Assembly (NCBI GenBank): GCA_020436695.1
Contig: JAGQXH010000009.1
Coordinates: forward strand, 1 to 32,607
Direction of reading: 5' to 3'
From: Lewinella sp.
Lineage (GTDB): Bacteria > Bacteroidota > Bacteroidia > Chitinophagales > Saprospiraceae
Length of the DNA stretch: 32,607 nt
In this document: piece after piece, positions 1-32,607 of the stretch
Layout: each line of letters opens with the position of its first letter
Numbering within the stretch: the first letter of the stretch is position 1
Notes under the pieces: generated by a model
Seen by the model: the letters and a program-made list of their open reading frames with translations, nothing else
The model's database searches: none
What the model was told of the DNA's origin: nothing
Program-made: the position numbers and the translations under genes

Positions 1-2
1 GA

Positions 3-191
3 CGTTTTATGTTGCGATCCCTAGCTAAAGTCAATATTGAGTTTGGGCTGCTAGCCATTGCTCATAATATCAAAAAATGGTGGGCCAAACTCCAACGGGG
101 GCCAATAATCCGCAACTTGGATCCCAAAAACGGACCGATTGGGCCGAATCCTGGCCTTATGTTGGCTTTTTCCCCTAACCCCAGCAGATAA
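3..191 (+). pseudogene. Transposase C-terminal tail, cut by the window edge (IS1182-like)
   Basis: The frame is open from the left edge to the TAA ending at 191. The residues R-F-M-L-R-S-L-A-K-V followed by EFGLLAIAHNIKKW resemble the conserved C-terminal helix of DDE transposases of the IS1182 / DDE_Tnp_1_6 group, which commonly read RGLxKVxxEWxLxxxAHNxxK. The remaining 30 or so residues are a low-complexity tail. Catalytic residues would lie upstream, outside the window, so it cannot be said whether the copy is intact. The ATG at 9 is internal to this frame and not a start. The family call rests on one motif; another DDE family is possible. Confidence 0.55.
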
Positions 192-263
192 TGGCTCTGA
201 TCGCAGGTGAAAAAGGTCTCGCTCTGGGGCATGTCACCATCAATGAGGTAGTATCGAAAATTA

Positions 264-299
264 GAGGCTGCCTCAAAAGCGTACTTTTGAGACAGCCTC
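264..299. terminator. Strong hairpin: bidirectional terminator and/or IS end
   Basis: GAGGCTGCCTCAAAAG (264-279) pairs with CTTTTGAGACAGCCTC (284-299) around the 4-base loop CGTA, with one mismatch. It lies 24 bases beyond the stop of the minus-strand DUF4097-like gene and 72 bases beyond the transposase stop. It is followed by T-rich sequence on both strands. Hairpins of this type occur often in Bacteroidota both as terminators and at IS ends, and the sequence alone does not separate these roles. Confidence 0.7.
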
Positions 300-323
300 C
301 CTTTATTTTGATGGGTTCGGATA

Positions 324-1445
324 TTAGTTCCGGCGCACCTTCAAAGCTCCATACCGCAGTCTTGCCTTGATCACACCTCCGGAGCTGCCCGTATGGCCCT
401 TAACTTCGTGAGCGTTCATTTTTTCTTTTTCGTAGTCCACCTGCAGATCGCGGGGATAACCGATACCGGCATAGATCGCATTGGCGTCCAGTTCGTAGTT
501 GGCATTGCCGGCGATACCTAATTTAAAATCAGTGTAATCTCCAAGCAGCGTAGCTTCGGAAAATCCCTGCCGGATCTCTTCTACCGTAATGTCGCCGTAG
601 CTGATCTCAATATTGAGATTTTTGGAGATGGAGCGGGCGTAGAAGTGCGTATAATCCGAATCGACGTAGATGGATCGGGCCTGCTGGATCTCCAGATTAT
701 CGTATTTACCTGTATTTCTGAATTCACCGACTTCACCCAACTGATAGTTATCGTATTTGGTTTCACTGCGGATATCACCGGCCTTTTCCACAATGATGGT
801 GGAATATTTGCTGTCGATATCTATGTCCCGGGCTTCGGCCAGGGTGATGGTGCAGTGAGCCGACTCGATCTGGGTATTTCCCACCCGGTTGAGAGTGGCT
901 TTGCCGTAAGCGAGATTTAAATTGAGGTCATTTTCCAGTCCGCCCATTTCCAGATTGCCGTATTTGACACTGACATCGGCGCTGCCCCGTAGCGGAGCCA
1001 CCTTGGAATCGCAATAGCTGGCCTGCAGTTCCAACTGGTTGGTTGCAGGTATCCAGACTTCGTAATTGATGGAATAATCGGCCTTTTGGCTCTTGTCGTT
1101 CCACCAACTGCCGGATTGGGATGCGATCTCTGTCCGGGCCCGTACGTAATTGCTGCTGTTGCTGAAATCGATATCGATGCGGTCAAAAATCGACTGGGCG
1201 ACGTCTTCACTGTTGGCTTTGACTTCGATCACTACCTCTACTTTTACCCGGTTGCGATCCCAGGTCTGGATATTGACTTTACCGTACTTATTGTAAATAC
1301 CGGTGGTGCCGTCGGCACTGATATCGAACTCCTTTTTAATAGTTTTGGTAAACTCCCGGCTGGCCTGCGGCGACAAGCTGCAGAGGGTGAAAATAGCCAG
1401 GGCAAGACCCAGAAAACCAAACTTATATTTAAATGCTAGTTTCAT
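324..1445 (-). CDS. Exported DUF4097-like beta-repeat protein
   Basis: A 373-residue protein. The ATG at 1445 is chosen over an in-frame TTG at 1463 because it directly precedes a signal peptide (MKLAFKYKFGFLGLALAIF, cleavage probably near the SPQAS segment). The mature protein is built of short repeating beta segments rich in D/N, Y and K, such as SVKYGNLEM, DIDSKYSTI, NTGKYDNLEI and IEISYGDITV. This is the pattern of DUF4097 / putative adhesin beta-solenoid proteins. It is the last gene of an operon with an anti-sigma-like protein and an ECF sigma factor, and its start overlaps the end of the preceding gene by 17 bases, suggesting translational coupling. DUF4097 genes often follow sigma/anti-sigma pairs in Bacteroidota. 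An envelope sensor or structural role is inferred; no enzymatic motif is visible. Confidence 0.85.
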   Translation of the reverse strand: MKLAFKYKFGFLGLALAIFTLCSLSPQASREFTKTIKKEFDISADGTTGIYNKYGKVNIQTWDRNRVKVEVVIEVKANSEDVAQSIFDRIDIDFSNSSNYVRARTEIASQSGSWWNDKSQKADYSINYEVWIPATNQLELQASYCDSKVAPLRGSADVSVKYGNLEMGGLENDLNLNLAYGKATLNRVGNTQIESAHCTITLAEARDIDIDSKYSTIIVEKAGDIRSETKYDNYQLGEVGEFRNTGKYDNLEIQQARSIYVDSDYTHFYARSISKNLNIEISYGDITVEEIRQGFSEATLLGDYTDFKLGIAGNANYELDANAIYAGIGYPRDLQVDYEKEKMNAHEVKGHTGSSGGVIKARLRYGALKVRRN

Positions 1446-1983
1446 GTTTTGGACGATTATCAATGGCGGGCGCGTCGGTGGCCCGGATGCGCTCCAATAC
1501 CCGTTCCAGGATCTGTACTTTCAGTTTGTAGCTGCGTAGCAGATTGGTAACGATCTCCTGTTCCATACCGACGGGAGCTTTCGCAATTTCGGCCCGCAGT
1601 TCTTCCATGGTCTCATCGATCTGGGCGAAATCAGCGGCTACACTTTCCCGCTGTGGATAATTGGCCAGGAGCGCAAATTTTTCATTGATCTGTTGATTGT
1701 AAAAAGATTCAAGTTCGGCCAGATCGGGCGATATACGTGCCAGTGTTTCGGCTGTGCTCTCTACGGAAGAGGAGCCCCGGCTCAACTGATGACCGATCAG
1801 TGCCCCGGCTACCAGGAGTAACATAACGGCTGCAACGGACTGCAAAATGCGCCGGAGATGAAAAAATCTGGATTTTTTAGGCTCCAATGCACGGTCGATA
1901 TCTGCCCAAACCTTCAGGCTGGGACGAGCATCATCGAATGCTTCCCGGTTGGCCTGAATGAATTGTTCTAGATGATCTTGCAT
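1429..1983 (-). CDS. Putative anti-sigma factor, single-pass membrane protein
   Basis: A 184-residue protein with an N-terminal cytoplasmic segment of about 45 residues (acidic, then the basic patch EPKKSRFFHLRR), one transmembrane helix (about 48-66, SVAAVMLLLVAGALIGHQL) and an extracytoplasmic helical region of about 115 residues. It lies directly downstream of an ECF sigma factor and overlaps the next gene, an exported DUF4097-like protein. This arrangement fits an anti-sigma factor holding the sigma factor at the membrane. I see no zinc-binding HxxxCxxC motif, so it would be a non-ZAS type. The role comes from topology and neighbours, not from a recognised domain. Confidence 0.75.
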   Translation of the reverse strand: MQDHLEQFIQANREAFDDARPSLKVWADIDRALEPKKSRFFHLRRILQSVAAVMLLLVAGALIGHQLSRGSSSVESTAETLARISPDLAELESFYNQQINEKFALLANYPQRESVAADFAQIDETMEELRAEIAKAPVGMEQEIVTNLLRSYKLKVQILERVLERIRATDAPAIDNRPKHETSI

Positions 1984-2089
1984 AATGTTTATTTTGACGG
2001 TGCCCGGTAAACGGTATGCTATTGATTATAACCGCTTCCTGAGCAACCCTGTTTTTTTATTCCCGGTTAAGTTTTCATGGTTAGACCTT

Positions 2090-2692
2090 TCACTCCCGGA
2101 AATTTCTACGATTTTTTTCGTGTTCAACTAAAATGTCCTGCAACTTCCGTCTGGCCCGGCTGTACTGGGATTTGGAAGTCGCCTCGGTCACACCGAGTAT
2201 TTCACCTATCTCTTTATGGTCATATCCCTCCAGGCAATACAGAGAAAATACGACCCGGTAGCCGTCCGGCAATTCCATGATGGCGGCTTTTACTTTATCT
2301 ACGCTCAGGCCCACAATGCCTGGTTCGTTGGCAGCCGGCTGATGGTCGTGCCGGTCCACATCCAGTTCTTCCAGCGGCAGTCGGCGTTTTTTCAGGAAGT
2401 TGATGCAGTTGTTGATCACGATCCGTTTGATCCAGGCCCCAACCGACGACTGGAAACGGAAAGTATCCAGACGGGTAAAAATGTCGACGAATGAGTTCTG
2501 TAGCAAATCTTCAGCATCCGTTTCGTTTTTCACCATCCGCAGGCACACGTTAAACATGGCTTTACCGTACAATCGATACAGCTCGAATTGTGCCTGGCGG
2601 TCTCCGCGTTTACACGCCTCAACGATCGCTCGGTGGGTGTCGGCGTAGTCCAATTTTTTTACAGCGGGTTGCTTAGAGCCGGCTGTCCGCAT
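2090..2692 (-). CDS. ECF-type RNA polymerase sigma-70 factor
   Basis: A 200-residue protein from the ATG at 2692; an in-frame TTG at 2740 gives a non-conserved extension. Sigma region 2 spans about residues 33-100 (DAEDLLQNSFVDIFTRL, then VGAWIKRIVINNCINFLKKR). Sigma region 4 spans about 128-185, with LPDGYRVVFSLYCLEGYDHKEI and the helix-turn-helix GEILGVTEATSKSQYSRARRKL. Region 3 is absent, as expected for ECF factors. It directs RNA polymerase to a small regulon, probably including its own operon. It is first in an operon with the membrane anti-sigma-like protein (106-base gap) and the DUF4097-like protein, and is divergent from a propeller lipoprotein. Confidence 0.95.
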   Translation of the reverse strand: MRTAGSKQPAVKKLDYADTHRAIVEACKRGDRQAQFELYRLYGKAMFNVCLRMVKNETDAEDLLQNSFVDIFTRLDTFRFQSSVGAWIKRIVINNCINFLKKRRLPLEELDVDRHDHQPAANEPGIVGLSVDKVKAAIMELPDGYRVVFSLYCLEGYDHKEIGEILGVTEATSKSQYSRARRKLQDILVEHEKNRRNFRE

Positions 2693-2979
2693 GGCTCGAC
2701 AATTTAATGATACAGTAGGGTGATTCTCGGTCGGGACCAATGGTGTTTATGGCTATTTAACCGGATAGTGAGGTGTTTTCACATACAATTACGCCATGCG
2801 TTTGAACCGAACCGCAATGTTAATGACAAGCTGGGGGAGGAATGGTTGCATTTTGAGGGGAATTTTTTTGGTGTTGGAATAATAAGGCGCGATACTTTTT
2901 TACACCCCATTTACATCATTTTACATCGAAATGAGCCCCCAAAAGCTACTTAACGGTACTTTGGCTGAAAATATGACCA

Positions 2980-4020
2980 ATGAATAGCTCTCATTATTTT
3001 CCATACCTCCTTTACTTAGTGGTGATTACTACTTCCTGCCGTGGACAGCAACCTGCGGACCGACCGGAAAAAACTCCGCTTATTCCGACGGTGATCAATA
3101 CGCAGGATGTTGACCCCTATTTTGTCGCATCCGAAGCGATTACCACACCTTACGGCCCTACTAGTATCACCCGCACTATCATAGAAGATAGCAAGGGCAA
3201 TATCTGGCTGGCTACCTGGCAGGGCATCATTCGCTACGATGGAAAAACCTTTACCAATTTTACGAGTAAAGACAACCTGAGAAAGTTTCATGCATTTTCT
3301 GTTCTGGAAGATCGAAAGGGAAACATCTGGTTTGCTACTATTGGTGCAGGGGTTTACCGTTACGACGGACAATCATTTGTGAATTACACCAGCAAAGAGG
3401 GACTCGCGAACGACCGGGTCATTTATATCTATGAGGATACCGCCGGCAATATATGGTTCGGTGGCGAAGGTGGGATCAGCTGTTTTGATGGAAAGTCCTT
3501 TCGCAATTATACGACGGAAGAAGGCTTGACCAGCAATGACGTGAATACCATTATCGAAGACAAAACCGGAAAGTTTTGGATCGGCACCAGAGGGCAAGCC
3601 TGTACTTTTGATGGAAAAACATTTACTGTATTAACGAATCCATTCGGCAAACCCTTCGAGAATGTTCGTTTGATCATGGAAGATAGCCGGGGCCATATCT
3701 GGCTGGGCGGCAACGATGGGCTCTGGCGCTACGATGGCATGTTGTTTACTAACTACTCCACCCATTTTGTCGGTTATATCTATGAAGACCACAAAGGCAA
3801 TATCTGGACCAGTTCGGAAGGTATCAATTCACGCAACTGGGTACTTTCCCGCTACGATACAGGCGGGACGACTGCCACTCAGATAAGGTCGGAAGAGGGT
3901 ATGTATTTTGGAATTGCAGAAGACCGGGAAGGAGGGATATGGGTAGGCACCCTGAACGGCGTGTGTCGCTATGATGGAACTTCGTTTAATTACTTCAGGG
4001 ATGAGAAGACCCGGGATTGA
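2980..4020 (+). CDS. Seven-blade Reg_prop beta-propeller lipoprotein
   Basis: A 346-residue protein with a short hydrophobic leader ending in TTSC (C20), a weak lipobox, so it is probably a lipoprotein. Seven repeats of the form ED-x-x-G-N-I-W...YDG-x-x-F follow, beginning near residues 68, 108, 149, 189, 230, 266 and 313. This is the two-component regulator propeller (Reg_prop) repeat normally found in the sensor half of hybrid two-component systems. Here it is free-standing: no transmembrane helix, kinase or response-regulator domain follows. Seven blades can close one complete propeller, whereas the hybrid sensors usually carry two. It is transcribed divergently from the ECF sigma operon and could be a ligand-binding or scaffold protein. 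The ligand is unknown. Confidence 0.85.
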   Translation: MNSSHYFPYLLYLVVITTSCRGQQPADRPEKTPLIPTVINTQDVDPYFVASEAITTPYGPTSITRTIIEDSKGNIWLATWQGIIRYDGKTFTNFTSKDNLRKFHAFSVLEDRKGNIWFATIGAGVYRYDGQSFVNYTSKEGLANDRVIYIYEDTAGNIWFGGEGGISCFDGKSFRNYTTEEGLTSNDVNTIIEDKTGKFWIGTRGQACTFDGKTFTVLTNPFGKPFENVRLIMEDSRGHIWLGGNDGLWRYDGMLFTNYSTHFVGYIYEDHKGNIWTSSEGINSRNWVLSRYDTGGTTATQIRSEEGMYFGIAEDREGGIWVGTLNGVCRYDGTSFNYFRDEKTRD

Positions 4021-4059
4021 ATGGTTCCAGCGGCCATATAGTTTGTAAGGATGCAATTT

Positions 4060-4737
4060 TTACCCTTCTACATTCTCCTGAAAATACAACTTCCGATTGG
4101 TCATATCAAAAGCCGTAAGTTGATGCAGCCCCCGCCGATCGTATACACAGCCGCTGTCCAATACCATAAACTGCAGAATATCCAGGCCGGCGTACATGCG
4201 CAGTATGTCGTCTACATAGGTGGGCGTATGGCCGTGCAGAATGATGCGATCCTGAAGCCAGTCTTTATTAATTCGCGTATACCAGTAGCGTTCCCAGATC
4301 ATGGAGGAAAGATCGTCCAGTGGATTGGCAATCCGGAAATTGAGTCCGGCATGTACCAGTAGAAAACCATCTACTTCGTGGTAATAGGGTAGGGTTGACA
4401 TAAAATCGAGGTGCCCCATCGGAATATCCCGAGGATGGTGGCAACCGTAGGAGAGCAGGGTATCCGGCAGGCCGGGATAGAGATCAAGCGGTGTACCTTC
4501 GGACTCTCCTGCTATTTCCAGAAACATCGCCTCATGATTGCCGGTGAGGCAAAGTATTTCATGACCTTGTTCCCGGAGCTTAAGAATGAGATCGATCACT
4601 CCTTTACTATCTGGTCCACGATCAATATAGTCACCCAACAGATATAGCTCGTCTTCACTCGTATAAGCAATTTTATCGAGAAGCGCTTTAAAGGAATCCA
4701 GGCATCCGTGTATGTCGGTGATAGCAATGCGACGCAT
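4060..4737 (-). CDS. PPP-family metallophosphatase (Ser/Thr phosphatase-like)
   Basis: A 225-residue protein with all calcineurin-like metal-binding motifs in order: DIHG (D8, H10), GDYIDRG (D36), GNHE (N67, H68), a histidine in HAGL (H129) and HGHT (H168, H170). These coordinate a di-metal centre that hydrolyses phosphomonoesters. The length and motif spacing match the bacterial PrpA/PrpB-like phosphatases and the related diadenosine tetraphosphatase group (ApaH-like). The substrate, whether phosphoprotein or dinucleotide, cannot be decided. No signal peptide is present, so it is cytoplasmic. It is convergent with the propeller lipoprotein and transcribed separately from the acetyltransferase upstream. 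Confidence 0.9.
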   Translation of the reverse strand: MRRIAITDIHGCLDSFKALLDKIAYTSEDELYLLGDYIDRGPDSKGVIDLILKLREQGHEILCLTGNHEAMFLEIAGESEGTPLDLYPGLPDTLLSYGCHHPRDIPMGHLDFMSTLPYYHEVDGFLLVHAGLNFRIANPLDDLSSMIWERYWYTRINKDWLQDRIILHGHTPTYVDDILRMYAGLDILQFMVLDSGCVYDRRGLHQLTAFDMTNRKLYFQENVEG

Positions 4738-4786
4738 GTTTCCGGCTGGTGGTTTTTAGTGAAATGCAAATATAGGGCAAGACAGA

Positions 4787-4844
4787 ATATTGTGATGTGG
4801 TGAGTGGGTGATTCACTACATCATCATATCACAATATCACCACA
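4787..4844. repeat. Inverted-repeat element between two minus-strand genes, possible terminator
   Basis: ATATTGTGAT (4787-4796) and ATCACAATAT (4828-4837) are perfect 10-base arms. Inside them a second weaker pairing, GTGAGTG with CACTACATC, continues the stem. A further partial copy (TCACCACAT) follows at 4837-4845. It lies just past the stop of the minus-strand acetyltransferase and may terminate it. There is no clear T-tract. Confidence 0.5.
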
Positions 4845-4852
4845 TGTCAACA

Positions 4853-5353
4853 TCACAGTCTCATCTGCATAAAGATCAGGTCCAGCCACCGGTCGAATTT
4901 ATAACCCACCTCCCGGAAATGAGCCACCTTTTCAAAACCCATTTTTTCGTGGAAAGCGACACTGCCCTTATTTTCGGTATCGATGCCGGCAATCATGATG
5001 TGCAGGCCCTGTGCTTTTGCCCGCCGGATGAGTTCTTCCAGCAGTGCACGACCGATACCCCTTTGGTGAAAATCCTGATGAATGTATACTGAATGTTCCA
5101 CGGTATACCGGTAACCGATCTTATTCCGAAAGGCGCCGTAGGTGCCGTAGCCGATAACCTGACCGTCCAGCTCGGCGACGATCACGGGCCAGCCGCCGGC
5201 TTGTTGCTGTTGTAGCCAGCGTTGCCGGTCATTAAGGGTTTCCGGTTCGTAGCTGTAGTTGGTGGTGGTCGTGAGAATGATGTGGTTGACGATGTCCAGA
5301 ATAGCCGGCAGGTCAGTCTCCCGGGCGGTACGGATGTGGTAGTTAGCGTGCAC
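4853..5353 (-). CDS. GNAT acetyltransferase, phosphinothricin acetyltransferase-like
   Basis: A 166-residue protein starting with GTG at 5353; no in-frame ATG is closer. The order IRTARETDLPAILDIVN near the start, then YEPETLNDRQRWL and the acetyl-CoA-binding motif A HQRGIGRALLEELI (about 112-125), ending in GIDTENKGSVAFHEKMGF, is the layout of the PAT/Bar/MnaT (YncA) branch of the GNAT family. Members N-acetylate phosphinothricin-like compounds, methionine sulfoximine or amino acids. The actual substrate cannot be told. The call of a GNAT enzyme is firm and the PAT-like subgroup is good. Confidence 0.88.
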   Translation of the reverse strand: MHANYHIRTARETDLPAILDIVNHIILTTTTNYSYEPETLNDRQRWLQQQQAGGWPVIVAELDGQVIGYGTYGAFRNKIGYRYTVEHSVYIHQDFHQRGIGRALLEELIRRAKAQGLHIMIAGIDTENKGSVAFHEKMGFEKVAHFREVGYKFDRWLDLIFMQMRL

Positions 5354-5363
5354 AATGGTTATT

Positions 5364-5585
5364 TTAGTCGTAAGTGATCATGCGCTCCGCGCAATTATCA
5401 TCCCGTATGAGATCCGGTGGATCGAAATCGGGATCTGAGCGTCGTAAGTCGTTCAATTGCAGTTTGTCGGTGCGATCATCGAATATCAAAAACACACAAC
5501 AATCCTTTCGGCAAATATGAGCTTTTTGATAAAAAGTAAGCGTCACTGACATAAGGTTGACAGTCACAACCGCGAATTTTCCCAT
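5364..5585 (-). CDS. Doubtful small ORF upstream of the acetyltransferase
   Basis: An open frame of 73 codons ends 10 bases before the GTG start of the acetyltransferase. The 3' half is acidic and looks codon-like (DLRRSDPDFDPPDLI). The 5' part runs to 14 bases from the divergent GyrI-like start, leaving no room for promoters, so if anything is translated it is probably a shorter version from an internal GTG near 5495. No family is recognised. It may be only the promoter region of the two divergent genes. Confidence 0.2.
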   Translation of the reverse strand: MGKFAVVTVNLMSVTLTFYQKAHICRKDCCVFLIFDDRTDKLQLNDLRRSDPDFDPPDLIRDDNCAERMITYD

Positions 5586-5599
5586 AAAATTTCGAGGGT

Positions 5600-6223
5600 A
5601 TGGAAAAGTTAGATCTCAAGAAAAAGTACAAAAGCTATTACTCAGCAGCAAGTCACCCCGAGATCCGGGAGATCGAAGCGGCACAGTATCTGAGTATTCT
5701 GGGTAAAGGTGATCCCGATTCTACGGTTTACGCCGAAAGAGTAGGGGCCTTATTTGCAGTAAGCTACGGGCTGAAATTTGCTTTTAAGGCCAGGAACATG
5801 GATTTTGTGGTAGCCAAACTGGAAGGGCTGTGGTGGTTTGACGAACAGCAATTCGGTACACCGGACTTAAGCGAAGCACCGCAAAAAATACCGCGCAGTG
5901 AATGGCAATGGCGCATGATGATCCGCATACCGGAATATGTGCGGGAGGAGGATCTCGGTCCGGTCAGGGAAGAAGTGGCGACAAGAAAAAATATAGTCCT
6001 GGCCCGGGAGGTAGAATGTTATCGCACGCCGCCGGAAAAAGTCGTGCAAATGATGCATGTCGGCCCTTTCAATCGCGAGGTAGAGAGCCTGTTGCAGATA
6101 CAGGCTTTTTGTCAAGAACGGGGATTGCAAAAAGCCGGTCTGCACCATGAGATCTATTTGAGTGATATTAAAAAGGTGGATCCGGAGAAATGGCGGACCA
6201 TATTGCGTGAACCGGTACAATAG
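5600..6223 (+). CDS. GyrI-like small-molecule-binding domain protein
   Basis: A 207-residue cytoplasmic protein preceded by a GAGGG ribosome-binding site. It matches the GyrI-like / SOUL-type effector-binding fold of stand-alone Bacteroidota and Firmicutes proteins. The N-terminus reads MEKLDLKKKYKSYYS, followed by PEIREIEAAQYLSILGKGDP, then LEGLWWFD, then RIPEYV, and late in the protein VVQMMHVGPF. It has no DNA-binding domain, unlike Rob or BmrR. Related proteins bind or hydrolyse amphipathic cyclic compounds. The next gene, DUF1801-like, follows after 57 bases on the same strand, so the two may be co-transcribed. Confidence 0.85.
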   Translation: MEKLDLKKKYKSYYSAASHPEIREIEAAQYLSILGKGDPDSTVYAERVGALFAVSYGLKFAFKARNMDFVVAKLEGLWWFDEQQFGTPDLSEAPQKIPRSEWQWRMMIRIPEYVREEDLGPVREEVATRKNIVLAREVECYRTPPEKVVQMMHVGPFNREVESLLQIQAFCQERGLQKAGLHHEIYLSDIKKVDPEKWRTILREPVQ

Positions 6224-6280
6224 GAACTTTGTGTCAGGTGCGAGGTATTCGGGAGTATCAGAAAAAGTCAAAGGGTAAAT

Positions 6281-6721
6281 ATGTCGGAGGAAAAAAGAAA
6301 AATGCAGTCGGTCAGTTTTGCCGGCGTAGGCGAAATGCTGGCCTACCTGCCCGAAGATCAGTTGCTGATCACGGAGCGTTTGCGCGAACTGATCCTGGAA
6401 TGTCTGCCGGGCGTAAAGGAAAAACTATCCTTTAATGTACCCTTCTTTTCCATACATAAAAATGTCTGTTTTATCTGGCCGGGAGCGATCCCCTGGGGAA
6501 AAACAACCTGGGAGGGGGTAGAATTGGGGTTCAGCTACGGCCACTTGTTACACGATCCCGGTGAATATCTCTACCACGGTACGCGTAAGCAGGTCTATTC
6601 CAAACGGTACCATACGTTGGAAGAGATCGATGAAGAGGTGATCCGGCATTTTTTGCTGGAATCCCTGGAGCTGGATGAGTTGATCTTTCGGGAAAAGATG
6701 ATGAACCGGCGGAAAAGATGA
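6281..6721 (+). CDS. DUF1801 domain protein
   Basis: A 146-residue cytoplasmic protein. The stretch LPEDQLLITERLRELILECLPGVKEKLSFNVPFFSIHKNVCFIWP, described here by position (about 24-68), carries the usual DUF1801 features: a helix with paired leucines, then a G-x-K-E/W-x-x-x-x-Y/F strand segment. These proteins resemble iron-sulfur-scaffold-like or YdhG-type folds and have no established function. An ATG inside AAATATGTCGG is used. The C-terminus is strongly basic (MMNRRKR). It probably shares transcription with the GyrI-like gene upstream. Confidence 0.75.
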   Translation: MSEEKRKMQSVSFAGVGEMLAYLPEDQLLITERLRELILECLPGVKEKLSFNVPFFSIHKNVCFIWPGAIPWGKTTWEGVELGFSYGHLLHDPGEYLYHGTRKQVYSKRYHTLEEIDEEVIRHFLLESLELDELIFREKMMNRRKR

Positions 6722-6739
6722 CCAAGAGTATTGGCCTAC

Positions 6740-6776
6740 AGGCGGAGAAAGTAAGCCCGCCTATCCAAGTTGGATA
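6740..6776 (+). terminator. Weak paired hairpins after the DUF1801 gene
   Basis: AGGCGG (6740-6745) can pair with CCGCCT (6757-6762). It is followed at once by TATCCAA-G-TTGGATA (6762-6776), a near-perfect small palindrome. The site is 19 bases after the DUF1801 stop. There is no clear T-tract, so terminator function is tentative. Confidence 0.3.
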
Positions 6777-6884
6777 AACACTGAAGTTAGAGCGAACTAA
6801 GCTTTAGAATCCCGGGATAAAAGTAGAAGTCGCTCAACTACTATACCCATAGTTGCATTTTTAATAACCGTCAATCGTCAAAAT

Positions 6885-7244
6885 ATGCCCATCACAAACA
6901 CCCGTTACGTTCTCGCCGTATCCGATCTAGCCCGATCCGTTGATTATTATACCCAACAACTGGGGTTCTCCATCCGCTTCGCCTTTCCCGGCTGGACTTA
7001 TGTACAACGTGATCAGTGCATCATAATGTTGGGAGAATGCCCGAATGAGATCCCACCTACTGCGTTGGGCGATCATGCCTATTTTGCCTATATCGAAGTG
7101 GAAGATATTGATGCTTTGCACGAAGAATACAGCCAAAAGGAAGTCCGTTTTCGCAAAAGCCTGCGTACCGAAGACTGGGGTATGAAGGAATTTGCCGTGC
7201 AGACTATTGACGGCCATCGCATTATGTTTGGTGAAGAAGCATAA
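6885..7244 (+). CDS. VOC-family (glyoxalase/bleomycin-resistance fold) protein
   Basis: A 119-residue protein of one VOC module pair. It starts with YVLAVSDLARSVDYYTQQLGF, the typical first beta-alpha-beta unit, described at about residues 8-28. A second half follows with HAYFAYIEVEDIDALHEEY and ends in DGHRIMFGE, where the final acidic residue is the usual metal ligand. Members include glyoxalases, dioxygenases and antibiotic-binding proteins; metal ligands alone do not tell which. It stands alone, 163 bases after the DUF1801 gene, with the kinase gene 73 bases downstream on the same strand. Confidence 0.85.
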   Translation: MPITNTRYVLAVSDLARSVDYYTQQLGFSIRFAFPGWTYVQRDQCIIMLGECPNEIPPTALGDHAYFAYIEVEDIDALHEEYSQKEVRFRKSLRTEDWGMKEFAVQTIDGHRIMFGEEA

Positions 7245-7317
7245 TCCTGAACGATTGGCGGATTTTTGTTAAGTTTGAAGGTGAAACCATCACCCTCCAG
7301 CTAAGCGGACCGCATTC

Positions 7318-8826
7318 ATGAAAACCACCATTAGTGATCGTTATGAAGTAAATCTCACCACCAAGGAAGATGTGATCGGTCGGGGAGGACAGGCTGTGGT
7401 CTACCGTGGTTTTGACCGGATACTGCAAACCCGGATTGCGATCAAGGTATACAAGCTGGTAGAATATTCAGAAAACATCCGGGCCCTGCAGGAACAATAT
7501 GCGCAGCTGGAGCGCTTTTATCACCCCAATGTGATCAATTATTACGATTGGGCCGTTTTTACCCACCAAAAGAAGATCCTGTTCGCCCTGATCATGAATT
7601 ACGCCGATCTCGGCACTCTCGACAGTTACCACGCCAATCTGAATACCGGTCGAATGGAAAAGATCGATCAGGTATTCACCGGTGTGCTCAATGGTTTAAA
7701 ACACATTCACCGGCAGGGCATTGTACATCGCGACCTGAAACCTTCCAATGTACTTCTGGCTTCGGAGGAAGACGACCACATCAATGCACTGCTTGCCGAT
7801 ATCCTGTTTGAAGCCAATAACCTGACCCAGGATGAAAAAGTAGCCACCGCTCATTTTGCCGGTATCTTTGGTACTATTGAATATATGGCTCCGGAACTAC
7901 TGGGTACCCGTAATGTATTGGTCGGTCCAGCCTCCGATATCTGGTCTTTCGGCGTTATGGTCTATGAATTTTTTATGGGCAAATTGCCCTTCGGTTCGCG
8001 GGCGGGTAATACTTCGCCGGTGCAGGTGGCGCAGGCTATTCTGACTGAATCGGTTGATGTCTCAGGTTTGCCACAGCCGTACAATTATGTCGTTTCAGCC
8101 TGCCTGGAAAAAGATATTTCCAACCGGATCAGCGATGCCGGTATCCTGATCGATATCATTGAAAAATACCGCTCCGGTGGAAGTCTCCATGCTCCGGTGA
8201 CCCGTTCTTCGAAGGAGATTCATTCGCCGAAGATGCCGGAATCACCGACCGCCGCTACGATTGTCGGTTTTGTCAATATTCGTAAACAGCCACAGGCAGA
8301 TGACTATCAGCCGGCCACAATGGTGTTCCAGGCTGCTACCCAACCGGTTTTCGGTACCATGCTGATGCCGGATACGGTTTTGGCTTCGGCAGCACCCACT
8401 ATGGTGATGGTGCCTTCGATGGTGGAAAGAAGAATTACTATTGTCGATCCGAATTATGCGGCCCCGGCGGCCGGCCCCGTCAATATGGTGCTATTGGATC
8501 AGATCCAGCAATTGAAGGAAAAGATAGAGGATATGGAACGCGATCAGGCCGGTAATTCGGCTACGACGGTGAGCTTTTCCCGAATGTCGTTGCAGGAATT
8601 GATCGCCCGCAATGAAATCGCCGAGTGTTTTTCCGAATTGAATAAAGTGAGAGACTCTTTTTCGCATCAGCTGAATAAGACCTACATCATGATCCGGGCC
8701 GAATGGTCGGAACTCAAAATGCAGGAAATGCACGGGATCATAGAAGATAATTTGCTGAAAACAGGAGCCAACAAACTCCGTTATAAACTGCTCAATTTTA
8801 TTGATCTGGTAGAAATTAACAGCTGA
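7318..8826 (+). CDS. Hanks-type Ser/Thr kinase with DIL in place of DFG and a C-terminal EAD11-like domain
   Basis: A 502-residue protein in three parts. Residues about 8-285 are a protein kinase domain: glycine loop GRGGQAVVYRG (21-31), ATP-binding lysine K43 in AIKVYK, catalytic loop HRDLKPSN (D139, N144) and APE at 191-193. The Mg-binding DFG motif reads DIL (161-163), keeping the aspartate but losing F and G. Residues about 290-390 are a Pro/Thr-rich linker with short T-[IM]-[VL] motifs, then a coiled-coil segment (about 392-410). Residues about 424-500 (SLQELIARNEIAECF..., ending NKLRYKLLNFIDL) resemble effector-associated domain 11 (EAD11), a small helical adaptor in predicted bacterial immunity and apoptosis-like systems. 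There is no transmembrane helix, so it is cytoplasmic. The kinase call is certain; the EAD11 call rests on pattern recognition. Confidence 0.9.
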   Translation: MKTTISDRYEVNLTTKEDVIGRGGQAVVYRGFDRILQTRIAIKVYKLVEYSENIRALQEQYAQLERFYHPNVINYYDWAVFTHQKKILFALIMNYADLGTLDSYHANLNTGRMEKIDQVFTGVLNGLKHIHRQGIVHRDLKPSNVLLASEEDDHINALLADILFEANNLTQDEKVATAHFAGIFGTIEYMAPELLGTRNVLVGPASDIWSFGVMVYEFFMGKLPFGSRAGNTSPVQVAQAILTESVDVSGLPQPYNYVVSACLEKDISNRISDAGILIDIIEKYRSGGSLHAPVTRSSKEIHSPKMPESPTAATIVGFVNIRKQPQADDYQPATMVFQAATQPVFGTMLMPDTVLASAAPTMVMVPSMVERRITIVDPNYAAPAAGPVNMVLLDQIQQLKEKIEDMERDQAGNSATTVSFSRMSLQELIARNEIAECFSELNKVRDSFSHQLNKTYIMIRAEWSELKMQEMHGIIEDNLLKTGANKLRYKLLNFIDLVEINS

Positions 8827-9054
8827 TCTATCTATCGGGAAGATCACGCAAATTTCAATTCCGTCATTTAGTTTACAATATTTAGTTAGAATACGTAGGC
8901 TGCTGGATCAAGATTTCCTGCCTTCTTCTGATTTTTTGTCAGCCACCAACATAACTGCTGATTAGCTGCCGGGGGCGCTTTCATCACATCCGGCTTTGTT
9001 GTAATTTAAAAGGAATTGAACGCCTTATTTCAAACAACAAAACCACTAAAGAAC

Positions 9055-10101
9055 ATGAAGCGCTTTTTCTTACTTTCCGTGCTCTGTCTCGGGACTTGCT
9101 CCCTTTTTGCTACCCACAACCGATCCGGTTACATCAGATGCGAACAGTCCGGAGAATTTTCCATTGAAGCGGTGATCATCACCCTGACCGATTCCAGGTC
9201 CCGACCTGCTGATCGGGATACCCTGACGATCTGTTGGGGCGATGGAACAACGGAAAGAGTGGTCAGGAATCAGGAGGCCACTCAGGTGTTTCAGAATGAT
9301 GTGAAACGGAATATGTACGTTGCCCGGCACACTTATCTCACTAAAGGAAGCTATACGGTCTGTATGACGGATCCCAACCGGAATTCCGGCATTCTGAATG
9401 TCAATGCTCCCAACTCGGCGCAGGTCGCTTTTCATTTACAAACCACCATTACGCTCTTAAACATGGCTGCCGATGGGGGCAACTCCACTCCCCAGATCAT
9501 ACATGAACCACTTGATCTGGCTTACGTCGGGGCCACTTTCGTGTATCAACCTAATGTATGGGATGCTGAGGGCGATAGTGTAGCCTTTGAACTGATAACC
9601 CCCATGAGCAAACTAGATACACCGGTGCCGAACTTTGTGTATCCTAATGAAGTCGGTAATAATACCGATGCAACCTTCACTTTGGATGAGCTTACCGGGG
9701 AGTTGATCTGGGATGTACCGGAGTTGGTGGGCGAATACAATATCGCCATACTGATCAAATCATACCGCAATGGAGAGATGATCGATGCTACAGTACTGGA
9801 CATGCAGATCCTTGCATTGAGCAGCGGCCCGACCAGAGTAAGAGATCTACAGGAAAAAGCGGCCAGGATCAGACTGTTCCCCAATCCGACGGTGCGCGAT
9901 CAGTTGCAGGTAGAAGATCCGGATTGGGAAGGGCAACTTTTGTATCGTATTTCCGACCAAGAGGGCAGGATCTTAGCAAATGGTAAGCTACAGCACAGCC
10001 TTTCTGTTGTGGATCTCCGTTCACTGGTACCCGGAACCTATTATTTATCAATCCTGCGTGGACGGAGCTGGATCAGCAAGGCCTTCGTATTGATCGAGTA
10101 G
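9055..10101 (+). CDS. Secreted PKD-like protein with T9SS type A sorting domain
   Basis: A 348-residue protein from the ATG at 9055; the in-frame TTG at 9016 is rejected because the signal peptide MKRFFLLSVLCLGTCSLFA begins at the ATG. The mature part has beta-sandwich features found in Bacteroidota surface proteins: ICWGDGT (about 57-63) typical of PKD-like repeats, and later YQPNVWDAEGDSVAFELI with DELTGELIWDVP, a cadherin/Ig-like putative-Ig segment. The last 75 or so residues begin IRLFPNPTV and end in AFVLIE, the layout of the T9SS type A C-terminal sorting signal, so the protein is exported across the outer membrane and attached or released there. No catalytic motif is seen. It is monocistronic. 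Confidence 0.85.
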   Translation: MKRFFLLSVLCLGTCSLFATHNRSGYIRCEQSGEFSIEAVIITLTDSRSRPADRDTLTICWGDGTTERVVRNQEATQVFQNDVKRNMYVARHTYLTKGSYTVCMTDPNRNSGILNVNAPNSAQVAFHLQTTITLLNMAADGGNSTPQIIHEPLDLAYVGATFVYQPNVWDAEGDSVAFELITPMSKLDTPVPNFVYPNEVGNNTDATFTLDELTGELIWDVPELVGEYNIAILIKSYRNGEMIDATVLDMQILALSSGPTRVRDLQEKAARIRLFPNPTVRDQLQVEDPDWEGQLLYRISDQEGRILANGKLQHSLSVVDLRSLVPGTYYLSILRGRSWISKAFVLIE

Positions 10102-10561
10102 ACGGATAGGTAGGCAAATGTGTAGTTTTACTGATTTGGGGCAATTTTCTCCGAAGGAGCATGAACTAAAAATCATCTCCCCTGTTACCCTTAAAACTCG
10201 ACGAGGATTATCCCCAAATCAGTGAATAGTCAGCCAGGAGACCGATTTTTTGAACTTGTGCTGTTAAATCAGACCACAGTTCATTTAATTTTGTTCTGCT
10301 GTTATAATGTAGAACAATTTTCGAAATTCCTTTCAGCGGTGATTTAGGGTGCCTCCAACTCGAATAGTCCATTCTCAGCGTATACCCGCTCTTAGGGCAG
10401 ATTACTAAGAGCCTGGAATTTAGGCACTTCAGCCAATTTTACAAGACAAACAAAATAGAAACTTACAGCTAAAAACCAAAAGGTCAAAAGGTATTCAAAT
10501 TGAACTTACGAATGTTTGTTTGACTATCAGGTAGTTAATTTTATCATGTAAATTGTTAAGA
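10102..10561. other. 460-base gap with a 94-base inverted-repeat element
   Basis: There is no open frame of interest. ACTGATTTGGGG (10130-10141) and CCCCAAATCAGT (10212-10223) are perfect 12-base arms enclosing 70 bases that hold a smaller hairpin (CTCCGAAGGAG). This may be the terminator of the upstream gene or a structured RNA. The right part is AT-rich leader sequence for susC. There TTTG (10515-10518) and TAATTTTA (10536-10543), 17 bases apart, loosely match the Bacteroidota -33/-7 promoter, although the leader would then be only about a dozen bases long. Confidence 0.4.
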
Positions 10562-13500
10562 ATGAAAAGACTCTCACTAGTTCTCATGCTGGTCTTCACC
10601 GGCATAGGTGCCCTATTGGCCCAAAGGACTATCACCGGACAAGTCTCGGACGAAAACGGTGAAGGCCTGATCGGGGCGACCGTCCTGGTAAAAGGCACCA
10701 CAGTAGGTACAGTAACTGATATAGATGGCAATTATACGGTTCAGGTACCTGCCGATGCTAACACGCTGGTATTTTCCTATACCGGCTTTGTTTCACAAGA
10801 AATTGAATTGGGCGCAGCCAATACCCTTGACGTTACAATGACCACCGATGTGATCGGTTTGGAAGACGTTGTGGTAGTAGGTTATTCTACCCAGCGTAAG
10901 AAAGACATCACCGGATCGGTATCTTCGGTATCCGGTGATGATATCGGTACGGAGGCCGGTGTTGGACTACAGACTGCGTTGCGTGGTAGGGCTGCCGGTG
11001 TGCAGGTCTTCCAGGCATCAGGTACGCCCGGTGCCGCTATTAACGTGCGGGTACGAGGTAGTACTTCCATCAATGCCTCCAACCAGCCGCTGTTCGTTAT
11101 TGACGGAGTACCCCTCATCCAGGGCAACTTCCAGCAGGTTGGTGTAGGTGGTCAGACCCTGAATGCGTTGGCGGATCTTAACCCGAACGATATTGAATCC
11201 ATTGAAGTGCTGAAAGATGCCTCAACGGCAGCCATTTACGGTAACCGGGCCGCCAACGGCGTAGTGTTGATCACTACCAAGAAAGGTTCGGCCGGTCGGA
11301 CAAAATTGAATTTTGATGCTTCCTATGGTACTTCCGAACCCATTCGTCTGGTTGAACTGATGAGTGCCGAGCAGTATATGGAACAGATGAATGTACTGTT
11401 TGGTGATCCTAACGCGCTGGCCGGTGGTATGGGAGGTAATACCGACTGGTACGGCGAGGTCTTCCGCAATGCACCGGTACAAAACTACAACCTGAGTGCC
11501 AGTGGAGGTGATGCCAAGACCCGTTTCTACGCCGGTCTTACGTATGGCGATGAGCAGGGTATTGTGAAGAACACCCGTTTCCAGCGTTACAGTGGTCGTC
11601 TGAACCTGGATCACGTGGCGTCTGACAAACTGACCCTGGGTGTGACTATGGGGTACAATTATTCTAAAAACCGTCGGGTGCGGAACGATAACAACATCTT
11701 CGGTGCGGTTTCCGTAGCTACCCTCTGGCCGGCTACGGTGCCGGTATACAACGACAATGGTTCTTTTGCCAGTGCATTCGGCTGGGACAACCCACTGGCT
11801 ACGGTTACCTTATACGACAACCTGGTAACTACTAACCGTCTTACAAGCACCTTTTTTGCCCGTTATGAACTGCTGGAAGGGCTGACTTTCCAGGCTAAAG
11901 TTGGTGTAGACGCTCTTGACATGCGGGAAGATGTACATCAACCATCTGCTCTGCAATCGTCCAATAACGGTACGGTACAATTGGGACAAACCCGCGACAA
12001 CCGTTGGTTAACGGAGTTTACACTGAATTTCAATAAGTATTTCGGCAAGAGCAGCCTGACTGCATTGGTTGGAGCTGGTTATCAGGAAGATCAGGTGCGT
12101 CAGGACTTTTCTCAGGTAGATGATTTCCCGACCGATGACTTCCGTGGACTTACTGCCGGCGCAACGCCTACCAGTATTACCGGTAGCTTTACTGGTGACC
12201 GGCTGGATTCCTATTTTGCCAACGTGAACTATGCTTTTGATGATAAGTACATTCTGACCGCCACTTTCCGGGCGGACGGTTCTACTCGTTTCATTAATGA
12301 CAAGTGGGGATATTTCCCCGGTGCTTCTGTAGCTTGGCGTTTATCCTCTGAGCCCTTCCTTTCAGGATCAGGTATTGATGATTTGAAACTGAGAGTGGGT
12401 TGGGGTATCACTGGTAACAATTCTGTAGGTAACTTCGCCGCCCGTCAGTTGATCGGTGGTGGTAACAACTATGCCGATCTTCCCGGTATTGCACCCACCC
12501 AGCTGGGTAACCCGGATCTGAGTTGGGAAACTACTTCGCAGCTTAATATCGGCCTTGATTTTGCTATCCTGAAATCACGCCTTTCCGGTAGTATTGATGT
12601 ATACGACAAAAATACCACTGACCTTCTCCTGAATCGCCCGATCCCGACCACTTCCGGATTTACCAGTGTAACTGAGAATATCGGAGAGGTAAGCAACAAG
12701 GGTGTTGAACTTTCATTGACTATCCTGCCGGTAGTGAATCCCGGTAACGGTTTCAATTGGGAACTAACGGGTAATGTCAGCTTCAACAAGAACGAGATCG
12801 TAAAACTTTATCAGGGAACGCCCATCGACGTTGGTTTCGCTACCCGTCTGGCAGAAGGTCATCCGATCGGTGCTTTCTTCGGCCACGTGACCGACGGTAT
12901 CTTCCAGAACCAGGCAGAGGTGGAAGCCCATGCCACTCAGCCCGGTGCAGCTCCCGGTGATTTCCGCTATTTGGACATCAGCGGTGGCCCCGGTCCCGAT
13001 GGTATTCTGGGAACGGCTGATGACCTGCCTCCGGATGGTGTGATCAACGATAACGACCGTACCTTTATCGGTCAGGGGCTGCCTGATTGGGTAGGAGGTC
13101 TGACCAATATCTTTTCTTTCAAAGGACTGGAGTTGAATACTTTCTTCCAGTTCACCCTCGGAAACGATATCTACAACAACAACCTGGAGTTCTCCGAAGG
13201 TATGCACAGTGTATTCAACACGACCAAACGTGCCTGGGAAGGTCGCTGGCAGCAGGAAGGAGATGACGAAGACTTCCCGCGTGCTGTAGCTAACGACCCG
13301 AACAACAACCGCCGGAATTCTACCCGGAATGTAGAAAATGGTTCTTTCCTGCGTTTGAAAACTGCTTCTTTGTCTTACACTTTCCCCAAGAGCTTCCTGG
13401 ATGGTGTAAATATGCAGAGCTTGCGGGTGTACGTATCGGGTACGAACCTGATCACGGTAACCGATTACAGTTGGTTTGATCCTGAAGTAAGTACTTTCGG

Positions 13501-13585
13501 TGAATCCAATACGGCACCGGGTACCGACTTTCTGACCATGCCCCAGGGACGTACGATCAGCTTTGGTATCAACGTAGGATTCTAA
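10562..13585 (+). CDS. SusC/RagA-type TonB-linked outer membrane receptor
   Basis: A 1007-residue protein from the ATG at 10562; an in-frame TTG nine bases earlier is not preferred. It has a signal peptide (KRLSLVLMLVFTGIGALLAQ), then a carboxypeptidase-like regulatory domain (about 22-100, with GATVLVKGTTVGTVTDIDG). The family junction motif LEDVVVVGYSTQRKKDITGS follows. The plug domain (about 115-230) carries IRVRGxxSI-like and FVIDGVPL motifs and IESIEVLKDASTAAIYGNRA. A 22-strand beta-barrel ends in ISFGINVGF with a terminal aromatic residue. It imports a substrate delivered by the SusD partner, powered by TonB. It is followed after 70 bases by susD. No glycosidase, peptidase or regulator is adjacent, so the substrate is not evident. 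Confidence 0.97.
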   Translation: MKRLSLVLMLVFTGIGALLAQRTITGQVSDENGEGLIGATVLVKGTTVGTVTDIDGNYTVQVPADANTLVFSYTGFVSQEIELGAANTLDVTMTTDVIGLEDVVVVGYSTQRKKDITGSVSSVSGDDIGTEAGVGLQTALRGRAAGVQVFQASGTPGAAINVRVRGSTSINASNQPLFVIDGVPLIQGNFQQVGVGGQTLNALADLNPNDIESIEVLKDASTAAIYGNRAANGVVLITTKKGSAGRTKLNFDASYGTSEPIRLVELMSAEQYMEQMNVLFGDPNALAGGMGGNTDWYGEVFRNAPVQNYNLSASGGDAKTRFYAGLTYGDEQGIVKNTRFQRYSGRLNLDHVASDKLTLGVTMGYNYSKNRRVRNDNNIFGAVSVATLWPATVPVYNDNGSFASAFGWDNPLATVTLYDNLVTTNRLTSTFFARYELLEGLTFQAKVGVDALDMREDVHQPSALQSSNNGTVQLGQTRDNRWLTEFTLNFNKYFGKSSLTALVGAGYQEDQVRQDFSQVDDFPTDDFRGLTAGATPTSITGSFTGDRLDSYFANVNYAFDDKYILTATFRADGSTRFINDKWGYFPGASVAWRLSSEPFLSGSGIDDLKLRVGWGITGNNSVGNFAARQLIGGGNNYADLPGIAPTQLGNPDLSWETTSQLNIGLDFAILKSRLSGSIDVYDKNTTDLLLNRPIPTTSGFTSVTENIGEVSNKGVELSLTILPVVNPGNGFNWELTGNVSFNKNEIVKLYQGTPIDVGFATRLAEGHPIGAFFGHVTDGIFQNQAEVEAHATQPGAAPGDFRYLDISGGPGPDGILGTADDLPPDGVINDNDRTFIGQGLPDWVGGLTNIFSFKGLELNTFFQFTLGNDIYNNNLEFSEGMHSVFNTTKRAWEGRWQQEGDDEDFPRAVANDPNNNRRNSTRNVENGSFLRLKTASLSYTFPKSFLDGVNMQSLRVYVSGTNLITVTDYSWFDPEVSTFGESNTAPGTDFLTMPQGRTISFGINVGF

Positions 13586-13655
13586 AAAAAGGGCTATTGT
13601 GACGTAGGTAGCAAATCCTACGCCTGGCTAAATTTTAAATGAAGAAAAGGTTATT

Positions 13656-14993
13656 ATGAAAAAAATAAAAGCTTATTTATATCTCCTGGTGCTGGCCATG
13701 TTTTTCCAGGCATGTGACGGTATCAATTTGGAGGAAGGGCTGGACCCGATCAACTCCATCCCGGCCAATGGGGCCATTAACAACATCAAATCAGCTACTG
13801 CTGCGGTGATCGGCATTTATGATGCTTTGCAGGCCAACCATACGGACGGCATGTTGTTCCTGGCGCAGATCTATTCCGATGAGGCCGTATTTACGGGTAC
13901 TTTCCCAACTCGGTTTGAGTTTAATAACCTCAACGTACAGACTTCTAATAGTACTAATGACGGGGTATTCACGAACTTCTATGTAGTGATCAATAATGCC
14001 AACAACGTTATTGAATTGCTGCCGGAGGTAGACGATCCGGGACTGACCCCTGAGGTAGTGAACAGCTTCCTTGGTGAAGCCCGTATGGCTCGTGCTTTAT
14101 CTTACTTCTACCTAACGGAGTACTATGGGGATGTGCCTCTGATCCTTACGCCTACGCGTGAAGTGACCGCAGAGGCCCTTAATGTACCCAATAGCCGTCA
14201 GGCCGACGTCTATACTCAGATCATTGACGATCTGAAGTTTGCAGAATCCAATATTACGCAGACCAATACCAAACGGTTCACTTCCCAGGCTGCTTCGGCC
14301 ATGTTGGCACGGGCCTATCTCTATCAGCAGGATTGGAGCAATGCGCTGGCCCAGGCTCAGAAAGCGCTGGGTACGGATTTCGATCTGTCGGACTACGCTT
14401 ACCTGACCGACGAGATCATGTATCTTGGCTTTACCACTGCCGATGGTAATGTGCTTAACTTCTGGTACGGCCCCGCTGAACTGGGTGGTCGTCATGATGT
14501 AGAACCTTCTGCCAAGTACATGGCTGCATTTGAGGAAGGTGATACCCGGGCAGCGATGTCCTTCGACAATTCACTGACGAGGGCTACGGTGCCTTTCTGT
14601 GTAAAATACGATGACTTCAGCGCCGGTATCAGTGGTACGGGGACCGACCCGGTAATGTTATTCCGTTACGCTGAACAATTGCTTATCGCAGCAGAAGCAG
14701 CCGCAGAAATGGGTGATTTTACCGCAGCCAGCGGTTATATCAATCAGGTGCGGGCCCGTGCCGGTTTGGGGGATGTAACGCTTACTGCTGATAATTATGT
14801 GGATATGATCCTGCATGAGCGTATGGTAGAGCTCGGTCTGGAAGGACCGCACCGCTATTTCGACCTGAGAAGACGCGGAAAAGCGGCCGATGAGATCCCG
14901 GGATATCAGACCTGTAATGACATCTGGCCGATCCCACAACGGGATATCGACCGGAACCCGAATCTGGAGCAAAACGGGTGCTGCAACTGTTAA
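13656..14993 (+). CDS. SusD/RagB-type substrate-binding lipoprotein
   Basis: A 445-residue protein with a lipoprotein signal ending FQAC (C20). The family features are in order: an N-terminal TPR-like helical region with SATAAVIGIYDALQ and an ARALSYFYLTEYYGDVPLI segment (about residues 146-165), the helix SQAASAMLARAYLYQQDW, and the C-terminal signature ERMVELGLEGPHRYFDLRR followed by WPIPQRDIDRNPNLEQN. It caps the SusC barrel on the cell surface and captures the ligand. At 445 residues it is a short member. Its last residues read GCCNC instead of the usual PGY/PGW-type end, giving a cysteine cluster at the extreme C-terminus. Confidence 0.96.
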   Translation: MKKIKAYLYLLVLAMFFQACDGINLEEGLDPINSIPANGAINNIKSATAAVIGIYDALQANHTDGMLFLAQIYSDEAVFTGTFPTRFEFNNLNVQTSNSTNDGVFTNFYVVINNANNVIELLPEVDDPGLTPEVVNSFLGEARMARALSYFYLTEYYGDVPLILTPTREVTAEALNVPNSRQADVYTQIIDDLKFAESNITQTNTKRFTSQAASAMLARAYLYQQDWSNALAQAQKALGTDFDLSDYAYLTDEIMYLGFTTADGNVLNFWYGPAELGGRHDVEPSAKYMAAFEEGDTRAAMSFDNSLTRATVPFCVKYDDFSAGISGTGTDPVMLFRYAEQLLIAAEAAAEMGDFTAASGYINQVRARAGLGDVTLTADNYVDMILHERMVELGLEGPHRYFDLRRRGKAADEIPGYQTCNDIWPIPQRDIDRNPNLEQNGCCNC

Positions 14994-15004
14994 GTTGTTA
15001 CTGA

Positions 15005-15035
15005 GAAGTCAGACACTTCTGAAGTGCCTGACTTC
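15005..15035 (+). terminator. Hairpin terminator candidate after susD
   Basis: GAAGTCAGACACTTC (15005-15019) pairs with GAAGTGCCTGACTTC (15021-15035) at 14 of 15 positions. It begins 12 bases after the susD stop codon. The stretch after it is only mildly T-rich, and a second hairpin follows 10 bases later. Confidence 0.6.
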
Positions 15036-15044
15036 TTCCATTAA

Positions 15045-15081
15045 GATGCCTGACAATTTTCAATTTTAGTTGCCAGGCATC
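15045..15081. terminator. Bidirectional terminator whose right arm is the end of the convergent gene
   Basis: GATGCCTGACAA (15045-15056) pairs with TTGCCAGGCATC (15070-15081) with one mismatch around a T/A-rich loop, followed by TTTA on the plus strand. The right arm encodes the last codons (K-M-P-G-N-stop) of the minus-strand T9SS protein, so the same bases serve as code and as part of the hairpin. Confidence 0.6.
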
Positions 15082-15572
15082 TTTATGATCTGGTGGCTCG
15101 CCAGCCAATTACCCTTCCTGTCCGAGATCACAAGCTGATAACTACCGGCGGCCTGCCTCGAAAGGTCAAAACTTTCTTTCCAAAAGCCGGATGCTTCTAC
15201 TTTCTTTCTCGCTCCCGGCACTTCCTGCCCACCTGTACTGTACAGCGTGATAATATAATCGAACTCCGGGCCTTCCATACTCACCCATAAGGTAGCAGTT
15301 ACCGGGTTGGGATAGATCCTATAATCGATCCTGGTGGGCAAACCATCCAGCCCGGTGGTCATCAGTTGCCCCTGATGAAAACCCTGGGTGAGTTGCAGGT
15401 CCGTATTAGTCAGGGTGGTAACGACCACTTCCCCGACGGTATAGTCGAGTTGTAAACCTGCATTTTGTACGGAACTGCCGGTGGAAGCGATTACCTGGCG
15501 TTCGAGACTCTGGGCGTGTAGCATATTTCCGAAAAGTATACCGGCTGCGATGATGATGATGATGCGTAGCAT
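15066..15572 (-). CDS. Small exported protein with T9SS type A sorting domain
   Basis: A 168-residue protein with an N-terminal signal peptide (LRIIIIIAAGILFGNMLHAQ). A short Bacteroidota-specific segment follows (QVIASTGSS, LDYTVGEVVVTTL, LTQGFHQG; about 25-68), then a type A sorting domain from about residue 84 with YRIYPNPVTATLWV and ending in the SYQLVISDRKG and ASHQIIKM strands. Such short cargo proteins usually have no enzymatic domain. Its ATG is 4 bases after the stop of the S74 protein upstream, so the two genes form one operon and probably act together at the cell surface. Confidence 0.88.
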   Translation of the reverse strand: MLRIIIIIAAGILFGNMLHAQSLERQVIASTGSSVQNAGLQLDYTVGEVVVTTLTNTDLQLTQGFHQGQLMTTGLDGLPTRIDYRIYPNPVTATLWVSMEGPEFDYIITLYSTGGQEVPGARKKVEASGFWKESFDLSRQAAGSYQLVISDRKGNWLASHQIIKMPGN

Positions 15573-15576
15573 GTTT

Positions 15577-17313
15577 TTAGTTTTTGGCGTTTTCCAATGC
15601 TTCCAGCCTTTTCTCCAGGGTTGCGATCTGTTGCTGTTGTGCTTCGATAAGCGCCTGTTGCTCCTGAATGGCTTTGATGGCTACTACACTGAAACCGGCA
15701 TAGTTAATACCGTAGAGGTCATCTGCCTCGGAATAAGAGACCAGTTCCGGGAAAATGGGAGCTACTTCCTGTGCGATAAATCCGATAGTCGGTTCTTTCT
15801 CTTTAGCGTTTTGGTAATAATAACGTAGTGGTTGAAGTTGCTGTAGTTTGGGTAGCGCAGTAGCCAGTTTTTCCACACCGCTTTTCAGGCGTCCGTCCGA
15901 GCTTTGGGTGTAGGCTCCGGTATTGGCATTGAAAAAGCCCCGAAGATCACCGCCGAAGTGAAGACGCAGGCCGAAGCCGTGGGTGATGTCCCAGTCTTCA
16001 TTGATCCCGTCGTCAAAACGAAGACCGCGGCCTACCGTCTGACCTCCCTGACCGATATGTAAACGGGCGGTCGGCGAAGTTTCATTAAGGCCGATATTGC
16101 CCTGCCCCTGGATGGTCATGATGTCACCGGTAATGTTATGATAAAAATTGAGTTTTTCATTGGCGGCATTGTTGGCCGTATAAGCGGCAATGGTCCAGAA
16201 TTTGGCGGTAGCCACGGTATTGCGAAAGGTGAGGCGGGCATAATCATTGGCGGATTCGGTCAGGGTAAGCTGGGCGTTAAGAACGGCACTATTAGACTCG
16301 ATCTCTACCTGCCCGTTAGGAGCGGTGATATTGCCGATGCCGAGCTGTCCGTTCTGTTTGAGGATCATCCGGCGGTTATTAGCGGTGGAACCGTCGGCTT
16401 TGCTGAAGAACTGGAGGTCTTCCCCGCCATTTAAGGTGGACAAATGCCACTGATTCCCATTGTTGGGATATCCGAAATCGATCGCGCCTTTGGCTGAATT
16501 GACGAACAGGTCGCCTTCCACGTGGAGCAATCCAAGTGGTTTTTTGGTGCCGATACCAACTGGCCCGCCATCGGTGACCAGGGCCGGGCCGGGATTACTA
16601 CCCAAAGATTGGAAAAAGCCGGCAATACCTCCGGCTGCGCTGCCGTGAATGCCGTAGCCGTCGTTATCATTGGTCCGGCCCCATACACCGGCGTAGGCTC
16701 CGTCTCCGGATGTAAAACCCACAATGCCATGTCCGGTAGCAGCCGTGCCGAAAATGGCAGCTCTGGTCATACCGCCGACACTGGAGCCTCCGCCTTGTAT
16801 ACCGGTAATGGCCAGTCCGTTTCCGGTGTTGGTATTGGCTACCCGAAAAGCAGTTGCCCCCTCCTGGGAGATATTGCCGTCAAAAGGTAAACTGAAACCA
16901 TCACCGGATTCTTTGGCATATAAAGCATAGGGGACCGAGAGGAAAGGCATAGTGCCCATGTCGACATAACCACTGCCGGTGTTGATCTCAACCTGCAGAT
17001 GATAGACATTGCTTCCCCAGTCGATGTTACTGAAACTTCCGCTATTAACCGTGCCTTCTCCGATGGCTAGGGTGAACAGGCCGGTGGCGGTAGTGTTGAC
17101 GGTATGTTGTTCTTCGTAAACTTCAGAGCCGGCGGCGGCACCGCGAAGAATACTCAATCGAACCTGGATAACCTGTTCGGAAATTGGATTACCGGAAGCA
17201 TCGCGGGCAACGGCCTGGTAATTCATGGCTTCCGGGGCCTGTGCTGTTAATGTGTGGACGGTGAGCAGGAAAAAAGAAATTCCGGTAAGGATCGATAGTA
17301 CGGTAGTTTTCAT
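15577..17313 (-). CDS. Surface protein with C-terminal S74 (endosialidase chaperone) domain
   Basis: A 578-residue protein. After a signal peptide (to about residue 24) comes the Bacteroidota N-terminal module beginning APEAMNYQAVARDASGNPI. A long Gly/Ala/Asn-rich region of tail-fibre-like repeats follows. The C-terminus is a peptidase_S74 domain beginning SDGRLKSGV (about 475), then LQQLQPLRYYY, TIGFIAQEVAPIFPELV and YAGFSVVAIKAIQEQ, ending in a coiled coil rich in Q and E. In phage tail spikes this domain trimerises the fibre and cleaves itself at the SDxRLK serine; S and K are kept here. The protein itself shows no T9SS sorting domain, while its operon partner does. A trimeric surface fibre is inferred. 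Confidence 0.9.
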   Translation of the reverse strand: MKTTVLSILTGISFFLLTVHTLTAQAPEAMNYQAVARDASGNPISEQVIQVRLSILRGAAAGSEVYEEQHTVNTTATGLFTLAIGEGTVNSGSFSNIDWGSNVYHLQVEINTGSGYVDMGTMPFLSVPYALYAKESGDGFSLPFDGNISQEGATAFRVANTNTGNGLAITGIQGGGSSVGGMTRAAIFGTAATGHGIVGFTSGDGAYAGVWGRTNDNDGYGIHGSAAGGIAGFFQSLGSNPGPALVTDGGPVGIGTKKPLGLLHVEGDLFVNSAKGAIDFGYPNNGNQWHLSTLNGGEDLQFFSKADGSTANNRRMILKQNGQLGIGNITAPNGQVEIESNSAVLNAQLTLTESANDYARLTFRNTVATAKFWTIAAYTANNAANEKLNFYHNITGDIMTIQGQGNIGLNETSPTARLHIGQGGQTVGRGLRFDDGINEDWDITHGFGLRLHFGGDLRGFFNANTGAYTQSSDGRLKSGVEKLATALPKLQQLQPLRYYYQNAKEKEPTIGFIAQEVAPIFPELVSYSEADDLYGINYAGFSVVAIKAIQEQQALIEAQQQQIATLEKRLEALENAKN

Positions 17314-17452
17314 ATTGGTAATTGTTTTGCACGCCGGTTGTCAGTCAATATCCCTCCTGCATTTGAGGTTGATTAACTGAGAACGTACTATAATTAGATG
17401 ATACAATTACCTCTTAATCCGTTTACCGGAATTTCCGTTACTTATAATGGTG

Positions 17453-17881
17453 CTAAGCCTCCACCAATTTTTTCATTTCGCCCAGTAACATGGCCCAGTT
17501 TTGCTCGGAATGCTCTTTTTGATCTTCACCGGGAAGATTGGTTTGGGTAATGGTCAGTAATGTCCCATTGTCAGCCGGTTCCACAGTATAGGTGATCGTT
17601 TGATAATTTTCCGGTTTATCTTCCAAGTCCGACCAGGAACTGAAGTAATCGTATTGCAGCATGCTTTCGGGTTCAAATTGTAATACGGTTCCTTTGTCTT
17701 CATAGGCTTGTCCTTCCCACTCTCCACGGAAATAGATAGGGCTCCCCACTTTCCAGTCAGTGACCAGGTCGGTGCCGAAAAAGTATTGCTTGACTTCTGC
17801 CGGGTCGGTCATGGCTTTCCAGACTTTTGCCACCGGAGCGTCCAGCTGAATACTTACCGTAGCGGTGATTGTTTTACTCAT
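17453..17881 (-). CDS. AHSA1/SRPBCC-domain protein
   Basis: A 142-residue protein with the START-like (SRPBCC/AHSA1) fold: it opens with VSIQLDAPVAKVWKAMTDPAEVKQYFFG, described at about residues 9-36. It then has a strand-rich centre (GSPIYFRGEWEG, GTVLQFEPESMLQYDY) and a C-terminal amphipathic helix (NWAMLLGEMKKLVEA). The fold binds hydrophobic ligands in a cavity. Relatives are activators of Hsp90-type proteins or uncharacterised bacterial lipid- or toxin-binding proteins, often next to an ArsR regulator, but none is adjacent here. Seven-base arms ACTGACA/TGTCAGT at 17922-17941 lie about 40 bases upstream of the start and could be an operator. Confidence 0.85.
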   Translation of the reverse strand: MSKTITATVSIQLDAPVAKVWKAMTDPAEVKQYFFGTDLVTDWKVGSPIYFRGEWEGQAYEDKGTVLQFEPESMLQYDYFSSWSDLEDKPENYQTITYTVEPADNGTLLTITQTNLPGEDQKEHSEQNWAMLLGEMKKLVEA

Positions 17882-18434
17882 AATTTAGTTTTTTGATGTT
17901 GGGGCAAAGAAAAGGAGAGGGACTGACAGCCCTATGTCAGTGAGTTGGGACTTTCTTATTAAATATTTTGTGTTTATATAAAATTGTTGTATATTGATTA
18001 CTGTTTAAAGAAAATATCTAGAGTCAAAGCTTTCCTTTCAGTCATAGGTTCACAATTTCAATCAGAGTAAACGAAACGGGAATTCGATTTTTCGTCGACG
18101 ATCACATATGGGCAGTAGCCTCATATGGATGGCCAGTAGTCTAATGAGCAGCTATCTGATGGTTGTGTACGCAGAAGACAAGTACCATCCGGGGCCTGGA
18201 TTTTACCCGACAAATTGCGGTAAGGTGGAGGGCGGGTTATTTTTTCCCACCCATATATGATGGTGTTCCAACCCACTGCCGGACCGGCTGACTGGCCGGA
18301 AGCAGGCTAATTCTATGATTATTATGCAATTTTGTAATCATTAGAACGAAAACATATTTGATTCTTGATATTTCGAAAACCAATAATAATGCTTGCTTTT
18401 TCGTAATTTTGAAGAGATCATCAACTTTTAGATC
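17882..18434. other. 553-base intergenic stretch, no gene recognised
   Basis: It holds the ACTGACA-N6-TGTCAGT inverted repeat at 17922-17941 (candidate operator). Two imperfect direct repeats, CATATGGGCAGTAGCCT and CATATGGATGGCCAGTAGTCT, lie about 18107-18152. GGGCGGG-N9-CCCACCC makes a hairpin near 18230-18252. TAATTTTG (18404-18411), a perfect Bacteroidota -7 box, stands 24 bases before the Uma2 start. The short open frames in between have no recognisable family. Confidence 0.4.
18404..18411 (+). promoter_or_regulatory. Possible -7 promoter box for the Uma2 gene
   Basis: TAATTTTG fits the Bacteroidota -7 consensus TAnnTTTG exactly. A -33 TTG at the usual 17-23 base spacing is not seen, so the promoter is only partial. 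Confidence 0.3.
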
Positions 18435-19016
18435 ATGACGGCATACCACGCTCCCAAGACGGATTATACCATCGATGAATATCTCGAAATCGAATTTCGG
18501 AAGGGCGAACGATTTGAGTATTACAACGGAAAACTGATCCCCATGCCCGGAGGAAGTATCGAACATAACCGTATTTGTCGGAACCTGATCATGTATTTAG
18601 GAGCCGCGCTTGAAGAAAAAATTAATTACGAAGTTTTCGGTAGTGACCAAAAAGTCTACCTGCCGCATTTCAACTTCTATCTTTATCCTGATGCCATTGT
18701 GGTCACTACCGTGCCGGAAACAGTGGAGAATGACACCCAGGCCATCATCAATCCGGTGTTGATCGTTGAAGTGGCCTCTCCCAGTACGGCCAAATTTGAC
18801 CGTGGAGATAAATTCGCCGATTATAAGAGTATCCCTACCTTCCAGGAATATGTACTGGTAAGACAGGATTCTCCCGAAGTGAACCTCTTCTTCCGTGAGG
18901 CACCCGATCTTTGGCGCAGTACGGATATTATGGGTTTGGAAAATAACGTCTTCTTTCGTTCAATCGAAACGGAATTATCGATGGAACGTATCTACCGAAA
19001 AGTCCAATTTAAGTAG
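18435..19016 (+). CDS. Uma2-family (DUF820) PD-(D/E)XK nuclease-like protein
   Basis: A 193-residue protein. The Uma2 features are in order: TIDEYLEIEFRKGERFEYYNGKL (about 12-34), SIEHNRICRNLIMYLG (about 44-59), the first acidic position in YPDAIVV, the E in VLIVEVASPSTAKFDRGDK, and the lysine of DYKSIPTFQEYVLV. These form a restriction-endonuclease-like fold. The family is abundant in cyanobacteria and Bacteroidota, often in many copies, and its cellular role is unsettled. The gene is alone, with no methyltransferase nearby. Confidence 0.88.
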   Translation: MTAYHAPKTDYTIDEYLEIEFRKGERFEYYNGKLIPMPGGSIEHNRICRNLIMYLGAALEEKINYEVFGSDQKVYLPHFNFYLYPDAIVVTTVPETVENDTQAIINPVLIVEVASPSTAKFDRGDKFADYKSIPTFQEYVLVRQDSPEVNLFFREAPDLWRSTDIMGLENNVFFRSIETELSMERIYRKVQFK

Positions 19017-19020
19017 ACCC

Positions 19021-19140
19021 TTACCCATTCGCGGTAAAACCTGGAAAACAGGTCATCCCACCATCCACAAAAACAGTAGTTCCATTAATGAATTCCGATT
19101 CGTCAGAAGCCAGCCAGACCGCTTTATAGATCAGAGAACT
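19021..19140 (-). pseudogene. C-terminal remnant of an SDR oxidoreductase
   Basis: Reading the minus strand from 19140 down to the TAA at 19021-19023 gives about 39 codons without a stop. Key pieces are AVWLASDESEFINGT and FVDGGMTCFPGF. This is the characteristic end of classical short-chain dehydrogenases (A-x-x-x-LASDE-S-x-F-x-N-G-x-x-x-x-VDGG). A TAA stops the frame at 19141-19143, and upstream sequence does not encode the Rossmann GxxxGxG or YxxxK motifs; only about 47 bases remain before the WYL regulator. So only the tail of a roughly 250-residue gene is left. It is convergent with the Uma2 gene. Confidence 0.75.
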
Positions 19141-19186
19141 TTAAACGTCTAAAAATCCCAATGTCTCAACATCCAAAGATTTCCCT

Positions 19187-19924
19187 CTAAGGATAAGATA
19201 TATTCTCCTGCGGCCACTGTTCGGTCATAAACTGTTCCTCCATTTCCCTAAGGTATTCCCGCAAACTGGTGTGCTGCTCTTTGCGGAAAGGCACAATGGA
19301 GCCGTGCAGCGATTGAATGCGGGACGTTCGGAAATCCCGGTATTCCCCACGCAGATGGCACCAGGCGATCATGTGCCAGTTGAGCGAGTAGAAGGTAAGG
19401 CCGATAGGCTCCACTTCTCTGGACGTTAGCTCTCCCTTATTGTTTTCGTATTCAATTTTCAGAATAGTCCGATCAATGATGGCCTTTTGGATAGTCGTCA
19501 GAAAAAAAGTGTTGGGCAGATAATGATTGAAGACCTGAGGCAAGTAGTGTGCGGTATGTGACTGAGTAACTTCCAGATTTTCCCGTTGTGCGGGGCTCAA
19601 TACCATTTTGATCTTACTGAGTGCCGTATCGAAATGTTGTTGAATAGACTTATCGGCAAAACGTTGAACAACGGGAACCATCAGTGCCAGTGCATTGGCC
19701 TCTTCGACGGTAAGAGAAACCGGCGGTAAGAAGTAGCTACTCAGGATGTAATAACCCTTATCCTTTTCAAAACTTATCGGCACCCCGATCTCATTGATGG
19801 CCTTAAGGTCCCGGTAAACGGTGCGTTCGCTTATCCCGAAATGTTCGGCAATGGCCCGGGAGGTAACAAATTTGCGCGACTGGATCAGCGTAATGATGCC
19901 CATGAGGCGGTCCGTACGGTTCAT
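19187..19924 (-). CDS. HTH-WYL transcriptional regulator (YafY/PafC-like)
   Basis: A 245-residue protein. Residues about 1-55 form an HTH_11 domain (TDRLMGIITLIQSRKFVTS, GISERTVYRDLKAINEIGVP), with the RTVYRDL recognition helix. Residues about 135-215 form a WYL domain with IEYENNKGELTSREVEPIGL and the signature SLNWHMIAWCHLRGEYRDFR. WYL domains bind nucleic acids or small ligands and tune DNA binding. It overlaps nothing, but its start lies 10 bases after the stop of the MmcQ/YjbR-like gene, so the two are co-transcribed. Its target is unknown; the AHSA1 gene or the SDR remnant may once have been a target. Confidence 0.92.
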   Translation of the reverse strand: MNRTDRLMGIITLIQSRKFVTSRAIAEHFGISERTVYRDLKAINEIGVPISFEKDKGYYILSSYFLPPVSLTVEEANALALMVPVVQRFADKSIQQHFDTALSKIKMVLSPAQRENLEVTQSHTAHYLPQVFNHYLPNTFFLTTIQKAIIDRTILKIEYENNKGELTSREVEPIGLTFYSLNWHMIAWCHLRGEYRDFRTSRIQSLHGSIVPFRKEQHTSLREYLREMEEQFMTEQWPQENISYP

Positions 19925-19934
19925 ATGCAGATAT

Positions 19935-20279
19935 TTAGATCAGCGTGCGCTGTACTTTTTGGGGTAATTTTAGCTTGACCAATTCATAGGCCCGGGACAA
20001 TAGACTGTTCCATTCTTCTTCGCTTAAAGCATCAAAGAATGCCACTTTCACCCATTTGTAGGTAGTGCCGCCGTAAGGTGCCGGATCGATCCCCTCTCTT
20101 TCGCAGAGGGCGTCAAATTCTACATCGCTCACTTTGAAATTGACAGTGGACAGTGTTTGCAGATCGGAAGAGCAAAAATGCTTATTCACTACCATGAAGC
20201 ACAGCCGGTCTCCGTATTTGATCCCTTCACTGGTGCCTGGGAAGGCCAGACAGATCTCGCGTATTTTTTCAATATCCAT
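19935..20279 (-). CDS. MmcQ/YjbR-family protein
   Basis: A 114-residue protein from the ATG at 20279; the TTG at 20297 is rejected because family members start MDxExxRxxCL. It has the CyaY-like double-wing fold features: EICLAFPGTSEGIKYGDRLCFMVVNKHFC near the start (about 7-35), FKVSDVEFDALCER, PAPYGGTTYKWVKV and LLSRAYELVKLKLPQK. The family binds DNA, but its role is not established. It is first in an operon with the WYL regulator. Confidence 0.88.
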   Translation of the reverse strand: MDIEKIREICLAFPGTSEGIKYGDRLCFMVVNKHFCSSDLQTLSTVNFKVSDVEFDALCEREGIDPAPYGGTTYKWVKVAFFDALSEEEWNSLLSRAYELVKLKLPQKVQRTLI

Positions 20280-20344
20280 TACAACAAATATCTGCAATTT
20301 TCAGGCAAATGGAAAGCCGGATTTGATGAAAATCAATCACTTGG

Positions 20345-20500
20345 GAAACCGGCGTAGATATTGCACTGGGTTCAGCTTGGTATCTGCGGCCTGCTGTGAA
20401 ATATCAGGAACTGACCAGAGACATCACCGTTGAGTAGATCACTACGGACGCAAAACTGAAATATCTGCAAGTGGGTATTGGCTTTGCCAAACGCTTCTAG
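20345..20500 (+). pseudogene. Decayed C-terminus of an outer-membrane beta-barrel protein
   Basis: In the frame beginning at 20345 the plus strand reads TGVDIALGSAWYLRPAVKYQ and then, after an in-frame TAG at 20435-20437, LKYLQVGIGFAKRF and a TAG at 20498-20500. Alternating hydrophobic strands ending in a terminal phenylalanine are typical of PorT-like/OMP_b-brl barrels. Two TGA codons stop the same frame at 20324-20329, and no start or signal peptide is found upstream. So it is the broken tail of a lost gene, lying tail-to-tail with the metallo-beta-lactamase. Confidence 0.65.
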
Positions 20501-20513
20501 TGATCGGGAACAT

Positions 20514-21269
20514 CTATCGATCAGTAAAAGAAGATGCCAGTTCGATGGTGTGATCCAACAGGGCTGCCTCACCGGGCTGGCCATGACCCGGCACGACAAA
20601 ACGTACGGCCGGGAATGCCTCTCTGACCTTTCTTACCGTACCAGCCCATTCTTCTACCACGGCGTCTGCGGTATTCCCCAGGCCCTTGAAGTCTGCACTA
20701 CGGATCAGGCATCCGCCGAATAAGACCCGTTCAGCCGGGAACCAGACCACAATATTATCCGGTGCATGGCCCGGGCCAAAGTAGTGGAGTCCCACTTTTT
20801 GTCCCTGAAAATTTAACTGCTTCCTCTTATTAAAGGTACGTTGCGGAATTACGAGGCCTTTGGCTTTGCAAATGGCTTTAGTCCTTTTGTTGGCTACAGA
20901 CCGGGCCCCAATGCTGTGCAGGTAGGGAATGCCGGCCAGACAATCATCGTGAAAATGGCCGGGAACGACAAGGCTGATGCGGGCCTGCAGATTATCGCGC
21001 ACATAATCAGAGAGCGCGATGGTCTGCGCTTCTTCCATGGGCGTGTCCACCATTAGTGCTTCTCCATTACGGATGTACAAAATGCCGTTAGATCCTACAC
21101 GGCCAAAGCCGGTTACCTCCGTCCAGGACAGATGAATGTACATGCCTTCCATGATAGGGATCAACTGCAGATCGTCATTGATAACGATCGGTGTTTTATC
21201 CTGTGCGGCCAGCGTATAGGACAGCAGTAAGTAAAGTGGGAAAAGAAATGATATTTTCAGATCGCTCAT
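20514..21269 (-). CDS. Subclass B1 metallo-beta-lactamase
   Basis: A 251-residue secreted enzyme with a signal peptide (SFLFPLYLLLSYTLAA). It has all B1 zinc ligands: HFHDD (H105, H107, D109), GHAPDN (H168), GGCLIRS (C187) and PGHGQPG (H229). Around the cysteine, KGLGNTADAVVEEW and the end ALLDHTIEL follow the BcII/BlaB pattern closely. R190 replaces the K224 of typical B1 enzymes. Such enzymes hydrolyse beta-lactams, including carbapenems, in the periplasm with one or two zinc ions. Activity is inferred from the intact residues; B1 homologues in environmental Bacteroidota are commonly chromosomal. It lies between a decayed barrel gene and a divergent acetyltransferase, with no integron or transposase next to it. 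Confidence 0.9.
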   Translation of the reverse strand: MSDLKISFLFPLYLLLSYTLAAQDKTPIVINDDLQLIPIMEGMYIHLSWTEVTGFGRVGSNGILYIRNGEALMVDTPMEEAQTIALSDYVRDNLQARISLVVPGHFHDDCLAGIPYLHSIGARSVANKRTKAICKAKGLVIPQRTFNKRKQLNFQGQKVGLHYFGPGHAPDNIVVWFPAERVLFGGCLIRSADFKGLGNTADAVVEEWAGTVRKVREAFPAVRFVVPGHGQPGEAALLDHTIELASSFTDR

Positions 21270-21428
21270 ATCGGGTGAATTTTGAGAGTTTCATTCGGCA
21301 GGTTTTTATCGCCAGGTCGGAGCTTCAATTTTACATAAAAAAACGGCTGCCGAAAGAATTATTTTTTCAGAAAAAAGGTTGAAAATTCATTCGCCAATTT
21401 TAGACAACTTCTTTATCAAGCAACATCT

Positions 21429-21905
21429 ATGCAAGAGATTCTCAACGCTACTAAAGGCAAATATCACATTACAACTGATCTGCGTCGCATCGATCTGGAA
21501 ATGGTGCACCACTATCTTTGCTACGAGTCTTACTGGAGCCGGGGCATTCCTTTGGAAAAAGTAGAAACAGCCGCCTGGAATTCACTCAATTTCGGCCTGT
21601 TCCACGCCGAAAATCAGATCGGATATGCCCGTGTGATCACTGATTATTCCCAGATCGCCTACCTGGGAGATGTTTTTATTCTGGAAGCTTATCGCGGCTT
21701 TGGCCTGGGCAAATGGCTGATCGAAACCGTGCACAGCCATCCACAACTGCAAAATCTGCGCAACTGGCTATTGGGCACCAAAGATGCTCAGGGTTTGTAT
21801 CAGCAGTTCGGCTGGATCAATCCGCCGGAACCTTATCGCTGGATGATCCGGCCAAACCGAGAGGTGTACCGGGGAAATGAGGGGTGGGAGCACCCCGGTG
21901 TTTAA
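21429..21905 (+). CDS. GNAT-family N-acetyltransferase
   Basis: A 158-residue protein. Acetyl-CoA-binding motif A is YRGFGLGKWLIETV (about 94-107), preceded by IAYLGDVFILEAY. It ends with GLYQQFGW and the W-x-x-R segment typical of the group with an N-terminal YCYESYWSRGIPLE-type substrate loop. The substrate cannot be told. It is divergent from the beta-lactamase, and its stop overlaps that of the convergent darcynin gene. Confidence 0.88.
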   Translation: MQEILNATKGKYHITTDLRRIDLEMVHHYLCYESYWSRGIPLEKVETAAWNSLNFGLFHAENQIGYARVITDYSQIAYLGDVFILEAYRGFGLGKWLIETVHSHPQLQNLRNWLLGTKDAQGLYQQFGWINPPEPYRWMIRPNREVYRGNEGWEHPGV

Positions 21906-22243
21906 ACAATGCCCAAACGTTTATCATATTCCAAAAAGGCATTTTCCTTTGCCGGAATGATGTCTACTACATCAAAGTAGGGCACGGAATAGAAAGGCGT
22001 ATCCCGAAGTTGCTCAATAAATTCCTGATAGTCATCCAGGCTGGTCGTCTCGATCAGAAGAAAATCCGAGACCCGGGCGTGGAAAAATTCGCTATCGAAC
22101 AGCCGGAAGGAACAACTTCCCGCGAATTGCTGCATCAGCGGCTGGAAGATATCTTTGAAAAATGCGGCCCGTTCCTTGCGGGTAAGTGCCAGCCAGATGG
22201 GCCGGGCGTGCAGCAGTAAAAGTATGCTGGTCATTTTCTGCAT
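21902..22243 (-). CDS. Darcynin-family protein
   Basis: A 113-residue protein with ILLLLHARPIWLALTRKER (about 6-24), FRLFDSEFFHARVSDFLLIET and YFDVVDIIPAKENAF, matching the darcynin family, a dimeric alpha/beta-barrel-like fold of unknown function. Starts at 22243 or 22234 are both possible; the latter gives the usual short N-terminus. The stop codon (TTA at 21902-21904 on the plus strand) overlaps the TAA of the convergent acetyltransferase in the palindrome GTTTAAAC. Confidence 0.8.
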   Translation of the reverse strand: MQKMTSILLLLHARPIWLALTRKERAAFFKDIFQPLMQQFAGSCSFRLFDSEFFHARVSDFLLIETTSLDDYQEFIEQLRDTPFYSVPYFDVVDIIPAKENAFLEYDKRLGIV

Positions 22244-22338
22244 GACTTTTCGGCCAAAGATAGCCGGCAGAAGGGAAGGAGGGATTAACCTATGTTAAGA
22301 AGATGGAGCGTGGGGCGAGAAGCCCAGAACTTCAAGCT

Positions 22339-22401
22339 CAAGTGCAAGCGTCAAGTTCAAAGCGGGCGTGCCCGGCATTTGATACTTAACGCTTGCGCTT
22401 G
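22339..22401. repeat. Long imperfect hairpin after the Gfo/Idh/MocA gene
   Basis: The left arm at 22339-22361 (CAAGTGCAAGCGTCAAGT...) and the right arm at 22378-22401 (...ACTTAACGCTTGCGCTTG) pair over about 20 of 24 positions around a GC-rich loop with GCGGGC and GCCCGG. It begins 6 bases after the stop of the minus-strand oxidoreductase gene, where a terminator is expected. The CAAGTxCAAGCG pattern looks like a dispersed intergenic repeat rather than a plain terminator. Confidence 0.55.
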
Positions 22402-22407
22402 TTACGA

Positions 22408-23781
22408 TCAAACCTTTCGGTAATCCGGGTGGTCCCACGGATCGCGATAAGCTCTTTCCAGCAAGCGGGTAGCTTCCCGGTCTTTGACCACTTTCCTGGC
22501 CACCGGATCGTATACGAGCGGCCGTCCACCAAGGTCCATGGAGAGATTGGCAAGGATACAACTAGCCGTTGAAATGTGACCGTGTTCGATATCTGCCACC
22601 GGACGGGTATTATTCTTGACGGCATCCAGAAAATCCAGCATATGCAGGCGGGTCGCCGGCGCTGCATTCAGCTCAATCCGATCTTCGGTAACATCTTCCG
22701 GGTACTTCTCTTTTTCGTAAAGCACATCAAAGTGGATCTTTTCGGCGTCTCTATCCAGCGGCACGAAATCGGCCTGCATGGTACTGCCGAACAGGGTGCC
22801 TTTTTCTCCGTACAGCGTAAATGACCAGGGATATTCCGGATTGGGCGGTGTACCCCAGGTACGATGTTGCCAAACGCAGTGAAAATCGCCGTAGTCAAAG
22901 ATTGCGGTCTGGGTATCAGATATATTGGATTTGCCGTCGGTTTGCACAAAAATACCTCCGGTAGAAGTGACCTGCTTGGGCCAGCCTATGTTCAGCATCC
23001 AGCGTACGGTATCCAGCATGTGCACACACATATCGCCCGTGATGCCGTTGCCGTATTCCCTGAACGTACGCCACCAGCGGGTGTGCGGCAGCTTGTCATA
23101 AGGGCGCAGAGGAGCCGGTCCGGTCCACATGTCATAGTCAAAGAAATCGGGAACGGGTTGCACGGGCGGGTTTTCGTTGGCGCGCATGTGGTAGTAGCAG
23201 CACATTTCCACATGTTTGATCTTGCCTAACAGCCCGGCGTCTACAATTTGTTTTTTGGCGTCGATCAGGTGTGGCGTACTTTTCCGTTGGGTACCTACTT
23301 GTACCACCTTATTGTATTTGCGGGCCGCCGCTACCATCGCCTCTCCTTCCAGGACATCTACACTGATGGGCTTTTGTACATATACATGAGCGCCGGCCTT
23401 GACGGAATCGATCATTTGCAGGGCATGCCAGTGATCAGGGCTTCCGATGAGGATGAGATCGAACTCATTCTCAGCCAGCATCTTCCGGTAATCGTTGTAC
23501 ATTTTTGGTGTTTTACCGGACTTTTGCCGCTCACTTACCAGTTTAGCGGCCGCCTCGATCATATTCCGGTCAGGATCGGCTAAGGCCAGTACCTCTACCG
23601 GAGCTACCTGGATCAGGCGGAACAGGTCACTCTTACCGTACCACCCGGCACCGATCAGTCCGACTTTATAAGGGGTATCCGGGTAAACGATCTCCAGGCC
23701 GCGGGCGCCCAGTGCAGACACGGCAAGGGTAGCTGCCGCCGTGTGGAGGAACCGGCGGCGGTTAATATTAAAGCTATCCAT
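22408..23781 (-). CDS. Tat-exported Gfo/Idh/MocA-family oxidoreductase
   Basis: A 457-residue protein. A twin-arginine signal (NRRRFLHTAAATLAVSALG, about 7-25) sends it to the periplasm already folded. The Rossmann domain follows with KVGLIGAGWYG (GxGxxG at about 41-46) binding NAD(P), then SPDHWHALQMI (115-124). The usual catalytic EKP reads QKP (136-138), a change known in Tat-exported members of this family. The C-terminal alpha/beta substrate domain carries GNGITGDMCVHMLDTVRWML with the conserved D-x-x-x-H-x-x-D pattern. Tat members act on sugars or glycans (dehydrogenases or glycosidase-like). The substrate cannot be told. It stands alone. Confidence 0.92.
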   Translation of the reverse strand: MDSFNINRRRFLHTAAATLAVSALGARGLEIVYPDTPYKVGLIGAGWYGKSDLFRLIQVAPVEVLALADPDRNMIEAAAKLVSERQKSGKTPKMYNDYRKMLAENEFDLILIGSPDHWHALQMIDSVKAGAHVYVQKPISVDVLEGEAMVAAARKYNKVVQVGTQRKSTPHLIDAKKQIVDAGLLGKIKHVEMCCYYHMRANENPPVQPVPDFFDYDMWTGPAPLRPYDKLPHTRWWRTFREYGNGITGDMCVHMLDTVRWMLNIGWPKQVTSTGGIFVQTDGKSNISDTQTAIFDYGDFHCVWQHRTWGTPPNPEYPWSFTLYGEKGTLFGSTMQADFVPLDRDAEKIHFDVLYEKEKYPEDVTEDRIELNAAPATRLHMLDFLDAVKNNTRPVADIEHGHISTASCILANLSMDLGGRPLVYDPVARKVVKDREATRLLERAYRDPWDHPDYRKV

Positions 23782-24175
23782 TGTTGCAATAGGTTATGAT
23801 GGTGATTAAAGTTGATGTTTTCGTTTTCTAGTTTTAAAGATAGGGATTAAATGTTATTGTGCAAGCAGAGTGATGCGGTCATTCCGAAACCCATTAGACC
23901 CGGCAGAGGCGTTTTGCAAAAAATGTGAAATGCGCATTTGGGAGCAATCGATTGTAGGGAAGATGTCGTACTCAATTAGATAAATCGTAAATTTGAGAGA
24001 GATTTGTCAAGGGATACAACGATAATCCTATTCTATCGAACATTTCTATCATTGACGTCCAAATTTCAAAATTTTAACTTAGAGCTAGGTGAGTAGTTCG
24101 AAATATAATATTATTTTCAAGTAAGGAAAAGATCTTTCTTGGGAAAATTCGCAGGAAGACCAAACAAAATAATAC
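23782..24175. other. 394-base gap between divergent genes
   Basis: It is a shared upstream region of the Gfo/Idh/MocA and AraC genes. AAATGCGCATTT at 23928-23939 is a perfect 12-base palindrome and a candidate operator. TAAATTTG at 23988-23995 matches the Bacteroidota -7 box, but no -33 element is at the proper distance. No gene or gene remnant was recognised. Confidence 0.4.
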
Positions 24176-25138
24176 ATGAAGCGAGCATTTAGTGAACACC
24201 TTCAATCGCGGAAACTTACGACTTTAGTAGAGAACCGGTCAACCTACAGTGCGGAATTTGCCGAGTTGAATATTTTTGAAACGCATCAGGTAGCGGAGAA
24301 AGTAGAATTGCAATTCGGTTTTCCTGTCATTGCCATTATGCTGACCGGCAAAAAGGTCATGCATCTGGAAGGCATGCAGCCTTTCGATTTCTTCCCGGGT
24401 GAATCAGTAGTGCTGCCTTCGGACAAGAGAATGGTTATTGATTTTCCACTCGCGAAAAAGGATGATCCTACTCAATGTCTTGCCCTGGGGATCAATCCGG
24501 ATAAGATCGCGGATGTCGTCAACAAATTCAATCAGTACACTGCTGTTGAAGACGAGAACAACAACTGGAAACTCGATGAAACCAGCTCGCATCTTACTAA
24601 TAATGAAGAGGTTAATTTCCTGGTCGATCGCTTACTGCACACCTTTATTAATTCCCATACCTCAAAAGATATCATTCTGGACCTGATGATACAGGAATTG
24701 ATCATCAGGCTGCTCCAGACAAAGGCCAGATGCCACCTGCTGAGTGATCAGCTCGGCATTTTCAATGATTCCCGCATCGGCATTGTTCTCAAATTCATTA
24801 AAGATCATCTGACCGACAAAAATATGACGATTGACATGCTGGCTAAAAAGGCCTGCATGAGTAGTTCTCATTTTTACCGTAAGTTTAAGAACACGCTCGG
24901 CACTTCGCCTATCGATTATATCAACGGAGAAAAGATCAAGTTCGCAAAACGCCTGATGAAGGAAAGGCGCAATCTGCAAATTTCGGAAGTAGCCTACCTT
25001 TCCGGCTTCAACAACGTAAGCTATTTTATCCGGCAGTTTAAAAAGATCGAACTGATCACCCCCCAACAATTCAAAAAGTCAATTGAAGATGCTTATTCCA
25101 ATAAAGTGGTCAAAATGGGCAACAGCAGGTTGGCTTAA
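24176..25138 (+). CDS. AraC-family transcriptional regulator
   Basis: A 320-residue protein. The N-terminal part (about 1-190) is an AraC_N-type ligand-sensing region with ELQFGFPVIAIMLTGKK and MQPFDFFPGESVVLP. The C-terminal 100 residues hold two helix-turn-helix units: MTIDMLAKKACMSSSHFYRKFK (about 219-240) and LQISEVAYLSGFNNVSYFIRQFKK (about 267-290), where the GFxxxSYFxRxFK sequence is the family signature. It probably responds to a small molecule. The neighbour 368 bases downstream, a YncD-like TonB-dependent receptor, is its most likely target. Confidence 0.94.
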   Translation: MKRAFSEHLQSRKLTTLVENRSTYSAEFAELNIFETHQVAEKVELQFGFPVIAIMLTGKKVMHLEGMQPFDFFPGESVVLPSDKRMVIDFPLAKKDDPTQCLALGINPDKIADVVNKFNQYTAVEDENNNWKLDETSSHLTNNEEVNFLVDRLLHTFINSHTSKDIILDLMIQELIIRLLQTKARCHLLSDQLGIFNDSRIGIVLKFIKDHLTDKNMTIDMLAKKACMSSSHFYRKFKNTLGTSPIDYINGEKIKFAKRLMKERRNLQISEVAYLSGFNNVSYFIRQFKKIELITPQQFKKSIEDAYSNKVVKMGNSRLA

Positions 25139-25506
25139 CCATTACTCGCTTCCCTTCTTTTAATACAGATGCCTTCAACATTTCTGTCGATGTGGTCCCC
25201 TTTTATGTCCGTGCTGTTTTCACATGTGGCTTAGCCTGATTTATACAGGTTAATCAGTCATCAGTTTGAGCAAAGCACTCATTCAAAATGGAATGTTTTT
25301 CTGAATTACACCTATCTTCAGGCCACTATCTTCTATCCGTTCAGAGCGACTTCGTCTTACTCTTATTCGGCTGGGAACGATTTCCGGAGTACAATTCTTA
25401 GGATGGCTTTAAGCCATCACATGGATCAACGTTCGAAAAAATTCCAAATATCTTCGCCTTACCTGATTTTTAGGAGGGTAGAGTAAAGTTCTAATACAAC
25501 CAATAC
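25139..25506. other. 368-base gap before the YncD-like receptor, with a 17-base palindrome
   Basis: GATGGCTTTAAGCCATC at 25402-25418 has perfect 8-base arms around one T. It lies about 90 bases upstream of the receptor start, as an AraC operator or a riboswitch-like stem might. An AGGAGGG run at 25473-25479 is 27 bases from the ATG and so too far for a ribosome-binding site. No other gene remnant was recognised. Confidence 0.35.
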
Positions 25507-27561
25507 ATGAAAAAATACGTCCTGTTCATCGCCATTTTCAACCTGTATTTACTACGGCTGACTGCCCAGCAGGATACCCTGCAACGAATCACTATCGATG
25601 AGGTAGAGGTCAGTGCGCTACGCATTGCTACCCCTCCGCTCCAGCAACCCTTTTCCATTGCTACTTACCGGGCCGGTACGTTGCAGGAAACCAGGCAACA
25701 ACTTTCCCTGCAGGAGTATCTTTTTCAGGTGCCGGGGTTGTTTAGTCTCAATGCCAATAATTACGCGCAGGATCTCCGGATCTCCATCCGGGGGTTCGGG
25801 GCCCGTTCGGCCTTTGGTATCCGTGGGGTTAAGATCGTGGTGGATGGCATCCCTGAGACTACACCCGACGGACAGGGGCAGATCGATAATCTGAACATCG
25901 GCATCATCGACCGGATGGAAGTGCTCAAAGGCCCTTCTTCTGCCTTGTACGGAAATGCTTCCGGTGGGGTGATCCAGATCCATACCCGTGAAAATTTTGA
26001 CCGGAATTTTCTGAATGCCGGACTCACTTTCGGGTCGTTTAATATGCAGCAATATCAACTGAGCGGCGGCTGGACCCACCATCGTACCCGAGCCATCCTC
26101 CAGGGAACGCACACCCGAACCGATGGATACCGGGAACAAAGCAGGCTGGAGAATACCAACTTCAACGCCCGGATCTTTCACGATTTTTCGGACCGGTCAA
26201 AGGCGAATTTACAACTCAATTATACCAATAGCCCGGTAGGCGACGACCCCGGTGGGATCAATGCCGACGACGTCGCGGAGGACCGCCGGCAGGCCAGAGA
26301 TCAGAATGTACGGTATCATGCCGGAGAAGCCATTGCACAACTCAAACTGGGCGGCCAGTACCAATATGATCTTAGTGAAAATAAGAGCCTCCAGTTTTAC
26401 GGCTTTTACAGCACAAGGGATTTTGAGGGTCTGCTGCCCATCGGTGCTGATGGCTGGGTCGACCTCCAACGGGCCTATTTTGGCCAGGGAGGACATTTTA
26501 AGACCCGCAGCGCAAGGGCCAATGGAGCCAACACTTTTCAATTGGGTTACGAGTGGGCGATACAAAGTGATGACAGAAGACGCTTTGCTAATAATGAAGG
26601 CGTTAAAGGTGATCTGGCCTTAGATCAAATAGAGCGATTTTCCACAGTCGGTCTGTATGTGTTGGACCACCTTTCCTTCAACCGTTGGCTGTTATCTTTC
26701 GGCCTGCGTTACGATTTGAACCAACTTTCGGCCGATGATCAGTTGCGCAGCGATGGAGACCAGTCGGGCAGTAGTGATCTTTCGGCCTTCAATCCAAGTC
26801 TGGGTGTGAACTACGAAGTGGCTCCCAACCTGCATATATATGGGAGTTACCGCACCAGTTTCGAAACGCCCTCCCTGAGTGAATTATCAGCTAACCCTTC
26901 CGGAGAAGCTGGTTTTGACCCTGATCTGAAATCGCAACGGGCCTATAATTATGAAGTGGGTTTCAAGGGTATACTTGGAAACAATATGGATTTCGATCTT
27001 ACCCTCTTTCACATCGATACCGAAAATGATCTGGTACCCTACGAACTGGAAGCTTTTCCGGGGAGAACTTTTTACCGGAATGCCGGCAGCACTACCCGCG
27101 ATGGGATAGAGCTATGGTTGCGCTACCAACTTTCCCGCTTCTTCTCGGTGCGGGGTAGCTATACTTACTCGGATTTCTCTTACAAGGAATATATGCTCGA
27201 TGATGAGGATTTTGCCGGGAAGTTACTACCTGCTATCCCTCCGCATCTGCTGGCGCTGCAACTGGCTTATGAAAATGATAAAGGACTGAATCTGCGTCTC
27301 CAACATCGATACACTGCCGAATTTTATGCCAACGATGCCAATACCGCTACTGAGCCGGCTTATCAGGTGACAGATCTCAGTATCGGTTATCGTGTTGGGT
27401 TAAAGCAAGCTACGCTGATCCCATTTTTTGGTATCAACAATATCTTTGATACCAAGTATAGTGATAACGTGCGGATCAATGCCTTTGGCGGTAGGTACTA
27501 CGAACCGGCTCCGGGCATCAATTTCTTTGGCGGTCTGCGATTGAATCTGGAGGGAAAATAG
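25507..27561 (+). CDS. YncD/PqqU-like TonB-dependent outer membrane receptor
   Basis: A 684-residue protein with a signal peptide to about residue 21. There is no carboxypeptidase-like domain, so it is a classical siderophore-type receptor rather than SusC. The plug (about 45-155) contains NYAQDLRISIRGFGARSAFG, DGIPETTPDGQGQ and the ending LKGPSSALYGNASGGV. Later segments DDPGG, GRTFYRNAGSTTRDG and the final GGRYYEPAPG also follow E. coli YncD. YncD (PqqU) takes up pyrroloquinoline quinone (PQQ). The family match is strong by eye; the PQQ substrate is inferred. It is preceded by an AraC regulator and followed by a clear hairpin terminator. Confidence 0.9.
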   Translation: MKKYVLFIAIFNLYLLRLTAQQDTLQRITIDEVEVSALRIATPPLQQPFSIATYRAGTLQETRQQLSLQEYLFQVPGLFSLNANNYAQDLRISIRGFGARSAFGIRGVKIVVDGIPETTPDGQGQIDNLNIGIIDRMEVLKGPSSALYGNASGGVIQIHTRENFDRNFLNAGLTFGSFNMQQYQLSGGWTHHRTRAILQGTHTRTDGYREQSRLENTNFNARIFHDFSDRSKANLQLNYTNSPVGDDPGGINADDVAEDRRQARDQNVRYHAGEAIAQLKLGGQYQYDLSENKSLQFYGFYSTRDFEGLLPIGADGWVDLQRAYFGQGGHFKTRSARANGANTFQLGYEWAIQSDDRRRFANNEGVKGDLALDQIERFSTVGLYVLDHLSFNRWLLSFGLRYDLNQLSADDQLRSDGDQSGSSDLSAFNPSLGVNYEVAPNLHIYGSYRTSFETPSLSELSANPSGEAGFDPDLKSQRAYNYEVGFKGILGNNMDFDLTLFHIDTENDLVPYELEAFPGRTFYRNAGSTTRDGIELWLRYQLSRFFSVRGSYTYSDFSYKEYMLDDEDFAGKLLPAIPPHLLALQLAYENDKGLNLRLQHRYTAEFYANDANTATEPAYQVTDLSIGYRVGLKQATLIPFFGINNIFDTKYSDNVRINAFGGRYYEPAPGINFFGGLRLNLEGK

Positions 27562-27567
27562 TAACAA

Positions 27568-27598
27568 AAGGGTCTTTCCCGTTTTGGGAAAAACCCTT
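27568..27598 (+). terminator. Terminator hairpin after the YncD-like receptor
   Basis: AAGGGT-CT-TTCCC and GGGAA-AA-ACCCTT pair around a GTTTT loop. It begins 6 bases after the stop. The T-tract is absent or weak. Confidence 0.55.
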
Positions 27599-28002
27599 GA
27601 CAAAGAGTCCTATAATTGACTAGCTATTGAGTTGCCATGTTGAATTTCCTGCTTTGTACCGATCCTTGTTTCGGGGATCGATGGTCCATATTGATTGTTT
27701 TGAAGATGGCTAAACCAATATCACAGCTAATATTAGTTACGTAGCACCATCCTGAAAATATTTTCAGTTGAGAGGGAACTTACAGCTTTTGGATAAACAA
27801 TTTAAACTTGCAATTATAGGATTAGGCAGGTAAGGTTACCGGAAAGTATTACTAATGCCGTCGTCTAATTGGATTTGTTCTAATAAAGAAATGGGCGAGT
27901 TGTACAACTTAGATAAATATATAACTTATTTTCGAATGCTCGAAATTAATTTTGGTCTTAAAGCAAAAAATGGATATTACACTAATCAGCAACCAGGTCA
28001 AA

Positions 28003-28034
28003 ATACAAAAGAAAAGGCCGCTCAAGGCGGCCTT
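28003..28034 (-). terminator. Rho-independent terminator of the coiled-coil gene
   Basis: AAGGCCGC (28014-28021) pairs with GCGGCCTT (28027-28034) around the loop TCAAG. On the minus strand the stem is followed by TTTTCTTTTG, a good T-tract. It lies about 43 bases past the stop codon of the gene at 28077. Confidence 0.85.
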
Positions 28035-28076
28035 CCCAAATGTTCAGAATTATCTCAAAGGTATTAATCTTGCGGT

Positions 28077-29015
28077 TTATCGGGAGAGACGGAATCCTAC
28101 CGATCCCATTAATCCACTGGTGGTATAGACGTTGGCCCGGTAGTTGCCGGCTGTGATCTTATCATCCAGCTCCAGATGAAATGCCAGTCGTTGATTGAGC
28201 CCAATGTGAAGTTCTTTGGTCAACTGGGTTTCAAAAGACAAGTTTGTTCCGTTCGGCAGCTGTAACTGGACATTTTTGTTTTGTCCGGTTTTTACCGGGA
28301 GCCCTTTACTGTCTACAATCGACAGGTAGATCGTCCGCATGCCCTGCCATTCTTCGGGGGTGTTGAGCAGATCAAAGCTGATGTCCATCTGTCTGGCCTT
28401 TTTGCCTTTAACGGTTAGTTTCTCGTTGCGTTTTTGTACTTCAACCTTGAAGGCCGAGCCCTGAAAGGCCATAGGGACCAGTTGGTCTAAATGCTGTTGG
28501 AGGTACTGTTTATCATATTCCAGTGCGCTTAATCTTCTGGCCAGGTCATTATTCTCGGTAATAGCCTGATCCAGTTGCTTACTTAAACGGGCATTCTCTT
28601 CCTGTAGATTGAAATTTTCTTCTTCTAAGCCGGCCAGTGTCTCTTCCAGTTCAGCTTTGAAGGCTAAGAGCTGGTCAACTTCCTCCTGTTTGGCTTTCAG
28701 GTTGCGAGCTGATTGTTTTTTGATCCGGTTTAGTTCGGCATCTTTACCGGCCAGCAATTGTGCGGCGTCTTCTACGGAGCCCTGCAGGCTCTGATTTTCT
28801 GAAGTCAGGTCTTCATAAGCGCGCATAAGGCTGTCGATATCCCCGTTCAGCTGTTCTATTTGTTCGGTGTAAGTGAAAATGGCCGCTTCCTGTTCTGCTT
28901 TGTCCTGTTTTAGGCTGCGGTTGTTAAGCCAGAAAAAGATAAGACCAGTCATGGTGATCACGGTCAGTGCGGTAATGCCTCCTGCATACCACTTCATTTG
29001 CAATGCTTTGTTCAT
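28077..29015 (-). CDS. Membrane-anchored coiled-coil protein
   Basis: A 312-residue protein from the ATG at 29015; the TTG at 29171 would add 52 residues ahead of the membrane segment and is not supported. Residues about 12-31 (GGITALTVITMTGLIFFWLN) form one transmembrane helix. Residues about 35-190 are almost continuous heptad coiled coil (repeated EEENFNLQEENARL, LEYDKQYLQQHLDQL). The last 120 residues form a small beta domain with GMRTIYLSIVDSKGLPV, QLPNGTNLSFET and TAGNYRANVYTTSGLMG. Similar architectures occur in Bacteroidota with unknown function. No enzymatic motif is visible, and the gene is flanked by a long upstream gap and a strong terminator. Confidence 0.8.
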   Translation of the reverse strand: MNKALQMKWYAGGITALTVITMTGLIFFWLNNRSLKQDKAEQEAAIFTYTEQIEQLNGDIDSLMRAYEDLTSENQSLQGSVEDAAQLLAGKDAELNRIKKQSARNLKAKQEEVDQLLAFKAELEETLAGLEEENFNLQEENARLSKQLDQAITENNDLARRLSALEYDKQYLQQHLDQLVPMAFQGSAFKVEVQKRNEKLTVKGKKARQMDISFDLLNTPEEWQGMRTIYLSIVDSKGLPVKTGQNKNVQLQLPNGTNLSFETQLTKELHIGLNQRLAFHLELDDKITAGNYRANVYTTSGLMGSVGFRLSR

Positions 29016-29490
29016 CGGATTAATTAAAAAATGTAAATGGGAAATTGGTTTAATGGAGGGATTTTTGAGTTCGGCAATATTCTGATAGTATGTGATTTCA
29101 GTGGGGGTGGATTGTCGTTCTCCTTTGGAAGAAGCTACGCTAAGGGGTTTCTGATAAGGGATTGAATGCAATTGGATGTCAGGGGTTTCTATTTCAAGTG
29201 TACCGCGTAGGCTTCTTCCTTGGGCGAACGTCCTATCAAACGAAACGGGTTCAAGGGAAAATATATCTTATGGAGAAAGTACGGAACCTAGAGGGGCGAA
29301 GATCAATTTGGCCATCAATGTTCTTTTCACTTCACTCCCCTCTACATTCCGTAGGGGATTAACTGGTTGCTTTAGTTTTTCTTCATAACCTGGACCAAAG
29401 ATACTATCGCCGAAAAGCGAAGCGGGGATTCTTCGGTGAGTGCCTTCCTTTTCTCGTTAAACGGACTTTTTTGCGCGGTGAGGCCCGGGC
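29016..29490. other. 475-base gap with a large stem
   Basis: CGGAACCTAGAGGGG (29282-29296) pairs with CCCCTCTACATTCCG (29337-29351) at 13 of 15 positions across a 40-base loop, so a structured leader or terminator is possible. On the minus strand it sits between the hybrid kinase and the coiled-coil gene. No coding sequence was recognised; the weak open frame reaching 29171 is read as the coiled-coil gene's upstream region. Confidence 0.4.
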
Positions 29491-31728
29491 TCAATGTGAC
29501 AGTAGTTCCCGGCGAATGGCTTCTACGGCCTGCTGTAGCTGATTGCCCAGATATTGTAGTAGTTCCGGTGCCCGTTGCGGAGCGGTTTCCTGCCGGGCCT
29601 GTGCTTCCAGCCGGCGGAGCGTATCCCCCAGAGACTGGGCCATGCCCATGTAGGCCACTGTAGACTGCATGTTATGTGCCAGGGTTGCCAGCTCTTCATA
29701 GTTTTGTCGGGAAACAGCTTTTTTCAGATCGGCGTATTCCCGGGGTGCCTGCTCCAGGAATAAGTTGGCCATTTCCTGCCGGCGTTCCCTTTTTCCTTTG
29801 GTAATGCTTGCCAGATAATCGTAATCGATCAGGATCGCGCCCGGAGGTTTCGTTTCAGGTGGAAGTATGACCCGGTCGGATGCATTATCGGCCGCTTGCC
29901 CGTGTTGCTGCAGCAACTGTAGCAGATCTTTTTTGCGGAAGGGCTTTTGCAGGCAGTCGTTCATGCCGGCGGCCAGACATTTTTTCTTTTCCTGCGTGCC
30001 TGAATTGGCTGTGATCGCAACGATGGGGATCGATAATGCACCCTTTTCGCGGATCTGACGGGCCACCTGATAGCCGTCCAGACCGGGCATCTGGATATCC
30101 AATAGGATCATGTCATAGTTAAACCGGCCGGCCAGTGACAATGCTTCCAGACCGTTTTCTGCCAGGTCGAAATCATATCCCCAGTCTTTAAGGTGCATGG
30201 ATAGTATCTGGCGATTAAGTCGGTTATCTTCAGCCAGGAGAATGCGCCCTCCGGCCAGTGGTTCCGGTGTAGATAATTTCGCAGGTATGGTGTTATTTAG
30301 GGTCTCCTCCGGGCCGGCAGTGTCATAAGGAATACGGAAAGTAAAGGTGGTACCCTGATCCAACAGGCTATGGCAATGGATCTGACCGCCCTGCAATTCT
30401 ATCAGGTGTTTGACAATAGCCAGACCGAGCCCCGTACCGCCGAAACGCCGGGATGTAGTGGTATCTCCCTGACGAAACCTTTCAAAGATCGCATCGATCT
30501 TATCTTCCGGGATGCCGATGCCGCTGTCACTGACCCTTACTTCAAGTACCTGTTGCTTTCCCGCATCCCGACGCAGGTAACCAACGATCTGCACACCTCC
30601 CGTTTCCGTAAATTTAATGGCATTGCTGATGAGGTTGATCAGGATCTGTTGGAGCCGGGTAGGATCCCCAAGGATGATCGATCCGGTGCCCGACAGATAT
30701 TCGAAGGAAAGATGCAGGTTCCTGGCCTGGGCTCTGGGGGTAAAGATCAGTTCAAGATGAGACCAGATGTCTTCCAGTCGGAAGGGGATACGTTCCAGCT
30801 GGACCATACCGGCTTCCATTTTGGAAAAGTCAAGAATATCATTTACAAGCGTATCCAGATTTTCGCCAGAGCGAAGGATACCCTCCAGACACTCTTTCTG
30901 TTTGCTGTCCAGCCGGGTATCAGACAGGATTTCTGAAAAAGACAACATGGCATGCAGCGGCGTGCGGATCTCGTGGCTCATATTAGCCAGAAACTGCTCC
31001 TTGATCCCGGCCGAACGCTCCGCTTCCAGGCGCGCTTCTTCCAGTTTACTTTGTATGGTTTTCCGGTATTCAATAGCGCGGAGAAAGAAGAAAATAGCCA
31101 GTAATACCATGGTGGCTGCCAGCAGGGTACTCATGTAATCGATGCGACTGACCTCCTGTGCCTCGTTTCGGTTGAGTTCAATGGTCTGCGTGATATTTTG
31201 CCGTTCCAATTGACGGAGCTCACTGGTGATCCGGATGATACTGTCACGCAGACGGAGCCCTTCCTGAGTGTTGATCAGTGCAATGGCAGCTTCTTCTCCG
31301 TTGCGGCTGAAACTGTCGAGTACCGCTTCGGTGAAGTCGTTTTTTTTCGTCAGCAGATCATCCAGCCGGCCAACACCGGCGGGTTGTCCGGGGATGCTGG
31401 TTACCATTTCGGTGATCATATCCATCTTGGTCCGGGCTGCCGCCATATTGCTGCCGATCTCGGCGAGCAGGCCGTCGGCATCCGATATGATGTAGCTGCG
31501 CAGGTTGCTCTCCAGCGAGATGAGTTGATGGTCGAGGTCTTCCAGGGCATTGTCCAGCGCGAAGTTAAACATCACCTTCTCATCGGAAGCAAGCAGATGC
31601 CGGATACTGGTGCTGGAGAAAAAATGAATGACAAATGTGAGGGCGAGTCCCAGTAGCAGGGCCAGAACGATACGGCGCTCCAGACGATGATCGGGGCTTT
31701 TAAGCAGGGTGAACAAGGCGTTGCGCAT
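29491..31728 (-). CDS. Hybrid sensor histidine kinase with REC and HPt domains
   Basis: A 745-residue membrane protein. Transmembrane helix 1 is about 20-37 and helix 2 about 200-217; between them lies a helical CHASE3-like periplasmic sensor. HisKA has the phospho-site H252 in MSHEIRTPLHAM. HATPase_c has NLISNAIKF, DSGIGIP and GGTGLGLAI. A receiver domain (about 496-610) has D544 in ILLDIQMPG and an HPt domain has H685 in LATLAHNMQS. Signal would pass H252 to D544 to H685 and then to a separate regulator. It follows the LytTR response regulator after only 3 bases on the same strand, so they are co-transcribed, with the regulator first. Confidence 0.95.
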   Translation of the reverse strand: MRNALFTLLKSPDHRLERRIVLALLLGLALTFVIHFFSSTSIRHLLASDEKVMFNFALDNALEDLDHQLISLESNLRSYIISDADGLLAEIGSNMAAARTKMDMITEMVTSIPGQPAGVGRLDDLLTKKNDFTEAVLDSFSRNGEEAAIALINTQEGLRLRDSIIRITSELRQLERQNITQTIELNRNEAQEVSRIDYMSTLLAATMVLLAIFFFLRAIEYRKTIQSKLEEARLEAERSAGIKEQFLANMSHEIRTPLHAMLSFSEILSDTRLDSKQKECLEGILRSGENLDTLVNDILDFSKMEAGMVQLERIPFRLEDIWSHLELIFTPRAQARNLHLSFEYLSGTGSIILGDPTRLQQILINLISNAIKFTETGGVQIVGYLRRDAGKQQVLEVRVSDSGIGIPEDKIDAIFERFRQGDTTTSRRFGGTGLGLAIVKHLIELQGGQIHCHSLLDQGTTFTFRIPYDTAGPEETLNNTIPAKLSTPEPLAGGRILLAEDNRLNRQILSMHLKDWGYDFDLAENGLEALSLAGRFNYDMILLDIQMPGLDGYQVARQIREKGALSIPIVAITANSGTQEKKKCLAAGMNDCLQKPFRKKDLLQLLQQHGQAADNASDRVILPPETKPPGAILIDYDYLASITKGKRERRQEMANLFLEQAPREYADLKKAVSRQNYEELATLAHNMQSTVAYMGMAQSLGDTLRRLEAQARQETAPQRAPELLQYLGNQLQQAVEAIRRELLSH

Positions 31729-31731
31729 AAC

Positions 31732-32436
31732 TTATAACAAATTAAGCTGGGCCATTACCCGGGCCCGATAGGTGTCGCTGATAGGAATGATATTACGGCC
31801 GATCTGGATGGAATTGTCTTCGATGTTGTCGATCTTGCCGATCGCAACGATGTAGGACCGGTGGGTGCGCAGAAAATACCTTGTAGGTAGCCGCTGTTCG
31901 ATCATTTTCATAGTCATGTACAAGGTATAGCGTTTTTCAGCAGTGGTCAGTACTACATAGTCGCCGAGTGCCTGAAAAAAAAGAATGTCGCTCCATTGAA
32001 CTCTTACCAAAACGTTATTGGAACGGAAGAACAGGTGTTCATCCATACTCGACACCGGTTGGGCCGGAGGCTCGTTGCGGCTCTGGAATATTTCCCAGGC
32101 CCGCTCCACAGCGGTAAGCAAACGGGGAAGGGTAATGGGTTTGACCAGATAATCCACTACCTGCAGATCGAATGCTTCTACAGCATAGTCCCGCTTGGAA
32201 GTCACAAAAATGATCAGTGGTTTCTGCTGATGCAGTGTTTTGATCAGCTCCAGACCACTCATATTGGGCATTTCAACATCCAGCAGGATCAGATCAACGG
32301 CCGTATCCCGGAGAAATCGTATCGTACTGATCGCGTTTTCACATTCTCCCTTGAGCGTAATGTAATCGATGTCTGCAATCAGATGGCGGAGTGCGGTTCG
32401 CGCCATGGCATTGTCATCAACGATGAGGCAGGTCAT
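31732..32436 (-). CDS. LytTR-family response regulator (LytR/AlgR type)
   Basis: A 234-residue protein. The receiver domain (about 2-115) opens with CLIVDDNAMART and has the phospho-acceptor D53 in LILLDVEMPNMSG and K99 in DYLVKPIT. The LytTR DNA-binding domain (about 135-230) contains SDILFFQALGDYVVLTT, RYFLRTHRSYIVAIGKID and IPISDTYRARV. Such regulators bind direct repeats upstream of their targets and control secreted or surface functions. It is first in an operon with the hybrid kinase, 3 bases apart, and is the obvious end point of its phosphorelay. No target gene is identified in the window. Confidence 0.95.
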   Translation of the reverse strand: MTCLIVDDNAMARTALRHLIADIDYITLKGECENAISTIRFLRDTAVDLILLDVEMPNMSGLELIKTLHQQKPLIIFVTSKRDYAVEAFDLQVVDYLVKPITLPRLLTAVERAWEIFQSRNEPPAQPVSSMDEHLFFRSNNVLVRVQWSDILFFQALGDYVVLTTAEKRYTLYMTMKMIEQRLPTRYFLRTHRSYIVAIGKIDNIEDNSIQIGRNIIPISDTYRARVMAQLNLL

Positions 32437-32607
32437 ATGTCATTGGGATTATTTTTTAGATAAAGTTATACGTTTTGGAGTATTGTTGGACGTGCATTCG
32501 AAAAGAAGTTACCTTGTTTTTGTAAAAATAGGAATGGGGAATGAGACGACTTGGAGAATAAAAGACAGAGAGGCTGGGGGCAAACCTAATCAGTTTTAAC
32601 AGTGACG

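Follow-up and report, generated by a model that had tools for sequence, protein, structure and literature searches.

A predicted subclass B1 metallo-beta-lactamase related to CcrA, encoded on a Flavilitoribacter contig

Introduction

In Berglund et al. (2017; PMC5637372), CcrA is placed in group B1-3 of the metallo-beta-lactamases together with 25 novel families, the chromosomal hosts of which are all Bacteroidetes. According to the same source, the known mobile B1 families, with the exception of SPM, all cluster with Proteobacterial genes, and the majority of the predicted B1 genes tried by its authors were active. Position 224 (BBL numbering), usually Lys, is Arg in DIM-1, GIM-1 and TMB-1; it is suggested that Arg224 might contact the substrate carboxylate like Lys, and Arg-bearing enzymes are described as less efficient on some substrates, notably penicillins (PMC4599830). 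For the Lys to Arg replacement in NDM-1, the reported kcat/Km is about fourfold lower with imipenem, about twofold lower with ampicillin and equal to that of the wild type with cefotaxime (PMC6207675). NDM-1 and CIM-2 are reported to be membrane-anchored (PMC12326980).

The window analysed here, a stretch of 32,607 nucleotides, is an entire contig of an 8.5 Mb assembly (1143 contigs, 85% complete, 6.4% contamination), and contains a gene of a predicted B1 enzyme. This enzyme shares with CcrA/CfiA of Bacteroides fragilis the predicted fold (rmsd 0.9 A), the six zinc ligands, N233, a Cys directly after D120 (HxHxDC), a signal peptide without a lipobox and the side of the phylogenetic tree; however, the two are 36–38% identical, and position 224 is Lys in CcrA and Arg in the window. 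The enzyme of Flavilitoribacter nigricans DSM 23189 is an ortholog by gene order and also carries Arg224, although the signal peptides differ, and the adjoining barrel frame is open in F. nigricans and decayed in the window. DIM-1 and GIM-1 are B1 enzymes with Arg224 as well, but they are plasmid-borne in Pseudomonadota, show 32–33% identity to the window protein and belong to a separate clade. BlaB, IND and BcII, likewise of subclass B1, have similar letters around C221 (GGC followed by K or R and next by S), whereas their identity is 25.5–32% and they lie on the opposite side of the tree, a union with them not being rejected by AU tests.

Gene and family assignment

The gene was annotated as follows:

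20514..21269, minus strand: predicted subclass B1 metallo-beta-lactamase of the CcrA-like group, 251 aa (open reading frame, NF033088, PDB match, alignment, tree, model)

The open reading frame begins with ATG, and its bounds are exactly 20514–21269. The protein scored 252 bits (E 4.5e-75) against NF033088, the NCBI equivalog model of subclass B1 with a curated cut-off of 200; the match spans residues 31–245 and covers the model over nearly its full length. A total of 54 profile models match the protein, and among the best 25 of these the general B1 model alone exceeds its own cut-off. No named B1 family (DYB, IMP, BlaB/IND/MUS and others) reaches its cut-off among the same 25, the scores being 205 of 550 bits for DYB and 155 of 270 bits for BlaB/IND/MUS. 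The model of the CcrA/CfiA family proper (NF000322) gave 198.8 bits, below its cut-off of 550, while the general Pfam model Lactamase_B was exceeded modestly (35 bits, cut-off 22.7). The best solved relatives in the PDB are chains of Bacteroides fragilis CcrA (E 4e-59). Judged by its sequence, the enzyme is a relative of CcrA and not a CcrA allele; its divergence is the sole ground for counting it as a new B1 family, its kind being thoroughly known.

Zinc ligands and position 224

The following active-site features were located by sequence and alignment:

20943..20957, minus strand: zinc ligands H105, H107 and D109 (HFHDD; BBL 116, 118 and 120)
20766..20768, minus strand: zinc ligand H168 (within GHAPDN; BBL 196)
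20700..20711, minus strand: C187 (zinc ligand, BBL 221) through R190 (BBL 224)
20583..20585, minus strand: zinc ligand H229 (BBL 263)

By direct reading and alignment, H105, H107 and H168 correspond to the Zn1 ligands H116, H118 and H196, and D109, C187 and H229 to the Zn2 ligands D120, C221 and H263. The alignment comprised 121 rows, including 12 references, with Flavobacterium over-represented; excluded from it were a duplicate of the window (L039), two duplicates of F. nigricans (L040 and L134), identical proteins and proteins shorter than 190 aa. Besides the window and F. nigricans, it contains 45 rows from the host family, in which 86 sampled genomes carry a B1 gene that exceeds the cut-off. 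Columns H116, H118, D120, H196 and C221 are invariant in all 121 rows, and H263 is present in 120, the exception (L104) being a gap in a match that stops 26 bases before the end of the locus. Position 232 is Gly throughout, including the window, and position 233 is Asn in the window and in 63/121 rows overall, with Tyr in 54.

Alignment to CcrA places R190 at BBL 224. This position is occupied by Lys in 116 of the 121 rows, among them all 45 further rows from the host family, by Tyr in VIM-2, and by Arg in the remaining four, namely the proteins of the window and F. nigricans as well as GIM-1 and DIM-1. The substitution of R190 for the usual Lys, pointed out in the original prediction, is a known variant. 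The idea that R190 signals a loss of function was rejected, since active enzymes with Arg at this position are described (PMC4599830). Together with the NDM-1 data (PMC6207675), these published enzymes suggest that Arg224 goes with an active enzyme of somewhat shifted profile.

Export signal and predicted fold

The N-terminus contains the following feature, found by direct reading:

21201..21269, minus strand: export-signal-like segment, approximately residues 1–23, ending in LAAQ, without a lipobox cysteine

The segment is hydrophobic, with a probable cleavage site near residue 23; residues 9–21 are helical in the structural model at low to moderate confidence. The AlphaFold2 model, built with a 22-row alignment, has a mean pLDDT of 91.1 and a pTM of 0.86. 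In a Foldseek search of the PDB, CcrA 2bmi came first (38% identity, TM 0.87/0.96, rmsd 0.9 A); next came more CcrA chains, a CcrA-like protein from Dyadobacter fermentans, GIM-1, CJO-1, CIM-2, TMB-1, MYO-1, IMP-1 and ECV-1; all 50 matches listed bear metallo-beta-lactamase names. The best matches are CcrA chains at 0.9–1.2 A, and the modelled protein appears to adopt the B1 type of alpha-beta/beta-alpha metallo-beta-lactamase fold.

The original prediction of a complete subclass B1 enzyme agrees with the NF033088 score, the CcrA matches, the tree and the fit of the model; its six intact zinc ligands were found again in the alignment, and its signal peptide corresponds to the export-signal-like N-terminus.

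Under a simple lipobox rule, which is rough and misses the lipobox of NDM-1 itself, 29 of 43 B1 proteins of the host family with an M start (loci L009–L038 and L106–L133) are lipoprotein-like and would be anchored in the membrane in the manner of NDM-1 and CIM-2; those of the window and F. nigricans are not.

Phylogenetic position

The main tree was built from 82 of the 121 rows, with 38 Flavobacterium rows (thinning of a crowded group) and L104 omitted. The window and F. nigricans proteins are paired in it (100/99), and this pair, CfiA2/CcrA and 43 further Bacteroidota rows form one group (bootstrap/SH-aLRT 100/98). GIM-1, DIM-1, KHM-1 and IMP-1 are grouped apart from these (100/99). BlaB, IND, BcII and 6xfr sit across the tree (100/95), accompanied by four host-family rows (L020, L024, L027 and L028); accordingly, the host family has both kinds. 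The position of VIM-2 and NDM-1, both long rows, is uncertain. A reduced tree, made with 71 of the 82 rows, gave the same split between CcrA and BlaB/BcII (100/97); the 11 rows removed for it were long, gappy or divergent and had been picked after the first tree had been seen.

The AU tests were likewise framed once a tree had been seen. With the pair constrained to join the BlaB/BcII side, the log-likelihood fell by 15.9 in the main tree (p 0.289) and by 25.5 in the reduced tree (p 0.106), without rejection in either. CcrA and the pair are joined at only 85/39 in the main tree, CcrA is outermost in the reduced tree, and a constraint that kept the pair outside all other rows of the CcrA side cost 0.9 log units (AU p 0.47). 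Since none of the three constraints was rejected, the exact placing of the pair is provisional.

Identity of the window protein is 36% to CfiA2, 27% to BlaB, 25.5% to IND and 32% to BcII; these values and the family scores, besides the tree, favour affinity with the CcrA side. The window enzyme appears to be nearer to CcrA and the chromosomal Bacteroidota enzymes than to BlaB, BcII and IND, with strong branch support and a placing that the AU tests leave short of certain. The clustering (100/98 and 100/97, with AU p of 0.289 and 0.106 for the BlaB side) may correspond to group B1-3, CcrA being the only sequence of Berglund et al. (PMC5637372) in the tree. Phylogeny against known B1 enzymes, the check proposed originally, groups the window with CcrA and Bacteroidota B1 rows. 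The surroundings of C187 had been assigned to the BcII/BlaB pattern: the letters do resemble both, but overall kinship is nearer to CcrA, and the BlaB/BcII affinity at which they hint is disfavoured by the tree, identities and family scores, though not rejected by the AU tests.

Genomic context

F. nigricans DSM 23189 (Lewinellaceae, Bacteroidota) was the sole other genome of the host genus compared. Its ortholog (NZ_PDUD01000024.1) shows 57.5% identity over 226 residues and has the same neighbours on both sides:

21429..21905, plus strand: divergent GNAT acetyltransferase, neighbour kept in F. nigricans (67%; Pfam and comparison)
19935..20297, minus strand: YjbR-family gene, downstream neighbour kept in F. 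nigricans (55%; Pfam and comparison)

The window from about 15 to 32 kb is parallel to the gene order of F. nigricans, inverted, with gaps at 18.4–19.0 and 24.2–27.6 kb. Other identities along this stretch are 87.5% for a GFO/IDH/MocA oxidoreductase, 66% for a darcynin-like protein, 76% for a WYL regulator and 75% for AHSA1. This collinearity indicates that the contig belongs to the host genus and that the beta-lactamase gene has most likely been in place since the two species split. The gene has a GC content of 0.52 and a GC3 of 0.56, both similar to those of its surroundings, seven nearby genes having a GC3 of 0.51–0.61. No transposase or integrase families were found among 29 window ORFs scanned with Pfam, which were drawn from 75 listed at >=80 aa, many of them overlapping one another.

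By its surroundings, the gene is resident on the chromosome of a free-living genus. The Bacteroidota host, the resident status and the lack of an adjoining mobile element, all proposed originally, are borne out by the F. nigricans locus and the Pfam scan.

What is left of an outer-membrane beta-barrel gene lies at 20336–20497 on the plus strand. Its 54 residues, with one in-frame stop, show 63% identity to the C-terminal end of a 206-residue frame that is open at the corresponding position in F. nigricans; the first ~150 residues of that frame have no match at the corresponding place in the window.

Distribution in relatives and on plasmids

Of 398 sampled genomes of the host family, 86, the window's own included, carry a B1 gene that exceeds the curated cut-off, and the window protein is matched at E <= 1e-40 in 60 of the 398. 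Among the host-family matches listed, F. nigricans shows ~56–57.5% identity and all others <=44%. In other named genomes, a scan reaching close relatives only gave 64 loci, of which F. nigricans stood at 57% and all others at <=36%. Matching plasmid records numbered 2735, none reaching 60% identity, the top among the matches listed being 41.0%. No literature naming Flavilitoribacter, Lewinella or Saprospiraceae together with beta-lactamase was found in the articles covered, mostly from non-subscription journals and without supplementary files. The gene adds one more resident, functional-looking member to the environmental pool of B1 genes in Bacteroidota (Flavilitoribacter, Lewinella, Saprospiraceae); its bearing on surveillance is only mild, because the known mobile B1 families other than SPM are reported to cluster with Proteobacterial genes (PMC5637372) and the gene has no sign of moving. 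Its place in a pool of carbapenem resistance, suggested originally, would depend on the predicted hydrolysis.

Two B1-like loci of the host family, G025:C3:100407-101060 and G343:C610:41388-41819, contain three internal stops each, which suggests decayed copies.

Proposed function and alternatives

The gene is real and looks functional and ordinary, its activity being a prediction, and the protein is probably a complete, working zinc enzyme against penicillin-type and carbapenem antibiotics. We consider it very likely that it is a soluble two-zinc B1 enzyme of the CcrA/chromosomal Bacteroidota group, Sec-exported to the periplasm, intrinsic to the genus and protective against beta-lactams of competitors. 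After Sec export, Zn1 (H105, H107, H168) and Zn2 (D109, C187, H229) would hold a bridging hydroxide, which would attack the beta-lactam carbonyl, while R190, replacing the usual Lys, would most likely contact the substrate carboxylate. As an intrinsic chromosomal gene, it would shield the host from beta-lactams of competitors.

It is improbable that the protein is a B1-fold hydrolase with its main role elsewhere, on another cyclic amide, a lactone or a cell-wall fragment, beta-lactamase activity being low or incidental. Relaxed or changed selection would fit its faster divergence from F. nigricans (57.5%) than that of several neighbours (87.5, 76 and 67%), but the neighbouring YjbR gene is equally diverged (55%). 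Arg224 accompanies altered substrate handling in known enzymes (PMC4599830, PMC6207675); however, the full ligand set, G232 and N233 are kept, the B1 equivalog cut-off is passed, and most predicted B1 genes tried by Berglund et al. (PMC5637372) were active. Somewhat less improbable, though still unlikely, is that the Flavilitoribacter enzymes form a separate B1 lineage, in which Arg224 arose independently of DIM-1/GIM-1, N233 was kept, and a beta-lactam of the habitat or a related compound is preferred over carbapenems.

A mobile resistance gene, recently acquired, is scarcely credible. The patchy occurrence in the host family (60/398 genomes) would be compatible with acquisition, as would the absence of the GNAT, darcynin-like, YjbR and WYL genes beside homologues of other genera, within flanks of <= ~1.5 kb per side. 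Recent transfer is nevertheless contradicted by the same place and neighbours in F. nigricans at 57.5% identity, and the GC3 within the range of nearby genes and the low identity of plasmid matches also argue against it. An old transfer into the genus is possible.

Other genes of the contig

A Uma2-family gene (18435–19016, plus strand) is unmatched in the 35-kb F. nigricans stretch, and so are an AraC-type regulator and a TonB-dependent receptor (24176–27561, plus strand), the stretch being otherwise largely collinear. The gene at 7318–8826 on the plus strand encodes a protein kinase domain and, at the C-terminus, an Effector-associated domain 11, which is known from bacterial systems of conflict or defence.
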